NCBI RefSeq assembly: GCF_900114455.1
Contig: NZ_FOTC01000002.1
Location: forward strand, 343,012-407,011
Length of the DNA: 64,000 bases
Source: Halogranum rubrum
GTDB lineage: Archaea > Halobacteriota > Halobacteria > Halobacteriales > Haloferacaceae
Direction: 5' to 3'
This document shows, piece by piece, positions 1 through 64,000 of the stretch; the stretch's first letter is position 1, and the number at the start of each line of letters is the position of its first letter. Both the position numbers and the translations under genes were made by a program. The notes under the pieces are model-generated. The model did not search any database and was not told where the DNA came from. It saw only the letters and a program-made list of their open reading frames with translations.

Positions 1-1
1 C

Positions 2-208
2 GGTCTCGCCGGTGCCTTCGCCGTCGTCGCTGTCGCTGTGTTCGGTCTCCTCGCATTCGTCGGTACCCGGACCGTGTCGCTCTCGACGCTTCGCGCCGTC
101 GGTGAGTGGGCCGTCTATCTCGTCGTCTATCACGTGCTGACGCTCGTCGCGGCGTTCGGCTTTCCGATAGCTCTCGTCCACGCCTTCGATTGGATTCTCC
201 GTTACTGA
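2..208 (+). CDS. C-terminal part of a membrane protein (5' end outside window)
   Basis: The reading frame is open from the first bases to a TGA at 206-208 and gives 68 residues, mostly hydrophobic. There is one Ala/Val/Phe/Leu-rich segment at about residues 1-20, a short polar stretch (TRTVSLSTLRAVGEW), and a second hydrophobic segment ending in WILRY. This is the pattern of the last two transmembrane helices of a polytopic membrane protein. Base composition and codon use match the neighbouring genes. It lies 38 bases upstream of the aminotransferase gene on the same strand, so they could be co-transcribed. The family cannot be named from the tail alone. Confidence 0.55.
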   Translation, partial: GLAGAFAVVAVAVFGLLAFVGTRTVSLSTLRAVGEWAVYLVVYHVLTLVAAFGFPIALVHAFDWILRY

Positions 209-246
209 GGACACGACTTTTATCGACGCGCACGACAGACAAACCG

Positions 247-1104
247 ATGCAGTACCACGTCGACGGCGAACTCCGCGACGCCGACGAGGCGACGGTGAAC
301 GTCCGCGACCGAGGCTTCCTCTACGGCGACGCCGCCTTCGAGACACTCCGCGCGTACGGCGGCGAGGTGTTCGAGTGGGCGGCCCACGCCGAGCGCCTGC
401 GAGAGACCTGCGAGACGCTCGAACTCGACCACGACCTGACCGACGAGGACCTCCGCAGCCGAATCGACGAGACACTCGCGGCGAACGACATCGACGAGGC
501 GTACGTCCGCCTGTCGGTGACTCGCGGCGTCCAACCCGGGAAACTCACGCCGAGCGAGGAGATCGACCCGACCGTCGTCGTCATCGTGAAGGAGTTGCCG
601 CGCGGTGGCCGCGGAAGCGACTCCGTCTGGGACGGCCCGGCGACGCTTCAAACCGTCCGGACACAGCGCGTCGCGGACCGCGCGATTCCGGCGAACGCGA
701 AGACCCACAACTATCTGAACGGCATTCTGGCGCGACTCGAACTCCGGGCGACAGGTGCGGACGAGGCACTCGTGCTCGACGCCGACGGCCACCTCGCCGA
801 GGGCGCGACGAGTAACCTCTTTTTCGTCGACGGACAGGCGCTCAAGACGCCGAGTCTCGACGGTCCGGTGCTCCCGGGTGTCACCCGCTCCGTCGTCCTC
901 AACCTCGCTCGCTCGGAGGAGATTCCGGTCGAGGAGGGGACGTACACGCTCGACGACGTGCGGAACGCAGACGAGGTGTTTCTCACGAACACGACGTGGG
1001 AGATTCGGCCCGTCGACACGGTCGACGGTCTCGACGTCGACGGTGGCCCGGTGACTGCGCTCCTCTCGAAACTCTACGACGAGCGCGTCGAGGCGTACTA
1101 CTGA
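247..1104 (+). CDS. Class IV aminotransferase (branched-chain aminotransferase / aminodeoxychorismate lyase type)
   Basis: A 285-residue fold-type IV PLP enzyme. The N-terminal part has the family signature of an early Gly-Asp-Ala pair after RDRGF. The expected PLP lysine lies in the NAKTHNYLNG segment at about residue 150. The C-terminal EGATSNLFF segment and the PGVTR motif bind the cofactor phosphate. Length is normal for the family. The ATG at 247 is preferred over upstream starts because the conserved domain begins right there. The family covers branched-chain amino acid transaminase, D-amino acid transaminase and PabC (p-aminobenzoate from aminodeoxychorismate). In many haloarchaea such a gene follows pabB-pabA, but the gene upstream here encodes a membrane protein, so the substrate is left open. 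Confidence 0.85.
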   Translation: MQYHVDGELRDADEATVNVRDRGFLYGDAAFETLRAYGGEVFEWAAHAERLRETCETLELDHDLTDEDLRSRIDETLAANDIDEAYVRLSVTRGVQPGKLTPSEEIDPTVVVIVKELPRGGRGSDSVWDGPATLQTVRTQRVADRAIPANAKTHNYLNGILARLELRATGADEALVLDADGHLAEGATSNLFFVDGQALKTPSLDGPVLPGVTRSVVLNLARSEEIPVEEGTYTLDDVRNADEVFLTNTTWEIRPVDTVDGLDVDGGPVTALLSKLYDERVEAYY

Positions 1105-1157
1105 GCGGTCGGTCGCAAGCTACAGACCTAAATCCCGTCACCGAGTAGCGAGAGTCG

Positions 1158-1577
1158 ATGCAGGCTGCCCGCCAGATTACGACGGTCGACGAGGTGCCGG
1201 AGAAGAGCACGTTCCTCTTTACCGTGCGCGACACCGAGACAGACGAAGAACGGGAGGCGATTCTCGTCAGAACCGACGGCGAGATAGTCGGGTGGCTCAA
1301 CTACTGCCAACACTACACGCACATCAAACTCGACAAAGGGTCCGGTGCGCCGATGCGTGACGGCGAGGTCATCTGTGCGAACCACGGAGCGTACTTCGAG
1401 TGTGACACGGGCCGCTGTACCTTCGGTCCGTGCGAAGGCGCGTACCTGAACGGTCTCGACCTCTCCGTGGAGGACGGCGTCGTCTCACTCGCCGACGGGG
1501 GCTACGAGTTCGTCGCCGCCGGCCCCATCGAGTCCGACCCCGCAGACCTCTCCTCGAAGTCGAACATGGAGTTCTGA
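1158..1577 (+). CDS. Rieske [2Fe-2S] domain protein
   Basis: A 139-residue soluble protein made almost entirely of one Rieske domain. The two cluster-binding boxes are CQH (Cys50, His52) and CANH (Cys73, His76), about 20 residues apart as in Rieske-type ferredoxins. There is no signal peptide or membrane anchor, so it is a cytoplasmic electron carrier or redox partner rather than a bc1-complex subunit. Two further cysteines (CDTGRC, then GPC) follow the second box. The C-terminus is acidic and serine-rich. A TATA-like CTAAAT lies about 25 bases before the ATG, consistent with a leaderless transcript. The partner oxygenase or reductase is not evident nearby. Confidence 0.9.
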   Translation: MQAARQITTVDEVPEKSTFLFTVRDTETDEEREAILVRTDGEIVGWLNYCQHYTHIKLDKGSGAPMRDGEVICANHGAYFECDTGRCTFGPCEGAYLNGLDLSVEDGVVSLADGGYEFVAAGPIESDPADLSSKSNMEF

Positions 1578-1579
1578 GG

Positions 1580-1744
1580 CTACTGGGTCTCTTCGTAGGA
1601 GCGCTCGATGTACGCCGCGAGTTCGCGCTTCGGGTGCGCTCGCCGGAGGTGGCTGACCAACGTGACCTCTGCTGCGAGTGAGTGGTGGCACAGCGGGCAC
1701 TCGACCGGTAGCCGTGTCGCACTCCGTTCTTTATCGGTACTCAT
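1580..1744 (-). CDS. C2H2 zinc-finger miniprotein, 54 residues
   Basis: A reading frame of 54 codons, starting MSTDKERSATRLP and ending YEETQ. It contains one complete classical finger: CPLC, twelve residues, then His-x4-His (SHLRRAH), i.e. C-x2-C-x12-H-x4-H. The finger is followed by a short basic then acidic helix. It is convergent with the Rieske gene; the two stop codons are about 3 bases apart. Haloarchaea encode many zinc-finger microproteins of 40-80 residues, several with regulatory roles. Its target cannot be inferred. The exact fit to the C2H2 spacing is the reason for calling this short frame real. Confidence 0.7.
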   Translation of the reverse strand: MSTDKERSATRLPVECPLCHHSLAAEVTLVSHLRRAHPKRELAAYIERSYEETQ

Positions 1745-1822
1745 GCCGTACTACAGGTGCGCTGAGGGCAAAAAGCCGTGTGCGCGACGAGACGCGCCGC
1801 TTGTGCGTTGAGTTCCTGAAAA

Positions 1823-1843
1823 TAGCGGGAAGTAGAGTTGAAC
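1823..1843 (-). repeat. Partial copy of the tRNA-Met 3' end (possible att scar)
   Basis: The 21 bases at 1823-1843 equal the 3'-terminal 21 bases of the adjacent initiator tRNA gene (1960-1980) with a single mismatch (GAG for GAT in the T-arm). The copy has the same orientation as the tRNA and lies 137 bases away, on its 3' side. Duplication of a tRNA 3' end is the hallmark of tyrosine-recombinase attachment sites, where an element carries its own copy of the tRNA end. No integrase lies between the copies, so this would be an old or tiny scar. Confidence 0.55.
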
Positions 1844-1885
1844 CTCAGTCGCTCCGCTACGCTTCGCTCCTTGGTTCAAACTACT
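1831..1885. repeat. Imperfect inverted repeat built on tRNA T-arm-like arms
   Basis: The left arm (1831-1844, AGTAGAGTTGAACC) pairs with the right arm (1873-1885, GGTTCAAACTACT) with one bulge. The loop is made of reiterated CGCT-CCGCTACGCTTCGCTCC. Both arms resemble the T-arm of the nearby tRNA. It could form a cruciform or RNA hairpin downstream of the tRNA, or mark where a mobile element inserted. No function is known. Confidence 0.5.
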
Positions 1886-1915
1886 CCATACAACTCGCAC
1901 GGACTCACAGCTATC

Positions 1916-1937
1916 ACGCCGAGACGAGACTCGGCGT
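1916..1937 (-). terminator. Hairpin just downstream of the tRNA gene
   Basis: A perfect inverted repeat with 8-base arms (ACGCCGAG / CTCGGCGT) and a 6-base loop, beginning 23 bases past the tRNA 3' end in the tRNA's direction of transcription. There is no T-run, so it may be a 3' processing or termination aid rather than a classical terminator. Confidence 0.35.
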
Positions 1938-1959
1938 CTGAGTGTAAGTCCGAGAGAAG

Positions 1960-2034
1960 TAGCGGGAAGTAGATTTGAACTACCGATCTCCGGGTTATGA
2001 GCCCGGCGGAATCTCCTGGCTATCCCATCCCGCT
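1960..2034 (-). tRNA. Initiator tRNA-Met (anticodon CAT)
   Basis: The 75-base gene folds as a full cloverleaf on the minus strand. The acceptor stem starts AGCGGG and ends CCCGCT plus discriminator A, the anticodon stem-loop is CCGGG-CTCATAA-CCCGG, and the T-arm contains GTTCAAATC. The A1-U72 pair and the three consecutive G-C pairs next to the anticodon loop (GGG/CCC) are the identity features of archaeal and eukaryotic initiator tRNA, distinguishing it from elongator Met or Ile2 tRNA. No intron is visible and CCA is not encoded. An A/T-rich CCTTAACAG motif about 30 bases upstream can serve as promoter. Confidence 0.93.
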
Positions 2035-2115
2035 ACCTGATGCAAACCGCGGCTAACTGTTAAGGGTTGTGATTCCGCCGCCGTATGTGTGTTTTCGACT
2101 CACTCGCACCCCCGG

Positions 2116-2562
2116 TCAGTGCTCGCCGACACGCCACGTGAACAGGCTCTCGGCGACGTAGTTGAAGAACATCGACGCGCCGATGGCGATGGGGAAGGGA
2201 AGCACCGTCCAGAGGTCGAACCCCGCGACGACGAGAGAGAAGTCGAGAAGTCGGAGTCCGCGGACGATGAAGAACTGGACAGCGACGCCGCCGCTGCGGA
2301 CGAGGTTGGACTTCACGAACCGTTTGAGTGCGTTGAACCGCCCCGCAGTCCCGTGTTCGGCGAACGTCCAGTTGTCGTTGATGAGGAACATCACGACGAT
2401 GGCGACTTCGGCACCGACGAGTTTGGCGTACTCGGCGAGGACGCCGAAGAAGACGGTCAGTATCGTACTCACCGTGAGGTCGAACACCGCGCCGACGGCA
2501 CCCACGGAGGCGAACTTCCCGAACCGAACCCCGGAGACGAGTTCGTCGATGCTGCTACTCAT
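2116..2562 (-). CDS. GtrA-like family membrane protein
   Basis: A 148-residue protein with four hydrophobic segments. The first part (RFGKFASVGAVGAVFDL) is the typical GtrA entry helix and a later segment has the conserved NF/NY motif (MFFNYVAESLFTWR). GtrA proteins are small flippase-like partners that move polyprenyl-phosphate sugars across the membrane for surface glycan modification. The ATG at 2562 overlaps the 3' end of the glycosyltransferase gene by 8 bases, so the pair is translated from one mRNA. The pairing suggests that the glycosyltransferase loads a sugar on dolichyl phosphate and this protein helps present it outside. Confidence 0.88.
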   Translation of the reverse strand: MSSSIDELVSGVRFGKFASVGAVGAVFDLTVSTILTVFFGVLAEYAKLVGAEVAIVVMFLINDNWTFAEHGTAGRFNALKRFVKSNLVRSGGVAVQFFIVRGLRLLDFSLVVAGFDLWTVLPFPIAIGASMFFNYVAESLFTWRVGEH

Positions 2563-3340
2563 CGAGCGCCTCTGCCGCGAGGCGGTCGACGAGCGACGGC
2601 GGCCCGTCCCGGCGCGATTCGAGGAGTTCGTGGAGGCTGTCGTCGGCGAGGAGTTTCGCTCGGTGGCGGGCGACGAGGAGGCCTCGTCCGAGTCGATACG
2701 TGGTGTAGGCAGGCGAGACGGTCGAACCGGGTTGGTCCTCCCAGACGACGGGCACCTCGGCGAGTCGCGCACCGAGTGCGGCGGCGACGGCGACGAGTTC
2801 GATGTCCCACGCGAACCCCGGTTCGTAGAGGTGCCGCCGGACCGACCGCCACGTCTCGCACGTCATCGCCTTCGCGCCGCACTGGTAGTCGTAGAGTTTC
2901 GCGTCGAGGAGGTGTCGCGCTATCCACGCGAACCCGTCACCGAGATAGCGACGCGCGAACGTCTGGTGAGAGGCGACGGTGGCGTCTGGATGTCGCCGCG
3001 ACCCGACGGAGAGGTCCGCGCGGCCGGAGAGGACGGGTTCGAGGACGTCGGCGATGGAGTCCGCAGGGGTGCTACCGTCTGCGTCGGCGAAGACTAGCAC
3101 GTCGGTATCGAGCGCCTCGAACCCCGCCGTGATGGCGGTTCCCTTCCCGCGGCGATGGGCGACGGCGTTCACCTCGACGGGGAGGGTGGACACCGATTCG
3201 ACTACCGCCGGCGTGGCCGCGTCGAGTTCGATGCGGACGACGTCGGGGGCAAGCCGCTCCTGCAGTGCCCGGACGTAGTCGCCGAGGAGGGCGACGTCCG
3301 GACGGTACGCGGGGATGACGACCCCGACGGTCTGCGTCAT
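2555..3340 (-). CDS. Family 2 glycosyltransferase (dolichyl-phosphate sugar synthase type)
   Basis: A 261-residue GT-A enzyme. It starts TQTVGVVIPAYRP, the usual nucleotide-sugar entry strand. ADADGST supplies the acidic metal-binding DxD-like motif and a later CGAKAMT / FAWDIEL segment matches dolichyl-phosphate glucosyl- or mannosyltransferases. No transmembrane segment is predicted, so the membrane function is probably provided by the overlapping GtrA gene. It is divergent from the DUF2298 gene across a 119-base promoter region. The most likely role is making a lipid-linked sugar for N- or O-glycosylation of surface proteins; the donor sugar cannot be told. Confidence 0.88.
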   Translation of the reverse strand: MTQTVGVVIPAYRPDVALLGDYVRALQERLAPDVVRIELDAATPAVVESVSTLPVEVNAVAHRRGKGTAITAGFEALDTDVLVFADADGSTPADSIADVLEPVLSGRADLSVGSRRHPDATVASHQTFARRYLGDGFAWIARHLLDAKLYDYQCGAKAMTCETWRSVRRHLYEPGFAWDIELVAVAAALGARLAEVPVVWEDQPGSTVSPAYTTYRLGRGLLVARHRAKLLADDSLHELLESRRDGPPSLVDRLAAEALDE

Positions 3341-3459
3341 ATCTCGGGGTTCCACACACGCGCTGAAAAAGCGTTTGACTCTCGACTGTGGTGGTCTCCC
3401 CGTACGGTGTGCTCGAACCCAAAAAGCGTATACCGCCGCCAGTCCGTCACTCTCGGTAG

Positions 3460-5784
3460 ATGGAACTCGTCCCGCTCGTTCTGTGGCTCTTGCTCTACGC
3501 GCTCCTTGCGGGTGCAGGGCTTTCGCTCGCCCTGCGACTGTTCGCGCCGTTGCCGACTCGCGGTGTCGGCTTCGCGCTCCCCGTCGCCCTCGTCGTGCTG
3601 ACCACGGTCGGCTACTGGGTCGGCCACCTCGCGTTCGGCGTCGTCGCCCCCGTCGTCGGCTTGCTCGTCTTACTGGCGCTCTCTGCACTCGCCGGACTCG
3701 ACCGAGACGCACTCCGCGAGCGTCGCGTCGAACCTGCCGCCGACCTCGACTTCGACCGCTCGGCCGCCGTCGACACCGTCGCCGTCTTCCTCGTCGCCTT
3801 CGCCTTCCTCGTTCTCGTCCGTGCCGCCGACCCGGCGGTCCACGCGGGCGGCGGCGAGAAGTTCCTCGACTTCGGTCTCCTCAAGTCACTCATGATGTCG
3901 CCGACGCTCCCGCCAGAAGACATGTGGTTCGCGGGCGAACCCGTCCGCTACTACTACGGCGGCCACCTGACGACGGCGCTCGTCGCGAAACTCGCCGGTG
4001 TCGCCCCCGCGTACGCGTACAACCTCTCACTCGCCGGGTTCTACGCGATGCTCGTCACCGCGGCGTTCGACCTCGCCGGTTCGGTTGCCGCCGCGCGCGG
4101 CGGGTCTCGCCGTACTGCTGGCCTCTTCGCCGCCTTCTTCGTCGGCTTCGCGAGTAACCTCGTCACGGCGAGTCGACTCGTCCTCCTCGCCGTCCCGGAC
4201 CCGCTTCGGACACAGATTGCAACGGCGCTCGCCGAGCAGTCACGCTACTCGGTCGCCGACTTCCTCGCCGGACCGTCGTCGTTCAGCTACTGGTCTGCGA
4301 GTCGCGTCATCCCGGGGACGATAAACGAGTTCCCGCTCTTCGCGTGGCTCAACGGCGACCTGCACGCCCACATGATGGGGACGGTCTTTCTCCTCCTCGG
4401 GGCGGCGCTCTGCTACAGCTACTACCGAACCCCGGCGACGAACCGACGGCGACGCTGGGCGCTCGTCTTCCTCGTCCTGCCGCTGCTCGGGAGCGTCCAA
4501 ACCTACACCGACACGTGGAGTTTCCCGTCGATATTCGGTCTGCTCTTTCTCACGCTCACGTTCGCCCCCGCCGACCCGCTCACGGTCTTCTCGGAGTCGA
4601 TTCCGAGACGACTCCGTGGCTCCATCGGTGACTCGTGGCTCGGAGGGGAACTCGTCCGGACCCTCAGCGCACTCGTCATCACCGCCAGCGCGGGCGGGTT
4701 GGCCGTGCTTCTCAGTCTCCCGTTCCTGCTCGCCGCCGGGGCCAGTCGCGAGGTGGCCTTCTTGACGCTAGAGATGCGGAGTCCGCTCGGACCACTGCTG
4801 CTCGTCCACGGCGCGTTCCTCGTCGCGTTCGCGGCGTACCTCTACGACCGCCTCGGTGTCGACAGCAGTCGACTCCTGCTCGTGGTCGCGCTGGCCGCCG
4901 TCGGCGTCGTCGCCGCCCTTCAGCAGTTCGCCGTCCTCTTCGCCGTCGCGCCGCTGCTCGTCTTCGGGTGGCTCGCCCTCCGGATGGACCGCGACGTCGG
5001 CTACGAGACGGTCCTCGTCGTCGCCGGGGCGGGTCTCGTCCTCCTCGTGGAGCTCCTCTACGTCAAGGAGCAGGCGGGACCGGGGCGGATGAACACGGTG
5101 TTCAAGACCTACATGCAGGTGTGGGTGCTCTGGGGAACGGCGATGGGTGCGGTCCTCTCGGGGCTCCTCCAATCACCCTCGCTCGCGGCACCGAAACTCC
5201 GCCTTCGAGCCGCTCGCTCGGTTCTCGGTGTCGTTCTCGTCGTCGCTCTCGTCGCCTCGACGTCGGTGTACGGCGCGTTCGCGGTCTCACAACATTTCGA
5301 CCAGCACTCGGGGTCGACGCTGGATGCGACGGCGTTCGCGACGGAGCAACATCCCGAGGAGGCGAAAGCCATCGACTGGCTCGACGAGCGAGCGACGGCG
5401 GAGACGACGCTCCTCTCTGCGCCCGCGACGAGTATCTATCCGGACGCACAGAACGGCTCGTACCCCTACCCACCCGGGATGTACAGCTGGGACTCGAGTC
5501 CTGCAGCGAGTCTAACCGGTGTCCCGACTGTCGCCGGCTGGCACCACGAAGTCGGCTATCGCGGCTACGACGCCTACCACCAGCGTGTTCGCGTCGTCGA
5601 CGCGGCGTACACCGGGTCGACCGAGGAGTTCCAGTCGGTCGTCTCGGAGTACGACGTCGAGTACGTCTGGGTCGGTCCGGCCGAGCGCGCCCGCTACGGC
5701 GACACACTCTCGATTTCGGAGAGGCCCGGCGTCGAGGTGGCCTACGAGACGGAGGCGGTGACTGTCTACCGCGTCGACGGCTAG
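3460..5784 (+). CDS. DUF2298 polytopic membrane protein (Chlor_Arch_YYY family)
   Basis: A 774-residue protein with about a dozen transmembrane helices. The diagnostic run of three tyrosines followed by GGH (PVRYYYGGHL, about residue 165-174) defines the YYY family found in Chloroflexi and archaea. The membrane part resembles GT-C glycosyltransferases, including a short acidic-motif loop (FAWLNGDLHAHMMG). The last 170 residues form a soluble, probably extracytoplasmic domain. Divergent from the GT2-GtrA pair, it fits a role as the membrane glycosyltransferase that uses the lipid-linked sugar. Family biochemistry is not established; the GT-C reading is inference. An A/T-rich AAAAAGCGTATA about 30 bases upstream is the likely promoter. 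Confidence 0.88.
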   Translation: MELVPLVLWLLLYALLAGAGLSLALRLFAPLPTRGVGFALPVALVVLTTVGYWVGHLAFGVVAPVVGLLVLLALSALAGLDRDALRERRVEPAADLDFDRSAAVDTVAVFLVAFAFLVLVRAADPAVHAGGGEKFLDFGLLKSLMMSPTLPPEDMWFAGEPVRYYYGGHLTTALVAKLAGVAPAYAYNLSLAGFYAMLVTAAFDLAGSVAAARGGSRRTAGLFAAFFVGFASNLVTASRLVLLAVPDPLRTQIATALAEQSRYSVADFLAGPSSFSYWSASRVIPGTINEFPLFAWLNGDLHAHMMGTVFLLLGAALCYSYYRTPATNRRRRWALVFLVLPLLGSVQTYTDTWSFPSIFGLLFLTLTFAPADPLTVFSESIPRRLRGSIGDSWLGGELVRTLSALVITASAGGLAVLLSLPFLLAAGASREVAFLTLEMRSPLGPLLLVHGAFLVAFAAYLYDRLGVDSSRLLLVVALAAVGVVAALQQFAVLFAVAPLLVFGWLALRMDRDVGYETVLVVAGAGLVLLVELLYVKEQAGPGRMNTVFKTYMQVWVLWGTAMGAVLSGLLQSPSLAAPKLRLRAARSVLGVVLVVALVASTSVYGAFAVSQHFDQHSGSTLDATAFATEQHPEEAKAIDWLDERATAETTLLSAPATSIYPDAQNGSYPYPPGMYSWDSSPAASLTGVPTVAGWHHEVGYRGYDAYHQRVRVVDAAYTGSTEEFQSVVSEYDVEYVWVGPAERARYGDTLSISERPGVEVAYETEAVTVYRVDG

Positions 5785-5853
5785 CAGCGAGAGATAGTGG
5801 GGACTGCGCGGACTGAGCGTGAGGCGTAATCTCGCGAAAAAGTGTGCGCCGAA

Positions 5854-6120
5854 TCAGACGGCCATGTCGCCTTTCCCTTTCACGACGTCGAGGGCGTCGG
5901 CGTCGATGGTGTCGACGTCCAGCCAATGTGGAACGTACTCTCGTTTGTCGAACTTTTCGCGTTCGTCTTCGGTTCCGATGACGCACCACAGTTGGACCTC
6001 CTCGGGTCCGTGGTAGTCGCCTTGGCGCTGGATGGAGAAGCAGACCTGCTCTGTGTCGTCGTAGTTGATGATGGCGTCCTTCCGGATGCCGGGGTCCCCG
6101 TGCACGATGAGGTGCTTCAT
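5854..6120 (-). CDS. HAH_0734-family small conserved haloarchaeal protein
   Basis: An 88-residue acidic soluble protein starting MKHLIVHGDPGIRKDA, with central HGPEEVQLWC and WLDVDT segments typical of the haloarchaea-specific family named after HAH_0734. It has no known function and no recognisable catalytic motif. It is divergent from the ribosomal-protein operon across a 263-base region. The ATG at 6120 was chosen because the conserved block begins there; upstream codons in the same frame lack this character. Confidence 0.8.
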   Translation of the reverse strand: MKHLIVHGDPGIRKDAIINYDDTEQVCFSIQRQGDYHGPEEVQLWCVIGTEDEREKFDKREYVPHWLDVDTIDADALDVVKGKGDMAV

Positions 6121-6383
6121 GACCGGCAGTTGGCACAGTCTCCGCTTAACGGCTTCGGAACTGAGAGGGAGTATCGTAGCCAGACGGAGACACAGCGAGT
6201 CTCGCCCGAGTACGGTGTCCGAGTTGCTCAGAGAGCATCGACCAACGTCTACGAGACACCCGATGCGTGTGACTACGTCCCGCACGTTGACGCCGAGACG
6301 GTGTGGATGTGGCGCAAACCGCCTCTCGGAAACCAAACTCGTTTTAACGTCCGACGTCAAACCTCGCGTAAGGTAGATACTCT

Positions 6384-6665
6384 ATGCAGATGCCTCGCCG
6401 ATTCAACACGTACTGTCCGCATTGTAAGGCACACCACGAACACGAAGTCGAGAAGGTCCGTAAGGGCCGCCCGACGGGGATGAAGTGGAACGCGCGTCAG
6501 CAGAAGCGCGGGAAGAAGGTCATCGGGAACGCCGGTAAGTTCTCGAAGGTGCCCGGTGGCGACAAGCCGACGAAGAAGACCCACCTGAAGTACCGCTGCA
6601 GCGACTGCGGCAAGGCTCACATGCGTGAGGGCTGGCGCGCAGGCCGACTGGAGTTCCAGGAGTAG
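6384..6665 (+). CDS. rpl44e: 50S ribosomal protein L44e
   Basis: A 93-residue basic protein beginning [15 protein letters not shown]. It has a four-cysteine zinc ribbon: CPHC near the N-terminus and CSDC near residue 75 ([10 protein letters not shown]). Length and motif order match archaeal L44e (eukaryotic eL42), a component of the E-site region of the large subunit. It is the first gene of a tight same-strand cluster rpl44e-rps27e-aif2a-nop10. The likely promoter is TTTTAAC at 6342-6348, giving a leader of about 10 bases. Confidence 0.98.
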
Positions 6666-6669
6666 ACCA

Positions 6670-6843
6670 ATGGCAGGAAACTTCTACAAAGTTCAGTGTC
6701 AGGACTGTGAGAACGAACAGGTCGTCTTCGGCAAAGCGGCGACGGTCGTCAACTGTGCCGTCTGCGGCACCGTCCTCGCCCGCCCGACCGGTGGCAACGC
6801 CACCTTCGAAGGCGAGGTTACCGAGACCGTCGAGGCACGGTAA
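6670..6843 (+). CDS. rps27e: 30S ribosomal protein S27e
   Basis: A 57-residue zinc-ribbon protein (CQDC at 9-12 in KVQCQDCENEQ, CAVC further on). It matches archaeal S27e in length and motif spacing. The ATG at 6670 is 4 bases after the L44e stop codon, so the two are translationally coupled. L44e-S27e-aIF2alpha-Nop10 is a widely conserved archaeal gene order. Confidence 0.98.
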   Translation: MAGNFYKVQCQDCENEQVVFGKAATVVNCAVCGTVLARPTGGNATFEGEVTETVEAR

Positions 6844-6861
6844 GCGCTTGGAGGACCCAGT

Positions 6862-7662
6862 ATGAAGTACAGTGGCTGGCCTGACAAAGGTGACCTCGTC
6901 GTCGGTAAAGTCGACGAGATCGCCGACTTCGGTGTCTTCATCGACCTCGAAGAGTACGAGAACAAGCGCGGCCTCGTCCACATCAGCGAAGTCGCGAGTG
7001 GCTGGATCAAGAACGTCCGCGACCACGTCCGCGAGGGACAGACGGTCGTCGCCAAGGTGCTCGACATCGACGAGGGCTCCCAACAGATCGACCTCTCGAT
7101 CAAGGACGTCAACGAACACCAGCGCAAGGACAAGATTCAGGACTGGAAGAACGAGCAGAAGGCCGACAAGTGGATGGCCATCGCGTTCGGCGAGGACGTC
7201 TCCGACGAGCAGTACGGCGCCGTCGCTAACGCCCTCATCGCCGAGTACGACTCGCTCTACGATGGGTTCGAGCAAGCGGCCATCCACGGGATGGAAGCAC
7301 TCGAAGACGTCGACCTCGAAGAAGACGAGAAGCAGGCCGTCGTCGAGACGGCCCGCGAGAACGTCTCCGTCCCCTACGTCAACGTCACCGGCTACGTCGA
7401 CCTCCGCTGTCCGACGCCGGACGGCGTCGACGACATCAAAGAGGCGCTGAAAGCCGCCGAGGGCAACGGCGAGATTCCCGACGAAGTCGAACTCACCGTC
7501 GCCTACGTTGGGTCACCGGAGTACCGCATCAAGGTGCGCGCGCCCGACTACAAGACCGCCGAATCGGAACTGGAAGCGAGCGCCAAGCGCGCCCGTGAGG
7601 CCATCGAGGCCGTCGGCGGGACTGGCGAGTACCACCGCGAGCGGACGGAAGACGACGAGTAA
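6862..7662 (+). CDS. Translation initiation factor aIF2 subunit alpha
   Basis: A 266-residue protein. Residues 5-80 form an S1 RNA-binding domain ([27 protein letters not shown]). A helical middle domain follows, then a C-terminal alpha/beta domain that contacts aIF2-gamma. The length is standard for archaeal aIF2-alpha, one of the three subunits that deliver initiator Met-tRNA to the small subunit. A Shine-Dalgarno-like GGAGG sits 7 to 8 bases before the ATG. The gene follows S27e by 18 bases, in the expected conserved operon. Confidence 0.97.
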
Positions 7663-7670
7663 CTTCGCCG

Positions 7671-7850
7671 ATGCACTCGGACATCCGGGTCTGTTCGGCG
7701 TGGCGAGAGAGTCACCCGCGCCCGGTGTACACGCTCTCGGACACCTGTCCGGAGTGTGGTGCCGACGCCGAGAACAGTGCGCCCGCCCCGTTCAACCCCG
7801 AAGACCCCTACGGCGAGTATCGCCGTGCGGCGAAGCGCCGACGCGAGTGA
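7671..7850 (+). CDS. nop10: Nop10, H/ACA ribonucleoprotein component
   Basis: A 59-residue protein starting MHSDIRVCSAWRESHP, with a zinc ribbon in which CPECG forms the second half (the first half keeps one Cys and an His). The PAPFNPEDPYGEYRR tail is the canonical Nop10 signature. Nop10 binds Cbf5 in box H/ACA RNPs that make pseudouridine in rRNA. It starts 8 bases after the aIF2-alpha stop, as in most archaea. Confidence 0.95.
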   Translation: MHSDIRVCSAWRESHPRPVYTLSDTCPECGADAENSAPAPFNPEDPYGEYRRAAKRRRE

Positions 7851-7925
7851 CCGTCGCCGCCCCGTTCGCGTCACGTGTTCTTATTCGCTCCCGAGCGACG
7901 GCTTCGACGGAGACTCCGCTTCAAA

Positions 7926-7955
7926 CTTATTAAGGCGGCGCGTCCCTTCGGGACG
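7926..7955 (+). promoter_or_regulatory. TATA box plus hairpin before the PAC2 gene
   Basis: CTTATTAA at 7926-7933 is a good haloarchaeal TATA box, with the ATG at 7959 at the distance expected for a leaderless transcript. Between them, 7941-7955 is a perfect inverted repeat CGTCCC-TTC-GGGACG. As DNA it could be an operator at the start site. Confidence 0.5.
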
Positions 7956-7958
7956 CCC

Positions 7959-8717
7959 ATGGAAGACATCGAAATCGACGAACTGGCGGACCCGGAACTC
8001 GACGACCCGGTCTTCATCGAGGGGCTGCCGGGCGTCGGCCACGTCGGGAAACTCGCCGCGGAGTATCTGCTCGAAGAGTTCGACACCGAACTCGTTCGTC
8101 GTGTCTACGCCGACGAGTTCCCCCCACAGGTCAACATCGACGACGAGGGTGTCGCGTCGCTCACCTGTGCGGAGTTCCACGCCGTGGATGCAGCGGGCAC
8201 GGACCTACTCGTTCTCACCGGTGACCATCAGGCCCAGTCCAACGAAGGCCACTACCACCTGACCGACACCTTCCTCGACGTCGCCGAGGAGTTCGGTGCG
8301 ACACGAGCGTTCGCCCTCGGCGGCGTCCCCACCGGCGAACTCATCGACGAGTACACCGTCCTCGGTGCGGTGACCGACGAGTCGCTCGTCGAGATTCTCG
8401 AAGGCGCAGGTGTCGAGTTCCGCGACGACGAACCCGCGGGCGGCATCGTCGGCGTCAGCGGTCTGGTACTCGGACTGGGCGGCCGCCGTGGCTTCGAAGC
8501 GGCCTGCCTGATGGGCGAGACCAGCGGCTACCTCGTCGACCCGAAGAGTGCTCGTGCGGTGCTCGAAGTGCTCGAAGAGGTGGTCGGCTTCGAACTCGAC
8601 TACGCCGGACTGGAGGAGCGCGCCGAGGAGATGGAGGAAGTCGTCGGCAAGATTCAGGAGATGCAGGACCAACAGCAGGGGATGCCGACGGGCGACGACC
8701 TGCGGTACATCGGCTGA
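7959..8717 (+). CDS. PAC2-family proteasome assembly chaperone-like protein
   Basis: A 252-residue protein of the PAC2 (COG2047) family. The first 40 residues contain the family block FIEGLPGVGHVGKLAAEYL, and a mid-protein segment has TGDHQAQSNEGHYHLTD. The C-terminus is a coiled-coil-like acidic helix rich in Glu and Gln. Archaeal members bind the proteasome and its ATPase and act as assembly or regulatory factors. The gene follows nop10 by 108 bases and has its own promoter, but nop10-PAC2 adjacency is common in archaea. The ATG at 7959 fits both the promoter spacing and the family N-terminus. Confidence 0.9.
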   Translation: MEDIEIDELADPELDDPVFIEGLPGVGHVGKLAAEYLLEEFDTELVRRVYADEFPPQVNIDDEGVASLTCAEFHAVDAAGTDLLVLTGDHQAQSNEGHYHLTDTFLDVAEEFGATRAFALGGVPTGELIDEYTVLGAVTDESLVEILEGAGVEFRDDEPAGGIVGVSGLVLGLGGRRGFEAACLMGETSGYLVDPKSARAVLEVLEEVVGFELDYAGLEERAEEMEEVVGKIQEMQDQQQGMPTGDDLRYIG

Positions 8718-8846
8718 GCGACGCGTCTGCGACGTAGTGGTCGAGTAAGGTCGAGTAGTGATCGAGAGAACAGACCGACGCGCCGACTTCGTATAACTTC
8801 TCGTCGCTTCAGATGGTCACAAAACCGTACTGCACAGAGCCGTCTT

Positions 8847-8975
8847 CTACTCGCCGTACTCGACGTGGTGTCCGGTCTCGTTGTGGTGGTCGAGTGCCTG
8901 CGACGACATCTCGCCGACGTCGTCTTCGTTAACTGTCCACGCGCATTCTTGGCAACTGTAGCCCGTCGTCGACAT
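8847..8975 (-). CDS. Small zinc-finger-like protein, 42 residues
   Basis: A 42-codon frame starting MSTTGYSCQECAW and ending HHVEYGE. It contains CQEC followed, about 18 residues on, by a histidine cluster (DHHNETGHH), giving a Cys2-His2 zinc site. The Asp/Glu content is haloarchaeal. It stands alone between the PAC2 gene and the DUF420 gene. Related microproteins are common in haloarchaeal genomes; a role in regulation is inferred only from the family type. Confidence 0.6.
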   Translation of the reverse strand: MSTTGYSCQECAWTVNEDDVGEMSSQALDHHNETGHHVEYGE

Positions 8976-9223
8976 ACATGCTACTCTCTCACGAACCGGA
9001 TTAACAGTCGTCCCCAAACGAATTGGGTGTCCGCTCGGTTACACGTTTTCGGTCGTCTCCACACGACGAGAACTCGACTGTTCGACGACGAGAAGTACGC
9101 TCCGAATGGATGGTTCTCTCCCCCGGAGAACACTTGAAAACCGCTGTCGATTTGCAATAGTCTATTGAGCGATGGAGAGTCGTCCCGAGTCGAAAGAACG
9201 GAGCGCGAACGACGGTTAGACGA

Positions 9224-9823
9224 CTACGCTGCGGCGAACTCGTAGCCGTACACCCAGTTCAGCATGACGTAGGTGACGACACCGAGCGAGAGCGACAGAA
9301 TCCACGACCCCGCCGCGATACGGCCGACCTTTTTATGCGGCGTCTCCTGTCGAAGTTCCGTCGGCGTGTGCGTGATGCCGAGGATGAGTGCGTAGAGCAC
9401 CACCGGCACGGCGACGATAGAGAGGATGATGTGGATAGCGAGCATCGCGAGGTAGGCGTAGTACACCAACTGCGGCGCGCCGACTATCTCCTTCGTCCCA
9501 CCGCCGCCAATCTTCGTGAGATAGAGCACGAGGAAGACGAGGATGAGGCCGAACGACCCGGCCATCGCGTGAGCGTGTTTCTTCACCTCGCCGCGTCGAA
9601 TCCACCGCCAGCCGAGGACCAAGAGAATCGTCGCCGTCGTGTTGACCGCGGCGATGGCGTGCGAGAGGAGGTTCACCTGCTGGAGCGAGAGGTCGGGAAA
9701 CACGCGCTGGGGGACGAGACCGGCGAACGTGCCGATGACGAGCGCGTATCCGACGACCGAGAGAATCGCCGTCGCGGCCGCCGGATGCTCCTTCATCCGA
9801 CCGCTGACGCTGGCTGTAGCCAT
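9224..9823 (-). CDS. DUF420 family membrane protein
   Basis: A 199-residue protein with five to six transmembrane helices and conserved membrane histidines (LLSHAIAAVN, KKHAHAM, LAIHIILS). This pattern fits DUF420 / COG2322, proteins found with haem-copper oxidase assembly genes and similar in layout to CtaG/CtaM-like factors. No cytochrome oxidase gene lies in the window, so a link to respiration comes from the family alone. The start at 9823 gives MATASVSGRMKEHP before the first helix; frame-compatible sequence further upstream is non-coding in character. Confidence 0.8.
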   Translation of the reverse strand: MATASVSGRMKEHPAAATAILSVVGYALVIGTFAGLVPQRVFPDLSLQQVNLLSHAIAAVNTTATILLVLGWRWIRRGEVKKHAHAMAGSFGLILVFLVLYLTKIGGGGTKEIVGAPQLVYYAYLAMLAIHIILSIVAVPVVLYALILGITHTPTELRQETPHKKVGRIAAGSWILSLSLGVVTYVMLNWVYGYEFAAA

Positions 9824-9965
9824 AGCCGAGGGTTGGGAACGGCCGGATATGTCGTTTCGGATTCCGGGTCGGGTTTCGAGTCTCAGTTGACAGGCAATCG
9901 AGAGATGCGGGTCGACGAGCGAGAGAGACGGGAAGCGATTAGTCGTTCGCGCCGAAGCCTCGGGT

Positions 9966-11144
9966 ATGGAGACGACGGAAGCGTTCGACGGACTCGAATG
10001 CACGGACTGCGGGGCGACGTTCGACGCGACCGAACTCGGGCGTTGTCCCGACTGCGACGCGCCGCTCGACGCCGTCTACGACTACGACGCCGTCGACATC
10101 GACCGCGAAACCCTCTCGCCACGGCCACACGAGGGTCTGTGGCAGTTCGACGCGCTCCTGCCGTTTCCGGCGTCGACGGCAATCACCACTGCAGAAGGTG
10201 CGACGCCGCTCGTCGAAGCCCCCCGGTTCACCGACGAACTCGACGTCGAGCGCGTCGTCATCAAAGACGACGGCCGAAATCCGACCGGGACGACCCTTGA
10301 CCGCGGGTTCTCGGTGGCGATGACGGCCGTCGCACAGCAAGAGAGAGACGACGTGACTATCGCCTCGCCGGGTAACGGTGCGCAGTCGCTCGCGGCCTAC
10401 GCCGGACGGGCGAACGTCCGACACCACTCGTTCGTTCCGTCGCGCTCGACGTTTCACAACAAGGCGATGACGAACGTCCACGGCGGCGACATGCGCGTCG
10501 TCGGCGGACGGTTCCCCGACGCCGTCGAAGCGAAAGCCGACGGCGTCCTTGACGGGTGGGTCGACCTACAGGAGTTCACGACGCCCTACCGACACGAGGG
10601 CGTGAAGACGCTCGCCTACGAAATCGCCGCCGGACTCGACTGGACCGTCCCCGACGCCGTCGTCGTTCCGACGGGGACGGGCGAGTTCCTCGTCGGCGTC
10701 GAGAAAGGCTTTCGTGAGCTTCAGACGGTAGGACTCGTCGACGACGTGCCGCGACTCGTCGCCGCTCAACCCGAGGGCTGTGCGCCCATCGCGACGGCGT
10801 GGGAGCGCGGACTGGAGACGCCGGAACCGTGGTCTGGCCCCGACACCATCTGCGGTGAGTTGGAGATAACCGACCCCGCTGGTGGTGAACTCGCACTGCG
10901 CGCACTCGACGCGACGGACGGTGCGGCAGTCACCGTCGCCGACGACGATGCACTGGAGAGCGCCTACTCTGCGGCCCGCTACGAGGGTATCGAGATGGGA
11001 GCGAACGCGGGCGTCGCCGCCGCGGGCGCGTGGGAACTCGCCGACGAGTTCGACTCGGATGCGACTGTCGTCCTCCTGAACACCGAAGCGGGCGGCAAGA
11101 GTTCGGACCTCCTGCGGAGTCACCTGATGGGCAAGGGCATCTAG
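9966..11144 (+). CDS. Threonine synthase-like protein lacking the PLP lysine
   Basis: A 392-residue fold-type II protein. An N-terminal zinc ribbon (CTDC, CPDC) precedes the catalytic fold, and the blocks NPTGTTLDRG, SPGNGAQSLAAYAGRA, NKAMTNVHGGD and the C-terminal LLNTEAGGKSSDLL follow in the threonine synthase order. The catalytic motif normally reads GTFKDRG; here residue 111 is leucine (codon CTT at 10296-10298), so the Schiff-base lysine is missing. The glycine loop that binds PLP phosphate is also changed (PTGTGEF). The open frame and good codon use argue against a decaying pseudogene. It is best described as a paralogous pseudoenzyme or an enzyme with new chemistry, not as functional ThrC. 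Confidence 0.85.
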   Translation: METTEAFDGLECTDCGATFDATELGRCPDCDAPLDAVYDYDAVDIDRETLSPRPHEGLWQFDALLPFPASTAITTAEGATPLVEAPRFTDELDVERVVIKDDGRNPTGTTLDRGFSVAMTAVAQQERDDVTIASPGNGAQSLAAYAGRANVRHHSFVPSRSTFHNKAMTNVHGGDMRVVGGRFPDAVEAKADGVLDGWVDLQEFTTPYRHEGVKTLAYEIAAGLDWTVPDAVVVPTGTGEFLVGVEKGFRELQTVGLVDDVPRLVAAQPEGCAPIATAWERGLETPEPWSGPDTICGELEITDPAGGELALRALDATDGAAVTVADDDALESAYSAARYEGIEMGANAGVAAAGAWELADEFDSDATVVLLNTEAGGKSSDLLRSHLMGKGI

Positions 11145-11195
11145 TCGCCTCTTCGACCCACCAACTATTTGCGTTCGACACGTCTAATCCGAGGT

Positions 11196-11897
11196 ATGCT
11201 GAGCGACGTGATGGAGGACTATCTGAAGGCGATTTACATCCTGCAGGTCGAACACGGACCGCCGGTGTCGACGTCGGACATCGCCGAGTATCTCGACAAG
11301 ACCCCGCCCACCGTGACCAGTATGGTCGGGAAACTCGAAGAGCGCGGTCTGGTCGACCGAGAGAAGTACAAGGGCGTCGAGTTGACCCGCGAGGGTGAGA
11401 CGGTCGCACTCGAAGTGCTCCGGCACCATCGCTTGCTCGAAGCCTACCTGACCGAGCATCTCGACTACTCGTGGAGCGAAGTCCACGACGAGGCCGACAC
11501 ACTCGAACACCACATCAGCGAGGAGTTCGAGCGTCGCGTCGCCGACCTCCTCGGCAACCCGACGGTCGACCCCCACGGCGACCCGATTCCGAGTCCCGAC
11601 CTCGAACCACTCGAAGAGGACGAGACGAACCGTCTCAGTGACCACGGTGTCGGCGAACGGGTCGTCGTCACGCGCGTCAGCGACCGTGACGAAGAGGAAC
11701 TGGAGTATCTCGAACAGGCAGGTGTCACACCCGGGACGACGCTCGAAATCGTCGACGTCGCTCCGTTCGGAATGGTGACCGTCCGCGCCGTCGAGACAGC
11801 TCGTGAACAGAGTCTCCCCGAGTCCGTCGCCGACTCCATCCGTGTCAGGTCCGCAGGTGCCGACGAACCGGCACAAGCGGAGGCGAACGGCGCGTGA
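11196..11897 (+). CDS. DtxR/MntR-family metal-dependent transcriptional regulator
   Basis: A 233-residue regulator. Residues 1-65 form a winged helix (MEDYLKAIYILQVEHG, STSDIAEYLDKTPPTVTSM). A metal-binding dimerisation domain follows, with HHRLLEAYL and the EVHDEADTLEHHISEE block that carries the His/Glu/Asp ligands. A C-terminal SH3-like FeoA domain lies at about residues 145-215. Position 9 is Asp (MEDYLK), as in manganese-sensing MntR and in DtxR alike. ATG 11196 lies about 28 bases after AACTATTT, so the mRNA is probably leaderless. The stop overlaps the start of the GDT1 transporter, which points to manganese or iron homeostasis. Confidence 0.9.
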   Translation: MLSDVMEDYLKAIYILQVEHGPPVSTSDIAEYLDKTPPTVTSMVGKLEERGLVDREKYKGVELTREGETVALEVLRHHRLLEAYLTEHLDYSWSEVHDEADTLEHHISEEFERRVADLLGNPTVDPHGDPIPSPDLEPLEEDETNRLSDHGVGERVVVTRVSDRDEEELEYLEQAGVTPGTTLEIVDVAPFGMVTVRAVETAREQSLPESVADSIRVRSAGADEPAQAEANGA

Positions 11898-12604
11898 GCG
11901 GGTTCACCGAAATCGTCGTCGTCGCCCTCGTCGCGCAACTCGCCGTCCTCCCCGGCGAGAAAGTGCAGTTCATCATCGCCGGATTGTCGACACGGTACAG
12001 TCCGCTCGTCGTCGTGAGCGCCGCCGGAACCGCCTTCGCCGGGTGGACCGCCCTCGAAATCTGGTTCGGACAGGCGCTCAAGACGGCGCTTCCGCCCGTC
12101 GTCCTCGACGCCGTCACCGTGGTGCTGTTCACCGTCTTCGCCGTCCTGCTGTGGCGGTCCGCGCCCGACGAACACGCGACGCCGGAAGACGTCGCCGCGT
12201 CGACGGACGGGGGGTTCGCCGCGGCGCCGAACGTGAACCTGCCGACGGTCGCCGGGTACGACCTCTCGTCGTCCTTTGGCGGCTTTCTACCCATCTTCGT
12301 GATGATGGCCGCCGGCGAGTTCGGGGACAAGACCCAACTCGTCACCATCGGACTGGCCGTCCAGTACGGTGCGACGCCCGCCATCTGGGTCGGCGAGATG
12401 CTCGCTATCATCCCGGTCAGCCTCGCCAACGCGTACTTCTTCAACCGGTTCTCCCACCGGTTCGACGTGCGGCGTGCCCACCAGTTCGCGGCCGGACTGT
12501 TCGCGTTCTTCGCCGCCGACACGGTGCTCTCCATCCTCACCGGCTTTTCGGTGTGGGAGACTGCCGTCGGTGCCGTCTCCGACGCCGTGCTCACGCTGCT
12601 ATAA
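11894..12604 (+). CDS. TMEM165/GDT1 family (UPF0016) cation transporter
   Basis: A 236-residue membrane protein with six to seven helices in two inverted halves. The second half keeps the family motif E-x-G-D-K-T exactly (GEFGDKTQ, residues 141-148). The first half has a degenerate version (PGEKVQ, 20-25). Family members export Mn2+ or exchange Ca2+/H+. Translation starts at GTG 11894, overlapping the DtxR stop by four bases, so regulator and transporter are coupled. The pairing suggests a manganese exporter under control of its own sensor. Confidence 0.88.
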   Translation: MSGFTEIVVVALVAQLAVLPGEKVQFIIAGLSTRYSPLVVVSAAGTAFAGWTALEIWFGQALKTALPPVVLDAVTVVLFTVFAVLLWRSAPDEHATPEDVAASTDGGFAAAPNVNLPTVAGYDLSSSFGGFLPIFVMMAAGEFGDKTQLVTIGLAVQYGATPAIWVGEMLAIIPVSLANAYFFNRFSHRFDVRRAHQFAAGLFAFFAADTVLSILTGFSVWETAVGAVSDAVLTLL

Positions 12605-12661
12605 ACTGAAACCCGTCGTTTCGAGGCGTTTTTCACGGCTCCGCACTTCCCTGCAACGTAC

Positions 12662-13339
12662 ATGGTCGGACTACTCGGGTCGGCGCTCGCCGGTGTCGTC
12701 TTCGGACTCGCACTGGCAGCGCCGCCCGGACCGATGAACGCCGTCATCGCCGAGGAGAGTGTCGTCCGCGGGTGGGACGCCGGCTTTCGCGCCGGACTCG
12801 GCGCGCTGACCGCCGACGCGACGTTCTTCGTGCTCGCGTTTTTGGGTGTCGTCTCGTTCGTCGAGCAGTTTCCGACGCTCCAAGCCGTCATGGTCGGCGT
12901 CGGGGGCCTGCTCATGCTCTACTTCGCCTACGGCGCGGCACAGGAAGTCGAGGGGACGTTCCGTTCCGAGGGCGTCGACGACGACAGCACCGGCTTTCGG
13001 CGAGCGTTCGTGCTCGCGCTGACGAACCCCTATCAAATCCTGTTCTGGCTCACCATCGGCGTCGGCCTGCTCGAACCGGGGCGCGTCGACGTGCTCGCGG
13101 AGATGCCCTACGTCGGGTCGGACCTCGCGGGCCTGCTCGTCGTCGAGACGGGGAGTCCGGCGCTCATCGTCGGCTTCTTCCTCGGCATCCTGCTCTGGGC
13201 GTCTGGCTTTCCGGCGGCGCTCGTCACCGCCGAACGCCGCGTCGAATCGTTCGCGCCCGTCGTCGCGGGTGTGAGTGCGCTGGTCCTCGGCGGATTCGGC
13301 GTGCTCTTCTTGTGGGACGCGGTGACGACGCTCTTCTGA
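12662..13339 (+). CDS. LysE/RhtB-family exporter
   Basis: A 225-residue protein with six transmembrane segments. The N-terminal PPGPMNAVIAEE motif is the LysE signature, followed by LGALTADATFF and a conserved TNPYQILFW in the middle. The family exports amino acids and sometimes other small solutes or metals. It lies 58 bases downstream of the GDT1 gene on the same strand and may extend that transcription unit. Which solute it exports cannot be read from the sequence. Confidence 0.88.
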   Translation: MVGLLGSALAGVVFGLALAAPPGPMNAVIAEESVVRGWDAGFRAGLGALTADATFFVLAFLGVVSFVEQFPTLQAVMVGVGGLLMLYFAYGAAQEVEGTFRSEGVDDDSTGFRRAFVLALTNPYQILFWLTIGVGLLEPGRVDVLAEMPYVGSDLAGLLVVETGSPALIVGFFLGILLWASGFPAALVTAERRVESFAPVVAGVSALVLGGFGVLFLWDAVTTLF

Positions 13340-13385
13340 TGCTCCTGGCCGACACGTTCTTGCCTCGTGGTATCGTGTACCACCC

Positions 13386-13508
13386 GTGAGTTCGATATTC
13401 AGCCGACTGTTCCGCGTCATCCGCATCGCTGACGATATCAGAAGCATCGTCCGAGCGTTCAAGCTACTCAGCAAGGCGGTTCGAAAACTGGGCCGACCGA
13501 GTTTCTGA
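13386..13508 (+). CDS. Possible small basic amphipathic protein, 40 residues
   Basis: A GTG-started frame of 40 codons (SSIFSRLFRVIRIADDIRS, ending KLGRPSF), 46 bases after the LysE gene. The product is strongly basic (Arg/Lys about 25%), unlike the acidic neighbours. Helical projection places Arg/Lys on one face and Ile/Leu/Val/Phe on the other, like a membrane-surface helix. A T6 tract at 13524-13529 follows the stop. I do not recognise a family; it could be spurious. Confidence 0.4.
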   Translation: MSSIFSRLFRVIRIADDIRSIVRAFKLLSKAVRKLGRPSF

Positions 13509-13552
13509 GTCCGCCGAGACGGATTTTTTGGGTCCGAGCCTCGGAGCGACGG

Positions 13553-14437
13553 CTACGGCATGTCGCCGACGATGTCGTCGGCGATGGTCGCCAGATAGTT
13601 CGAGTGGTCGTCGCCGACCTGACTCTCGACGTCGTGGTCGGCGTAGTTCGGCGGCGCGACGTTGCCGCTCTCGATACCCGTCTCGCCGAGTGCCTGGTCG
13701 AACTCGATGGTGTTGTAGACGAACTGGAGGACGTCGTCGGCGGCGTTGTAGTAGTTGTGTACCTCGCCGACTTCGTTGTACAGCGCGTCGTACGTCTCTC
13801 GGTCCTCCGTCGTCGGGACTTCGTTGTCCGTCGCCGCACCGAAGGGGTGGACTGACCGAATCTGGTGGCCGTTGTCATCCCACCACGAACTGTCGTCGAG
13901 GACGCGAACCGCGTTGAACAGCACCTGCGCGCCGAGCGAGTGGCTGGTGAAGCGCAGCGTCGAATCCGGGCAGTAGTACTTGAAGTCGACGGCGAACTGT
14001 GCGAGTTTGATGCCAGTCTGTTGAGCGATGTCTTTCGAGACGCCCCATCCGTAGTCCCAGCCACCGCCCTTGTCGTTGTCCCACGTCATGCCGACAACGG
14101 TGCCAGCGTAGCCCGCGTTCGTCAACTCGGCGTCCGCCTCGGCCATCTTGTCGAGTGCGGCCTGTTCGGCGTCGCTCTCGCTACTCTTCTTGTCCCAGCC
14201 GTGGACGAAGACGGTGACGTCACCGACACAGCCAGTATCGACGCCGGGAACGTCGCCGCTCGTCCCGTAGTCGTACTGCGTGTGACCGCTGGTGAGGTCC
14301 CCGTCGTCGTCGAAGTGGTCCCGTGTCGTGATGTACGGGGTACTGGCCGCCGCCGCGGTGCCAGCGGACCCGAGGACACCGAGTCCGGAGAGCGTTGCGC
14401 CTGTCGCCGAGAGGAACTGCCTACGGTTGACGTTCAT
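13553..14437 (-). CDS. Tat-exported alpha/beta hydrolase (lipase-like)
   Basis: A 294-residue secreted protein. The N-terminus NRRQFLSATGAT, a hydrophobic stretch and an AAA cleavage region make a twin-arginine signal. The mature domain has the hydrolase entry VTVFVHGWDKK (oxyanion region, about residue 75) and a nucleophile elbow SHSLGA with Ser167, where the first elbow glycine is replaced by Ser165. A likely His comes from EVHNYYN or YADHD near the C-terminus. The acidic Asp-rich surface suits the high-salt exterior. Lipase or esterase activity is inferred. A DDDGDL segment could bind calcium. It is convergent with the preceding + strand genes. Confidence 0.8.
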   Translation of the reverse strand: MNVNRRQFLSATGATLSGLGVLGSAGTAAAASTPYITTRDHFDDDGDLTSGHTQYDYGTSGDVPGVDTGCVGDVTVFVHGWDKKSSESDAEQAALDKMAEADAELTNAGYAGTVVGMTWDNDKGGGWDYGWGVSKDIAQQTGIKLAQFAVDFKYYCPDSTLRFTSHSLGAQVLFNAVRVLDDSSWWDDNGHQIRSVHPFGAATDNEVPTTEDRETYDALYNEVGEVHNYYNAADDVLQFVYNTIEFDQALGETGIESGNVAPPNYADHDVESQVGDDHSNYLATIADDIVGDMP

Positions 14438-14584
14438 TGATAACTCACTCGCCGTTCGACGAGTTACTTCGAGAGCCACGGCAGTAGATATTAAATCTGT
14501 CCCAAATTGGATAAATATTCATATAGAATTCGTAGCGTCGGTTCGACGGGAAAGGGTTTCAATGCCCGCGCGTGACTCCCGGAT

Positions 14585-15637
14585 ATGTTCGACAAATCGA
14601 CGTGGATCAAACTCCCGCGAAACGTCCTCGTGGGCCACGGCGTCCTCGACCAGTTGGGCGAGGCGGTCGACGAGTTGTATCTCTCCGGCCGACCGCTCGT
14701 CGTCACCAGTCCGACGCCGAACGACCTCGCAGGCGACCGCGTGACAGCACAGTTCGCGGCCGACGACCCGGCGACGGTCGTCGTCGAGACGGCGAGTTTC
14801 GAGTCGATCGAGCGCGTCATCGACACCGCCGAACGCGAGGACGCGGGCTACCTCATCGCTCTCGGCGGCGGGAAACCGATAGACATCGCGAAGATGGCCT
14901 CCGACCATCTGAACCTCGGGTTCGTCGCGGTGCCGACGGCCGCCAGCCACGACGGCATCGTCTCCGGGCGCTCGTCGATTCCCGAGGGTGACAGTCGCCA
15001 TTCTGTTGCTGCTGACCCGCCGCTGGCCGTCGTCGCCGACACGGAGATTCTCGCGAAGGCTCCGTGGGAACTCACGACTGCGGGCTGTGCGGACATCATC
15101 TCGAACTACACGGCAGTGAAAGACTGGCGACTCGCCAACCGGTTGAAGAACGTCGAGTACTCGGAGTACGCGGGCGCGCTTTCGGAACTCACGGCCGAGA
15201 TGCTCGTCGAGAGCGCCGACTCTATCAAGAAAGGTCACGAGGAGTCGGCGTGGATTGTCACCAAAGCGCTCGTCTCCTCGGGTGTCGCCATGTCTATCGC
15301 GAGTTCGTCGCGTCCGGCCAGCGGCGCGGAACATCTCTTCTCGCACCAACTCGACCGCATCGCGCCCGGACAGGCCATCCACGGCCATCAGGTCGGCGTC
15401 GGCTCTATCATGACCGAGTACCTCCACAGCGGCGCGAAAGGTCAGTGGTCGGATATCCGCGACGCCCTCGCCAGCATCGACGCGCCGACGACAGCAGACG
15501 AGTTGGGAATCAGTGACGAACTCGTCGTCGAGGCGCTGACCACGGCGCACACGATTCGTGACCGCTACACCATCCTCGGCGACGGTATCACCGAAGAGGC
15601 CGCCATCGAGGTGGCGACGCGGACGGGCGTCATCTAG
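14585..15637 (+). CDS. egsA: NAD(P)-dependent glycerol-1-phosphate dehydrogenase
   Basis: A 350-residue enzyme of the iron/zinc alcohol dehydrogenase-like superfamily. It makes sn-glycerol-1-phosphate from dihydroxyacetone phosphate, the committed step that gives archaeal membrane lipids their stereochemistry. The sequence shows the nucleotide-binding LIALGGGKPIDIAK, the ASHDGIVSGRSSI block, and zinc ligands in SGAEHLFSHQLD and AIHGHQVGVG. Length is typical. ATG 14585 begins MFDKSTWIKLPRNVLVGHG, the conserved N-terminus. The gene is divergent from the secreted hydrolase, with 147 A/T-richer bases between them. Confidence 0.97.
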   Translation: MFDKSTWIKLPRNVLVGHGVLDQLGEAVDELYLSGRPLVVTSPTPNDLAGDRVTAQFAADDPATVVVETASFESIERVIDTAEREDAGYLIALGGGKPIDIAKMASDHLNLGFVAVPTAASHDGIVSGRSSIPEGDSRHSVAADPPLAVVADTEILAKAPWELTTAGCADIISNYTAVKDWRLANRLKNVEYSEYAGALSELTAEMLVESADSIKKGHEESAWIVTKALVSSGVAMSIASSSRPASGAEHLFSHQLDRIAPGQAIHGHQVGVGSIMTEYLHSGAKGQWSDIRDALASIDAPTTADELGISDELVVEALTTAHTIRDRYTILGDGITEEAAIEVATRTGVI

Positions 15638-15649
15638 CCACTTAGCTGC

Positions 15650-16369
15650 CTAGTCATCTGATTCGACCACCGTCGTGTCGGACTCGGTCTCCGTTCTCAC
15701 CGTCTGTGCCGACCCCCGCAACCGACCGACTCGCTCACCGAGCGTCGGATGTCGCGCGAGGAGTCGACGGAGGCCCACGTCGTCTCGCCGGAGATACCCT
15801 GCCTGTCCGAGTCGGTCGAGTGCGTCGGCGAGGGCTACCCCATCGGCGTGACGGGTGACGTAGGCGTCGGCGTCGTACTCGCTCCAACGCGACGTGGCGA
15901 AGGAAGCGAGCGTGACGGGGGCGACGAGGAGTAACCCTCCAAGAAACGCGCCGCCGACGTCGGCGCTGACCGCCGCGGCCCACGTGACGACGAAGAGCGT
16001 CGGCAGACCGAGTCGAGGAAAGACGTGGTAGCGACGCAGATGGCCGAGTTCGTGAGCGACGACGCCGGCCAGTTCGGCGGGCGTGAGTACCTCGACGAGT
16101 CGCTCGGTGACGTAGACGTATCGGTGGCCCGGGACGACGCCGACGGCGAAGGCCGTCGGTACACCCTCTGGCCGGGCGACGACGCGGACGCCGTCGACGG
16201 GGACGCCGTAGTGAGCGAGCGTCTCGCGCTCGGTCCGAGAGAGTCGACGCGCACCGACCGTCGCCGCGAGCACGGAGGGGCCGGCGAGGACGCCGCTCAC
16301 ACCGAGGACGATGAGTGCCGTGAGAAACGGCCAGTCTCGAAGAAACGTTTCGACTGCCGTGAGGACCAT
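15650..16369 (-). CDS. M48-family membrane metalloprotease (HtpX-like)
   Basis: A 239-residue protein with an N-terminal transmembrane helix (about 15-40) and a hydrophobic hairpin at 120-155. The zinc-binding motif HELGH is at residues 106-110 and the third ligand is Glu164 in RWSEYDADAY. These are diagnostic of family M48. HtpX-type proteases degrade damaged membrane proteins with the active site facing the cytoplasm. The protein is somewhat short for HtpX, with a low-complexity Thr/Glu/Ser tail. It is convergent with egsA, 12 bases apart. Confidence 0.9.
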   Translation of the reverse strand: MVLTAVETFLRDWPFLTALIVLGVSGVLAGPSVLAATVGARRLSRTERETLAHYGVPVDGVRVVARPEGVPTAFAVGVVPGHRYVYVTERLVEVLTPAELAGVVAHELGHLRRYHVFPRLGLPTLFVVTWAAAVSADVGGAFLGGLLLVAPVTLASFATSRWSEYDADAYVTRHADGVALADALDRLGQAGYLRRDDVGLRRLLARHPTLGERVGRLRGSAQTVRTETESDTTVVESDD

Positions 16370-16486
16370 CTCCGGTGTGTAGCGAGCCGTCGATTATAGG
16401 TTTTCTGCGCGTTCGACTCGAACGAGAGTCTCTGTCCGCCTGCCGTTTCCCGCCGAGTTTAGTACTGTCCGTCCGAAGTCACATCC

Positions 16487-17764
16487 ATGCAGGACGAATC
16501 CGTCGTCGTGGTCGGTGCTGGACTCGCGGGTCTGGTCACCGCTCGACGTCTCGCGGCCGCCGATATCGACGTGACGGTGTACGAACGCCGGGACGGAGTC
16601 GGGGGACGAGTGCGGACGGAGCGGCGCGGCGGCTACCGCCTCGACCGTGGGTTTCAGGTGCTCTTCACCGCCTACCCGATGGTCAAAGCCGAGTTGGACC
16701 TCGACGCCCTCGACCTTCGGACGTTCAAACCCGGCGCGACCATCGCCCGCCCGGGGAAGCGGTCGGTCCTCTCGGACCCGCTTCGAGACCCCGGTGCCCT
16801 CCTCTCGTCGGTGAAGAACGACGAGGTGTCGACTACCGACAAACTCCGGACGCTCGCGCTTCGTCAGCACGTCACCGGCCAGCGCGAAGACGAGACGTTC
16901 ACCGGTCGGGACCAGAGCATCCGAGACTATCTGAAGGAGTGGGGGTTCTCTCGGCAGTACGTCGAGAACTTCGTCGCCCCCTTCTACGGCGGCATCACGC
17001 TCGACCGGTCGCTGTCGACGTCGAAACACGTCTTCGAGTACACCTTCCGCGCGCTCTCGGAGGGGTCGATTGCCGTGCCCGCCGAGGGAATGCAGGCGAT
17101 TCCCGAGCAACTGGCCGGGAACGCCCGCGAGGCCGGTGCGGAGATTCGACTGAGTGAACCGGTCGAGTCCATCGTCGACGACGGCGACGGCGTGACCGTC
17201 ACGACGGGTTCGGAGACAGTGGCTGCCGACGCCGTCGTCGTCGCTACGGACCCGAAGCGCGCCACGGAACTCACTGAAGTCGAAGCGATTCCGACCGAGG
17301 CCCGTAGCTGTGTGACACAGCACTACCGCCTCCCCGCGGGCGATGCGCCCGACACGGGCAAGCGACTACTGCTCAACGCGGGCGACGAGTCACCGAACAC
17401 CGTCGTCAACATGACCGCCGTCGCTCCCGAGTACGCGCCCGGCGACGTCGACCTGTTGAACGCGACGTTCCTCGGCGAGCAGGTTCTCGACGCCTCCGCG
17501 GAGGAACTCGAACGGCGAACGCGGGAGACGCTGGAGGGGTGGTACCCCGACCAGAGTTTCGACGAACTCGAACGCATCGAGACCCACCGAATCCCCTTCG
17601 CACAGTTCGACCAACCGCCGGGCGTCCACGAGACGCTCCCCGACACCCGCGCGGCGGGTGGCCGCGTCTACCTCGCGGGCGACTACACGCAGTGGTCGTC
17701 GATTCAAGGCGCGATGCGAAGCGGTCGGAACGCCGCCGAAGCCCTCGTCATCGACCTGTTCTGA
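16487..17764 (+). CDS. FAD-dependent oxidoreductase (phytoene desaturase / amine oxidase fold)
   Basis: A 425-residue flavoprotein. A Rossmann dinucleotide motif (VVGAGLAGLVTARRLA) opens the protein, followed by a second conserved GGRVRTE turn. The C-terminal FAD block is VYLAGDYTQWSSIQGAMRSG. This arrangement fits the phytoene desaturase / protoporphyrinogen oxidase / amine oxidase superfamily. Haloarchaea carry several such paralogs besides the carotenoid enzymes, and no carotenoid gene is adjacent, so the substrate is unknown. It is divergent from the M48 protease across 117 bases. Confidence 0.85.
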   Translation: MQDESVVVVGAGLAGLVTARRLAAADIDVTVYERRDGVGGRVRTERRGGYRLDRGFQVLFTAYPMVKAELDLDALDLRTFKPGATIARPGKRSVLSDPLRDPGALLSSVKNDEVSTTDKLRTLALRQHVTGQREDETFTGRDQSIRDYLKEWGFSRQYVENFVAPFYGGITLDRSLSTSKHVFEYTFRALSEGSIAVPAEGMQAIPEQLAGNAREAGAEIRLSEPVESIVDDGDGVTVTTGSETVAADAVVVATDPKRATELTEVEAIPTEARSCVTQHYRLPAGDAPDTGKRLLLNAGDESPNTVVNMTAVAPEYAPGDVDLLNATFLGEQVLDASAEELERRTRETLEGWYPDQSFDELERIETHRIPFAQFDQPPGVHETLPDTRAAGGRVYLAGDYTQWSSIQGAMRSGRNAAEALVIDLF

Positions 17765-17807
17765 CGACGGGTTTAGGGCCGCCAAAAAATCGGAACTACT
17801 TTAGTCA

Positions 17808-17823
17808 TTTAGGCGAGCCTAAA
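17808..17823 (+). promoter_or_regulatory. Iron-box-like palindrome (DtxR/IdeR-type operator)
   Basis: TTTAGGC-GA-GCCTAAA is a perfect inverted repeat with 7-base arms, ending three bases before the ATG of the lipoprotein gene. It contains the TTAGG...CCTAA core shared by DtxR/IdeR-type iron-responsive operators. With a TATA-like TACTTTAG just upstream (about 17796-17803) it would cover the transcription start, so bound regulator would block transcription. Confidence 0.7.
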
Positions 17824-17826
17824 CCC

Positions 17827-19023
17827 ATGAAGCGCGACGACACCACCGCATCGAGCGTCGGTCGCAGAGCATATCTGAAGTACGGTGCACTCCTCGGCGG
17901 CGGGTTACTCGCCGGATGTACCGGCAACGCGTCGGAATCCGGGTCGAACACGACGACGGGAGACGCGGCGTCGACGACTGCGGCGACGACGGAGGCAGAG
18001 ACGGAGACGTCCGAGAGCCAGAGTGAAAGTGGGTCGTACTCCGTCTCGATGGAACCGGTCGGGGAAGTCACCTTCGAGAGCGTCCCCGAGACGTGGGTCG
18101 CCAACAACGGGAGTTGGGCCGACATGGGCATCGCACTCGGTCTGGAACCGCCGAAGGGCGTCTGGCTGACCAATCGCTACCACACGCAGTACTACGACGA
18201 GATAGACGGCGTCTCCGTCGACAAGAGCGACATGGTCTCGCTCTATCAGGACGGCGTCAGCAAGGAACTGTTCTACGAACTCGACGCCGACGTCCACGTC
18301 ATCGACCCCAACTTCCTGCTGAACCGATTCAAAGGCTGGGAACAAGCCGACGTCGACGAGATTGCCGAACAGGTGGGTCCGTTCTTCGGCAACTGCATCT
18401 ACGCCCAGCACTACCCGTGGCACGAGGACTACCGCTACTACACCCTCTACGAAGGCTTCGAGAAACTCGCGCAGGTCTTCCAGCGCACGGACCGCTACGA
18501 GGCGTTTGCGACCCTGCACGAGGAGTTCCAGTCGAACGTCGAGTCGGTCGTCCCTGGCGAGAGTGAGCGCCCGTCCGTCGCCGTCCTGTGGGGCGTCGGC
18601 GACGAACCCGAGGAGTTCTACCCGTACATCGTCGGCGAGGGAACCGGGTTCAAACATCTGACCGACCTCGGCGTGAAGGACGCGCTGGCGAACTCGGACG
18701 TGAAGGACTTCCACGGCAGTCGCGCGGCCATCGACCTCGAAACCGTCCTCGAAGTCGACCCCGAGGTGCTCATGCTCCGCGGATACGAGTCGAAGAGTAG
18801 AGAAGAGTTCCAGAGTACGGTCGTCGAGTCGCTGAAGAACCACGAGACGGCGAGCGCACTGACTGCCGTCGAGAACGGTGACGTCTACCGCGCGGGTGGT
18901 CTGTATCAGGGCCCCATCACGAACCTCGTGTTGACCCAGCGCACCGCGAAACAGCTGTACGGCGTCGAAGAGTCGCTCTACGACGGCAAGCGCGTCGCCG
19001 ACATCGTCGCCGGAGAGTTCTGA
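17827..19023 (+). CDS. Tat-exported substrate-binding lipoprotein, iron/siderophore type
   Basis: A 398-residue periplasmic-binding-protein-like lipoprotein. The N-terminus has a twin-arginine motif (Arg13-Arg14) and a lipobox ending in Cys31 (GLLAGC), then a Ser/Thr/Glu-rich linker to about residue 75. The rest matches class III binding proteins for Fe3+-siderophores or cobalamin: two lobes joined by a long helix, with VDPEVLMLRGY and RAGGLYQGP segments. Aromatic-rich stretches (HYPWHEDYRYY) may form the ligand pocket. The iron-box-like palindrome before the start and the flavoprotein one base downstream support iron uptake. ABC permease and ATPase genes are not adjacent. Confidence 0.85.
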   Translation: MKRDDTTASSVGRRAYLKYGALLGGGLLAGCTGNASESGSNTTTGDAASTTAATTEAETETSESQSESGSYSVSMEPVGEVTFESVPETWVANNGSWADMGIALGLEPPKGVWLTNRYHTQYYDEIDGVSVDKSDMVSLYQDGVSKELFYELDADVHVIDPNFLLNRFKGWEQADVDEIAEQVGPFFGNCIYAQHYPWHEDYRYYTLYEGFEKLAQVFQRTDRYEAFATLHEEFQSNVESVVPGESERPSVAVLWGVGDEPEEFYPYIVGEGTGFKHLTDLGVKDALANSDVKDFHGSRAAIDLETVLEVDPEVLMLRGYESKSREEFQSTVVESLKNHETASALTAVENGDVYRAGGLYQGPITNLVLTQRTAKQLYGVEESLYDGKRVADIVAGEF

Positions 19024-19024
19024 G

Positions 19025-19945
19025 ATGGACTCCGACGGGGTAGACTCGACGCTCGACTACGACGTGGTGGTCGTCGGTGGCGGGCCATCTGGCTGTTCGG
19101 CCGGTGTGTTCACTGCCCGGTACGGACTCGACACCGTCGTCTTCGACCGTGGGAAGGCGGCGCTCAGACGGGCCGCGTACGTCGAGAACTATCTGGGCTT
19201 TCCGGCGGGCGTCGGTATCGAGACGCTCTACGACCTGATGCACGACCACGCCGAGGAGGCCGGATGCGAGTACGTTCCGGACCTCGTGGAGTCGGTCGAG
19301 CGCCGCGAGGCTGAAGGCGAAGAGAGCGGTGGATTCGTCGTCCAAACACAGGAGGGACGAACGGTCTCCACGAGATACGTCGTCGCAGCGTCGTGGTACG
19401 ACGGCGAGTATCTCCGACCGCTCGGCGGCGACGAGATGTTCGAGGAACACAGCCACGGCGACGAAGTCCACGAACACTTCGACCCGGACTACGCGGACGA
19501 CGACGGTCGGACGCCGGTCGACGACCTCTACGTCGTCGCACCGGCCGGTGAACGCAACGCCCAGGCCATCATCGCCGCCGGACAGGGCGCGTACGTCGCT
19601 CGCTGTCTGCTCGAAGACCATCGCCACGAAGAGGGCCTCCCGAGTACGGTCGACAGACACTACGACTGGCTTCGCCCGGACTCGGAGTTCTCCGGCGAGT
19701 GGGGCGACCGCGAGCGGTGGCGTGAGTGGTTCGACGACCAGTTCGACGAGGCCGAGGTGAGCGACGAGCGACTGGCCGAACTTCGCGAGCGCTACATCGA
19801 CCGTGCGTTCGAGACGCGCCTCTCCGACGAGGAGGTCGAAGCGCGCGAGGAGCAGGGTCAGAAGCGACTGCTCGACCACGTCGACGACGACCTGATTCTC
19901 GAACGGGCACGCGAACTAGCGGCCGAACAGCAAGCCGAGTTCTAA
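19025..19945 (+). CDS. Thioredoxin-reductase-related flavoprotein without an NADPH domain
   Basis: A 306-residue protein. Residues 12-45 carry an FAD-binding motif (VVVVGGGPSGCSAGVFTARYG) and YVENYLGFPAGVG resembles thioredoxin reductase. The central NADPH domain of that family, including its second GxGxxG motif and the redox CxxC, is absent: after about residue 125 only an acidic loop (EHSHGDEVHEHFDPDY) precedes the C-terminal FAD segment AQAIIAAGQGAYVARCL. An 80-residue charged helical tail follows. The gene starts one base after the lipoprotein stop, so both lie behind the iron-box-like palindrome. A ferric-siderophore reductase role is inference; electrons would need another donor. Confidence 0.75.
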   Translation: MDSDGVDSTLDYDVVVVGGGPSGCSAGVFTARYGLDTVVFDRGKAALRRAAYVENYLGFPAGVGIETLYDLMHDHAEEAGCEYVPDLVESVERREAEGEESGGFVVQTQEGRTVSTRYVVAASWYDGEYLRPLGGDEMFEEHSHGDEVHEHFDPDYADDDGRTPVDDLYVVAPAGERNAQAIIAAGQGAYVARCLLEDHRHEEGLPSTVDRHYDWLRPDSEFSGEWGDRERWREWFDDQFDEAEVSDERLAELRERYIDRAFETRLSDEEVEAREEQGQKRLLDHVDDDLILERARELAAEQQAEF

Positions 19946-19950
19946 CTCAC

Positions 19951-21042
19951 TCACTCTCGCAAAAACGCGTCGTCGCCGTGTTTCTCGCGGAGTCGTCGAA
20001 GTTCGTCACGCTGTTCTCGCAGGTGCGGTGGCGTCTCGGCGTAGGTGTACTCGAACATGTCGTCGGGGTCGGCCTCTAACTCCTCGATGGTGGCGAGAGC
20101 GTCGGCGACGTGGTCGTGGACCTCTGTCTCTATCGCGTCGGCACGTTCGTCGTCGAGACGCCCCGTCTCTCGCAGGAACGTCTCTAACCGTCGAATCGGG
20201 TCCCACCGTCGCCACTCGTCTATCTCTTCGTCTTCTCGGTAGGCCGTCGGGTCGTCGGCGGTGGTGTGCGCGCCGTAGCGATACTGGACCGCCTCGACGA
20301 GCGTCGGGCGGGGCGTGTCGTCCTCGTCGTTTCGCGCTCTCTCGACTGCGTCTTTCGTGACTTGGTACGTCGCCAGCGGGTCCATCCCGTCGACGCGGAC
20401 ACCCTCGAAGCCGTAGGCCTCGGCCTTCTGTGCGAACGTCGCACTCGCGGTCTGTTGCTCCGTGGGAACGGAGATGGCCCACTGGTTGTTGTGACAGAGA
20501 AAGACGCTCGGGGTGTCGAAGACGCCCGCGAAGTTCAGCCCCTCGTGGAAGTCTCCCTCGCTGGTCGCGCCGTCGCCGAAGTGACAGACGAACGCCTTCG
20601 ACTCGCCTTTCAGTTTCGACGCCCACGCCATCCCCACTGCGTGCGGAATGTGGTCGGCGATGGTGATGTTCAGCGGGAAGACGTGGGCGTCGGCGATGTC
20701 GGCATTTCCTTCCTCGTAGCCGACCCAGTACGGCAGATACTCCTCCAGTGCGTCGCGGACGACGATAGCACCGTGTTCGCGGTACTGGTACAGAATCCAG
20801 TCGTCCTCGGCGAGCGCGTAGGTCGACCCGACCTGCGACCCCTCTTGTCCAGCGAGTGGTGCGTAGGTGCCGATTCTACCCTGTCGCTGGAGGCTGACCG
20901 CCCGCTCGTCGAAGTGTCTCGAACACACCATATCGCGGTACATCCCGACCAGTGCGTCGTCGGACAGCGACGGAACCTCCCGGCCGTCGATACGGTGGCC
21001 GTCGGCGTCGAGTACCCGGACGAGACCGTCGTCCATGTTCAT
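19951..21042 (-). CDS. Thiamine-diphosphate dehydrogenase E1 component, alpha subunit (orphan)
   Basis: A 363-residue E1-alpha subunit of the 2-oxoacid dehydrogenase family. The thiamine diphosphate motif begins GDGATSEGDFHEGLNFAG and ends in HNN, and RDMVCSRHFDERA and YRYGAHTTADDP are the conserved N- and C-terminal blocks. Pyruvate, branched-chain 2-oxoacids or acetoin are possible substrates. Beta subunit, E2 and E3 genes are not adjacent, unlike the usual operon. It is convergent with the flavoprotein gene (5 bases apart) and follows the alcohol dehydrogenase gene on the same strand. Start is ATG 21042, with a second ATG two codons on. Confidence 0.9.
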   Translation of the reverse strand: MNMDDGLVRVLDADGHRIDGREVPSLSDDALVGMYRDMVCSRHFDERAVSLQRQGRIGTYAPLAGQEGSQVGSTYALAEDDWILYQYREHGAIVVRDALEEYLPYWVGYEEGNADIADAHVFPLNITIADHIPHAVGMAWASKLKGESKAFVCHFGDGATSEGDFHEGLNFAGVFDTPSVFLCHNNQWAISVPTEQQTASATFAQKAEAYGFEGVRVDGMDPLATYQVTKDAVERARNDEDDTPRPTLVEAVQYRYGAHTTADDPTAYREDEEIDEWRRWDPIRRLETFLRETGRLDDERADAIETEVHDHVADALATIEELEADPDDMFEYTYAETPPHLREQRDELRRLREKHGDDAFLRE

Positions 21043-21130
21043 TGCTCACAGTCTCACGGCCAGCGTCAAAGTTCCACGTGTCGGAGCAAACTGGAAGTCG
21101 AAGGGTGTGAGCGGTGTGTTTACGGTGTAT

Positions 21131-22171
21131 TTACGGCGTGATGACCGCACGCCCCTCGATTTCGCCGTGTTCCAGTCGCTCGGCGACGGTGTTGATGTCG
21201 TCGAGGTCGTAGCGACTCGTTCGAAGTTCCACGTCGCCGCGGTCGACGAGTGCGACGAGTTCCTGCAGTTCCGGATACTTGCCGACGAGCGTTCCCTTGT
21301 ACGAGAACTCGCCGTCGACGAGCGACTGGGAGGGTTCGTGGACGTGGCCGCCGTAGCCGACGATGTGGTGGTCGCCGCCGGCGGCGACGATGTCGGGCGC
21401 GAGCGCCGTCGTCTCGTCGCGGCCGACGAAGTCGATTACCTGTTGCGCGCCGACGCCGTCGGTGATGGAGTCGATTTCGGCGGCGACGTCCTCCGAAGAC
21501 GGGTCGACGGTGTGGTGTGCGCCGAGTTCCTCGGCCAAGTCGCGAGCCTCCTCTTTGAGGTCGAGGGCGGTGATGGTCGTCGCGCTCATCGCGTCCAGAC
21601 ACTGCAGACCGATATGGCCGAGGCCGCCGACGCCGACGACGACGGCGTGGTCACCCGGGTTGAGTTCTCTCGTCGCCTTCTTCACCGCGTGATAGGCCGT
21701 GATACCCGCGTCGGCGTGCGGGGCGATGTCTGTCGTATCGACGCCGTCGGGGAGTTTGATGACCGAGCGCTCGGCAGTGAGCAGTTCTTCTGCGAACCCG
21801 CCGTCGGTCGTGAGTCCGGGAAAGTCGAGGTTCTCACAGTACATGTCCTCACCGAGTCGACAGGGCCGGCACTTCCCGCAGGTCATCACCGGATGGCAGA
21901 TGACCTTGTCTCCCTCTTCGACGAGCGTCACTTCCTCGCCCGTGTCGACGACGGTACCGGCGTTCTCGTGGCCGAGTGTCATCGGCAGTGTCTGTTCGAC
22001 GTAGTCGGTCCACATTCCCTCGACGATGTGGTTGTCTGTCTGGCACCATCCTGCGCCCTCGACTTCGACGACGACGCCATCCGACCGCGTGATGTCGGGT
22101 CGGTCGACGTCGTCGATGGACAGTGCCTGTGTCATGTCGTCGGTGTACTCGTGGAGTCTCGCAGCGTCCAT
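21131..22171 (-). CDS. Zinc-dependent medium-chain alcohol dehydrogenase
   Basis: A 346-residue NAD(P)-dependent dehydrogenase. Catalytic zinc ligands are Cys43 (GWCQTDNH) and His68-Glu69 (GHENAG). The structural zinc is bound by four cysteines at 98, 101, 104 and 112. The cofactor motif is VGVGGLGHIG. It is divergent from the amidohydrolase-DUF59 pair. In bacterial propane and acetone monooxygenase clusters a related alcohol dehydrogenase lies with those same two partners, so oxidation of a secondary or short-chain alcohol is the leading idea. The substrate is not proven by sequence. Confidence 0.88.
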   Translation of the reverse strand: MDAARLHEYTDDMTQALSIDDVDRPDITRSDGVVVEVEGAGWCQTDNHIVEGMWTDYVEQTLPMTLGHENAGTVVDTGEEVTLVEEGDKVICHPVMTCGKCRPCRLGEDMYCENLDFPGLTTDGGFAEELLTAERSVIKLPDGVDTTDIAPHADAGITAYHAVKKATRELNPGDHAVVVGVGGLGHIGLQCLDAMSATTITALDLKEEARDLAEELGAHHTVDPSSEDVAAEIDSITDGVGAQQVIDFVGRDETTALAPDIVAAGGDHHIVGYGGHVHEPSQSLVDGEFSYKGTLVGKYPELQELVALVDRGDVELRTSRYDLDDINTVAERLEHGEIEGRAVITP

Positions 22172-22196
22172 GGCACGAGACTAGTCAACAATTCTC

Positions 22197-22256
22197 AACT
22201 AAGTAGTTAGGATACAGGAAAGATAATGATGGTTTACGAAAGATAATTATGTATAT
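22197..22256 (+). promoter_or_regulatory. Divergent control region with two 10-base direct repeats
   Basis: In the A/T-rich gap between the alcohol dehydrogenase and amidohydrolase genes, GAAAGATAAT occurs at 22218-22227 and again at 22238-22247, exactly 20 bases apart (two helical turns). AACTA-AG-TAGTT (22197-22208) is a small palindrome. TATGTATA at about 22249-22256 is the likely TATA box for the leaderless amidohydrolase mRNA (ATG 22276). The arrangement suggests an activator binding one face upstream of TATA. Confidence 0.5.
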
Positions 22257-22275
22257 TCTCTAGTACGATAGTGCT

Positions 22276-23337
22276 ATGTACCGCTACAAGGGAGAGGACG
22301 TGTTCGTCGTCGACGGCCACGTCCACCACTGGGACGCCAGCGAGGAGAACATCAAGCACGAGGGTGGCGAGCAGTTCATCCAGTGTTTCTACGACTACCA
22401 CACCGGGTTCACGCCAGAGGACCGGCAGTGGACCATCGACGAGTACCGCACGTACGACACCGACCGGATGGTGTCGGACCTCTTCGGGAGCGGGTACGTC
22501 GACGTCGCCGTCACCCAACCCACACACCTCGACGAGTTCTACGAGGAGGGGTTCAACCGGGTCGACACGAACGCCGAACTCGCCGAGCAGTATCCCGACC
22601 GGTTCGTTGCCAACGGTCGGTTCGACCCGCGTGAGGGCGAGGAAGGGTTGGAGGAACTCGAACGACAGAAAGCGGAGTACGACATCACCGGCGTGAAAGT
22701 CTACACCGCCGAGTGGCGCGGCGACTCGAAGGGGTGGCGACTCGACAGTGAGGAGGCCTTCGAGTATCTCCAGAAGTGCGTCGATTTGGGAATCGAAAAC
22801 ATCCACGCTCACAAGGGGCCGACGATTCGGCCCCTGAACAAGGATGCCTTCGACGTCGCCGACATCGACGACGCCGCGACGTCGTTCCCCGACCTGAACT
22901 TCGTCGTCGAACACATCGGCCTGCCACGTCTCGACGACTTCTGTTGGATTGCGGCCCAAGAGCCGAACGTCTACGGTGGTCTCGCCGTCGCGGCACCGTT
23001 CGCACAGGTCCGACCGAAGAAGTTCGGCGAGATACTGGGCGAACTGCTCTTCTGGTTGGGCGAGGACCGCATCCTCTTCGGGAGTGACTACGCCATCTGG
23101 GAACCGGAGTGGCTCATCGAAGCGGTGATGACCGCCGAACTCACCCCCGAACAGCGCGCGGAGTACGGCGTCGAGTTCGACTTAGAGACGAAGAAGAAGG
23201 TGATGGGCGAGAACGCCGCCGAGTTGTACGACATCGACATTCCGAAGCGTGCCGACACGCTGCAGGACGACGCCATCAGCGAGGAGTTCGGCTTGACCGG
23301 CGGCGACATCGGCCCCGAGGAAGGTGCTGCAGACTGA
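22276..23337 (+). CDS. Amidohydrolase-family protein of the di-iron monooxygenase accessory type
   Basis: A 353-residue TIM-barrel metal-dependent hydrolase (amidohydrolase_2 type). Metal ligands are expected in DGHVHHWD (residues 14-21) and in IHAHKGP and VEHIGLPRLDDF, with the late catalytic Asp in FGSDYAIWEPEW. The pattern, including FYDYHTGFTPED and KVYTAEWRGDSKGW, matches my recollection of the amidohydrolase encoded beside propane/acetone monooxygenases (prm, mim) in actinobacteria, where it helps make active enzyme. Its stop overlaps the next ATG (TGATG). No hydroxylase, reductase or chaperonin gene is present here. Confidence 0.85.
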   Translation: MYRYKGEDVFVVDGHVHHWDASEENIKHEGGEQFIQCFYDYHTGFTPEDRQWTIDEYRTYDTDRMVSDLFGSGYVDVAVTQPTHLDEFYEEGFNRVDTNAELAEQYPDRFVANGRFDPREGEEGLEELERQKAEYDITGVKVYTAEWRGDSKGWRLDSEEAFEYLQKCVDLGIENIHAHKGPTIRPLNKDAFDVADIDDAATSFPDLNFVVEHIGLPRLDDFCWIAAQEPNVYGGLAVAAPFAQVRPKKFGEILGELLFWLGEDRILFGSDYAIWEPEWLIEAVMTAELTPEQRAEYGVEFDLETKKKVMGENAAELYDIDIPKRADTLQDDAISEEFGLTGGDIGPEEGAAD

Positions 23338-24146
23338 TGGCGGGTCCCATCACTCCGACCGCCGTGCGCGAGCGACTCGACCGCGTCACCGACCCGGAAC
23401 TCGACCGCTCTATCGTCGCGTTGGGGTACATCGAGTCGGTCGACGTGGACCTTCCAGAAGTCCGCGTCGAGTTCTGTCTGCCCACGGCGTGGTGTTCACC
23501 GGCCTTCGCGTGGATGATGGCGACCGACGCCCGCCGGGAGGTGGAGACGCTCTCGGGCGTCGAACGCGCCGTCGTCGTCCTCACGGACCACATGCACGAA
23601 GAGGAGATAACCCGCGGCGTCAACGAGGGGATGTCGTTCGAGGCGACGTTCCCCGACGCCGACGGGGACGTGGAGAGCGTTCGGCGTGACCTCGACGAGA
23701 AGGCGCTCCTGTCGCGGCAGTATCACGCGGTGTCGGCGCTGCTCGATGCGGGACTGACTCCCGAACAGGTCGTCGGACTGACGCCAGAGCGATTGAACCT
23801 CGACCACGTCGACGACGCGGCCGCTGGTTCGGCAGTCCGCGCAGACGGTGCGCCCGAGACACCCGAGGCGACGACCGTGTTCGTCCGCGAGGGCACGGTC
23901 GGTATCACCGTCCCGCTCGAATCCACACACTCCTATCTCGCCAAGGCCCGTCCGCTCGGTGTCGTCACGGACGGCTCAGACCCACTCTTTCGGACGCCAG
24001 ACGGCGAGACGCTCACGGCAGAGAACTTCGAACGCGTCTACCACCGCACACGGCTGACGGCGACGAACATGGACGGACAGGGCGGTATCTGTGCGTACCT
24101 CCACGAAGCGCGACAGGGTCGGCGACATCTGGCCGAAGTCGAGTAG
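23337..24146 (+). CDS. DUF59/MIP18-domain metal-sulfur cluster assembly-like protein with C-terminal extension
   Basis: A 269-residue protein. Residues 1-100 form the DUF59 fold (VTDPELDRSIVALGYIESV), with the conserved cysteine in a LPTAWCSP motif and an IEEE/DHMHEEEI region. The remaining 170 residues are an extension not seen in SufT or PaaD, with a repeated helical part (LTPEQVVGLTPERL) and a small beta-rich end. Stand-alone DUF59 proteins mature iron-sulfur or di-iron enzymes. Translation is coupled to the amidohydrolase (overlap of one base). In monooxygenase operons this protein pairs with the same amidohydrolase. Confidence 0.82.
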   Translation: MAGPITPTAVRERLDRVTDPELDRSIVALGYIESVDVDLPEVRVEFCLPTAWCSPAFAWMMATDARREVETLSGVERAVVVLTDHMHEEEITRGVNEGMSFEATFPDADGDVESVRRDLDEKALLSRQYHAVSALLDAGLTPEQVVGLTPERLNLDHVDDAAAGSAVRADGAPETPEATTVFVREGTVGITVPLESTHSYLAKARPLGVVTDGSDPLFRTPDGETLTAENFERVYHRTRLTATNMDGQGGICAYLHEARQGRRHLAEVE

Positions 24147-24200
24147 TCGAGTCGCGTCGAATCGGAAACAGCCGTCTCGTCTCTTCTCACTACTCACTAC

Positions 24201-24893
24201 TCACAACATCTTCCGAAACTCGCCAAGCGGCGGAAACGTCAGTGTCTCGTGGCTGTCGGTGTCGTAGACGACGGGGCAGAACACGTCGACGTCGGTGACG
24301 AAGGGAGACTGAAAGTCGCTCGTCTGCATCGTGTTGACCGGGACGCCGGCGGCGAGACAGTTGAACGCAGGGAGCATCAGCACGTCGGCGTCGCGGTAGG
24401 TACCTTCGCCGAAGAGGAAACAGGGACGCCGTTGGCCCTCGATTTCGATGGCCGGATGGTCGTGGCCGACGACGTACCGTTCGGCGTCCTCGTCGACCGT
24501 TTCGTGGCCGTGACAGACCACGGTCCCGTCGGTGAGTCGGTAGCTCTCGTGGATAGGGCCGTCCCACACCTCCGAGAGCATCGTGTCGTGGTTGCCGGCA
24601 ACGAGGACGAACGTCGCACCCGCGTCGTGACAGCAGTCGGCGAGTTCGTCCAGACTCGCGGTCACGGCGGGCGAGATCTGTGAGAAACTGTGGAGGACGT
24701 CGCCCGCGACGACCACGACGGCGGGTTTGTAGTGGGCGAGTAACCCGTCGAGTCGCTCACGGAGGTCCGCACGTTCGCCGAGCGGAAACTCCACGCCGGA
24801 GACTTCGTCGCGACCGACGTGGAGGTCGGCGACGACGAGCGTCTCTGGGCCGGCGAGAAACACGGCGCGGTCGCGAAACGACAGGTCGTGCAC
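24201..24893 (-). CDS. Calcineurin-like metallophosphoesterase
   Basis: A 230-residue enzyme with all family motifs in order: DLH (residues 23-25), GDVLH, GNHD, CHGHE and GHDHP. These bind two metal ions and cleave phosphoesters. It resembles the small archaeal metallophosphoesterases of the YfcE/ligase-associated type. Translation starts at GTG 24893. This follows directly on an 11-base inverted repeat, whose far arm supplies a TTTACC box about 27 bases away, so the mRNA is probably leaderless. It is divergent from a COG1497 regulator gene. Confidence 0.88.
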   Translation of the reverse strand: MHDLSFRDRAVFLAGPETLVVADLHVGRDEVSGVEFPLGERADLRERLDGLLAHYKPAVVVVAGDVLHSFSQISPAVTASLDELADCCHDAGATFVLVAGNHDTMLSEVWDGPIHESYRLTDGTVVCHGHETVDEDAERYVVGHDHPAIEIEGQRRPCFLFGEGTYRDADVLMLPAFNCLAAGVPVNTMQTSDFQSPFVTDVDVFCPVVYDTDSHETLTFPPLGEFRKML

Positions 24894-24922
24894 GATTTAC
24901 CGTTTGCGTCGAACGGTAAATC
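24894..24922. promoter_or_regulatory. Perfect 11-base inverted repeat in a divergent promoter
   Basis: GATTTACCGTT, seven bases, AACGGTAAATC. The two arms are exact reverse complements. For the metallophosphoesterase gene one arm lies at the TATA position and the other touches the start codon, so a bound dimer would block that promoter. The divergent HTH regulator is the obvious candidate to bind it. Confidence 0.6.
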
Positions 24923-24930
24923 GCTACCGT

Positions 24931-24940
24931 CCCACGTGGG
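24931..24940. promoter_or_regulatory. Palindrome CCCACGTGGG next to a TATA box
   Basis: A perfect 10-base palindrome directly precedes TTTATACC, the likely TATA box of the COG1497 regulator gene (ATG 24971). It sits in the BRE/upstream position and may be an operator for autoregulation. Confidence 0.4.
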
Positions 24941-24970
24941 TTTATACCGTATCCGACGTACTCTGGTCAT

Positions 24971-25750
24971 ATGAGCGGAGCCCTGGAGGACAAACGCACC
25001 GCGACGCGATTTCGCATCCTCGTCGAAATCGCCGACCGCCAACCAGCGGTGAGTCAGGGTGAGATCGCCGACGCCGTCGGCGTCACGAGCCAAGCCGTCA
25101 GCGAGTACATCCGTGACCTCGTCGACGACGAGTTGGTCGAGAAGGAGGGTCGCTCTCGCTACCGAGTGACGAAAGAAGGTGTCGACTGGCTGTTCAAGGA
25201 GGCGAACGCGATTCGGCGGTTCGCCGACCACGTCACCGAAGACATCTTAGAGAGTGTCCAAGAGGACGCCGCCATCGCCACCGACGACATCGAGACGGGC
25301 GAGACGGTGACGCTGTCGCTTCGAGCGGGCCTGCTCCACGCGACGCCGGGCGACGACGGCCCGGCAATCGGCGTGGCGACGACGGACGCCGAGGCGGGGA
25401 CGGACGTCAGTGTCACCGGCTTCGAGGGCGTCATCGACTACACACCCGGCCGCGTGACGGTCTATCAGGTCCCGCCCGTGCGAGATGGTGGGAGTCGCCG
25501 TGTCGACGAGAGTGCACTCGGGCCCGCACTCGACGACGCGGACGTGGTCGTCGCCGCAGGCGTCGAAGCGGTGGTGACACTCCGCAGGATGGAGCGCGAC
25601 CCCGCCGTCGCCGTCGCCGCGGGCGCAGTTGCGACCGAAGCGGCCGCTCGCGGTGAGGAAGTCGTCGTCGTCGCGACGACGGATGCAGTCGGACGCGTCA
25701 CCGACGAACTCCGTGACGGTGACGTCTCCTACGAAGTCGCCGACGCCTGA
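24971..25750 (+). CDS. Winged-helix transcriptional regulator (COG1497 / MarR-like)
   Basis: A 259-residue protein. Residues 10-75 form a winged helix (VSQGEIADAVGVTSQAVSEYIRDL as the HTH part, KEGRSRYRVTKEG as the wing). A helical link (VTEDILESVQED) leads to a large C-terminal alpha/beta domain rich in Val, Ala and Asp, possibly a ligand-binding domain. The family is archaea-specific and uncharacterised. Its position opposite a metallophosphoesterase and next to two palindromes suggests it controls both genes. ATG 24971 follows a TATA box by about 28 bases. Confidence 0.85.
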   Translation: MSGALEDKRTATRFRILVEIADRQPAVSQGEIADAVGVTSQAVSEYIRDLVDDELVEKEGRSRYRVTKEGVDWLFKEANAIRRFADHVTEDILESVQEDAAIATDDIETGETVTLSLRAGLLHATPGDDGPAIGVATTDAEAGTDVSVTGFEGVIDYTPGRVTVYQVPPVRDGGSRRVDESALGPALDDADVVVAAGVEAVVTLRRMERDPAVAVAAGAVATEAAARGEEVVVVATTDAVGRVTDELRDGDVSYEVADA

Positions 25751-25751
25751 C

Positions 25752-26354
25752 TCAGTTCTTCTCTTCGGTGTGGTTCTTCGCCGTCGCGTACGCCTCGCGA
25801 AGCTGTTTGAACTCCGTTTGGTCGCCGCCGTGGTCGGGATGTGTCTCTTTGACCTGCGAGCGGTACGCCGTCTTGACCTCGTCACGACTCGCCGTCGACG
25901 AGAGCCCGAGTCGGTCGAACGCGGCGGCGACTGGGTCGGCGACGTCGGGGTCGAGGTTCCGTTCGGGTACTTCGAAGGGGAGACGCCGGCCGAGTTGCGC
26001 ACCAGGCATCTCGTGTTCGCAGAGGACAGCGTAGGTTCCGGCGCGCTCGATGTGGAAGTACGCCTGCGCGTCGAACGTGATGGCGACGCCGCGGCTGGGG
26101 AGGTAGAACGCGACGGTGTGGCCGTGGACCGGGTGGTCCTCGGCGAACGGTTCGCCGATGGTCCGCAGGTAGTCGCGAATCTCGGCACGACGGCGCGTCG
26201 TCCCGTCGAACGTGTGAGAGGGGTCGATGGGTGCCGTCGGGTAGAGACGGTCCGCAGCGACGAAGATGCCGGCGACCACGACGGAGGCGGCGATCCCGAC
26301 GCCGAGTCCAGTGAGGAGCCACGGCGGAAACATCGAGAGCCACTCGGGCAGCAC
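25752..26354 (-). CDS. Membrane-anchored J-domain protein
   Basis: A 200-residue protein with one N-terminal transmembrane helix (about 12-35), a middle alpha/beta domain with PSRGVAITF and HIERAGTYAVLCEHE, and a C-terminal J domain (about 145-195) holding the invariant HPD motif (KETHPDHGGD). J domains stimulate Hsp70/DnaK; anchoring would recruit DnaK to the membrane. Having the J domain at the C-terminus, without Gly/Phe or zinc regions, makes it type III. The start is GTG 26354; ATG 26333 (MFPPWLLTG) is an equally good alternative. It is convergent with the COG1497 gene, one base apart. Confidence 0.82.
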   Translation of the reverse strand: MLPEWLSMFPPWLLTGLGVGIAASVVVAGIFVAADRLYPTAPIDPSHTFDGTTRRRAEIRDYLRTIGEPFAEDHPVHGHTVAFYLPSRGVAITFDAQAYFHIERAGTYAVLCEHEMPGAQLGRRLPFEVPERNLDPDVADPVAAAFDRLGLSSTASRDEVKTAYRSQVKETHPDHGGDQTEFKQLREAYATAKNHTEEKN

Positions 26355-26477
26355 TGTCGGTGCTAGGGCGTGGGAGCTAATATGGGTTGTCGTCGCTACG
26401 GAGTCACGTTACACGCCACCGGTGTCGGTGACGCGCCGCTGGGACGCGAAACAGTGAGAAAAGACGGTGCTGCCGGC

Positions 26478-26741
26478 TCAGAGGACGCCTTCTGCGCGGA
26501 GCCCTTCCATCACGTCGTCGACGAGGGTCTCCGGGGAGTCGTACGGGAAGTCTTGGTGGTCTCCGAGCTTTGCGGCCATCTCCATCGCGGTGAAGCTGAC
26601 GTCGCCGGCTTCGAAGCGGGTGCCCGGTCCGTTCGGGAGGGCGGGAACGAGTGCCATCTGGTTCTTGACGGGGTAGTCTGCGCCGCTGAACGCTTCGAGG
26701 AGCTGTTCGCGGATTTCGGCTTCGGTCTCGTCGTTCGACAT
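26478..26741 (-). CDS. MTH865-family small protein
   Basis: An 87-residue acidic helical protein starting MSNDETEAEIREQLL. It matches the MTH865 family (EF-hand-like fold without known calcium binding), with conserved NQMALVPALPNGP and FTAMEMAAKLG segments. Function is unknown. It stands alone on the minus strand, divergent from the M42 peptidase. Confidence 0.8.
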   Translation of the reverse strand: MSNDETEAEIREQLLEAFSGADYPVKNQMALVPALPNGPGTRFEAGDVSFTAMEMAAKLGDHQDFPYDSPETLVDDVMEGLRAEGVL

Positions 26742-26855
26742 ACCCTCTCATGCACACAACGGGCGCAAAAGCGTTCCGGAACCACGGTAAACTCGTTGGG
26801 AGTTCTCACCGGCGGAACGAGATGGCTTTTTGCGCCGACTCTGCCAAGACGACAC

Positions 26856-27908
26856 ATGGACGCCGAGTTCGACTTCGAGCTTCTCAGAGAACTGACAGAG
26901 ACCAGTGGTGTGCCGGGTTACGAAGAGCGACTCCGCGACATCGTCCGCCGTGAGTTCGACGGCGTCGTCGACGAGGTACGCTCGGACGCGATGGGTAACG
27001 TCGTCGGCACCGTCGAGGGGTCGAGCGACTACAGCGTCGTCGTCGCCGCGCACATGGACGAGATTGGTTTCATGGTCAAACACATCACCGACGACGGCTT
27101 CCTCCAACTCGACGCGCTCGGTGGCTGGGACCCGCGCGTCCTGAAGGCTCAGCGCGTGACCGTGTTGACAGAGAAAGGTGACCTTCCGGGCGTCATTGGC
27201 GCTGTCCCTCCGCACACGCTCACCGACGAGCAGAGAGAGAAGGAACCGAAAGTCGAGGACGTCTACGTCGACCTCGGTCTGCCGAGTGAAGCGGTCGACG
27301 AACGCGTCTCCGTCGGCGACCTCGTGACGACTGCGCAAACCACCGTCGAACTCGGTAACCACGTCACCGGCAAGGCGCTGGACAACCGCGTCTCGGTCTT
27401 CGCGATGCTCGAAGCGGCCCGTCGCCTCGACGACCCCGGCGTGACGGTCCACTTCGTCGCGACAGTTCAAGAGGAGGTCGGCCTCCGCGGTGCGGAAGCC
27501 ATCGGCGTCGACCTGGACCCGGACCTCGCTATCGCCCTCGACACCACCGTCGCCAACGACGTGCCGCCGTTCAAGTCGCCGGAGTACGTGACCAAACTCG
27601 GTGACGGCGCGGGTATCAAGCTCAAAGACTCCAGCGTCATCACGAACCGAAAGGTCCACCGTCGCCTGCGCGACGTCGCCGAACGCGAGTCGATTCCGTT
27701 CCAACTCGAAATCCTCCCCGCGGGTGGGACGGACACGGGCGGTCTCCAGCGGACGTCCGGTGCGACACCTGCTGGAGCTATCTCGGTGCCGACGCGCTAT
27801 CTCCACACCCCGACCGAGAGTGTTCACCAGTCGGACGTCGTCGCCACTATCGACCTTCTGACGGCGTTCCTCGACAGCGAGACGGGCGAGCACGACTACA
27901 CGCTTTGA
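26856..27908 (+). CDS. M42-family metal aminopeptidase (TET type)
   Basis: A 350-residue peptidase. Co-catalytic metal ligands are visible in order: AAHMDEIGF (His), GKALDNRVS (Asp), QEEVGLRGAE (Glu-Glu) and a later ALDTT (Asp). GGTDTGGLQ and the PTRYLHTPTE end provide the last ligand His. M42 enzymes assemble into tetrahedral dodecamers that trim peptides released by the proteasome. ATG 26856 starts MDAEFDFELLRELTET, the conserved N-terminus; longer in-frame starts run through the divergent promoter region. Confidence 0.92.
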   Translation: MDAEFDFELLRELTETSGVPGYEERLRDIVRREFDGVVDEVRSDAMGNVVGTVEGSSDYSVVVAAHMDEIGFMVKHITDDGFLQLDALGGWDPRVLKAQRVTVLTEKGDLPGVIGAVPPHTLTDEQREKEPKVEDVYVDLGLPSEAVDERVSVGDLVTTAQTTVELGNHVTGKALDNRVSVFAMLEAARRLDDPGVTVHFVATVQEEVGLRGAEAIGVDLDPDLAIALDTTVANDVPPFKSPEYVTKLGDGAGIKLKDSSVITNRKVHRRLRDVAERESIPFQLEILPAGGTDTGGLQRTSGATPAGAISVPTRYLHTPTESVHQSDVVATIDLLTAFLDSETGEHDYTL

Positions 27909-28008
27909 AGTAGGCGAGAGCGGACAGTCGGCTTCGACGGAAGTCGCGACCGCTCCCGACGCGAGCGGAACCAAAGTATTCACTATGGCCGACCCCTAAG
28001 CGCCGACA

Positions 28009-28764
28009 ATGACCGACGGCAACGCAGGTCTCTCGCGGCGTGCCTTCCTGACGGCAGCGGGGACCGCAGTGGCGGCAGCCGGGACCGCGGCCGCCCAACA
28101 AGAGGGTAACGGGACCGCGACGGGGAACCAGACGACGACTGCGAGCGGCGGCAACGCGACGACGACGGCCGCCGGAAACGAGTCGGCCGGCAACGCGAGT
28201 GCCGGCGGGAACACCACCGCTGGCAATCAGTCCGCAGGTGGCAACCAGTCGGGAGGCGGCAACGAGTCCGGCGGCGGCAACCAGTCCGGCTCCGGCGGGT
28301 CGAGCGGTGGGATGTCCAAGACGGTCATCGTCGGTCCCGGCAACGAACTCGTCTTCGACCCCGCAGAGGTCGAAGTCACGCCCGGGTCGACCATCACGTG
28401 GGTCTGGGAGTCCGACAATCACAACGTCGTCCCCGAGTCGGTTCCCGAGGGAGCATCGTGGGAAGGGACCGGCGGCGACAGCGAAGTCTTCAACACCGGC
28501 CACGAGTACTCTCACACCTTCGAGACCGAAGGTACCTACGAGTACTACTGCGCGCCGCACCAGAGCGCCGGCATGGTTGGCTCCGTCTCCGTGAGTCAGG
28601 ATGCCGGCAGCAGCGGTGGCGGCGGTGGCGGCGGCCCGCCGACGGTGCCCGACAGCGCGAAGTCCCTCGGCGTCGCGACGACGTTCTCGATGATTGCGAC
28701 GCTCGGTCTCGCCTACTTCTTCATGAAGTTCGGCGGCGACTACGGTACCGAGCAACAGCAGTAA
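28009..28764 (+). CDS. Halocyanin-like blue copper protein with C-terminal membrane anchor
   Basis: A 251-residue exported protein. A twin-arginine signal (SRRAFLTAAG) is followed by a Gly/Asn/Ser/Thr-rich linker (about 30-102) with near repeats of GGNQSGGGNES. The plastocyanin domain lies at about 103-197, with copper ligands His138 (DNHNVVP), Cys181 and His184 (YYCAPHQ) and Met189. A Gly stretch leads to a C-terminal transmembrane helix (about 220-240). It would carry electrons on the outer face of the membrane. Asn-x-Thr/Ser sites in the linker could be glycosylated. It stands alone with its own promoter. Confidence 0.92.
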   Translation: MTDGNAGLSRRAFLTAAGTAVAAAGTAAAQQEGNGTATGNQTTTASGGNATTTAAGNESAGNASAGGNTTAGNQSAGGNQSGGGNESGGGNQSGSGGSSGGMSKTVIVGPGNELVFDPAEVEVTPGSTITWVWESDNHNVVPESVPEGASWEGTGGDSEVFNTGHEYSHTFETEGTYEYYCAPHQSAGMVGSVSVSQDAGSSGGGGGGGPPTVPDSAKSLGVATTFSMIATLGLAYFFMKFGGDYGTEQQQ

Positions 28765-28853
28765 TCGTCTCTCCTCTCTCTCTCTCGCGCGCAATCGTCT
28801 CCAGCGACGGCACTCCTCGTACTCGTTTTTGCACCGACCGGCGGGCCGGCGAC

Positions 28854-29909
28854 TCAGAAGAATCCGTAGTCGTCAACGACATCCCGGTAGCACGCCAGAT
28901 ACTGCTCGAGTATCTCGCCGTGGTCGAACGACGCGAACGACTCGTCGAACGGCAACCGCTCGACGGTTCTGGCGGCGACGATTTCGTCGGCGAGTTCCTG
29001 TGGGTTCGTCACCAGTCTCCCCCGCTCTCGTCCCTCGACGAGTTCGTGGGCGCTCGACCCGGCTTGGTACTCGACGATACCGACACAGCCAGCGGCGAGC
29101 GCCCACAGGAGGTTCGTCGGGAACGCCTCGTGGGTTGCCGTCTGTGCGAAGACGTGTGCCCCCTTCAGCACGGAGACGCGCGCTTCGTCCGAGAGTGAGC
29201 CGAGAAAGTCGACCCGGTCGTCGATACGGAGGTCACGAGCGGTTCGCTCCGCTCGCTCGCGTTCCGGCCCGTCGCCGACGACGGCGGCACTCCACCCTTT
29301 CTCGCGTAACTCGGCGAGAGCGAGCAGGAACCCTTCGACGTTGGCCGCCTCGTCGAGATGTCGCGCGTAGACGACGTCGAACCGGTCGTCGACGGGCGCG
29401 TCTCGGACGAGCGAGAGGTCGACGCTCTCGGGAATCACCCGAACGTCGTCGGCGTCGGCCCCGTACTCGCGGACCTGCGTCCGAACGGTCTCGGAGGGTG
29501 TGACGACGGCGTCTGCCTTCCTCGCGGCACGCCGGTAGTTCGCAGGCGACCCGGCACCTTCGCTCCACCAGTCGACGACGACGGGGACGCGAAGCAAGCG
29601 CGCCGTCGTCTTGGCCGCGACGACGCCGGAGGGGGGTGTGTTGACCGCGTGGACGACGTCGGGCGAACTGCGTTTCAGCGCGAACGGGAGTTTCGACGCG
29701 AACGCCTTCGCGCTCGGGTCGTCGGTGACTGCACGGTACAGCACGTCTTCGTGTTCGAACTCGGGAATCGTCCCCTCCCACCACTGCGAACAGAGGACAG
29801 TCACGTCGTGGCCACCTGCGGCGAGGTGACGGGCGATACGTCGCGTGCGGCGGGTGGCCGGCGTCTCCTCGTGATACGCCGTGACCATCGCAACGAACGC
29901 GACTCGCAT
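28854..29909 (-). CDS. Family 4 glycosyltransferase
   Basis: A 351-residue GT-B enzyme. The N-terminal domain starts MRVAFVAMVTAYHEE, with RRIARHLAAGGHDVTVLCS. The C-terminal domain has VVGDGPERER and the donor-site motif around QTATHEAFPTNLLWALAAGC, as in GT4 proteins. No signal peptide or membrane segment is seen. It is convergent with the halocyanin gene and not in a polysaccharide cluster, so its acceptor (lipid-linked sugar or S-layer glycan) is unknown. ATG 29909 begins the conserved N-terminus. Confidence 0.87.
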   Translation of the reverse strand: MRVAFVAMVTAYHEETPATRRTRRIARHLAAGGHDVTVLCSQWWEGTIPEFEHEDVLYRAVTDDPSAKAFASKLPFALKRSSPDVVHAVNTPPSGVVAAKTTARLLRVPVVVDWWSEGAGSPANYRRAARKADAVVTPSETVRTQVREYGADADDVRVIPESVDLSLVRDAPVDDRFDVVYARHLDEAANVEGFLLALAELREKGWSAAVVGDGPERERAERTARDLRIDDRVDFLGSLSDEARVSVLKGAHVFAQTATHEAFPTNLLWALAAGCVGIVEYQAGSSAHELVEGRERGRLVTNPQELADEIVAARTVERLPFDESFASFDHGEILEQYLACYRDVVDDYGFF

Positions 29910-30085
29910 AGTCTTCGCTTGGTGTCGAACGGTAAAAATCCATTTCTTTTCCAGACTGACGCGTACTCCGACACGACGGGCAACGATAGAGGCTGTGTCG
30001 ACACCGACGCGACAGCCCACGAGTGGCCGCCCGCGTCACCACTGTCACCCAAAACCGTTTGTCCTCGCGGGTGGACACTCGACAC

Positions 30086-31888
30086 ATGTACGATATCGAA
30101 CGCTATCTCAACATCCGCAGCGCCTACGGTGGGTCGTTCTCGCCGAACGGCGAGACGCTCTCGTTTCTCATGGACACGACGGGCACCTCGCAGGTGTGGA
30201 GCATCGACGGTCCCGGCCAGTGGCCCGACCAGCACACCTTCTACGACGAACGGGTCACCTTCGCGTCGTGGTCGCCCGAACGCCGCGAACTCGCCTTCGG
30301 GATGGACGAGGGCGGTAACGAACGCGACCAACTCTACCTCCTCGGCCCCGACACGGGCGAGGTGACGAACCTCACCCAGCGAGCCGACGCCAAACACTGG
30401 TGGGGTGGCTGGAGTCACGACGGCGAGCGCTTCGCGTTCACGTCCAACCGCCGAGACAACTCGGTGTTCGACGTCTACGTGCAGGCCCGCGACGCCGTCG
30501 GCAACGACGCCGAACTCGTCTACGAAGGCGACGGTTGGTTGAACGTCGGTGGCTGGAGTCCCGACGACACGCGCCTCATCGTCACCGAGGCGTACTCCAA
30601 CTTCGACCAAGACGTGTACGTCCTCGACATCGAGTCGGGTAAGTTGACTCACGTCACGCCCCACGAGGACTCGATTCGCTACCAGAGCGTCACGTGGGGT
30701 CCGGACGGCGAAAATCTGTATCTCGTCACCGACGACGGTGCAGACACGCTCTATCTCGCCCGTCTGGACCTCGACACGCGCGAGATGACGATGGTCGAAG
30801 AGGGCGGCGAGTGGGAACTCGACGGCGTCGCCATCGACCACGACACTGGCAGATTGGTCTACTCACAGAACGTCGACGGCTACACCGAACTCGTCACCGG
30901 GACGTTCGCCGACCCCGACACCGTCGAGACGTTCCCGCAACCGGACCTCCCGCACGGCATCGCTGGCGGGGTCAGTTTCGGTCCCGACGCCGAACGCTTC
31001 GCCCTCACCGTGACGGGCAGTGCGGACAACACCAACGTCTACGTCGTCGAGATGGAGACCGGTGAAGCCGAGCGCTGGACGTACGCCGCGACGGCGGGTA
31101 TCCCCCGCGAGAGCTTCGTCGAACCCGAACTCGTCCACTACCCGACGTTCGACGGACGGCAGATTCCGGCGTTCTTCACGCTTCCCGAGACAGACACCGG
31201 CCACGGCGAGACGCCCGTCATCGTCGACATCCACGGCGGGCCCGAGTCGCAGCGTCGTCCCTCCTTCAGTGGCGTCAAACAGTACCTCGTCCAACACGGA
31301 TACGCCGTCTTCGAACCGAACGTTCGCGGCTCTGCGGGCTACGGAAAGGCCTACGGTCACCTCGACGACGTGGAGAACCGCATGGACTCGGTGAAAGATA
31401 TCGAAGCGGCCGTCGAGTGGTTGCACGACCATCCCGCGGTAGACCCGGACCGCGTCGTCGCGCTCGGTGGCTCCTACGGCGGGTTCATGGTACTCGCCGC
31501 GCTCACCGAGTACCCCGAACTCTGGGCCGCCGGCATCGACATCGTCGGCATCGCCAACTTCGTCACGTTCCTCGAGAACACCGGCGAGTGGCGTCGCGAA
31601 CTCCGCGAGGCCGAGTACGGCTCTCTCGAAGACGACCGCGAGTTCCTCGAATCCATCTCGCCGATCAACAACATCGACGCGATTCAGGCGCCGTTGTTCG
31701 TCCTCCACGGCGAGAACGACCCGCGCGTCCCCGTCGGCGAGGCAGAACAAATCGTCGAGAAGGCACGCGAGCAGGGTGTTCCCGTGCGGAAGCTCATCTT
31801 CGACGACGAGGGCCACGGCTTCTCGAAGTTGGAGAATCGCGTGCAGGCGTACACCGAAATCGTCGACTTCCTCGAAGAACACGTCTGA
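30086..31888 (+). CDS. S9-family prolyl oligopeptidase-like serine peptidase
   Basis: A 600-residue enzyme. The first 340 residues form a beta-propeller of WD40-like strands (YGGSFSPNGETLSF, GGWSHDGERFAFTS, GGWSPDDTRLIVT). The catalytic alpha/beta-hydrolase domain follows, with nucleophile Ser463 in GGSYGG, then an Asp in ENDPRVPVG and the His in DEGHGF. This is the acylaminoacyl peptidase / dipeptidyl peptidase layout. There is no signal peptide, so it is likely cytoplasmic. It is followed 54 bases later by a UspA gene on the same strand. Confidence 0.92.
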   Translation: MYDIERYLNIRSAYGGSFSPNGETLSFLMDTTGTSQVWSIDGPGQWPDQHTFYDERVTFASWSPERRELAFGMDEGGNERDQLYLLGPDTGEVTNLTQRADAKHWWGGWSHDGERFAFTSNRRDNSVFDVYVQARDAVGNDAELVYEGDGWLNVGGWSPDDTRLIVTEAYSNFDQDVYVLDIESGKLTHVTPHEDSIRYQSVTWGPDGENLYLVTDDGADTLYLARLDLDTREMTMVEEGGEWELDGVAIDHDTGRLVYSQNVDGYTELVTGTFADPDTVETFPQPDLPHGIAGGVSFGPDAERFALTVTGSADNTNVYVVEMETGEAERWTYAATAGIPRESFVEPELVHYPTFDGRQIPAFFTLPETDTGHGETPVIVDIHGGPESQRRPSFSGVKQYLVQHGYAVFEPNVRGSAGYGKAYGHLDDVENRMDSVKDIEAAVEWLHDHPAVDPDRVVALGGSYGGFMVLAALTEYPELWAAGIDIVGIANFVTFLENTGEWRRELREAEYGSLEDDREFLESISPINNIDAIQAPLFVLHGENDPRVPVGEAEQIVEKAREQGVPVRKLIFDDEGHGFSKLENRVQAYTEIVDFLEEHV

Positions 31889-31942
31889 CTCTCTGACAGA
31901 GGGTAGCAACGGTCATCGTGACACGGCGCGTACTGTTCGGGG

Positions 31943-32365
31943 ATGTACACTGACATCCTTCTCCCGACTGACGGTACGAAAGGCACGAAGCGAGCGGTCG
32001 CCCACGCGGTCGAACTCGCCGCGGCGCACGACGCGACACTCCACGCACTCTACGTCGTCGACACCGGGCAGATGGGGTTCGTCGCGATTCCCGGCGACAT
32101 CGGAGAGACCAAAGACCGTCTCAAAAAGCGCGGCGAAACGGTACTCGGCGACGTCGTCGCCGACGCGGAGGCGGCCGGCGTCGACTGTGTGACGACTGTC
32201 GCGTCGGGGATTCCCGAAGAAGAGATTCTGGAGTACGTCGACGAACACCACGTCGACCTCATCGTCATGGGAAAGAGAGGAATGCTCGACCCCGACAGAC
32301 ATCTCCTCGGGAGTACGACCAATCGAGTGCTCAAGCAGACAGGAATCCCCGTTCAGGCGGTCTGA
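31943..32365 (+). CDS. Universal stress protein (UspA family)
   Basis: A 140-residue single-domain protein starting MYTDILLPTDGTKGTKRAV. The ATP-binding loop is complete: GKRGMLDPDRHLLGSTTNRV, i.e. G-x2-G-x9-G-S/T. It likely forms ATP-binding dimers. Haloarchaea carry dozens of Usp paralogs; the role of this one is not deducible. It is convergent with the secreted aspartoacylase-like gene, 9 bases away. Confidence 0.92.
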   Translation: MYTDILLPTDGTKGTKRAVAHAVELAAAHDATLHALYVVDTGQMGFVAIPGDIGETKDRLKKRGETVLGDVVADAEAAGVDCVTTVASGIPEEEILEYVDEHHVDLIVMGKRGMLDPDRHLLGSTTNRVLKQTGIPVQAV

Positions 32366-32374
32366 GTCGGCTGA

Positions 32375-33997
32375 TTACCCTTCGATGACGAGGTAGCCGA
32401 CGTCCTCTTCGCCGTGCGTCCGATCGGTGTCCGCGCTGTCTTCCTCTTCGACGAACACGTCGACGCTCGACGAGGTGAGGTTCCGGTAGCGAAGGCCGCA
32501 GGGCTGTGAGTCGTTGAGCGACTGGACGCCGGCGACGAACACGGGGTTGTCGTACGTGCGCTCGAACTCGATACGGTGCCAGGAACTACGGACGCCCTTC
32601 TCGACGCCCGCTTCGAACAGTCGGTCACCGATGGTGCCCGTCCCACGCTCGATGGCGATCCAGCCGACCTGTTCGGGGTCGTGGTGCTCGCCCGTCTTCG
32701 CTTCCTCCATCTGGAGGTAGACTTCGAAGCCGTCGGTCCACGGACCACGGGTCCGGGTGACGACGGGCGTCGAGTCCGAGACGGTCTGCGCCTGTGTGAG
32801 GACGACCGGCCGGTAGTCGAACCGTTCGTCGAAGCGGACGACCGTCTTGTCGGTGTCGGCGGTGACGGTTCCCGCCTCGACTTTCGTTCCGTCGGCGAGC
32901 GTGTGCACACCGGGTTCGAGGGCGAACACGCCGCTGTGTTCCTCGTAGTGACGGCCGTTCTCGTTGGCCCACTCCTCGATGCGGCACTCGAAGTCGCTCG
33001 CGGTGACGCGGCGGAGGCGGGGGTGGCAGGGGTCGTCACCGACGATGGTGAGCGGTTTCGCGATGACGACGGGTGTGTCGTCGTGGCCGCTGAGGGAGTA
33101 CTGCTGCCACACGTCGTCGAGTTCGACGTTCATCGCGGTGAACGCCGGGTCGTCGGTACCTGACGGTTCCGAGGCGCTGACAGTGTCGTCGTCTCCGTCG
33201 GCAAGGGCGCCACGAGGCAGGCCGATCTGGTTCATGACGTGTTCGACAGCGAAGAGGTGCCACTTGATTTGGTCGTCCAAGTCGGCTTTCTCGGTCGTCT
33301 CACAGATGAACCCCGGTCGGTCGAGCATCCCGGCGACGCGGTGCATCAGCATGTGACGGTCGGCGTCGAGCGTGTTCCCCATCTGGAACGCGATGTCACC
33401 GGAGAGGTCGTAGTAGTCGTTGAGCGCCCTGGCAGCCTTCTCACCGCGGTAGCGCGCCGGAACGGTCCACGTCGGGAACAGCGCCTGCCCGACGCCGCCG
33501 TCGCCGGACTGGTAGATACCCCGCGAGGAGTGGAGGTCGAACATGTAGTCGGGGTCGTGCTTCACGACTTCGTTCCAGAGCGCCTGCGCGAGTGGGTGCA
33601 TGCAGTCGCCGCCCAAGGGCGGGAACACGCGGTTCATGTCGATGCCGTCGTAGGTCCGACTGCCGGCCTCGATGGCGACGACGTGACTGCGCGGGATGAC
33701 GACGAGTTTCCCGCACTCGACACCCCACTGTGCAATCGTGTCGGCGGCGAGGTAGCCGGCCCGTTCGTCGCCGTGGAGTCCGGCCACGACCATCATGGTC
33801 GGACCGTCTCGACCCGAGTCGACGACGAATACGTCGGTCTCGTGCTCCGTTCCAGACATGATGGTGTAACTGGTGCGTCCGGCCGCAGCGACCGGTGAGG
33901 AGAGTGCCGGGAGTGTAGCGAGTCCGATGCCGAGTGCCGTCGCACCGCGGAGGAACGCACGCCGACCGACTGTTGGGGAAGAGCTGTTTCGGGTCAT
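32375..33997 (-). CDS. Secreted aspartoacylase/M14-like enzyme with three C-terminal beta repeats
   Basis: A 540-residue Tat substrate (VGRRAFLRGATALG). Residues 45-260 match succinylglutamate desuccinylase/aspartoacylase-type zinc enzymes: His75 and Glu78 (GLHGDERAG), His156 (FDLHSS), catalytic Glu233 (ICETTEK), and the substrate-binding DMNRVFP at 120-126. The last 250 residues contain three tandem copies (about 296-378, 386-465, 471-540) of one beta-sandwich unit with the pattern NPV-V, then D/S-rich R-R, then VGxxxIE-G. Such repeats suggest binding to polymer or cell surface. An extracellular amidase or peptidase role is inferred. Confidence 0.82.
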   Translation of the reverse strand: MTRNSSSPTVGRRAFLRGATALGIGLATLPALSSPVAAAGRTSYTIMSGTEHETDVFVVDSGRDGPTMMVVAGLHGDERAGYLAADTIAQWGVECGKLVVIPRSHVVAIEAGSRTYDGIDMNRVFPPLGGDCMHPLAQALWNEVVKHDPDYMFDLHSSRGIYQSGDGGVGQALFPTWTVPARYRGEKAARALNDYYDLSGDIAFQMGNTLDADRHMLMHRVAGMLDRPGFICETTEKADLDDQIKWHLFAVEHVMNQIGLPRGALADGDDDTVSASEPSGTDDPAFTAMNVELDDVWQQYSLSGHDDTPVVIAKPLTIVGDDPCHPRLRRVTASDFECRIEEWANENGRHYEEHSGVFALEPGVHTLADGTKVEAGTVTADTDKTVVRFDERFDYRPVVLTQAQTVSDSTPVVTRTRGPWTDGFEVYLQMEEAKTGEHHDPEQVGWIAIERGTGTIGDRLFEAGVEKGVRSSWHRIEFERTYDNPVFVAGVQSLNDSQPCGLRYRNLTSSSVDVFVEEEDSADTDRTHGEEDVGYLVIEG

Positions 33998-34131
33998 AGT
34001 AGTACAGCAGATAGTCTGTAAATCGAGTATATCACCTCGCGCTAACGGGACGGTAGACACGGACAGTAACCGATGAGAAACTAGGTGGCCTTGCAACGAG
34101 GGTGAACAGCCTCTCTCGTGTACGGGCCACA

Positions 34132-34149
34132 GGACGTTCAGGAACGTCC
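34132..34149. promoter_or_regulatory. Inverted repeat upstream of the mcm small-subunit promoter
   Basis: GGACGTTC-AG-GAACGTCC is a perfect repeat with 8-base arms and a 2-base centre, 46 bases before the ATG at 34196 and just upstream of a weak TATA element (CGTTAGAG, about 34158-34165). Its size and position suit an operator for a dimeric regulator of the mcm-meaB genes. Confidence 0.5.
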
Positions 34150-34195
34150 GTGATATCCGTTAGAGTCAAACCGACCCACGGCGAACCACTGCAGT

Positions 34196-34615
34196 ATGAG
34201 CGCAGACCAAGAGCAGCGAGCGATTCGGTGTCTCGTCGCGAAGGTGGGACTGGACGGTCACGACCGCGGCGCACACGTCATCGCACGGGCGTTCCGTGAC
34301 GCGGGGTTCGAGGTCATCTACTCGGGACTTCATCGAGCACCGGACGAAATCGTCCAGGCGGCAGTCCAAGAGGACGTCGACGTCCTCGGCATCTCCATCC
34401 TCTCGGGAGCGCACAACACGCTCGTTCCGAAGGTCATCGAGGGCCTCAAAGAGTACGACGCCTTCGAGGACACTCTCATCATCGTCGGCGGCATCGTCCC
34501 CGACGACGACAAAGCGAAACTCAGAGAACTCGGGGTCGCCGAAATCTTCGGGCCGGGAACGCCGATGAAACAGACCATCGAGTTCGTGCGAGAGAACGTC
34601 CACGAGCGAACGTGA
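34196..34615 (+). CDS. Methylmalonyl-CoA mutase, cobalamin-binding (small) subunit
   Basis: A 139-residue B12-binding domain. The base-off/His-on motif D-x-H-x2-G is LDGHDRG with His22 as the cobalt ligand. The other cobalamin contacts are GISILSGAHNT and the C-terminal VVGGIVPDDD / GPGTP segments. It supplies the cobalamin domain missing from the 566-residue large subunit encoded at 44.5-46.2 kb on the opposite strand. It is followed by the MeaB chaperone. The start at 34196 gives MSADQEQRAIRCLVAKVGLDGHD, the family N-terminus. Confidence 0.95.
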   Translation: MSADQEQRAIRCLVAKVGLDGHDRGAHVIARAFRDAGFEVIYSGLHRAPDEIVQAAVQEDVDVLGISILSGAHNTLVPKVIEGLKEYDAFEDTLIIVGGIVPDDDKAKLRELGVAEIFGPGTPMKQTIEFVRENVHERT

Positions 34616-34681
34616 TGATACGGCACGTTTCCAGCCGTAGCAGTGCGAACGTGATGACACGGCACCTTTCCAGCCGTGGCA
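34606..34681 (+). repeat. Tandem 37-base repeat spanning the mcm small-subunit stop codon
   Basis: 34606-34642 and 34645-34681 are two copies of one 37-base unit starting GCGAACGTGATGA, with period 39 and three mismatches. The first copy includes the stop codon of the mcm gene. Each copy can form a small hairpin from ACGGC and GCCGT. The array lies between the mcm and meaB genes and may be a slippage duplication or a transcript-stability element. Confidence 0.75.
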
Positions 34682-34697
34682 TGAGGAGCGTAATCAG

Positions 34698-35750
34698 ATG
34701 AGTCGAGCCGCACAGCGCGAACTCGTCGAGGAACTCCTCGACGGCAAGCACCGAGCGCTCGCGCGGGTCATCACGAAGATAGAGAACCGCTCGCCGGGCT
34801 ACCGCGACGTGGTGTCGGCACTCCACGAACACACCGGCGACGCCGACGTCATCGGCATCACCGGGAGTCCGGGAGCGGGGAAGTCGACGCTCGTCGACAA
34901 ACTCGCTCGAACCTACCGCGACGCCGGGTTGACCGTCGGCGTCATCGCCGTCGACCCCTCGTCACCTTTCACCGGCGGGGCGGTTCTCGGTGACCGAATC
35001 CGGATGGCGTCGAACGTCGGCGACATGGAGGTGTTCTTCCGGTCGATGAGCGCCCGCGGGCAACTCGGCGGGTTGTCGACGGCGACTGCAGACGCGGTGA
35101 AGGCGCTCGACGCCTTCGGCAAGGACAAGGTAATCATCGAGACGGTCGGCGCGGGGCAGAACGAAGTCGACATCGTCCGCACCGCCGACACCGTCACGGT
35201 GCTCGTCCAACCTGGCAGCGGCGACGACGTCCAGATGCTCAAAGCCGGCATCTTGGAGATAGGGGACGTCTTCGTCGTCAACAAAGCCGACATGCCGAGT
35301 GCGGACCGCACCGTCGCAGAGTTAGAGGAGATGATTCACATGCGCAACGACCCAACCGCGAACCTCGATTTGGGCCACCACGGCTTCGAGGAACCGGAGG
35401 TCGCCGTCGAGGACGAGGAGGAAGAAAACGACCGTTGGACCCCGCAGGTCGTCAAGACCGTCGCCAAAGACGGCGAGGGCGTCGAGAACCTCGTCGACGT
35501 GCTCGCCGAACACCGCAACTACCTCGAAGAGACTGGCCGACTGGCCGCGAAAGCGCGGATGCGCTACGCCGAGGAGATTCGGCAACTCCTGCGTGAGGAC
35601 ACCGCCCAACTCTTGGAAGCCGAACTCGACCGCCGCGGCGGCGTCGAGTCCTACGCGGCCGCCGTCTACGACCGCGAGACGGACCCCTACACCGTCGCCG
35701 ACGAACTCATCGAACCGCTCGCCGACTGTGTCGAAGAGCGGCGCGACTAA
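34698..35750 (+). CDS. meaB: Methylmalonyl-CoA mutase-associated GTPase MeaB
   Basis: A 350-residue G3E GTPase. The P-loop is GSPGAGKST at about residues 56-64, followed by [22 protein letters not shown] (switch/Walker B region), [13 protein letters not shown], and the base-specificity motif NKAD (VVNKADMP). MeaB (formerly ArgK) guards and reloads cobalamin on methylmalonyl-CoA mutase. It sits 82 bases downstream of the B12 subunit gene, matching the usual functional link. Length is typical, with C-terminal dimerisation helices. Confidence 0.96.
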
Positions 35751-35824
35751 CGACAGCACGGCACACTGTTTCTACGCCTGCGTCGGGGTCAGAGTATAAG
35801 TTCGGCCCGAGCGACAGTGTGGAT

Positions 35825-36757
35825 ATGAAACTCAGCCGAGCAGTCGGTATCACTGCTGTCGGTCTCGGGTCCGTGGCGCTGGTCAATCGAACACTCCGGG
35901 AGCGCGCCGGCGAACTCGACGCCGCTCTCCCCGGCGACCAACACACTTACCGCTGGCGCGGAATGGACGTCGCCTACACGGAGGCTGGCGACCAGTCGAA
36001 CCCAGACCTCGTCTTCCTCCACGGCATCAACGCCGCCGGGTCCAGCGGCGAGTTCCGCGACGTCTTCGGCGAACTCGCCGAGGACTACCACGTCGTCGCG
36101 CCCGACCTCCCCGGATTCGGTCGTTCCGACCGCCCGCCGTTACGCTACTCGGCGGCGCTCTACGAGGACTTCGTCGACGACTTCCTCGCCGAGTTCGACA
36201 GTCCGATGGTGGTTGCCTCGTCGCTGACGAGCGCCTACGTCACCGCCGTCGCCGCGGAGAGCGACATCTCACGACTTCTGCTCGTCTGTCCGACGTCGAA
36301 GGCCGGTCCCGAACCGAATCAGGCGCTCCGCGAACTCGTCCGCTCGCCGCTCGTCGGCGAAGCGCTGTTCAACGGTCTCTCGTCGAAGCCGTCTATCCGC
36401 TACTTCAACGCGGACCACGGTTACTACGACACGTCGGCAGTCAGCGACGAGTGGATGGACTACGAGTGGCGAACGAGCCACCAGCAGAACGCCCGGTTCG
36501 CGCCCGCCTCGTTCATCAGCGGCTACCTCAACTCCAACGTCGACCTCGCGGCGACGCTGGGGAACCTCGACATCCCCGTCACACTCGTCTGGGGTCGCGA
36601 AGCGGACATCGTTCCGCTCTCGGAGGGTCGCGAGTTGGCCGACGAAGCAGACGCCCGCCTCGTCGTCTTCGACGACGCGAAACTCCTACCACACGTCGAA
36701 CACGCGGAGGCGTTCGTCGAGACGCTCCGGCAGGAACTCGCGGTCGACGCGTCGTAA
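35825..36757 (+). CDS. Alpha/beta hydrolase
   Basis: A 310-residue hydrolase with the usual core: [16 protein letters not shown] (oxyanion hole), [13 protein letters not shown], and late [10 protein letters not shown] (acid) and LLPHVEHAE (His). The nucleophile region reads VASSLTSAY, so the elbow serine is not flanked by the standard glycines. The N-terminal 20 residues are hydrophobic and could be a signal or anchor. TATAAG at 35795-35800 lies 25-30 bases before the ATG, so the mRNA is leaderless. Haloperoxidase- and lipase-like proteins share this fold; the substrate is unknown. Confidence 0.82.
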
Positions 36758-36775
36758 TCCGGCGCTCACCGTCAC

Positions 36776-37231
36776 CTACTCGTGTAGCAGACCAATCGTC
36801 ATCAGCGCGGCCGTCGACGACAGCGTGCCGACGACGACGACCCAAAGCGACCACTCCTCCGGGACGACACCGGACGCGACGGCGACGAACGACCCAGCGC
36901 CGACTGCGGCGAGGACCACGACGAAGAGTCTGTCGTACGTCTCGTCGTACTCGAACTCGGTCCGTTCTTCCGGGTCGAGACTGTAGGGCAAGTAAGTCGC
37001 CCGTTCGATACCGTTCTCCGTGCGCACTGCCCGAAGCGTCCACCGGCCTCTCGCGAGGACCGCGCCGAGGAGACCACCGACGAACAGACCGGTGAGGAAC
37101 CCCGTCGTCCCGCCGACGAGCGCTAAGCCGAGTCCGGCGACGACGGCCGGCAGGAGAAGGAGTGCGAGCGTCTCGCCCACGTCGAGAGCGACGAGACGAG
37201 GTTCACGGTCGAAGAACTGGTGGAGGGCCAT
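36776..37231 (-). CDS. Uncharacterised membrane protein with four transmembrane helices
   Basis: A 151-residue protein. Two hydrophobic helices with glycine-rich faces lie at about 20-60 (LALVGGTTGFLTGLFVGGLL), a polar middle follows (YSLDPEERTEFEYDETYD, acidic), and two further helices lie at 103-148. I do not recognise a family. It is convergent with the alpha/beta hydrolase (18 bases apart) and 62 bases after the DUF35 gene on the same strand. Confidence 0.65.
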   Translation of the reverse strand: MALHQFFDREPRLVALDVGETLALLLLPAVVAGLGLALVGGTTGFLTGLFVGGLLGAVLARGRWTLRAVRTENGIERATYLPYSLDPEERTEFEYDETYDRLFVVVLAAVGAGSFVAVASGVVPEEWSLWVVVVGTLSSTAALMTIGLLHE

Positions 37232-37293
37232 TGTCGAGTTGACAGTTCGACTCCATCGGAGAAAAATATTTGCCGCCGACTCGGCTACCTCGC

Positions 37294-37665
37294 TCAGCGC
37301 AGGCTGAAGCGGACCATCCGACTGTCCGTCGTCTCGTTGGTGGCGGCCCCCGCCTCGACCGTCGAGCCGATTTCGACGTCGTCGACGGCGTCGCTCCCGA
37401 GGATACCGGTCAATCGAACGCCGTCGAAGTCGGCGATGACCGTCGCGTAGGGTGCCTCACCGGCGAAACTCGGGGCCGGAACGTGGACGACGGTGAACGT
37501 CTCGACAGTCCCGGACTCGGGCAGCGACTCCTTCGAGAGGTCCGGAGAGCCACAGTGCGGGCAGACGCGCCGCGGCGGGAGCGACCCGTGGCCCTCCTCA
37601 CAAGCGAGGTAGTAGCCGTCGCCGTCGAGGGCGTCGAGCCACTCGTCGTAGCCAGCGTCGGTCAT
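37294..37665 (-). CDS. DUF35 OB-fold / zinc-ribbon acyl-CoA-associated protein
   Basis: A 123-residue protein. An N-terminal rubredoxin-like zinc ribbon (VCPHCGSPDL, with a more N-terminal Cys in LACEEGHG) is joined to an OB fold (TFTVVHVPAP, YATVIADFDGVRLTG). It starts within the stop of the thiolase gene (ATGA overlap). In archaea DUF35 proteins form a complex with the thiolase and often with HMG-CoA synthase, bridging active sites by channelling acyl-CoA. Confidence 0.92.
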   Translation of the reverse strand: MTDAGYDEWLDALDGDGYYLACEEGHGSLPPRRVCPHCGSPDLSKESLPESGTVETFTVVHVPAPSFAGEAPYATVIADFDGVRLTGILGSDAVDDVEIGSTVEAGAATNETTDSRMVRFSLR

Positions 37666-38828
37666 CGGTCCACCTCCAGAATATGGACGACCGCACTCGC
37701 GACGGTGCCACCCGCGTTGTGGGTGAGTCCGACTTCGGCGTCGGAGACGGCGTCGCTGTTGGGGTGGTCGCCGCGCAGGAGGCGCGTCATCTCGACCAGT
37801 TGGCTGCCGCCGGTCGCACCGACCGGGTGGCCCTTCGCCTTCAGTCCGCCGGAGAGGTTGATAGGTCGGTCACCGTCGATAGTGGTCTCACCGCGGCGGG
37901 CCGCGCCGATTCCCTCGCCGAAGTCGTAGAAGCCGAGCGATTCGAGCGCCATCACCTCGGCGATGGTGAAGCAGTCGTGAACCTCCGCGACTTCGACGTC
38001 GTCCGGGCTGACACCGGCGTCGTCGTAGGCTTCCTCGGCCGCCTCCGTCGCTGCCGGGGTCCGTGCGAGATGTTCGCGGTCCTGCAGCGCCATCTTGTCG
38101 GCACCTTGTCCCGACCCGGTGATGGAGACGGGTGCGTCGACGTCGTGTTCCTCGGCGTACTCGTCGCTGACGAGGACGAGTGCGCTCGCGCCGTCCGTGA
38201 TAGGGCAGGCGTCGTAGAGGTGAAGCGGCGAGGCGACGGGGGGCGCATCGAGCGCCTGCTCGACGGAAATCTCCTTTTGGAACTGCGCGTACTCGTTGTC
38301 GAGGGCGTGACGGTGGTTCTTGACGGCGATGTGAGCGAGGTCCTCGCGAGACCCGCCGAACGCCTCGAAGTACGCCTTCGCCATCAGCGCGTAGGCGCCG
38401 GGGAAGGTCACGCCCGAGCGCACTTCGTGGAGTTCGTCGGCGGCGATGGCGAGTGCCTCCGTCGCGCCGTCGGTGTCCATGTTGGTCATGCGTTCCATCC
38501 CGCCGGCGAGGACGACGTCGTTCTCGCCCGACCGGATGCTCTTGACGGCCTCTCGGGCGGCGACACCCGCAGAGGCACACGCCTGTTCGTAGCGGGTAGC
38601 GGGACAGCCGAGTCCCGCCGCTTCGGCCATGAGCGGCCCTTGGTGACCCTGTCGCTCTGACAGTGCCCCCATGAAGTTCCCGTAGTTGAGATGCTCGATG
38701 TGGTCGCGGGGGACGCCCGCGTCTTCACGCGCCGCGAGGGCAGCCTCAGCGAAGAGGTCCCGGCCGGTCCGGTCGGGGTGACTCCCGAAATGAGTGAGGC
38801 CGACTCCGGCGACTCGTACGCCAGTCAT
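37662..38828 (-). CDS. Thiolase-family acetyl-CoA acetyltransferase (archaeal/SCP2 type)
   Basis: A 388-residue thiolase. The nucleophilic cysteine is in YEQACASAGVAAREAV at about residue 86. The second active-site block is AEVHDCFTIAEVMALE, and GGLKAKGHPVGATGG gives the active-site His and Cys-region loop. The HDCF form is characteristic of the archaeal and SCP2 thiolases that pair with DUF35. It may condense or cleave acetoacetyl-CoA or longer 3-ketoacyl-CoA. With acyl-CoA ligase and methylmalonyl-CoA mutase genes nearby, a degradative role is plausible but not proven. Confidence 0.93.
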   Translation of the reverse strand: MTGVRVAGVGLTHFGSHPDRTGRDLFAEAALAAREDAGVPRDHIEHLNYGNFMGALSERQGHQGPLMAEAAGLGCPATRYEQACASAGVAAREAVKSIRSGENDVVLAGGMERMTNMDTDGATEALAIAADELHEVRSGVTFPGAYALMAKAYFEAFGGSREDLAHIAVKNHRHALDNEYAQFQKEISVEQALDAPPVASPLHLYDACPITDGASALVLVSDEYAEEHDVDAPVSITGSGQGADKMALQDREHLARTPAATEAAEEAYDDAGVSPDDVEVAEVHDCFTIAEVMALESLGFYDFGEGIGAARRGETTIDGDRPINLSGGLKAKGHPVGATGGSQLVEMTRLLRGDHPNSDAVSDAEVGLTHNAGGTVASAVVHILEVDR

Positions 38829-38920
38829 ACACGAACGTCAATGAGGGTGCAGTTGAAAGACCTGCCGACTACGGCGACGAACGTGACGTCTCACCGCCAA
38901 CTGTGCCGATATCTGCAAAT

Positions 38921-38934
38921 GAAGAATGTTCTTC
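38921..38934. promoter_or_regulatory. Palindrome upstream of the MinD-like gene
   Basis: GAAGAA-TG-TTCTTC, perfect 6-base arms, lies about 20 bases upstream of the TATA element (GCATATTTTTAAG, 38951-38963) of the MinD-like gene (ATG 38987). The surrounding 160 bases are much more A/T-rich than the average. A possible operator. Confidence 0.4.
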
Positions 38935-38986
38935 GGGTCGATATATCAGTGCATATTTTTAAGATGTTGAACATGGATACATCGCT

Positions 38987-40231
38987 ATGGCCACGGGTAT
39001 CGTCTACGCTGTCGCAGGAGCGAAGGGCGGCGTCGGCAAGACGACGACGAGTCTCAACCTCGGGGCGGCGCTGGCGGCGACCGGACGGTCCGTCGTCGTC
39101 GTCGAACTCGACCTCGCGATGGCGAACGTCGTGGATTTCCTGACACTGGACATGGATCCCGAGACGGATACCACCCTTCACGAGGTGCTCGCCGGTGATG
39201 CCGACATCGACGACGCCGTGTACGACGCGCCCGGCGAGTTTTCCGTTGCTCCGAGTGGCACGACGCTCGACGGGTTCGCGTCCGTCGACGTCGACCGCCT
39301 CGGCGACGTTCTCGCGACTCTCCGAACTCGCTTCGACGTCCTCCTCCTCGATACGGGTGCCGGATTGAGCCACGAGACGCTCCTTCCGCTCGGACTCGCT
39401 GCCGAAACCGTGCTCGTCTCCTCTCCGCGCGTCGCCTCCGTTCGAGACGTCGAGAAGACGAAACAGTTGACCGAACGCGTCGGCGGACGGGTCGCTGGTG
39501 CGGTGTTCGTCCGCTCCGGGACGGGGAACTCGCCACCGGTAGACCGTATCGCCGACTTCCTCGACGTCCCGCTCCTCGGACACGTTCCAGAAGACGAGGC
39601 TGTCCCGGCATCACAGGACGCTGGACGGCCGGTCGTCGTCCACGCACCCGACAGTTCGGCCGCAGCCGCGTATCAGTCGATTGCCCACGAGTTGGCCGCC
39701 CGTGACGTCGTGGACCCCGGTTCGGTACAGGCCGAATCCAACGCCGTCCGCGCTCGTGCCGAGACAGCGAAGCACCGCGGCGGGTTCGTGTTTCCCGGTG
39801 GAGAGACGAGCGAGAACGACGACCGACCGGATGCGGACCGGAGCGCCGACGAACGAGTCGACGACGACAGTCGTGTCGACTCGACCGAACGTGAGTCGAT
39901 TGGAGAGCAACGCGGCGTCACGGCTGATTCCGAAGCAGCGGCCGAAGCTGAGGAAGATTCCCGTACCGCATCGACTGCTCCCGACGACGATGCGTCCACT
40001 GTCGCAGCGTCCGCTATCGCCGACTCCACGACCGGGTCACAGAAGTTGTCCGAAGACGCACGGACGCCCGCCGTGTCCGTGTCGACGACAGAGACGGACG
40101 CCGCCGACCGAACCGACTTACGAGTCGATGCCGACGAACGAGACGACCACGAGCAACGAGAGGAAGACGCCGAGGCGGGACTGCGGGGTCGTCTCGGGTC
40201 GGTCGTTCGGGCCGTCCGTGGACCGTTCTGA
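38987..40231 (+). CDS. MinD/ParA-like ATPase with acidic tail and C-terminal amphipathic helix
   Basis: A 414-residue protein. Residues 1-235 are a deviant-Walker ATPase: AKGGVGKTTTS (signature lysine included), the switch motif LDLAMANVVDFL and LLLDTGAGL. Residues 250-395 are a low-complexity Asp/Glu/Ser/Thr tail, certainly disordered. The final 17 residues (GLRGRLGSVVRAVRGPF) form a basic amphipathic helix like the membrane-targeting sequence of MinD. Haloarchaea have several MinD paralogs, some with long C-terminal tails that position archaella and chemoreceptors; this one could be similar. It may also be a plasmid-type partitioning relative, though no ParB gene is adjacent. Confidence 0.85.
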   Translation: MATGIVYAVAGAKGGVGKTTTSLNLGAALAATGRSVVVVELDLAMANVVDFLTLDMDPETDTTLHEVLAGDADIDDAVYDAPGEFSVAPSGTTLDGFASVDVDRLGDVLATLRTRFDVLLLDTGAGLSHETLLPLGLAAETVLVSSPRVASVRDVEKTKQLTERVGGRVAGAVFVRSGTGNSPPVDRIADFLDVPLLGHVPEDEAVPASQDAGRPVVVHAPDSSAAAAYQSIAHELAARDVVDPGSVQAESNAVRARAETAKHRGGFVFPGGETSENDDRPDADRSADERVDDDSRVDSTERESIGEQRGVTADSEAAAEAEEDSRTASTAPDDDASTVAASAIADSTTGSQKLSEDARTPAVSVSTTETDAADRTDLRVDADERDDHEQREEDAEAGLRGRLGSVVRAVRGPF

Positions 40232-40232
40232 C

Positions 40233-41843
40233 CTATCCCTCGCCGACCATCCGCTCTTCGTCCTCCCACTCTCGCTCGCGCAGTTCGTACTTCTGAATCT
40301 TCCCGGTCGCCGTCTTCGGTAATTCGGCGACGAACTCCACCTCGCCGGGAACTTTGTACGAGGCGATTCGCTCGCGGCAGAACGCCTGTATCTCCTCTTC
40401 GGTCACGCCCGGATTGTCCGGGTCGCCGTTGGCCGGAACGAGGAACGCCTTCGGCGTCTCGCCCCACTTGTCGGAGGGTGCAGGGATGACGGCGACGTCG
40501 GCGACGGCGTCGTGTTCGAACAGCGTGTCTTCGAGTTCGATACTGGAGATGTTCTCGCCGCCGGAGATGATGATGTCTTTCTTTCTGTCCTGAATCGTGA
40601 TGAACCCGTGTTCGTCGACGGTGGCGAGGTCACCCATGTGGTAGTAGCCCTCCACACGGTCGTTGAACGCCTCTTCGGTCTCCTCGGGTTTCTCCCAGTA
40701 ACTGTCCATCACTTGGTTGCCGCGGACGACAATTTCGCCCACCGTCGTGCCGTCTTCGGCGACGTCGTTGCCGTCGTCGTCAACGACGCGGACTTCGGTT
40801 CCGAGGTAGCCGATTCCCTGCTGTTTCTTGATGGCGAAGCGCTCGTCGGACTCCTGGTCGAAGAAGCGTTGTGCGTCGGACGTCGTGATGAGCGGTCCCG
40901 TCTCCGTCGCGCCGTAGACGTGTTTGAGATACCACCCGAACGTGTCTTCGACAGTTCGTATCGTCGCCTCCGGCGGCGCGGCACCCGCGGTGGCGACGCG
41001 AACGGGGTTGGCACCGACCGTCTCGGGGTCGTGTTTTTGGTGGTACTCTTTGAGCATGTTGAGCACCGTCGGCGCGGCACAGAAGTACGAGACGTCCTCC
41101 GTCTGGATGCGCTCGAAGATGTCCTTGGCGTCGATACCCCGCGTGCAGATCTGTCGTGCTCCTGCACCAGTAATGGCGTAGATGTGGCCCCACCCGTTGA
41201 CGTGGAACATCGGAAGCGTCCACAGATAGACGTCGTCGTCGCTGATCTCTTGGTGGATACTGATGAGGTAGGCGTGGAGCGTCTCGGTTCGGTGGCTTCG
41301 ACAGACACCCTTCGGGTCGCCCGTGGTCCCCGACGTGTAGTTGATGGTGATGATGTCGCTCTCGTCCATCTCCGGGCGTTCGTAGTCCGTCGAGTCGGTC
41401 ACGAGTTCGTCGAACGACTCCCACTCGCCGTCGACGGCGTCGACGTCGTTCGTGATGAACAGTTCCGTGGGCACGTCGTCGCGAATCTCCTGAATCCGGT
41501 CGGCGAACTTGTAGTCGGCGTAGATGGCTTTCACCCCGGCGTCGTTCAGGATGTACTTGAAGTCGCTCGCCACGAGTCGGTAGTTCAGCGGCGTGTGAAT
41601 CGCGCCGAGTTGCATCGACCCGTAGGCCGCTTCGAGGTGGTAGTGCGTGTTCGGGTCCAACACGGCCACACGGTCGCCCTTTTCGATTCCCCGACTCTGG
41701 AGGGCGGCCGAGAAGCCGTCCACTCGCGCCCCGAGTTCGTCGTAGGTGTAACGCTCGCCCGTCGTTGCGAGCACCGCTTCTTGGTCACCGTAGTGTCGCC
41801 GCGCTCTGTCCAGAAAATCTGTCGCGAGGAGCGGTTTCTCCAT
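40233..41843 (-). CDS. Acyl-CoA synthetase (AMP-forming), medium/long-chain type
   Basis: A 536-residue adenylating enzyme. It has the ATP-binding motif NYTSGTTGDPKG, the VYGATETGP motif, the hinge region YHMGDLATVDEHGFITIQDRKKD, and the C-terminal catalytic lysine in PKTATGKIQK. Fatty or aromatic acid substrates are possible. The gene is convergent with the MinD-like gene, one base apart. Close to thiolase and mcm genes, it probably activates an organic acid for degradation. Confidence 0.93.
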   Translation of the reverse strand: MEKPLLATDFLDRARRHYGDQEAVLATTGERYTYDELGARVDGFSAALQSRGIEKGDRVAVLDPNTHYHLEAAYGSMQLGAIHTPLNYRLVASDFKYILNDAGVKAIYADYKFADRIQEIRDDVPTELFITNDVDAVDGEWESFDELVTDSTDYERPEMDESDIITINYTSGTTGDPKGVCRSHRTETLHAYLISIHQEISDDDVYLWTLPMFHVNGWGHIYAITGAGARQICTRGIDAKDIFERIQTEDVSYFCAAPTVLNMLKEYHQKHDPETVGANPVRVATAGAAPPEATIRTVEDTFGWYLKHVYGATETGPLITTSDAQRFFDQESDERFAIKKQQGIGYLGTEVRVVDDDGNDVAEDGTTVGEIVVRGNQVMDSYWEKPEETEEAFNDRVEGYYHMGDLATVDEHGFITIQDRKKDIIISGGENISSIELEDTLFEHDAVADVAVIPAPSDKWGETPKAFLVPANGDPDNPGVTEEEIQAFCRERIASYKVPGEVEFVAELPKTATGKIQKYELREREWEDEERMVGEG

Positions 41844-42023
41844 ACGTAGTTCACAATGAAGGTTCGTGATATAGATTGTGGGTTGGTGGCAACGTACACG
41901 TCAACCACCAGACTGCAGTCATCTCGGGAGTGTTCTGTACTGTTGTTACGTCTCGGTTGAGCCAATATTTCTCTGTACTCCTACCCAGGAAAATACCATA
42001 CTGCTCCGTCCGAATCAACCGAT

Positions 42024-42272
42024 ATGGGACTCTCGAAGTACGTCGGCCGGACGCCGCGCGGGTACGACTCGAACACGACTGTCGAACGGGTCGCCTCACA
42101 CCACCGATGGGACGTCGACGTTGAGCGACGTGGTGACTGCAGTAACTGTGGGACGGAGTTAGAACTGCGAGAGAAGCATCTCCTCGTGACACTCGGCGAA
42201 CGACAGGGACGGGGCGGAGAGCGTCACTATCTCTGCGGACAACTGTGTCTCGACGAGTGGACGGACGGCTAA
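42024..42272 (+). CDS. Small haloarchaeal zinc-binding protein, 82 residues
   Basis: The protein starts MGLSKYVGRTPRGYDS and ends CGQLCLDEWTDG. Two cysteine pairs, CSNC (about 40) and C-G-Q-L-C (about 71-75), about 30 residues apart, form a treble-clef or zinc-ribbon site (FYVE/TRASH-like spacing). The middle is predicted beta hairpin (ELREKHLLVTLGERQ). It probably binds nucleic acid or protein. I recognise the type as recurrent in haloarchaea, but no function is known. Confidence 0.7.
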   Translation: MGLSKYVGRTPRGYDSNTTVERVASHHRWDVDVERRGDCSNCGTELELREKHLLVTLGERQGRGGERHYLCGQLCLDEWTDG

Positions 42273-42351
42273 TAACCAACTACTATTACCGAAGCATATT
42301 TTGGGTCGACGACTCTCCACAGACACACATGTCTCTCAGTGGTGGTCCGGG

Positions 42352-43818
42352 ATGATTGCCTCGGGCGTCGTACTCACACTCACACTCGTCGTCCTCCTCG
42401 GGTTCGCCGGGGTCGGCGTGTGGTACGCCCGAGACGGCGTCGACTCCGTCGAAGAGTTCGTCTCGGCGCGCGACTCGGTGGGGACGGCGACGCTCACCGC
42501 GACAGTCGTCGCCTCCAGTATGGGTGCGTGGATTCTGTTCAGTCCGGCGGAGGCAGGGGCCGCGTTCGGCGGTGTCACGGCCGTCGTCGGCTACGCTGTC
42601 GGGTCGGCACTCCCGCTCTTCTGTTACGCCTCACTCGGGCCGCGCATCCGCCAACTCGTCCCGGAGGGTCACTCACTGACCGAGTACGCGTACGCCCGCT
42701 ACGGGACGGTGTTCGCCGCGTACGTCCTCCTCGTCACCGTCGCGTACATGTTCGTCTTCCTCGCCGCAGAGTTCACCGGCATCGCACTCGTCTTCGCTCG
42801 TCTCGCCGGTGTCCCCGGATGGCAGACGGCGACGCTCGTCGGGACGATAGTCCTGGCGTACACCGCCTACGGTGGACTCCGGGCGAGTATCGTCACCGAC
42901 CGGATACAGACGCTCGTCGTCCTCCCACTGTTGTTCGTCGGTGTCGTCGCGACGCTCGTCGCACTCGGCGGGCCGACGGCAGTCGTCTCGTCGGTCACGT
43001 CGACCCGTCCCGAGTTGCTCTCGCTCGGCTATCTGCCGGGTATCGAGTTCGGTGTCTACGTCACCGTCGCGGTTCTCGGCGCGGAACTGCTGAACCAAGC
43101 GTGGTGGCAGCGAATCTACGCCGGACGCGACGACGAGACGGTGCAGCGTTCGTTCCGGGTCGCCGCCGCGTGCGTCGTTCCGCTCGTCCTCGTCGTCGGT
43201 CTGTTCGGTCCGGTCGCCGCCGGACGCGGGTTCGTCTCGACGCCGTCGGACGCCAGTGTCGCCCTCTTTCTCGTCGTCGAGCGAGTCCTCCCCGACTGGG
43301 CGGTGCTCCTCTTCGTCCTCCTCGCACTCGTTCTCGTCGTCAGCAGCGCCGATACGCTGTTCAACGCCATCGCGAGCGTCGTCACGGTGGACGTTCCGCG
43401 GTTCGTCGAGATGCCCGCCGACCGACTCACGACGGTCGCTCGACTCGTCACGGGTCTCGTCGCCGTCGCGGCAATCGTCGTCGGTGCGCAGGGGTACAGT
43501 GTCCTGACGCTGTTTCTCCTCGCAGACTTACTCGCCGCCGCTACGTTCGGACCACTCCTCTTGGGGTTGTACTCGCGGCGGGCACGGAGTGGCGGCGTCC
43601 TCGTCGCGAGTGCCAGCGGTCTCGTAGTTGGTCTACTCTTTTTCCCGCCGGCCCGCGGCGTGCTGTCGGTGCCACTCCTCTCGCCGTCGTTCTTCGTCGC
43701 GTTTCTCGGTGCAGCGAGCGTCTCCTGTGGAGTCGCGTGGCTCTCGACGCTGGTCGGCGACGAGCGCTACGACTTCGGGCGACTGGGTCGAGAGATTCAC
43801 CGACTCGACGACGACTGA
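42352..43818 (+). CDS. Sodium:solute symporter (SSS family)
   Basis: A 488-residue protein with about 13 transmembrane helices. SSS features are the first-helix GVGVWYARDGVDSVEEF, the substrate/sodium region ASSMGAWILFSPAEAGAAF, the IVTDRIQTL motif (SSS signature) and VVSSADTLFNAIASV. Proline, acetate or other monocarboxylates are typical substrates. Right behind it lies a remnant of acetyl-CoA synthetase on the opposite strand; acs genes commonly sit beside acetate permeases (ActP) of this family, so an organic acid is the best guess. ATG 42352 is preferred; a TTG 17 codons earlier is the alternative. Confidence 0.88.
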   Translation: MIASGVVLTLTLVVLLGFAGVGVWYARDGVDSVEEFVSARDSVGTATLTATVVASSMGAWILFSPAEAGAAFGGVTAVVGYAVGSALPLFCYASLGPRIRQLVPEGHSLTEYAYARYGTVFAAYVLLVTVAYMFVFLAAEFTGIALVFARLAGVPGWQTATLVGTIVLAYTAYGGLRASIVTDRIQTLVVLPLLFVGVVATLVALGGPTAVVSSVTSTRPELLSLGYLPGIEFGVYVTVAVLGAELLNQAWWQRIYAGRDDETVQRSFRVAAACVVPLVLVVGLFGPVAAGRGFVSTPSDASVALFLVVERVLPDWAVLLFVLLALVLVVSSADTLFNAIASVVTVDVPRFVEMPADRLTTVARLVTGLVAVAAIVVGAQGYSVLTLFLLADLLAAATFGPLLLGLYSRRARSGGVLVASASGLVVGLLFFPPARGVLSVPLLSPSFFVAFLGAASVSCGVAWLSTLVGDERYDFGRLGREIHRLDDD

Positions 43819-43822
43819 CCGG

Positions 43823-43988
43823 TCACGGTTGGACTCTCTCCTGAATCTCTTCGGCGATTTCGGAGTTCCGGAGCGTCGTCGAGAATCCGCTCGTCCCTGA
43901 CGTTCGCTTGCTCCACGAACGCCTCGGGTGGGTCGAACGCCTCCTGTTCTGCCAACCGTGTTTCGAGAACTGTGGTATCCTGTGACAT
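43823..43988 (-). pseudogene. acs: Collapsed acetyl-CoA synthetase: N- and C-terminal ends only
   Basis: From ATG 43988, the frame reads an acetate-CoA ligase N-terminus (MSQDTTVLETRLAEQEAF, then PPEAFVEQANV). After about 32 residues homology stops. In the neighbouring frame the sequence continues as GFSTTLRNSEIAEEIQ, ending ERVQP and TGA at 43823-43825. This matches the extreme C-terminus of haloarchaeal Acs (usual form GDTSTLRNPEI). The central 600 or so residues are absent. It looks like a single internal deletion with a frameshift at about 43875-43890, leaving both gene ends in the right order and strand. Confidence 0.72.
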
Positions 43989-44105
43989 GAGACGACGGTG
44001 TCGAATTAGACACGATACAGCGACTCCGAGTTCACCGCTCGGTTTCGGCATCAGACGGTGGGTAACGCGGAGAGTCTGTACAGAAGTGACGTGGCGTCGC
44101 CGAGG

Positions 44106-44381
44106 TCAGTCGACTTTGTCGACGATGTTCTCGATGGTGTCCCAGTTGGCGCGTGCTTGGTCCGACGGGAGATAGATGGCACCGTAGTTGTCGCCCTCAC
44201 GGTTCAGGATGTTGTTGTCGACGAGGACGTCGAGATGGTGCCGAACCGTCGTGTAGTCGAGTTCGAGGGCGTCTGCGAGTTGGTTGGCGTTCCGTGGGCG
44301 CTCGTCCAGCGTACGGAGGATACGAACGCGGTTCTTGCCGCCGCGTGTCCCAGTCAATACGTACCACAGAACGCCCTCCAC
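44106..44381 (-). CDS. Winged-helix transcriptional regulator (ArsR-like)
   Basis: A 91-residue regulator. The HTH part is TRGGKNRVRILRTLDERPRNA, followed by a wing and recognition helix (LDYTTVRHHLDVLVDNNIL), matching the small haloarchaeal single-domain ArsR/HTH_20-like proteins. The C-terminus PSDQARANWDTIENIVDKV is helical. GTG 44381 is chosen as start because orthologous proteins begin near EGVLWYVLTGTRGG and a CTTACA box lies 29 bases before it; an ATG at 44498 would add 39 residues that look non-coding. It may control the neighbouring symporter or mutase gene. Confidence 0.75.
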   Translation of the reverse strand: MEGVLWYVLTGTRGGKNRVRILRTLDERPRNANQLADALELDYTTVRHHLDVLVDNNILNREGDNYGAIYLPSDQARANWDTIENIVDKVD

Positions 44382-44528
44382 TGGTCTTACTGCTCTCACC
44401 AGGACTGTAAGTGCATCGACACGGGAAACCGACCATGTCAGTCGGTGCGGGGAGACTCGACCAAGAGCGAGTGTCTCTCCGCGTCGCGAAATTGGCAAAA
44501 AAGATAGGAGTGCGGGAACGGGGCGAAC

Positions 44529-46229
44529 TCAGGCGAGTCCGATCTTCTCGCGGTACGCGCCGTACTTCGCCTCGAACACGTCCATAATCTCGCCCATCGT
44601 GACGTACGCCTTTACGGCGTCGACGAGGACAGGCATGACGTTCTCCTCGTTCTCGATCGTCTCACGGAGTTCGTCGAGGGCCGCTTCGACGGCCTCCTCG
44701 TCGCGTTCGGCTTTGACCTCGTCGAGTCGAGCGAGTTGTCGCTCTTGGACCTCGTCGGAGACGTGCAGCAGTTCCAGTTCGGTGTCCTCGTCCATGTCGT
44801 ACTTGTTGACGCCGACGACGACTTCCTCGCCGTCTTCGACGCGCTCTTGGTACTCGTAGGAGGCGTCCTGAATCTCGCGGTGGAAGTAGCCCTCTTCGAT
44901 GCCGGCGAGGACGCCGTCGCGGACGGAGCCGTCGCCCATCTCCTTGATCTCTTCGAGGTAGGCCATCGTCTCCGCCTCCACCTCGTCGGTGAGCGACTCG
45001 ACCATGAAACTGCCCGCGAGCGGGTCGGTGCTGTCTGCCGCGCCGGACTCCTCGGCGATTATCTGCTGGGTCCGGAGTGCGACGCGGACTGCCTCCTCGG
45101 AGGGCAGCGCGAGCGCCTCGTCGAAGGAGTTGGTGTGCAGCGACTGGGTGCCACCCATGACGCCGGCAAGTGCCTGAATCGTCACTCGGACGATGTTGTT
45201 GAGCGGTTGCTGGGCCGTCAGCGACTGGCCCGCCGTCTGCGTGTGGAACTTCAGTTGCTTCGAGCGCTCGTCGTCCGCGTCGTACCACTCGTCCATCACG
45301 CGGGCGTAGATGCGTCGGGCGGCACGGAACTTCGCGACTTCCTCGAAGATGGAGTTGTGAGAGTTGAAGAAGAACGACAACTGGGGTGCGAACTCGTCGA
45401 CGTCGAGTCCGCGCTCGACGGCGTCTTCGACGTAGGCGAACCCGTCGGCGAGGGTGAACGCGAGTTCTTGGACCGCCGTCGACCCGGCCTCGCGGATGTG
45501 GTAGCCCGAGACGGAGATGGGTCGGATGCGCGGCGTCTCGGCGGCGGCGAACTCGACGGTGTCGGTGACGAGTTTGAGCGACGGTTCCGGCGGAATGACC
45601 CACTCTTTCTGCGCGATGAACTCCTTGAGCATATCGTTCTGGAAGGTGCCGCCGATTTGCTCGCGGGAGACGCCGCGCTGGTCGGCGAGCGCGACGTACA
45701 TCGCGTAGACGACGGGTGCGGAGGGGTTGATGGTGAAGGAGGTGGTGACCTCGCCGATGTCGATGCCGTCGAAGAGAATCTCCATGTCGCGGAGCGTGTC
45801 GACGGCGACACCTTCCTTGCCGACTTCGCCGTCGGAGAGTGGGTCGTCCGAGTCCTTGCCCATCAGCGAGGGCATGTCGAACGCCGTCGACAGCCCCGTT
45901 TGGCCGTTGTCGACGAGGAAGTGGAACCGTTCGTTCGTCTCCTCTGCGGTTCCGAACCCGGCGAACTGCCGCATCGTCCACGTCCGGCCGCGGTACATCG
46001 TCGGGTAGACGCCGCGCGTGTACGGGAACTCGCCCGGGAACCCGATGTCCTCCTCGTAGTCTATGTCGGCGACGTCGTTCGGCGTGTAGAGGTCGTCTAT
46101 CTCGAGGTTCGAGACGGTCGCGAACCGGTCTTTGCGCTCCCCGTGACGGTCGAGCAGTGGGTCACGAGTCTCCGACTCCCACTCGTCTCGGGACTCACGA
46201 ATCTCCGCGAGGTCGTCCTCGTCGTACAT
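44529..46229 (-). CDS. Methylmalonyl-CoA mutase, large (catalytic) subunit
   Basis: A 566-residue TIM-barrel mutase subunit without the B12 domain, as in archaea that split the enzyme. Family blocks are PYTRGVYPTMYRGRTWTMRQ, AFDMPSLMGKDSDDP, NDMLKEFIAQKEWV, GYHIREAGSTAVQE and QTAGQSLTAQQPLNN. The enzyme interconverts (R)-methylmalonyl-CoA and succinyl-CoA, joining propionate and branched-chain catabolism to the citric acid cycle. The cobalamin subunit and MeaB genes lie 10 kb away on the other strand. TTAATCAATT before the start gives a promoter. Confidence 0.97.
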   Translation of the reverse strand: MYDEDDLAEIRESRDEWESETRDPLLDRHGERKDRFATVSNLEIDDLYTPNDVADIDYEEDIGFPGEFPYTRGVYPTMYRGRTWTMRQFAGFGTAEETNERFHFLVDNGQTGLSTAFDMPSLMGKDSDDPLSDGEVGKEGVAVDTLRDMEILFDGIDIGEVTTSFTINPSAPVVYAMYVALADQRGVSREQIGGTFQNDMLKEFIAQKEWVIPPEPSLKLVTDTVEFAAAETPRIRPISVSGYHIREAGSTAVQELAFTLADGFAYVEDAVERGLDVDEFAPQLSFFFNSHNSIFEEVAKFRAARRIYARVMDEWYDADDERSKQLKFHTQTAGQSLTAQQPLNNIVRVTIQALAGVMGGTQSLHTNSFDEALALPSEEAVRVALRTQQIIAEESGAADSTDPLAGSFMVESLTDEVEAETMAYLEEIKEMGDGSVRDGVLAGIEEGYFHREIQDASYEYQERVEDGEEVVVGVNKYDMDEDTELELLHVSDEVQERQLARLDEVKAERDEEAVEAALDELRETIENEENVMPVLVDAVKAYVTMGEIMDVFEAKYGAYREKIGLA

Positions 46230-46316
46230 GAGGTGTGGTTTTGCCGGACAATTGATTAAGGATTCGGGTCGGGAGACCGGCGAAGAACGTCAGTCGAGAT
46301 GGAGAACCGAGGCGGG

Positions 46317-47267
46317 TCAGCGCCGACGCAACGAGTAGGCGGTCTGATACACCACTGTCGAGAGGAGGAGGACCCCCACGAGGAGGACGACGACGAACAG
46401 GGGACCACTCATCAGGTTCGCGACTCGGCTACCCACCAGTTCTGACAGTCGCGACTCGACAGTGTCTCTCACGGCAGCGCCTGCACTCGCGTTTGGCGCG
46501 GTGGTCGTCTGCGTCGTCTCAGACGCCTGTGTCGATTGGGTTGATTGGGTCGACTCGTTCGCCTGTGTCGTCTCGTTCTGTGCGGCGACAGTCACCGTCG
46601 TCGCGTTGCTCAGTCCGACGACTTCACCACCAGCAGTGACTTCGGCGTACGCCTGATACTCGCCCGGTTCGAGGTCGGCCGTTCCGGTGTACGTCCCCTC
46701 CGTACTCACCGAGGTAGGCACGCGAGTTGTTTCGTTGGCATCGCTGCGGACGACGACTTCGACGCGTTCGATTGGCGGCGTCTGTGCCGTCTCGGTGACG
46801 TTCACGGTGAACTGCCGTTGGTCCTCATTCGTCTCCATCGACGACGTGATGAGCGACGTATCGTAGCCCGTGACGACGACGGGTTGGACCGCGTGGAACG
46901 TCCCGTTCGGGTCGTGCGTCGTGACGAGATACTCGCCGGGCGCGATTCCAGTCGTCTCCAGTGTGACCGACTCGTTCACCTCTGTGTGGCGGTCGAAGAT
47001 AATCGACCCATTACTGTCGTAGAGGTGGACGTAGTTGACGTTGGATGGACTCGTCGCACGCACCGTCAACGGGTCGCCACTGTTCACTCGGCCCACTGCT
47101 GAAACCGTGTACGCGGTGCCGTTGTGCGTCACGGTCCGGTTCTCCGTCTCGACGCTGTCGCCGACGAGAACCGTTCCGTTGTGGGCGACGGCGACACCGA
47201 GTGTGAGCGTCGTCAGTGTGAGAACGACGAACACCATACCTGCGACTCGTGTCGTAGTACGCATCAT
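46317..47267 (-). CDS. Surface-exposed membrane-anchored protein, tandem paralog A
   Basis: A 316-residue protein. A Sec signal peptide (VAGMVFVVLTLTTLTLGVAVA), two beta-sandwich domains (about 30-130 and 140-215, each with many Asn-x-Thr/Ser sites), a Thr/Gln/Ser-rich linker (TQSTQSTQASETTQTTTAP) and a C-terminal transmembrane helix followed by YSLRRR. This is the plan of haloarchaeal extracellular pilus- or S-layer-associated proteins. It is about 50% identical by eye to the next gene, which has the same design. Leaderless start ATG at 47267, 27 bases from a shared promoter element. The ligand or role is unknown. Confidence 0.72.
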   Translation of the reverse strand: MMRTTTRVAGMVFVVLTLTTLTLGVAVAHNGTVLVGDSVETENRTVTHNGTAYTVSAVGRVNSGDPLTVRATSPSNVNYVHLYDSNGSIIFDRHTEVNESVTLETTGIAPGEYLVTTHDPNGTFHAVQPVVVTGYDTSLITSSMETNEDQRQFTVNVTETAQTPPIERVEVVVRSDANETTRVPTSVSTEGTYTGTADLEPGEYQAYAEVTAGGEVVGLSNATTVTVAAQNETTQANESTQSTQSTQASETTQTTTAPNASAGAAVRDTVESRLSELVGSRVANLMSGPLFVVVLLVGVLLLSTVVYQTAYSLRRR

Positions 47268-47293
47268 ACACCGACCAGCCACAGCGGTGATAA

Positions 47294-47303
47294 AGTCCTT
47301 TCA
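47294..47303 (-). promoter_or_regulatory. Shared promoter element (paralog A copy)
   Basis: Reading 5'->3' on the minus strand, the 10-mer TGAAAGGACT ends 26 bases before the ATG and is followed by TTATC. The same 10-mer stands at the same distance before the next paralog's start. It occupies the BRE/TATA position. Confidence 0.55.
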
Positions 47304-47483
47304 GTTGGCGGTGGATGCACGCCAAAATCGAGTGAAAACAAGGAGAACTTGTGTCTACAGAACGACGGTACCACTCTTAGGAGTGGCGTCACTATCGCGC
47401 TCGTTCGACGCGACACGCTCCGTATCGGGGCGACACTCTCGTCCGGCCTCTCTGACTGTCTCGCTCGAACGGGGAGAGAACGG

Positions 47484-48461
47484 TCAGCGACGGCGTAACG
47501 AGTAGGCGGCCTGATACGCCACCGTCGAGAGGACGAGGACACCGACGACACCGGCGACGACGAACAGGGGTCCACTCAGCAAGTTCACTACTCGGCCCCC
47601 AATCCATTCGGGCAGTTGCGACTGCACACCGTCACCTGACCTCTCGCCCGCAGTCGCGTTGGCTGGCGTGGTCGTCGTCTGCGTCGCCTGAGCGGACTGA
47701 GTGGACTGAGTGGTCTGCGTCGGTTCGGGCGTCTGTGTCGTCTGCGTCGACCCGTTCACCTGTGTCGTCTCGTTCTGTGCAGTGATACGCATCGTCGTCC
47801 CGTTACTCAACCCGACGAGTTGGCCGTCCACAGTGGCCCTGGCGTAGAGCTGATACTCACCCGGTTCGAGGTTGGTCGTCCCGGTGTACGTCCCCTCCGC
47901 GCTCTTCGAGGTGGAGACGCGAGCAGTCTCGTCGCCACGGAACACGACGACTTCGACACGGTCGATTGGTGACGTCTGTGCCGTCTCGGTGACGTTCACG
48001 GTGAACTGCCGTTGGCCCTCGTTCGTCTCCATCGGTGACGTAGAGAGCGATACGTCGTACCCAGTGACGGCGACAGGTTGGACCGTTTGGTAACGGCCGG
48101 ACCCGTCGTGTGTCGCGATGAGGTACTCCCCCGGTGTGAGATACGTCGTCGAGAATTGGACCGACTCGTTCAGGCTGGCGGGACGGTCGTAGACGAGTGA
48201 GCCATCGACGTCGTAGAGGTCGACGCCGGAGACGTTCTCGGGACCCGTCGCACGGGCGGTCAGCGGTTCGCCACGAGTCACCTGAACCAGTGTCGAGACG
48301 GGGTACTCCGTCCCGTCGAACGTCACCGTCTGCGGCGGGATGTCGACACCGTCGCCGACGACGAGCGACCCGTCGTTGGCGACGACGGTACCCACCGTGA
48401 GTGCCGAGAGTGTGAGGGCTATGAGCACGAGGACACTCACTCGTACCGTAGAACGTTGCAT
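47484..48461 (-). CDS. Surface-exposed membrane-anchored protein, tandem paralog B
   Basis: A 325-residue protein built like its downstream neighbour: signal peptide (VLVLIALTLSALTVGTVVA), beta-rich ectodomains ending in TSPMETNEGQRQFTVNVTET (nearly identical in both), a TQ-rich stalk (PEPTQTTQSTQSAQATQTTT) and a membrane anchor plus AYSLRRR. The conserved middle block and membrane end, against a more varied N-terminal domain, suggest tandem duplication followed by divergence of the outer domain. Function unknown. Confidence 0.72.
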   Translation of the reverse strand: MQRSTVRVSVLVLIALTLSALTVGTVVANDGSLVVGDGVDIPPQTVTFDGTEYPVSTLVQVTRGEPLTARATGPENVSGVDLYDVDGSLVYDRPASLNESVQFSTTYLTPGEYLIATHDGSGRYQTVQPVAVTGYDVSLSTSPMETNEGQRQFTVNVTETAQTSPIDRVEVVVFRGDETARVSTSKSAEGTYTGTTNLEPGEYQLYARATVDGQLVGLSNGTTMRITAQNETTQVNGSTQTTQTPEPTQTTQSTQSAQATQTTTTPANATAGERSGDGVQSQLPEWIGGRVVNLLSGPLFVVAGVVGVLVLSTVAYQAAYSLRRR

Positions 48462-48487
48462 GCGGTGAACAGTGGTGCTCCGCGTAT

Positions 48488-48497
48488 AGTCCTTTCA
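48488..48497 (-). promoter_or_regulatory. Shared promoter element (paralog B copy)
   Basis: TGAAAGGACT followed by ATACG, in the minus-strand direction, at exactly the same distance from the ATG (48461) as the copy before paralog A. Both genes lie downstream of their own copy, so they are probably transcribed separately but controlled together. Confidence 0.55.
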
Positions 48498-48673
48498 ATC
48501 ACCAATAAAAACAGAACGTGCTAAATAACGATGTTTAGCGCTCTGAAACCGAATAATTCGGTTCGGACACTTGCCGCGTGGAGCGTCGACGGTGAGTCGC
48601 CCCCGACACGGTGACACACGTGGCGCTTTGTGTCTACGACACGTTTTTCTCACTCGTTTCAGTTATCCTACGT

Positions 48674-49768
48674 ATGCCCTTCACGCGACGTCGCGCCCTC
48701 CTCGCTGCTGTCGGCCTCTCTACGGCTCTCGGACTCTCCGGTTGTCTCTCTCGAAACACCAGCGCCGTTGCACGGACGTACGACCGAGCACGGGGAACCT
48801 ACGAGCGTGGCCCACGACAGGGCCGGGCAGACTCGCTCACGGTCGACGAGACAGTCGTCGTCGACGACCCGGACCTCGAATATCTCCCCAGAAAGGACGC
48901 CGTGCGGTTCCCGTCGCTGATGAATCGGGACGACGTCGTCGCGTACGATACGACGCCGTTCGGTCGGTGGTCACAACTCCAGTGCGCCGAGGCAGGACTC
49001 GACCCGGTCTGGACCGTCGTCTCCGAGCGACTGGGTGGGAACACGGACGGACTCGGGCGCGGAGCGGCGTCCAGTTTCCCCGGGATGGTGGTCGAACTCT
49101 CGCACACGACGACAGTCGACAGCGACGGAACCGTCGTCTCGGAACCGGCCGTCTCCTTCGACGAGTTCCTCGACATCACTCCCGCGTCGGTGACGGTGAC
49201 CGTCGCACTCGACAGGAAGACGACGACACACACGGTACCGGTGAACGTCATCGGCGGGACGTACAATCCCCACAACGGGGGAATCCGTGCCGGACCGGAA
49301 ATCGTCTACAACGATACGGCACGGCCGGAGACAGCGATACGACCCGACAGCGTCCGAGGCCGCGCATCGGCCATCACTGCAGAAAGCCCAGCCCTGATTC
49401 ACCACTCGGGCGTCAGTTTCGACGGGGGAGAGATGACGCTCCGGTCGTGGGCAGAAGACGAGTGTGTCGACGTCGCCCGCGACGTCGCACGGGGGGTAGT
49501 TACCGAGCGACTCGGTGAGACCGGTGGCGTCGTGTGGGGAACGACTGCAGACGGTGTCGAGGTCCAACTCACCAGCGCGGTAGACCAGAACGGAACCGCC
49601 GTCTCGGCACCGACCCACAGCGTAGAAGAGGTACTCGATGAGACACCGCGCGCGGTGACCGTTCCGATACAGGTCGAGGGTGGCGACGAAAAACTGGCCG
49701 GTCGAGAACCGACGTTCACGATGCCGGTACGGGTGCAGACCCGCGTCTCGACGGCGTCGTGGACCTGA
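48674..49768 (+). CDS. Uncharacterised Tat-exported lipoprotein
   Basis: A 364-residue protein. The N-terminus TRRRALLAAVGLSTALG has a twin-arginine motif and a lipobox ending at Cys24 (LSGC), so it is lipid-anchored outside the cell. The mature part is beta-rich, with a central NVIGGTYNPHNGGIRAGP block and two weakly repeated segments (FDEFLDITPASVTVTVAL and VEEVLDETPRAVTVPIQV) suggesting two similar domains. No family is recognised. The opposite-strand surface proteins begin upstream, with 200 bases of A/T-rich sequence between the divergent starts. Confidence 0.7.
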   Translation: MPFTRRRALLAAVGLSTALGLSGCLSRNTSAVARTYDRARGTYERGPRQGRADSLTVDETVVVDDPDLEYLPRKDAVRFPSLMNRDDVVAYDTTPFGRWSQLQCAEAGLDPVWTVVSERLGGNTDGLGRGAASSFPGMVVELSHTTTVDSDGTVVSEPAVSFDEFLDITPASVTVTVALDRKTTTHTVPVNVIGGTYNPHNGGIRAGPEIVYNDTARPETAIRPDSVRGRASAITAESPALIHHSGVSFDGGEMTLRSWAEDECVDVARDVARGVVTERLGETGGVVWGTTADGVEVQLTSAVDQNGTAVSAPTHSVEEVLDETPRAVTVPIQVEGGDEKLAGREPTFTMPVRVQTRVSTASWT

Positions 49769-49781
49769 CCCAGCTGAACCT

Positions 49782-50420
49782 TCAGCCGAAGTTCTCTATC
49801 TTCGCGCCGTCGACGTCGCCGTCGGCGTCCTCGATAGCTTCCACCGCTTCGTCGACGAACGCGGCGAAGCCGTAGACGAACACTTGCTCACCCTCCGCGC
49901 CCGTTACCGCGTCGGCGACGGCGTCGGTGAGGTCGCCGTCGGTGACGACGACTGTGGCACCGTCGTCTTCGAGCGCGCTCAGGCGCTCTTCGTGGGCCGG
50001 GTCGTCGTCCTTGTAGACGACGGCGGCCTCGTTGCCGTCGTCGAGGGCGCGTTCGGCGATGGCGACGGCGGGGCCGACACCCGGTCCGCCCGCGAGGACG
50101 ACGACGCGCGACTCGCCCTCGTAGTGGTCGGAGCCGTAGGGGCCAGACATCTCCACCTCGTCGCCTTCGCCCAGGTCGGCGAGGAATTTGCTGAAGGGGC
50201 CGGCCTCTTCGTCGTCGATGCCCACGGTGACCTCGAAGGTGTCTTCGACGCGTGGCGACGAGAGCGTGTAGAAGCGGGCGTAGCCCTCGCCGTCGAGCGT
50301 CGCCGAAAGTTTGACGAACTGGCCGGGTTCGGCCGCGAATCCGTCGGGTGCGTCGAACTCGATGGCAATCGTGTCCGAACCGACACTCTCGGCGGCGGTG
50401 ACAGTGACAGTAGCGTCCAT
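49782..50420 (-). CDS. Ferredoxin-NAD(P)H reductase-like flavoprotein
   Basis: A 212-residue two-domain reductase. Residues 1-95 form the FAD-binding barrel with the RFYTLSSP motif (R-x-Y-S/T-x-S), and residues 96-212 form a Rossmann NAD(P) domain with GGPGVGPAVAIAERAL and a C-terminal FVYGFAAFVDE. This is the ferredoxin/flavin reductase family. It is divergent from the korAB genes, so it might recycle the ferredoxin reduced by KorAB, which is inference from position. Confidence 0.87.
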   Translation of the reverse strand: MDATVTVTAAESVGSDTIAIEFDAPDGFAAEPGQFVKLSATLDGEGYARFYTLSSPRVEDTFEVTVGIDDEEAGPFSKFLADLGEGDEVEMSGPYGSDHYEGESRVVVLAGGPGVGPAVAIAERALDDGNEAAVVYKDDDPAHEERLSALEDDGATVVVTDGDLTDAVADAVTGAEGEQVFVYGFAAFVDEAVEAIEDADGDVDGAKIENFG

Positions 50421-50581
50421 GGATGGGGCTTCTCGGCGGTGGACAAAGGGCCTTCTCATCGAGATACGACGTATCACGCCACGGCGTCGCACGCTTCCCG
50501 CAAAATCGACCGTTCGTCCACCTGCGAGTAACCGCCCTTTTCAGAAGGCTTTTCATCCGACAACGGGAACCTCCGACACAC

Positions 50582-52327
50582 ATGCCTGCGGACTTCAACT
50601 GGGCCATCGGCGGGGAAGCCGGCGATGGAATCGACTCCACAGGGAAGATTTTCGCTCAGGCACTTTCCAGGGCTGGCCGGCACGTGTTCACGTCGAAGGA
50701 CTTCGCCTCCCGTATCCGCGGTGGATACACGGCGTACAAAGTCCGCACGTCTGTCGACCAGGTCCAAAGTGTCGTGGACCGACTCGACGTTCTCATCGCG
50801 CTCACACCGCGGACCATCGATGAGAACCTCGACGAGTTGCACGAGGGCAGCGTCATCGTCTACGACGGTGAGCGCACCTCGATGCAGAACGTCGAGATTC
50901 CGGAGGGGATGATTGGGCTGGACGTTCCCCTCAAGAGCCTCGCCGAAGAGGCTGGCGGTGCCATCATGCGCAACGTCGTCGCACTCGGTGCAGCCTGCGA
51001 AGTGACGAACTTCCCGATAGAGAACCTCGACAGCGCCCTCGAGAAGCGCTTCGGGAGCAAAGGACAGAAACTCGTCGACAACAACAAGGAAGCCGCCCGC
51101 GCGGGGCAGAACTACGTCGCCGACGAGTACGACCACGAGTTCGACTACGACCTCGACACCACCGACAACGACTACGTCCTCCTGAACGGCGACGAAGCCA
51201 TCGGGATGGGCGCTATCGCCGCCGGATGCCGCTTCTACGCCGGCTACCCCATCACCCCCGCGACGAACGTGATGGAGTATCTGACGGGGCGTATCGAGCA
51301 GTACGGCGGCCACGTCATCCAGGCCGAAGACGAACTCTCGGCCATCAACATCGCACTCGGTGCCGCACGCGCCGGTGCGCGGTCGATGACCGCGACGTCC
51401 GGCCCCGGTATCGACCTCATGGCCGAGACGTTCGGTCTCATCGCCACGTCGGAGACGCCGCTCGTCATCTGTGACGTCATGCGCTCGGGTCCCTCGACGG
51501 GGATGCCGACGAAGCAAGAGCAGGGTGACCTCAACATGGCACTGTTCGGCGGCCACGGCGAGATTCCGCGGTTCGTCGTCGCGCCGACGTCGGTCTCCGA
51601 GTGTTTCTGGAAGACCGTCGAGGCGTTCAACCTCGCCGAGAAGTACCAGACGCCGGTCTACATCCTCTCGGACCTCGCGATGGCCGTCACCGAACAGACG
51701 TTCCCGCCGGAGGCGTTCGACATGGACGCCGTCGAAATCGAACGCGGCAACGTCGTCGACGACGACACCATCGACGAGTGGCAAAACGAGAAGGGGCAGT
51801 TCAAGCCCCACGCGCTCGCCGAAGACGGCATCAGCCCCCGTGCCTTCCCCGGTACGTCGGGCGGTGCCCACATGAGTACGGGCCTCGAACACGACGAACT
51901 CGGTCGCCGGACCGAGGATACGGACATGCGCGTCCAGCAGGTCGACAAACGGAACAAGAAGGTCGAGACTGCACAGGAACGCGAAGACTGGAGTCCGCGT
52001 GAGTTCGGGAACCCCGACTCCGACCAACTCGTCATCACGTGGGGGTCCAACGAGGGGACCATCGTGGAGGCGATGGGGTTCTTAGAGGAGGAGGGTGTCG
52101 ATATCCGTCTCCTCTCGGTGCCGTATCTCTTCCCGCGTCCCGACCTCTCGGAGGAGATCAACGACGCCGACGACGTCGTCGTCGTCGAGTGTAACGAGAG
52201 CGGACAGTTCGCGGACGTCCTCGAACACGACGCCCTGCGTCGCGTCAAGCGCGTGAACAAGTACAACGGCGTGCAGTTCAAGGCCGACGAACTCGCAGAG
52301 GACATCAAGGAGACACTCGAAGCATGA
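50582..52327 (+). CDS. korA: 2-Oxoacid:ferredoxin oxidoreductase, fused gamma-alpha subunit
   Basis: A 581-residue subunit. Residues 1-180 form the gamma domain (NWAIGGEAGDGIDSTGKIF, SRIRGGYTAYKV). The alpha pyrimidine-binding domain begins at about 200 (GYPITPATNVMEYL, EDELSAINIALGAARAG, SGPGIDLM) and a third domain with GSNEGTIVEA follows. Fusion and length match haloarchaeal KorA. The stop overlaps the korB start (ATGA). The enzyme oxidises 2-oxoglutarate (or another 2-oxoacid) to acyl-CoA and CO2, reducing ferredoxin. The choice of 2-oxoglutarate over pyruvate rests on subunit size and is moderate. Confidence 0.92.
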   Translation: MPADFNWAIGGEAGDGIDSTGKIFAQALSRAGRHVFTSKDFASRIRGGYTAYKVRTSVDQVQSVVDRLDVLIALTPRTIDENLDELHEGSVIVYDGERTSMQNVEIPEGMIGLDVPLKSLAEEAGGAIMRNVVALGAACEVTNFPIENLDSALEKRFGSKGQKLVDNNKEAARAGQNYVADEYDHEFDYDLDTTDNDYVLLNGDEAIGMGAIAAGCRFYAGYPITPATNVMEYLTGRIEQYGGHVIQAEDELSAINIALGAARAGARSMTATSGPGIDLMAETFGLIATSETPLVICDVMRSGPSTGMPTKQEQGDLNMALFGGHGEIPRFVVAPTSVSECFWKTVEAFNLAEKYQTPVYILSDLAMAVTEQTFPPEAFDMDAVEIERGNVVDDDTIDEWQNEKGQFKPHALAEDGISPRAFPGTSGGAHMSTGLEHDELGRRTEDTDMRVQQVDKRNKKVETAQEREDWSPREFGNPDSDQLVITWGSNEGTIVEAMGFLEEEGVDIRLLSVPYLFPRPDLSEEINDADDVVVVECNESGQFADVLEHDALRRVKRVNKYNGVQFKADELAEDIKETLEA

Positions 52328-53187
52328 GCTCGGAAGTCAGATTCACCGATTTCAAATCGGACAAGCAGCCGACGTGGTGCCCCGGATGTGGGGACTTCGG
52401 CACGATGAACGGCATGATGAAGGCCCTCGCCGAGACGGGCAACGACCCCGACAACACGTTCGTCGTCGCGGGTATCGGTTGTTCCGGCAAGATTGGGACC
52501 TACATGCACTCCTACGCGCTTCACGGCGTCCACGGGCGTGCGCTCCCGGTCGGCACGGGCGTCAAACTCGCCAACCCGAACCTCGAAGTGATGGTCGCGG
52601 GTGGCGACGGTGACGGCTACTCCATCGGTGCCGGTCACTTCGTCCACGCCGTTCGCCGCAACGTCGACATGACGTACGTCGTCATGGACAACCGTATCTA
52701 CGGGCTGACGAAGGGACAGGCCTCGCCGACGTCGCGCGAGGACTTCCAGACGTCGACGACGCCGGAAGGCCCGAAACAGCCACCGGTCAACCCGATGGCA
52801 CTCGCACTCGCCGCCGGTGCGACGTTCATCGCGCAGTCGTTCTCCTCCGACGCCCTGCGTCACCAAGAGATCATCCAGAAGGCCATCGAGCACGACGGCT
52901 TCGGCTTCGTCAACACCTTCAGTCCGTGTGTGACGTTCAACGACGTCGACACCTACGACTACTTCCGCGACTCGCTCGTGGACCTGCAGGATACGGACCA
53001 CGACTCCTCGGACTTCGACGCCGCCAAGGACAAGATTCTGGACTCCTCGAAGGAGTACATGGGCGTCATCTACCAGGAAGAGGATTCGGTCTCTTACGAA
53101 CAGCAGCACGGTGTCACGGAGAACATGTCGGAGATTCCGGACGGCGCACCCGACGACGCGATGGACCTCGTCCGCGAGTTCTACTAA
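52324..53187 (+). CDS. korB: 2-Oxoacid:ferredoxin oxidoreductase, beta subunit
   Basis: A 287-residue subunit that binds thiamine diphosphate and one [4Fe-4S] cluster. WCPGCGDFGTM and GIGCSGKIGTYMHSYALHG provide the cysteines, with a later Cys in FSPCVTFN. GGDGDGYSIGAGHFVHAVRR and MDNRIYGLTKGQASPTS form the cofactor site. It is translationally coupled to korA. The tail is short, as in other halophile enzymes that lack separate delta subunits. Confidence 0.95.
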   Translation: MSSEVRFTDFKSDKQPTWCPGCGDFGTMNGMMKALAETGNDPDNTFVVAGIGCSGKIGTYMHSYALHGVHGRALPVGTGVKLANPNLEVMVAGGDGDGYSIGAGHFVHAVRRNVDMTYVVMDNRIYGLTKGQASPTSREDFQTSTTPEGPKQPPVNPMALALAAGATFIAQSFSSDALRHQEIIQKAIEHDGFGFVNTFSPCVTFNDVDTYDYFRDSLVDLQDTDHDSSDFDAAKDKILDSSKEYMGVIYQEEDSVSYEQQHGVTENMSEIPDGAPDDAMDLVREFY

Positions 53188-53266
53188 CTCGTCTCTCTGC
53201 GCGCTGTTTCCCGTCTTCTCACATCGTTTCTGTTCTCACCGTTCTCACTGCGCCGAGCGAACGGTT

Positions 53267-54190
53267 ATGCTGTCTCCCGAGAATACCTCGTCTGTGAGAC
53301 GAACGTCTACGAGAACCCGGCGGCGCACGCACCTGCACGTCGCCTTCACGGGCGTTCGTCACCGACACCCAGCACCGACATCGTCACCACCGGACGGTGA
53401 CCCGGAACTCCTCGCACTCGTCGCCGACCCGTACGTGAGCGTCGCCGATGCACACGAGCGACTCGACGCGCTTCGGGTCGCTTTCGAGGAGCGCGCCGAC
53501 CGCCGAGGGGTCTTTCTCTCCGTCTACGTCCGAATGACGGGTGCAGTCGCCGACCGCATCGAAGAGGAGTACTTCGACGACGTCGACTGGGTACGTGCGT
53601 ATCTGGTCACGTTCGCCAACTTCTATCGACAGGCCGTCTACGACGACGAGACGGGGAACCGAGCGGCGTTGCCGGCGGCGTGGCGTCTCGCGTTCGACGC
53701 CGCGCGCCGAGGTGACTCGCTCGTCCTCCAAGACGCCGCACTGGGCGTCAACGCACACATCAACTACGACCTCGCACTGACGCTGGAGCGAGTCGGTGTC
53801 GGCCCGAATCGGGCAGCGAAGTACGCCGACCACGCGCGAATCACGGAGGTCATCAGACGCATCGTCGACGAGACGCAGACGTCGCTCGCCGCACGCGACG
53901 CGGGCGGTCTGGAGACGCTCGACGAATCGCTGGGCCGAGCGGACGAGTGGTTCGTCGTGTTCTCGATCGACGAGTGCCGAGATAGCGCGTGGCGGACGGC
54001 GGTAGCGACCCAGTCTCGGTTCCGAAGTCGCCGTCGACTGGCACGGTGGCTGAACGACGTCACGTCGACGGGGGCCGCACGCCTGCTCTGTTCGTCCCGC
54101 CTGAGCGACCACGTCCACGAAGCGTTTCGTGCGCTCGAAATCGCCGATACTGACGGTTCGTCGGCGAAAGATTCTGCGAAAGACGAGTAA
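53267..54190 (+). CDS. DUF5995 family protein
   Basis: A 307-residue, mostly helical protein. The conserved block is FANFYRQAVYD, then AWRLAFDAA and LGVNAHINYDLALTLE, a pattern I associate with DUF5995 (Pfam), found in haloarchaea and actinobacteria without known function. His and Asp in NAHINYD may be metal ligands. The first 45 residues are basic and low-complexity, so the true start may be later; ATG 53267 is the first after the korB end. Confidence 0.75.
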   Translation: MLSPENTSSVRRTSTRTRRRTHLHVAFTGVRHRHPAPTSSPPDGDPELLALVADPYVSVADAHERLDALRVAFEERADRRGVFLSVYVRMTGAVADRIEEEYFDDVDWVRAYLVTFANFYRQAVYDDETGNRAALPAAWRLAFDAARRGDSLVLQDAALGVNAHINYDLALTLERVGVGPNRAAKYADHARITEVIRRIVDETQTSLAARDAGGLETLDESLGRADEWFVVFSIDECRDSAWRTAVATQSRFRSRRRLARWLNDVTSTGAARLLCSSRLSDHVHEAFRALEIADTDGSSAKDSAKDE

Positions 54191-54392
54191 ATGTAAACTG
54201 ATTGGGTTATATTTGTAGGGACCGTTATAGACTGGACGTGGTAATCAAACGACAGGTTGATCCGAAATCAGTGGTGTCGTCGCTTCGCCGCTCACCCGAG
54301 GTGTCGAGCGTCGTGTCTGTGCGCACGGCGTCGCCGTCGGTCTCTGCATCGTGGACCAGTGGGGCAGCGACGGTTCCCAGCAATCGACGACG

Positions 54393-55043
54393 ATGACTAT
54401 CGTCCTCGCGGAAGTCACGATACCGAGCGAATCGTTCGAACTCGGAGAGATACTGCACGACCACCAGAAACTCCGTATCGAGTTGACGCCGTTCGTTCCG
54501 ACCGGAAACGGGTTGATTCCGTACTTCTGGGTGGAAGCTGCGGACCAAGACGAGTTCGCAGCGGCAGTCCGACGTGACGAGCGCGTCGCTGCGCTGACCG
54601 TCGTCGACGAAGGAGCAGACAAGCGACTCTACCACATCGAGTGGGCCGACTCGATGAGCACCAACGGGTTCTTAGAAGCGATTCGGACGAACGACGTCAT
54701 CGTCGAGTCAGGTGTCGGCACGAGCGACACGTGGCGGTTCACGCTGCGGGCAGCCACGCACGACGCGCTCGCCTCGTTTCAGCAGTTCTGCACCGACAAC
54801 GGCATCGAACTGGCGGTGCATCGGGTGTACTCACCGGCGACGGGGGAGTACGACACCGACGGACTCACTGTGAGTCAACGAGACGCACTCCGCGTGGCAA
54901 GTCGGCTCGGGTACTTCCAGACACCGAGCAGAGCGACGCTCGAGGAAGTCGGCGAAGAGTTGGGAATCAGCTCACAGGCCGCCTCGAGACGCATCCGACG
55001 GGCGGTCGAGACGCTCGTCGACAACACCGTGATACTAGAGTGA
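54393..55043 (+). CDS. HTH-10 family regulator (bacterio-opsin activator-like)
   Basis: A 216-residue protein. Residues 1-150 are the bacterio-opsin-activator-type N-terminal domain (VLAEVTIPSESFELG, then alternating beta strands). Residues 155-215 carry the HTH-10 domain: LTVSQRDALRVASRLGYF followed by ATLEEVGEELGISSQAASRR. ATG 54393 is the first conserved start. A TTATATTT box 180 bases upstream is the only strong TATA nearby (54207-54214), so the mRNA may have an unusually long leader. Targets are unknown. Confidence 0.87.
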   Translation: MTIVLAEVTIPSESFELGEILHDHQKLRIELTPFVPTGNGLIPYFWVEAADQDEFAAAVRRDERVAALTVVDEGADKRLYHIEWADSMSTNGFLEAIRTNDVIVESGVGTSDTWRFTLRAATHDALASFQQFCTDNGIELAVHRVYSPATGEYDTDGLTVSQRDALRVASRLGYFQTPSRATLEEVGEELGISSQAASRRIRRAVETLVDNTVILE

Positions 55044-55211
55044 CGCACGTGTCGAACCCACTCACTAAAGAAAGAGGTGCTTGGTCAACCCTGGGGTGTT
55101 TTACAGCGGCACCCCTCGAATACAACACGGCGTGTCGTAATCAGCCGAATGCGGCTGAAACGACTCGAGATCGTTTGCGAAGATATCCAACCGACCAGCG
55201 TTGCTGTCAAA

Positions 55212-55886
55212 ATGACACCAAACCAACCTCACAGCACGAAACCGGCTAGTACGCTAGATGAGTTGTTAGACGTACTCGACCACGAGTACTGCCGTCGTGT
55301 CCTCGTCGCACTCGTCGACTCGGAACAGCAGAGTGACGCCAGTCTCTCGCCACACTCGATGTGGAAGGAGGGAACCGACCTGCTCGAGAAAGGCCAATCG
55401 TACAGCCACCTGTTGAAAATCGACGCTGCAGGGTTCGTCGACTGGGACCGTGAGACCGACACCATCACACGTGGGCCTCGGTTCGACGAACTGCTGCCGC
55501 TGCTCGGTTGGGCACCACCACTACCCTCGAAGACGGCACCGGACACGGAGACGGACGAATCGGTCGACGAACTGTTCGACGCACTCAGTCATCCGATTCG
55601 TCGACACGTCCTCTTGTCGCTCGCGGACCCCAACTCACTCGCTGTCGACAAAACGATGTCGTACCCGCCGAGCGAGGAGAGCGATGGCGACGATGCTGAC
55701 TCCGACCCCGACCTCTTGGCGCTCGAACTCAGACATCGCCACTTCACCCTCCTCGACGACTACGGGTTCGTCGAGTGGGACCCAGAGACTGAGACGCTCA
55801 CCCGGGGGGAACGGTTCGACGACGTCGTCCCGCTTCTCGATTTCGTCGCCGAGTATCGAGCCGAGCAGTCTCGGCAATCGGAATGA
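55212..55886 (+). CDS. Two-domain winged-helix protein (DUF7344-like, duplicated)
   Basis: A 224-residue acidic protein with two copies of the same domain. Copy 1 (about 12-95) runs from LDELLDVLDHEYCRRVLVAL to TRGPRFDELLPLL; copy 2 (about 120-215) runs from VDELFDALSHPIRRHVLLSL to TRGERFDDVVPLL. Each contains the DUF7344/ArsR-like core with a GFV-WD turn (FVDWDRETDTI and FVEWDPETETL). Haloarchaeal DUF7344 proteins are usually one domain per protein or in pairs; here they are joined by an acidic linker. ATG 55212 follows the start-region logic; longer frames contain no similarity. Confidence 0.78.
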   Translation: MTPNQPHSTKPASTLDELLDVLDHEYCRRVLVALVDSEQQSDASLSPHSMWKEGTDLLEKGQSYSHLLKIDAAGFVDWDRETDTITRGPRFDELLPLLGWAPPLPSKTAPDTETDESVDELFDALSHPIRRHVLLSLADPNSLAVDKTMSYPPSEESDGDDADSDPDLLALELRHRHFTLLDDYGFVEWDPETETLTRGERFDDVVPLLDFVAEYRAEQSRQSE

Positions 55887-55903
55887 GCGTCTCCGAACGC
55901 GCC

Positions 55904-56881
55904 TCAGTCTTTTCCTTCGACGGGCCACTGCGGGAACAGCGGTTCCTCTAGCCGGGCTACTTCGTCCTCGGTAAGTTCGACCGACAGTGCGTCGACGTTC
56001 TCTTCGAGGTGGTCGATACGGCGCGCGCCGACGATCGGTGCGTCGACGACGTCCTTGTGGAGTAGCCACGCGAGACTGACCTGTGCTGGACTCGCCGCTT
56101 TCTCGTCGGCGATTGCTCGAACGGCGTCGAGGACGCGCCAGTTCTCGTCGGTGAATCGGTTCTGCGTGTAGTCGTCCGTCTCGGCGCGCGACCCTGTCGG
56201 GACGTCTCCATCTCGGTCGTACTTGCCTGCGAGGAATCCCCCCGCGAGCGGCGACCACGGGACGACGCCGACACCCTCGTCGGCGCAGATGGGCAACAGG
56301 TTCGCCTCCTCGTGTCGGTCGACGAGGTTGTACTCCGGTTGCAGGCAGGCGAATCGCTCGTACCCTTCGATGTCGGCGGTGTAGAGTGCTTTCGAGAACT
56401 GCCAACCGGCCATCGTACTCGCGCCGAGGTAGCGAACTTTCCCCGACTCGACCAGATAATCGAGCGCCGACAGCGTCTCTTCCAGTGGCGTCTCGTCGTC
56501 CCACCGATGAATCTGGTAGAGGTCGATGTAGTCGGTGTTGAGTCGGTCGAGACTCCCTTCGACTTGGTCGAGGATATGCTTCCGGGAGAGACCACCCTTG
56601 TTCGGACCGTCGCCCATGTCGAAGTACACCTTCGTCGCGAGGACCAACTCTTCTCGGTCGTGGCCTGCGATGGCTTCACCGAGGATGGACTCACTCTCGC
56701 CGTTCGAGTACGCGTTCGCCGTGTCGAAGAAGTTGATTCCCAGTTCGAGTGCCCGTTCGATTACGTCGATGCTTCCCGCGCGGTCGTTCATCATCCACTC
56801 CTGTCCCGACCCGAAGTTCAGACAGCCGAGACAGAGTCGTGATACGTCCAGCCCGGTTCGACCGAGTCGTGTGTACTCCAT
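55904..56881 (-). CDS. Aldo/keto reductase (AKR family)
   Basis: A 325-residue TIM-barrel oxidoreductase. The catalytic tetrad is visible: Asp in FFDTANAY, Tyr in ANAYSNG, Lys in LATKVYF and His in YQIHRWD. NADPH-binding residues lie in the C-terminal PIVGARRIDHL. The start is ATG 56881 (MEYTRLGRTGLDVSRL). The divergent gene is an HxlR-type regulator, and such pairs often respond to aldehydes or electrophilic stress. It is convergent with the two-domain winged-helix gene, 17 bases apart. Confidence 0.93.
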   Translation of the reverse strand: MEYTRLGRTGLDVSRLCLGCLNFGSGQEWMMNDRAGSIDVIERALELGINFFDTANAYSNGESESILGEAIAGHDREELVLATKVYFDMGDGPNKGGLSRKHILDQVEGSLDRLNTDYIDLYQIHRWDDETPLEETLSALDYLVESGKVRYLGASTMAGWQFSKALYTADIEGYERFACLQPEYNLVDRHEEANLLPICADEGVGVVPWSPLAGGFLAGKYDRDGDVPTGSRAETDDYTQNRFTDENWRVLDAVRAIADEKAASPAQVSLAWLLHKDVVDAPIVGARRIDHLEENVDALSVELTEDEVARLEEPLFPQWPVEGKD

Positions 56882-57028
56882 CACCTTCCCGTACTCGTGG
56901 GAGTGAGATATAGGGTCGAGACCGAGGCAAGGGAGTAACGCCGAAGCGTCGGCGTAATGGCGAACTCGCCGCAGAGCGTGGCGCTACGGGTTGTGCGTGT
57001 GAGTGACCCCAGACCTATCGACCTAATA

Positions 57029-57043
57029 GTTGGTGTACCCAAC
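57029..57043. promoter_or_regulatory. Inverted repeat before the HxlR gene
   Basis: GTTGG-TGTAC-CCAAC, 5-base arms, lies between a TATA-like CCTAATAG (57022-57029) and the ATG at 57051. It covers the expected leaderless transcription start, so it is the natural site for autoregulation by the HxlR protein. Confidence 0.5.
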
Positions 57044-57050
57044 GAGTAAC

Positions 57051-57437
57051 ATGACTCGTCCCGATTCCGGTTCTGACGACGCTGGCAACCCGGAGACGCT
57101 CCTCTCTGTGACGTTCGAGGGTCCGGCACCGACCATCGACGTACAGGACAAAGCGAGACTGTTCGTCCAACTCGGTCGGGCGCACACGATTCCGATACTC
57201 CACGAGTTCGAATCGGACCCCGGACCGAGACGTTTCTCAGAGTTACAAGAGACGCTAGACGTCCCGTCGACGACGCTTACCGACCGGCTTCGAGAACTGA
57301 CCGCTGACGGGTTCATCACCCGCCAATCTTACGACGAGATTCCACCGCGAGTCGAGTACACGGCGACACAGAAGACACTGGACCTCGCGCCGATGTTCGA
57401 GTACCTCTGTCGGTGGGGCGTCTACTACGAGTTTTGA
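57051..57437 (+). CDS. HxlR-type winged-helix regulator
   Basis: A 128-residue regulator. The DNA-binding part, with HTIPILHEFESDPGPRRFSEL, the recognition helix PSTTLTDRLRELTADGF and the wing PPRVEYTAT, fits the HxlR family (usually 110-130 residues, dimeric). A disordered 30-residue N-terminus precedes it. There is no cysteine, so it is not the thiol-sensing kind. It is divergent from the aldo/keto reductase. Confidence 0.85.
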   Translation: MTRPDSGSDDAGNPETLLSVTFEGPAPTIDVQDKARLFVQLGRAHTIPILHEFESDPGPRRFSELQETLDVPSTTLTDRLRELTADGFITRQSYDEIPPRVEYTATQKTLDLAPMFEYLCRWGVYYEF

Positions 57438-57446
57438 GCCGGCAAC

Positions 57447-58094
57447 TCACGCCTCGCTAGCTTCGTGTTCGATGCGCTCTACCAGTCGATGAATCGTCTC
57501 CGTCTCGTCCATCGACTCGGGGTGGACGGCGATGGCGACGACGACGTCGTCGCCGTGTTCGACGGCCAAGACGTGTACTAAGACGCCAGTTTGCGTTCCG
57601 TCGACGTCGATGCTCCCGGCGTACGTCGTCACGTTCGTGGGCGTGTCGAGCACGGTTCGTTCGCTCGCTGCGAGTCGGCGGAGGTTCGAGACGTTGTCCA
57701 GTCGGTCTGTCGCGCCGAACGAAGAAGCGGCGTCGACGACGCGGTCGACGAGCACCCCGTCGGCCATCCGGCCGAACGGGTTGATGGACTCACCGGCGAC
57801 TTCCACGTTCGGTGTGCTCACGATGAGGAGCGCCGCCGTCTGATTGTCTGCCGTCGTTCGCGAGTACCCGGAGACCCAACTCGTGACGGTGACGTTTCGA
57901 GAGACACCCGCGACACCGACGCTGTAGGTGAGCGGGACGGCCGTCGTGTTCCCGTGGACGTACGACAGCGATTCGTGCGCTGCCGTCGGAATCGTGGCCG
58001 GTGTCGCCTCTGCGGAGAGGAGGGTCCCGGTACACCCAGCGAGGAGAATCGCCAGTACCAGGGTGACGACGGTGACAGTCTGTCTCGAACTCAT
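57447..58094 (-). CDS. Lipoprotein of DUF6517 type
   Basis: A 215-residue lipoprotein with a Sec-type signal and lipobox ending at Cys21 (ILLAGC). The mature part is beta-rich with repeated NVT/NAT-like sequences, and contains the block VPLTYSVGVAGVSRNVTVTSW, similar to the haloarchaeal DUF6517 lipoproteins. Function unknown; probably extracellular. Start ATG 58094 gives a proper signal peptide. Confidence 0.7.
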   Translation of the reverse strand: MSSRQTVTVVTLVLAILLAGCTGTLLSAEATPATIPTAAHESLSYVHGNTTAVPLTYSVGVAGVSRNVTVTSWVSGYSRTTADNQTAALLIVSTPNVEVAGESINPFGRMADGVLVDRVVDAASSFGATDRLDNVSNLRRLAASERTVLDTPTNVTTYAGSIDVDGTQTGVLVHVLAVEHGDDVVVAIAVHPESMDETETIHRLVERIEHEASEA

Positions 58095-58169
58095 GACGAG
58101 ACGACGAGCTCTGAAGTGATGAGTATTGCTAGCAACCACCGTTCGGCGAGCCGTAGTCGACAGACTGGT

Positions 58170-58373
58170 TCACTTCGCGGGTCGAGTCGACTGGTCTCGC
58201 TGTAAGTCGAGCAACCGTTCGATATCCTCCGAGTCGAGGACGTCGACGAGGCTCTCTCCGGCTTTCACACGCTCGTGTTCGGCGTCGGTCAGAAATTCGC
58301 TGTGACCGTGTTCGGCCAGGAGTCTTGCGAGCGTCTCTTCGAGGTCGTCGGGGTCGTATCCTGGAATCGGCAT
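58170..58373 (-). CDS. Small acidic hypothetical protein, 67 residues
   Basis: The protein starts MPIPGYDPDDLEETLARLLAEH and ends QSTRPAK. It is predicted to be all-helical, with a mid segment FLTDAEHERVKAGESLVDVL. Composition is typical of halophiles. I do not recognise a family; it is not part of an obvious operon. ATG 58373 is the best start, as the residues before it look non-coding. Confidence 0.6.
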   Translation of the reverse strand: MPIPGYDPDDLEETLARLLAEHGHSEFLTDAEHERVKAGESLVDVLDSEDIERLLDLQRDQSTRPAK

Positions 58374-58589
58374 AGGGGAACCACGTTCCACGGCAACTTA
58401 TAGCACTAGTCGACCGCGTGGGGATGGTACGCTCTGCGAGGACTCTCGTACTCGATAAACACGATAGTGCGATAGGGAATTGGTCTCGACGTCACGAATA
58501 GCTTCGAAGTCTGTGTAAGAGTCGAGACTCTCCGCCTGCAGTTCCCGAAACACGGAATTTGACTGTTCCTTCGTCGATGAGGCGGAACG

Positions 58590-59969
58590 CTACCGACGTT
58601 CGCCTCGTTCCCGAGTCGACTGGTGTATCGGTTGCTCGGTCGATTCCACCTCGAGTGGGCGCCACGTCGAGTCGACAGTGGTACGGTGTGGAATCGGATT
58701 GTCGATATTCGGATTTCGGGTCAGCAGTCGCTCTAAAAGCGACAAATCAGTTGGGTTCGGCTTTTCGACGATTTCGTAGTCGACCACGATTGCTCCATCC
58801 TCCTCGGAAATTCGAACGTAATTGAGTCGATACCAAGAGTAAAACACGCGCGGAAGAACGCCGAGCACCACTGACTGTCGAGACAGGCGCTTCAGCCACG
58901 TTCCCGTGTTGATTACGACGCGGTCGTTGAGTTCGGTCACCGATGCCCGATGGGTGTGACCGTAGACGAACGCCGCGACTTCGGGATGTTGTTCGAACAC
59001 CTCCCGTGCGCCCTCCAGGTAGGTGTCGTACACTTCTCTGGGATCTTCGTCGTTCAGTAATCCGAAGCGGGTCAGCGTCTGCCGTACGTCCCTGACCAGG
59101 ATGAAAAGCGGGAGAGAGAGAACGAGTAAGAGAATGAAGATAGCGACGTTCACCGCTAGGACGACGTCTATCAGAACGCCGACGATACTGAGTTGACTCA
59201 GAACCGAAACGATGAGCCGGTTCGGTGTCGACCAGATTCCGAAAGAATCGACGAGAAATATCCCCAGATACAGCACGCTGATGTTGAACAGCAAGAGGAA
59301 CGGAACTGCCGCATAGCGGATAATCGGACTCATCTCGCGATAGAAGTAGTTCGAGATCATCCAATCGGGTATCTGAGTCATCGGAGTCACCGACTGAATG
59401 TCCTTGAGCCAGTTGAACTTCCCTCGATCGGATAGCTGTCCGGCACGACCTGTGATATGGCGGTTGACATAGTAGCCCGGTGGATTTGCGTACGGATTGC
59501 CAAAGTCGGGACTCTTGTTGTTCGGGTCTCGCTGTTGTCCGTGTTCGATCCAGATGACGCGGTCGCCAACCGGACGAGTAATGACCACCTCTTGTTCGAG
59601 CGTGATGTTGTACTCGGCTAATCGATCGACGTATTCTGGATAGCAGGCAAGCTCGTAGTCGTGGTTCCCCGGGATAAACGTGATCAGGATCCGTTCGCCA
59701 GTTGCACGAAACTGCTCGAAGAGTTTCGGATAGCGGTCGACGAGAGCGTCGAACTTCTCTATCCCGTCGAGTTCGGTATACTCCCACAGTCCGAACGCGT
59801 CGCCGTTGACGATGAGTTCGATATCTTCCTCACTCTTTTGTAGTCCCCGGAGGAACGTGAGAAGTTCCTCTTCGAACTCGACGTTTTGGAGTTCCTCGTC
59901 TCCACCGATGTGGAGGTCGCTGATAAAGTAGTATTCTTTCGAGCTCTGTCGTGTTGGTTGTAATGCCAT
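58590..59969 (-). CDS. Membrane-spanning calcineurin-like metallophosphoesterase
   Basis: A 459-residue protein. The phosphoesterase motifs are ISDLHIG (residues 16-22), NGDAFG, PGNHD (100-104), HGQQRD and YGHTHRA. Unlike soluble members, the fold is interrupted after the HGQ-like motif by a membrane part of about 80 residues with two to three helices (about 220-310), including PFLLLFNISVLYLGIFLV. The last 45 residues are polar and low-complexity. It resembles UDP-diacylglucosamine hydrolase-type enzymes but with a helical insertion. Codon use and A/T-richness differ from the neighbours, suggesting horizontal gain. Confidence 0.8.
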   Translation of the reverse strand: MALQPTRQSSKEYYFISDLHIGGDEELQNVEFEEELLTFLRGLQKSEEDIELIVNGDAFGLWEYTELDGIEKFDALVDRYPKLFEQFRATGERILITFIPGNHDYELACYPEYVDRLAEYNITLEQEVVITRPVGDRVIWIEHGQQRDPNNKSPDFGNPYANPPGYYVNRHITGRAGQLSDRGKFNWLKDIQSVTPMTQIPDWMISNYFYREMSPIIRYAAVPFLLLFNISVLYLGIFLVDSFGIWSTPNRLIVSVLSQLSIVGVLIDVVLAVNVAIFILLLVLSLPLFILVRDVRQTLTRFGLLNDEDPREVYDTYLEGAREVFEQHPEVAAFVYGHTHRASVTELNDRVVINTGTWLKRLSRQSVVLGVLPRVFYSWYRLNYVRISEEDGAIVVDYEIVEKPNPTDLSLLERLLTRNPNIDNPIPHRTTVDSTWRPLEVESTEQPIHQSTRERGERR

Positions 59970-59978
59970 GTCTGCAAC

Positions 59979-60174
59979 TCACTCGTGTCGGTCGTTGATC
60001 TGGTCACCTATCTCTGAGCAACGTCTCTCAGCATCGAGTACCCAAATTACGTCTCCGGAATACTTGAACGTGACATCCTCGTCTCCGCGTAAGGGCTATC
60101 ACTACGGATCCTGTTCTCGTCTCGTTAGCCTCCAACCCGTCCACGGTGAAGAAGCCGAGTTGGGAGCGCGTCAC
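59979..60174 (-). pseudogene. Possible frameshifted small gene before the metallophosphoesterase
   Basis: A GTG at 60174, overlapping the end of the remnant upstream (GTGA), opens a frame starting TRSQLGFFTVDGL that looks protein-like for about 30 residues. A nearby shift then continues as GDEDVTFKYSGDVIWVLDAE and ends NDRHE with a TGA at 59979-59981, 10 bases before the metallophosphoesterase ATG. Neither piece alone has a good start and stop. It is tentatively one gene with a single-base disruption. Confidence 0.3.
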
Positions 60175-60374
60175 CGCTTCGCAGATTGCGCCCCGAGGCG
60201 ATCAGCAAGTTGCCCTGAGACACCTGTCAGGTGGGACGACCCAAAGATTGCAACCAGCAGTCCGCCCAGCGTGTTGTAGAACAGATCGAGAATGGTGTCA
60301 ACGATGCCGTACTGGGTGAGGACAGTGTCTGCTCCCAGGTGACCAGAGATCACACTGATGTAGAACTCGAGGCC
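60171..60374 (-). pseudogene. Remnant of a membrane protein, C-terminal part
   Basis: The frame reads LEFYISVISGHLGADTVLTQ, then YGIVDTILDLFYNTLGGLLV and a tail ending GAQSAKR, TGA at 60171-60173. The D-T-x-x-D-L-x-x-N-T-x-G-G motif in a hydrophobic stretch is typical of small haloarchaeal membrane proteins of the DUF2238/VanZ-like kind. An in-frame TGA lies just upstream (60375-60377) and no other part of the gene follows, so it is probably a 5'-truncated, decaying gene. Confidence 0.4.
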
Positions 60375-60777
60375 TCACAATAGATGCGGAACTGATAGAG
60401 GAGATGAACCTCACTCGAGGATCCGAAGGGTTCGTGAGACTGTAGATATGTGACAAACTCCGACCGTCGGTTACGGTAGTAGAATTGCGATGGAGATAGA
60501 GTCTCACGACATCACTCACCCGGTGAACCCTCTAGCACGGCGTTTCTTCATCCTCTGTTCCATCGCTCAACGAGTTCCCATCTCCATCAGTTTCAGAACG
60601 TACGAACAGACGTCGTTATGGTAGACAGATGATTTTAACTCCACGCGCGGAGGAGAGACGCGTAAGGAAACAAGATTAGCCAAAATGCAAATATTTATGG
60701 ATAAAAGTGCCCAATTTAATGAGAATATTGGTATTAGTGCATATATATTTATCTCTATTTGAGTGCATCACAGAACT
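60375..60777. other. Gene-free A/T-rich region
   Basis: About 400 bases with no convincing reading frame. The last 120 bases (60660-60777) are the most A/T-rich of the window and include ATATATATTT, a likely promoter for the DUF5518-type gene. Near 60640-60650 a short CTCC...GGAG palindrome surrounds CGCG. No repeat of an insertion sequence could be identified. Confidence 0.5.
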
Positions 60778-61170
60778 ATGGTCAATTGGAGAGCAGTGGC
60801 ATACGGCATGGTGACAGCGTTTGTCGTCGGGATTATCAGCGGGCTTGGACTTCCGTTCACGGACGCAACCTTACCTGTGGTTGGTGCTGGCTTCTCTGGG
60901 TTAATCGCCGGTGGAGTCGCAGGATACTACAGTCACGAGGGGATGGGTGGTGGGGCATTACACGGTCTCTTGGCAACCACCATTGGAGGAATCATCGTCG
61001 GCCTCGTGTTGATCGTACTCGGTACGCTAGCTGCGGGCCTCGGAGGCTTCGGGCTGGCTGTCGGATTCCTGTTGTTAATCGTCGCATCAGGACTTCCCGG
61101 TGCCGTCGGCGGGGCAGTCGGTGCGATGTTTAGAGGTGAAGAAGAGCCCATGGGTCGCCCCGCAGCATAA
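60778..61170 (+). CDS. DUF5518-like small membrane protein
   Basis: A 130-residue protein with four transmembrane helices rich in glycine and alanine (LPVVGAGFSGLIAGGVAGY, LHGLLATTIGGIIVGLVL). This pattern fits the haloarchaeal DUF5518 family, in which a small basic N-terminus (MVNWRAVAYG) precedes the first helix. The C-terminus RGEEEPMGRPAA is polar. Function unknown. Several A/T-rich boxes lie 25-60 bases before the ATG. Confidence 0.75.
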   Translation: MVNWRAVAYGMVTAFVVGIISGLGLPFTDATLPVVGAGFSGLIAGGVAGYYSHEGMGGGALHGLLATTIGGIIVGLVLIVLGTLAAGLGGFGLAVGFLLLIVASGLPGAVGGAVGAMFRGEEEPMGRPAA

Positions 61171-61540
61171 GTACGAACGCGTACCCGTACAACCGAACTT
61201 TTTGTCGAGCTTTCCCCGTGAGCGAACTGCCTCGACGTCAGATTCCGAGGCGTTCGAACTACTTTTTCGGAAGTTGACTCTCTGGTAGGTCGATTCCCGT
61301 CCGTGTCGCAGTTCTGCATATCCGTCATAGACCGACAAACACTGGACGATTCGACCGTTTCTTCGGCATACCGTACGGATGTCGACATACAATTTGAGCA
61401 GGTACAGACGAGGTACGTTCACGGCGACGTCGACGAGCGAGTATTTGAAGAAGAAATCACTCGCGGATGTGCACCGACTAAAGGCTCACGCCTGCGGTGA
61501 TGCCGTGGTCGAAACACCCCTTTACCTGTACTCGACCCCA
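61171..61540. other. Gene-free region between DUF5518-like and peroxiredoxin genes
   Basis: About 370 bases. Several short frames are present on both strands, none with halophile-like composition or family motifs. The segment 61200-61290 carries a serine-rich frame ending FELLFRKLTLW that could be a fragment of something lost. No tRNA or repeat could be seen. Confidence 0.4.
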
Positions 61541-61549
61541 AGGAGGAGG
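61541..61549 (+). promoter_or_regulatory. Strong Shine-Dalgarno sequence before the peroxiredoxin gene
   Basis: AGGAGGAGG ends one base before T-ATG at 61551. Most genes here look leaderless, so this purine-rich SD is unusual and fixes ATG 61551 as the start rather than the ATG at 61500 upstream. Confidence 0.65.
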
Positions 61550-61550
61550 T

Positions 61551-62024
61551 ATGCCATCGACCGGTGACGAAGCCCCCGACTTCACGAACAAGGTCGCAAA
61601 CGGAGACGTCGAGGAGTTCACGCTCTCGGAGCACACCGGTGACGGACCGGTCGTCTTGGCGTTCTTCCCCGGCGCGTTCACGCCGCCGTGTTCGAACGAG
61701 ATGGTCGCGCTCGAAGAACATCTCGGCGACTTCGAAGACGCCGGTGCGTCGGTCTACGGAGTGAGCGCCGACTCGCCGTTCTCGCTCAACGCGTTCCGCG
61801 ACGAACACGACCTGTCGTTCCCGCTCGTCAGCGACATGAACCGTGAGACGATTCAGGACTACGGTCTCGAAATCGACATCGCGGACCTCGGACTGTACGG
61901 CGTCGCCAACCGTGCCGTCTACGTCCTCGATAGCGAGGGAACGGTGACCTACGAGTGGGTCGCCGACTCGCCGGAGAACGAACCCGACTACGACGAACTC
62001 GTCGACGCCGTCGAGTCGGCGTAA
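61551..62024 (+). CDS. Peroxiredoxin (AhpE/BCP-like)
   Basis: A 157-residue thioredoxin-fold peroxidase. The peroxidatic cysteine is Cys47 in FPGAFTPPCSNEM (P-x3-T-x2-C). There is no second conserved cysteine, so it is a 1-Cys type that would use an external thiol. It reduces hydrogen peroxide and organic hydroperoxides in the cytoplasm. Confidence 0.93.
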   Translation: MPSTGDEAPDFTNKVANGDVEEFTLSEHTGDGPVVLAFFPGAFTPPCSNEMVALEEHLGDFEDAGASVYGVSADSPFSLNAFRDEHDLSFPLVSDMNRETIQDYGLEIDIADLGLYGVANRAVYVLDSEGTVTYEWVADSPENEPDYDELVDAVESA

Positions 62025-62159
62025 CCGTCGATTCTGAACTCGCGGCCGAAGAACGACGACCGCACCGCCTTTTTGACACACTGCTCGACGAGTGATACCG
62101 ACGCCAGTCGTCGGATGGTCTCGCTGACCCCTCTTTTTCAGAGTGCAATCGCTACACAG

Positions 62160-62582
62160 TCAGTCCATCGGGTTGCGGATCAGTTGGCCGTGTTCGACCT
62201 TCATACAGCGGTCCTGGACGACGTCGACACCGGCCGTTTCCGCCCTTCGTGCCGCCTCGTCGTGTCGGATACCGGATTGCATCCAGACCGCCTTCACGTC
62301 GTCGCGGGCGAGCGCCTGGTCGACGATTTCCGGGACTTCCTTGCTCGGCCGGAATATCTCGACGATGTCGACCGATTCGGAAACGTCGGCGAGTGAGTCG
62401 TACGCCTGCTTGCCGAATATCTCGTCCGCGTTCGGGTTGACCGGTCGCAGGTCGTACCCGTGGCGCTGGAGATACGCTGGCACGATGTGGGCTGCTTTCT
62501 CGTACGACGTCGACGCGCCAACCACGGCAACTCGCGTGTACTGCAGGATTCGACGGAGTCCGTCTGCGTCTTCGATTGGCAT
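62160..62582 (-). CDS. CoA-binding protein (Rossmann, CoA_binding_2 type)
   Basis: A 140-residue single-domain protein. The glycine-rich VAVVGASTSYEKAAH motif and the later VNPNADEIFGKQAYDSL and KAVWMQSGIRHDEA are those of the succinyl-CoA-synthetase alpha-like CoA-binding domain (YccU family). It probably binds CoA or a related nucleotide; no enzymatic activity is assigned. It is convergent with the peroxiredoxin and divergent from the aldo/keto reductase. Confidence 0.88.
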   Translation of the reverse strand: MPIEDADGLRRILQYTRVAVVGASTSYEKAAHIVPAYLQRHGYDLRPVNPNADEIFGKQAYDSLADVSESVDIVEIFRPSKEVPEIVDQALARDDVKAVWMQSGIRHDEAARRAETAGVDVVQDRCMKVEHGQLIRNPMD

Positions 62583-62680
62583 ACGTCTGTATGGTGGAGA
62601 CGGAAAGTCAGTCTACCGCCGAAACCGTCGACGACGTTCTCTGAACTCGTTCGGACTGCAGCCTGAGCGCACCATCAGAC

Positions 62681-62698
62681 CATTTGCTATCGCAAATG
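62681..62698. repeat. Inverted repeat in the promoter region of the aldo/keto reductase
   Basis: CATTTGC-TATC-GCAAATG, perfect 7-base arms, in the 219-base gap between the CoA-binding protein and aldo/keto reductase genes. It lies about 105 bases before the reductase ATG. It might be an operator or a remnant; no regulator gene is adjacent. Confidence 0.4.
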
Positions 62699-62801
62699 AC
62701 AGTTTATCAGTGTCGAGAAGATGGTTCGTGGTAACACGCTGGAAGCGGCAGGATACTACCCGGTCGGAACCCCTTTTCACGTCACGCCCCTCGTGTCGTG
62801 T

Positions 62802-63632
62802 ATGTCGCAACAAGACCTCTCGGCCGGCGAAGTCGAACGCGCGAACGGAATGCCAGTCCTCGGTCTCGGAACGTGGGAGAACACCGAAGACGGGCAGTGT
62901 GCGACCTCCGTGAAGGAGGCGCTGGAGATGGGCTACCGCCACATCGACACCGCGCAGGTGTACGGCAACGAAGAGCAGGTCGGCGAGGGTATCGCCGAGG
63001 CCGACGTCGACCGTGAGGACATCTTCCTCGCGACGAAGGTCTGGATCGACCACCTCGACCACGACGGCGTCGTCGAGACGACGAAAGAGAGTCTCGACAA
63101 ACTCGGCGTCGACAAGGTCGACCTCCTCTACGTCCACTGGCCGTCGCGGACGTACGACGCCGAGGAGACGCTCGGCGCGTTCAACGAACTCGTCGAGGAG
63201 GGACTCGTCGACCGTATCGGCGTCAGCAACTTCCAGCCAGAGCACATGGAAGAGGCCGTCGACGTGTCGGACGAACCCATCTTCGCCAACCAAGTCGAAC
63301 TCCACCCGCTGCTCCCGCAAGAGGAGATTCGTGCGAAGGCCGACGAACTCGACATCGAAGTCGTCGCGTACTCACCGCTCGCACGCGGTGAGGTCTTCGA
63401 CGTCGACGAACTCGAGGAGATCGCCGAGAAACACGACGCCAGCGCGGCGCAGGTCAGTCTCGCGTGGCTTCGCGAGAAGGGCGTCACGGCCATCCCGAAG
63501 GCGACGAGCACCGACCACATCGAAGACAACTGGGAGTCGCTCGGCGTCGAACTCGACGACGAGGACGTCGAGAAGATAGACGGTATCGAGAAGACCGACC
63601 GTCGCGTCGACCCCGACTTCGCGCCCTGGTAA
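62802..63632 (+). CDS. Aldo/keto reductase (AKR family, smaller type)
   Basis: A 276-residue enzyme. The tetrad Asp-Tyr-Lys-His is in GYRHIDTAQVYGNE (Asp, Tyr), FLATKVW (Lys) and LLYVHWP (His). NADPH-site residues lie in IPKATSTDHIEDN. It is the compact 2,5-diketogluconate-reductase-like form, distinct from the longer AKR at 56 kb. ATG 62802 begins MSQQDLSAGEVERANGMPVLGLG; earlier in-frame codons are unrelated sequence. T-rich sequence at 63650-63665 may end transcription. Confidence 0.93.
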   Translation: MSQQDLSAGEVERANGMPVLGLGTWENTEDGQCATSVKEALEMGYRHIDTAQVYGNEEQVGEGIAEADVDREDIFLATKVWIDHLDHDGVVETTKESLDKLGVDKVDLLYVHWPSRTYDAEETLGAFNELVEEGLVDRIGVSNFQPEHMEEAVDVSDEPIFANQVELHPLLPQEEIRAKADELDIEVVAYSPLARGEVFDVDELEEIAEKHDASAAQVSLAWLREKGVTAIPKATSTDHIEDNWESLGVELDDEDVEKIDGIEKTDRRVDPDFAPW

Positions 63633-63713
63633 GCGGCCGTCGTCGTCATTCTTCGATTCTTTTCATTCTCGAAAAGCATAGCTTTACGTCGTCCGACCAG
63701 ACACACGTGGTCG

Positions 63714-64000
63714 ATGGAATCGACTCAGCCGGGTATCTTCGGCGCGATTCGGATCGACCTCGCGCGTCTCCACGCGACGTGGATGGAACTGCTCTTCCCG
63801 CGACAGCTCGACCCGAGTCGCGTGCTCGGGAAGTGGCATCCCGAGACGACGGTCGAACGAGTCGGATACACCGGATGGGCCGCAGTCGGTCTGCCGCTCG
63901 TCGTCGTCGGCTATCCGCTCTTGCTCGTCGGGATGCTCGCGCGCTTCCACGCCCAGCGACTCGATAGCGCAGGGGCTCGACTCGGTGTACTCGGTGTCGT
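63714..64000 (+). CDS. Membrane protein, N-terminal part (cut by window end)
   Basis: The first 95 residues of a protein starting MESTQPGIFGAIRIDLARLH. A cytosolic amphipathic region with ELLFPRQ is followed by a transmembrane helix at about 55-76 (VGLPLVVVGYPLLLVGMLA). The frame remains open to the last base. A CATAGCTTTA box lies about 35 bases before the ATG. The family cannot be decided from this part. Confidence 0.6.
   Translation, partial: MESTQPGIFGAIRIDLARLHATWMELLFPRQLDPSRVLGKWHPETTVERVGYTGWAAVGLPLVVVGYPLLLVGMLARFHAQRLDSAGARLGVLGV

Follow-up and report, generated by a model that had tools for sequence, protein, structure and literature searches.

The amidohydrolase gene (AMH) and the DUF59 gene behind it in the window, which is the whole 64-kb stretch of DNA analysed here, are conserved as a unit, and gene content and gene order across genomes show this unit to be independent of a di-iron monooxygenase (SDIMO). 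The best explanation, toward which we lean with modest confidence, is that AMH and the DUF59 protein constitute one SDIMO-independent functional unit, which would act with a neighbouring alcohol dehydrogenase (ADH) in small-carbonyl catabolism. Because dozens of haloarchaea and some bacteria have the module but no monooxygenase, the two proteins together are probably an unrecognised enzyme of their own. The initial annotation had read the three genes as monooxygenase accessory genes without the monooxygenase. It is partly supported: its observation and the resemblance that it drew are right and its interpretation is not, and the view that these genes assist a missing hydroxylase fails.

The gene for a zinc medium-chain ADH of 346 aa (positions 21131–22171, minus strand; Pfam ADH_N and ADH_zinc_N) is transcribed divergently from that for AMH, an Amidohydro_2 TIM-barrel protein of 353 aa (22276–23337, plus strand). 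AMH passes the curated cut-off of PF04909 (156.8 vs 26.4 bits). The gene for a DUF59 protein of 269 aa lies directly behind AMH (23337–24146, plus strand), and the AMH stop codon overlaps the DUF59 start codon as TGATG. The DUF59 protein passes the cut-off of PF01883, the FeS_assembly_P family (46.3 vs 23.5 bits). All three reading frames are open and full length by sequence and Pfam, so that the three genes are complete and lie together as had been described. A PDH E1-alpha-type gene (19951–21042) and a gene for a calcineurin-type phosphoesterase (24201–24893) are the neighbours of the triplet. The best solved relative of the window ADH is the Aeropyrum pernix ADH (1h2b, 1.8e-99), followed by bacterial ADHs including the secondary-alcohol ADH-A of R. 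ruber at about 1e-50; both named enzymes are likewise zinc medium-chain ADHs. The intergenic region between the divergent ADH and AMH genes (22172–22275, unstranded), which holds the promoter region, carries GAAAGATAAT twice, with the copies ~17 bp apart. When 12 upstream regions were compared, the relatives inspected by eye did not share this repeat, and it was rejected as a conserved promoter motif.

Residue counts identify D13, H15, H17, K141, H179, K180, H213 and D271 as conserved in AMH. The putative metal ligands H15, H17, H179 and D271 and the catalytic H213, all assigned by homology, are kept in the clade of the window protein, and nearly all members have the complete amidohydrolase ligand set, H17 being missing in three. 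Because LigW and the dihydroxybenzoate decarboxylases are closest to its predicted model (pLDDT 90.5), AMH is placed, at the level of the model, among amidohydrolases of the decarboxylase/C-C hydrolase type. AMH shares the TIM-barrel and the canonical ligands with LigW, gamma-resorcylate decarboxylase, ACMSD, LigJ and LigY. However, it is only 15–18% identical to such Amidohydro_2 decarboxylases and hydrolases, among which the LigW/gamma-resorcylate (dihydroxybenzoate) type provides the nearest solved folds, and it differs from them in its constant pairing with a DUF59 protein.

Members of the DUF59 family are known to act in Fe-S/metal assembly. The protein in the window consists of a DUF59 domain at about residues 1–86 and a C-terminal region of ~170 aa whose last part is a long helix. 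This extension had been called unusual; however, nearly all archaeal and bacterial homologues are about 240–310 aa long, and it is the norm of the family. Each of the 41 DUF59 partners compared has C53, H85 and C252. In the predicted model (pLDDT 92), the DUF59 domain matches CIAO2B (Z 12.4) and 3cq2 (Z 10.6) as well as 2cu6. Up to about residue 260, the C-terminal helix can be aligned with the last part of the DUF59 fold, and the model suggests that the helix bearing C252 packs back onto the domain. SufT, CIAO2/MIP18 and PaaD have the DUF59 fold, the DPE motif and a conserved Cys in common with the window protein. In contrast to these, it has the additional ~170-aa region with a second invariant Cys, and its gene is linked to an amidohydrolase gene and not to suf or paa genes. 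Assignment as PaaD or as a SufT-type protein was rejected on the NCBIfam equivalog models (haloarchaeal PaaD, 29.1 bits vs a cut-off of 180; SUF_assoc, 25.1 vs 143.4). A tyrosine-recombinase-like fold for the extension was also rejected as too weak: Foldseek matched 5dcf at E 0.031, VIA gave Z 6.6–7.5 over about 95–97 residues, Pfam Phage_integrase was hit by 1/49 sequences at E 0.17, and a profile against PDB sequences reached E 0.8–1.5.

The AMH search gave 76 haloarchaeal loci, 74 of which could be scored for gene order. In this archaeal neighbourhood survey, which the initial annotation had proposed and which bears out the grouping of the genes, the DUF59 gene comes directly after AMH in 74/74 loci. 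The two genes overlap as TGATG in 50/74 loci and are spaced by 20 nt or less in 66/74. In 69/74 loci, an ADH homologue lies no more than 4 kb from AMH, divergent in 67 and downstream in 2. Conservation across 74 loci excludes a chance association of these genes. The genes beyond the triplet vary from lineage to lineage in haloarchaea, and the triplet itself is therefore the unit.

The profile PF02332, which covers both SDIMO hydroxylase subunits (alpha and beta), has no match in the whole 4.6-Mb source genome, a haloarchaeal assembly of 17 contigs with an estimated completeness of 99.99%. This negative result is informative because the same search recovers PF02332 in the monooxygenase plasmids of Caballeronia, Paracoccus, R. 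aetherivorans and T. roseum. In tblastn searches of the 64-kb window, the Caballeronia hydroxylase alpha and beta subunits, coupling protein and GroEL found nothing, and the reductase found a lone weak match of 26% identity at 50013–50444, 26 kb from the triplet; save for this match, the claim that no such genes are nearby is confirmed. Hydroxylase subunits, reductase, coupling protein and GroEL were found at 0/76 haloarchaeal loci. Among 145 haloarchaeal genomes, AMH is present in 41, an SDIMO in 2 and both in none; PF02332 is thus absent from 41/41 AMH-positive genomes, the source genome included. The suggestion that the hydroxylase lies elsewhere in the genome is therefore not supported.

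AMH shares 49–56% identity with the amidohydrolases encoded in bacterial propane/acetone monooxygenase clusters, a resemblance that the initial annotation had recognised. The DUF59 protein is 26–34% identical to its counterpart in these clusters, and the window ADH is 44–48% identical to the ADHs of these clusters and of Thermomicrobium roseum. Because the plasmid homologues, at 51–57% AMH identity, lie in clusters that contain hydroxylase, reductase, coupling protein, AMH, DUF59, GroEL and ADH, the initial annotation was correct on the content of such clusters. The prm/mim clusters of actinobacteria and proteobacteria (prmABCD/mimABCD, group 5 SDIMO) likewise have AMH followed by a long DUF59 gene and a homologous ADH. 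In contrast, the haloarchaeal loci have no hydroxylase, reductase, coupling protein or GroEL gene, and the AMH-positive genomes have no SDIMO.

The pair also occurs in bacteria without an SDIMO, which argues against the idea that the set exists to serve the monooxygenase. AMH was found in 25 of 397 Hyphomicrobiales genomes surveyed, and the DUF59 gene adjoins it in 25/25, with two genomes (G219 and G319) scored by shared cluster coordinates and the others read directly. An SDIMO is present in 17 of the 25, in the same cluster as AMH. The other 8, some of them MAGs and maybe incomplete, have no SDIMO, and AMH–DUF59 is kept in 8/8. In T. roseum, the gene order is IclR-DUF59-AMH-ADH with no adjoining monooxygenase, and the sole SDIMO, only about 25% identical, lies about 370 kb from the pair on the plasmid. 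No monooxygenase gene is alongside in Rhizobium N324 (AMH-DUF59-gloA-hydroxyacid dehydrogenase) or in Peribacillus (AMH-DUF59-DJ-1/PfpI). Conversely, an SDIMO without an adjoining AMH–DUF59 pair is found in the 2 haloarchaeal genomes and in one T. roseum cluster. In a new host, the Rhodococcus SmoABCD cluster was functional with no more than dehydrogenases and GroEL (PMC11057499), and an SDIMO as such therefore does not need AMH–DUF59.

In the AMH tree, the haloarchaeal sequences are monophyletic (support 100/100). The initial annotation had named a position outside the prm/mim-associated clade as evidence against itself, and this is roughly what the tree gives: the haloarchaeal clade is a neighbour of the bacterial clade and not part of it, with a support of 88/88 that is not decisive. 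The bacterial clade comprises nearly all monooxygenase-linked members together with alphaproteobacterial orphans, that is, pairs without a monooxygenase, and Peribacillus. The AMH of T. roseum and one alphaproteobacterial orphan form deeper branches, and the deepest branch, a long one, leads to a monooxygenase-linked sequence from Eremiobacterota. When that sequence is left out, the monooxygenase-linked members are not one clade at a borderline p-AU of 0.043. The 8 SDIMO-free Hyphomicrobiales sequences form one clade (100/100).

The neighbours of orphan pairs include ADH (T. roseum and haloarchaea), Fe-ADH (L006), SDRs (L074, L180), glyoxalase I (L086, L181, L144), FAD-linked oxidases of the lactate/glycolate type (L181, L144) and DJ-1/PfpI (L091). 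Glyoxalase-type neighbours are few, and the three gloA loci are of shared ancestry. In four related Hyphomicrobiales orphan loci, a ribose-type (sugar) ABC transporter and the ribose-5-phosphate isomerase RpiA are encoded. In acetone-degrading Amycolatopsis cells grown on 2-hydroxyisobutyrate, the cluster amidohydrolase accounts for 3.2% of the proteome, comparable with the hydroxylase subunits at 1.8 and 3.8% (PMC7176365). This abundance comes from a monooxygenase cluster, and a stoichiometric subunit would fit it too.

Because genes for ADH/SDR, Fe-ADH, glyoxalase and DJ-1 are found next to the pair, and because the Amycolatopsis amidohydrolase is so abundant, context and literature support a place for AMH–DUF59 in the catabolism around small alcohols and carbonyls. 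The proteome share in Amycolatopsis looks more like that of a metabolic enzyme than that of an assembly factor. The haloarchaeal ADH probably turns a small alcohol, likely a secondary one, into a carbonyl compound by oxidation. AMH–DUF59 would then convert this product or a derivative of it, such as a small ketone, an alpha-hydroxyketone or a 2-oxoaldehyde (acetone, acetol or methylglyoxal). The DUF59 protein may be a dedicated Fe-S-carrier-type partner that loads or maintains the metal site of AMH, or a second subunit; such a partner would supply or maintain a metal or an Fe-S cluster. We infer this partner role, the substrate class and the chemistry. Propane/acetone monooxygenase clusters may carry AMH–DUF59 because their products enter the same branch. 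The neighbours of orphan pairs vary, and a single common substrate is therefore not assured. The genes in the window are best filed as a haloarchaeal member of an AMH–DUF59 family that also includes the propane-cluster genes. A literature search on AMH together with DUF59 found nothing relevant, and in the literature found on propane/acetone monooxygenase clusters the amidohydrolase and DUF59 genes are unexplained neighbours with no assigned role. The haloarchaea and the orphan bacterial loci part the pair from the monooxygenase, so that its function can be tested without a hydroxylase confusing the result. Should the pair prove to be an enzyme, a step in the catabolism of short-chain alcohols, ketones and alkanes would have gone unnoticed, and the use of a dedicated Fe-S-type partner would be a chemical novelty for the amidohydrolase fold.

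Homology and a gene order in common with prm/mim-type clusters are what one would expect if the genes served as accessories to a di-iron monooxygenase of the propane/acetone type, with its hydroxylase gene located elsewhere or lost recently. This is very improbable, given an old and conserved haloarchaeal AMH clade, loci devoid of SDIMO components and the lack of PF02332 in the source genome and the other 40 AMH-positive haloarchaeal genomes. The strongest rival, unlikely as we judge it, is a metal-insertion or assembly chaperone pair with several clients. In propane clusters the client would be the SDIMO hydroxylase, whereas haloarchaea and orphan bacteria would use the pair for a different metalloenzyme, perhaps the ADH next to it or an oxygenase encoded at another locus. 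Service to another metalloenzyme had been raised in the initial annotation. The chaperone reading accords with the assembly role of known DUF59 proteins, with the position of the pair beside a chaperonin in SDIMO clusters and with ADH or SDR as the commonest neighbour of orphan pairs. However, the candidate client PaaA/PaaC epoxidase was rejected for want of a significant association with AMH (28/41 vs 56/104, p = 0.14), AMH retains complete amidohydrolase ligands in nearly all members, and SDIMO activity elsewhere required a chaperonin only (PMC11057499). Zinc ADHs, for their part, are not known to need an insertion factor.

Less likely again is a reading in which AMH belongs to the ordinary metal-dependent hydrolases or decarboxylases of the LigW/ACMSD superfamily, and the DUF59 protein is merely a structural or regulatory subunit with no Fe-S or metal function. 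The best folds for AMH (LigW, 2,6-dihydroxybenzoate decarboxylase, LigJ and LigY) and the retention of its four ligands and H213 in the window's clade agree with such an enzyme. The invariance of C53, H85 and C252 in all 41 partners does not, nor do the loss of H17 in three AMH members, the loss of H15 and D271 in a branch with short partners, and the NifU-like Fe-S protein that replaces DUF59 in two distant branch members.

The distant amidohydrolases speak for the preferred reading of AMH–DUF59 as a functional unit. In a sample from one plasmid search, which is not exhaustive, 11 distant paralogues 28–30% identical to AMH have an Fe-S-carrier-type gene directly behind them. It is a short DUF59 gene in Natrinema, Natronorubrum, Haloarcula, Bradyrhizobium, Rhodococcus, Sphingopyxis, Sinorhizobium and Streptomyces and at a second locus of the source genome itself (G000:C6, about 615 kb), and a gene for a NifU-like protein takes its place in Shinella and Ensifer. 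The UbiD/UbiX-linked amidohydrolases sampled have no DUF59-type partner. By residue counts, H15 and D271 have been lost from the amidohydrolases with short partners, which keep K141, H179, K180 and H213. It is possible, and put forward tentatively, that pairs of an amidohydrolase and an Fe-S-carrier-type protein (DUF59, sometimes NifU-like) are an undescribed two-protein enzyme class for carbonyl catabolism across archaea and bacteria, which would need the iron or Fe-S cluster of the partner. The long-DUF59 pairs, monooxygenase-linked and haloarchaeal, would be one branch of it, and the branch with short DPC-type DUF59 proteins would use a different active site. In Nonomuraea, the DUF59 gene is upstream of the distant amidohydrolase gene.

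Soluble di-iron monooxygenases (SDIMOs) seem to be rare among archaea, since they are found in only 2 of the 145 haloarchaeal genomes. In both of these genomes (G064 and G095; loci L131 and L132), the SDIMO hydroxylase, which shows about 25% identity to the propane type, is present without AMH, the window's amidohydrolase. The window itself contains a weak match (26%) to a monooxygenase reductase at 50013-50444, the product of which is probably an ordinary ferredoxin/flavin reductase.

The H. rubrum genome carries a second amidohydrolase-DUF59 pair (G000:C6:615400-616047, locus L188), which belongs to the branch with short DUF59 partners and shows 76% and 58% identity to Natronorubrum/Haloarcula plasmid pairs. 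The C-terminal region of the window's DUF59 protein (23664-24146) reads GLTPEQV...ITVPLES...YLAKAR...LFRTPDG, and its structural model bears a weak likeness (Z about 7) to tyrosine recombinase catalytic domains, which may be a coincidence. In Shinella and Ensifer, a NifU-like protein with a CxxC motif occupies the DUF59 position beside the amidohydrolase (3989-5292 in both L193 and L203), an apparent exchange of one Fe-S carrier for another.

Five haloarchaeal loci have no alcohol dehydrogenase gene adjacent to AMH, and two of them encode a double glyoxalase (VOC) protein (L039, 8022-8810; L040, 8007-8795) at a distance of about 1.2 kb on the upstream side of AMH. The AMH match is interrupted by one stop codon in two genomes, TAA in G479 (L140/L144) and TGA in G693 (L159/L179), possibly through decay or sequencing error.
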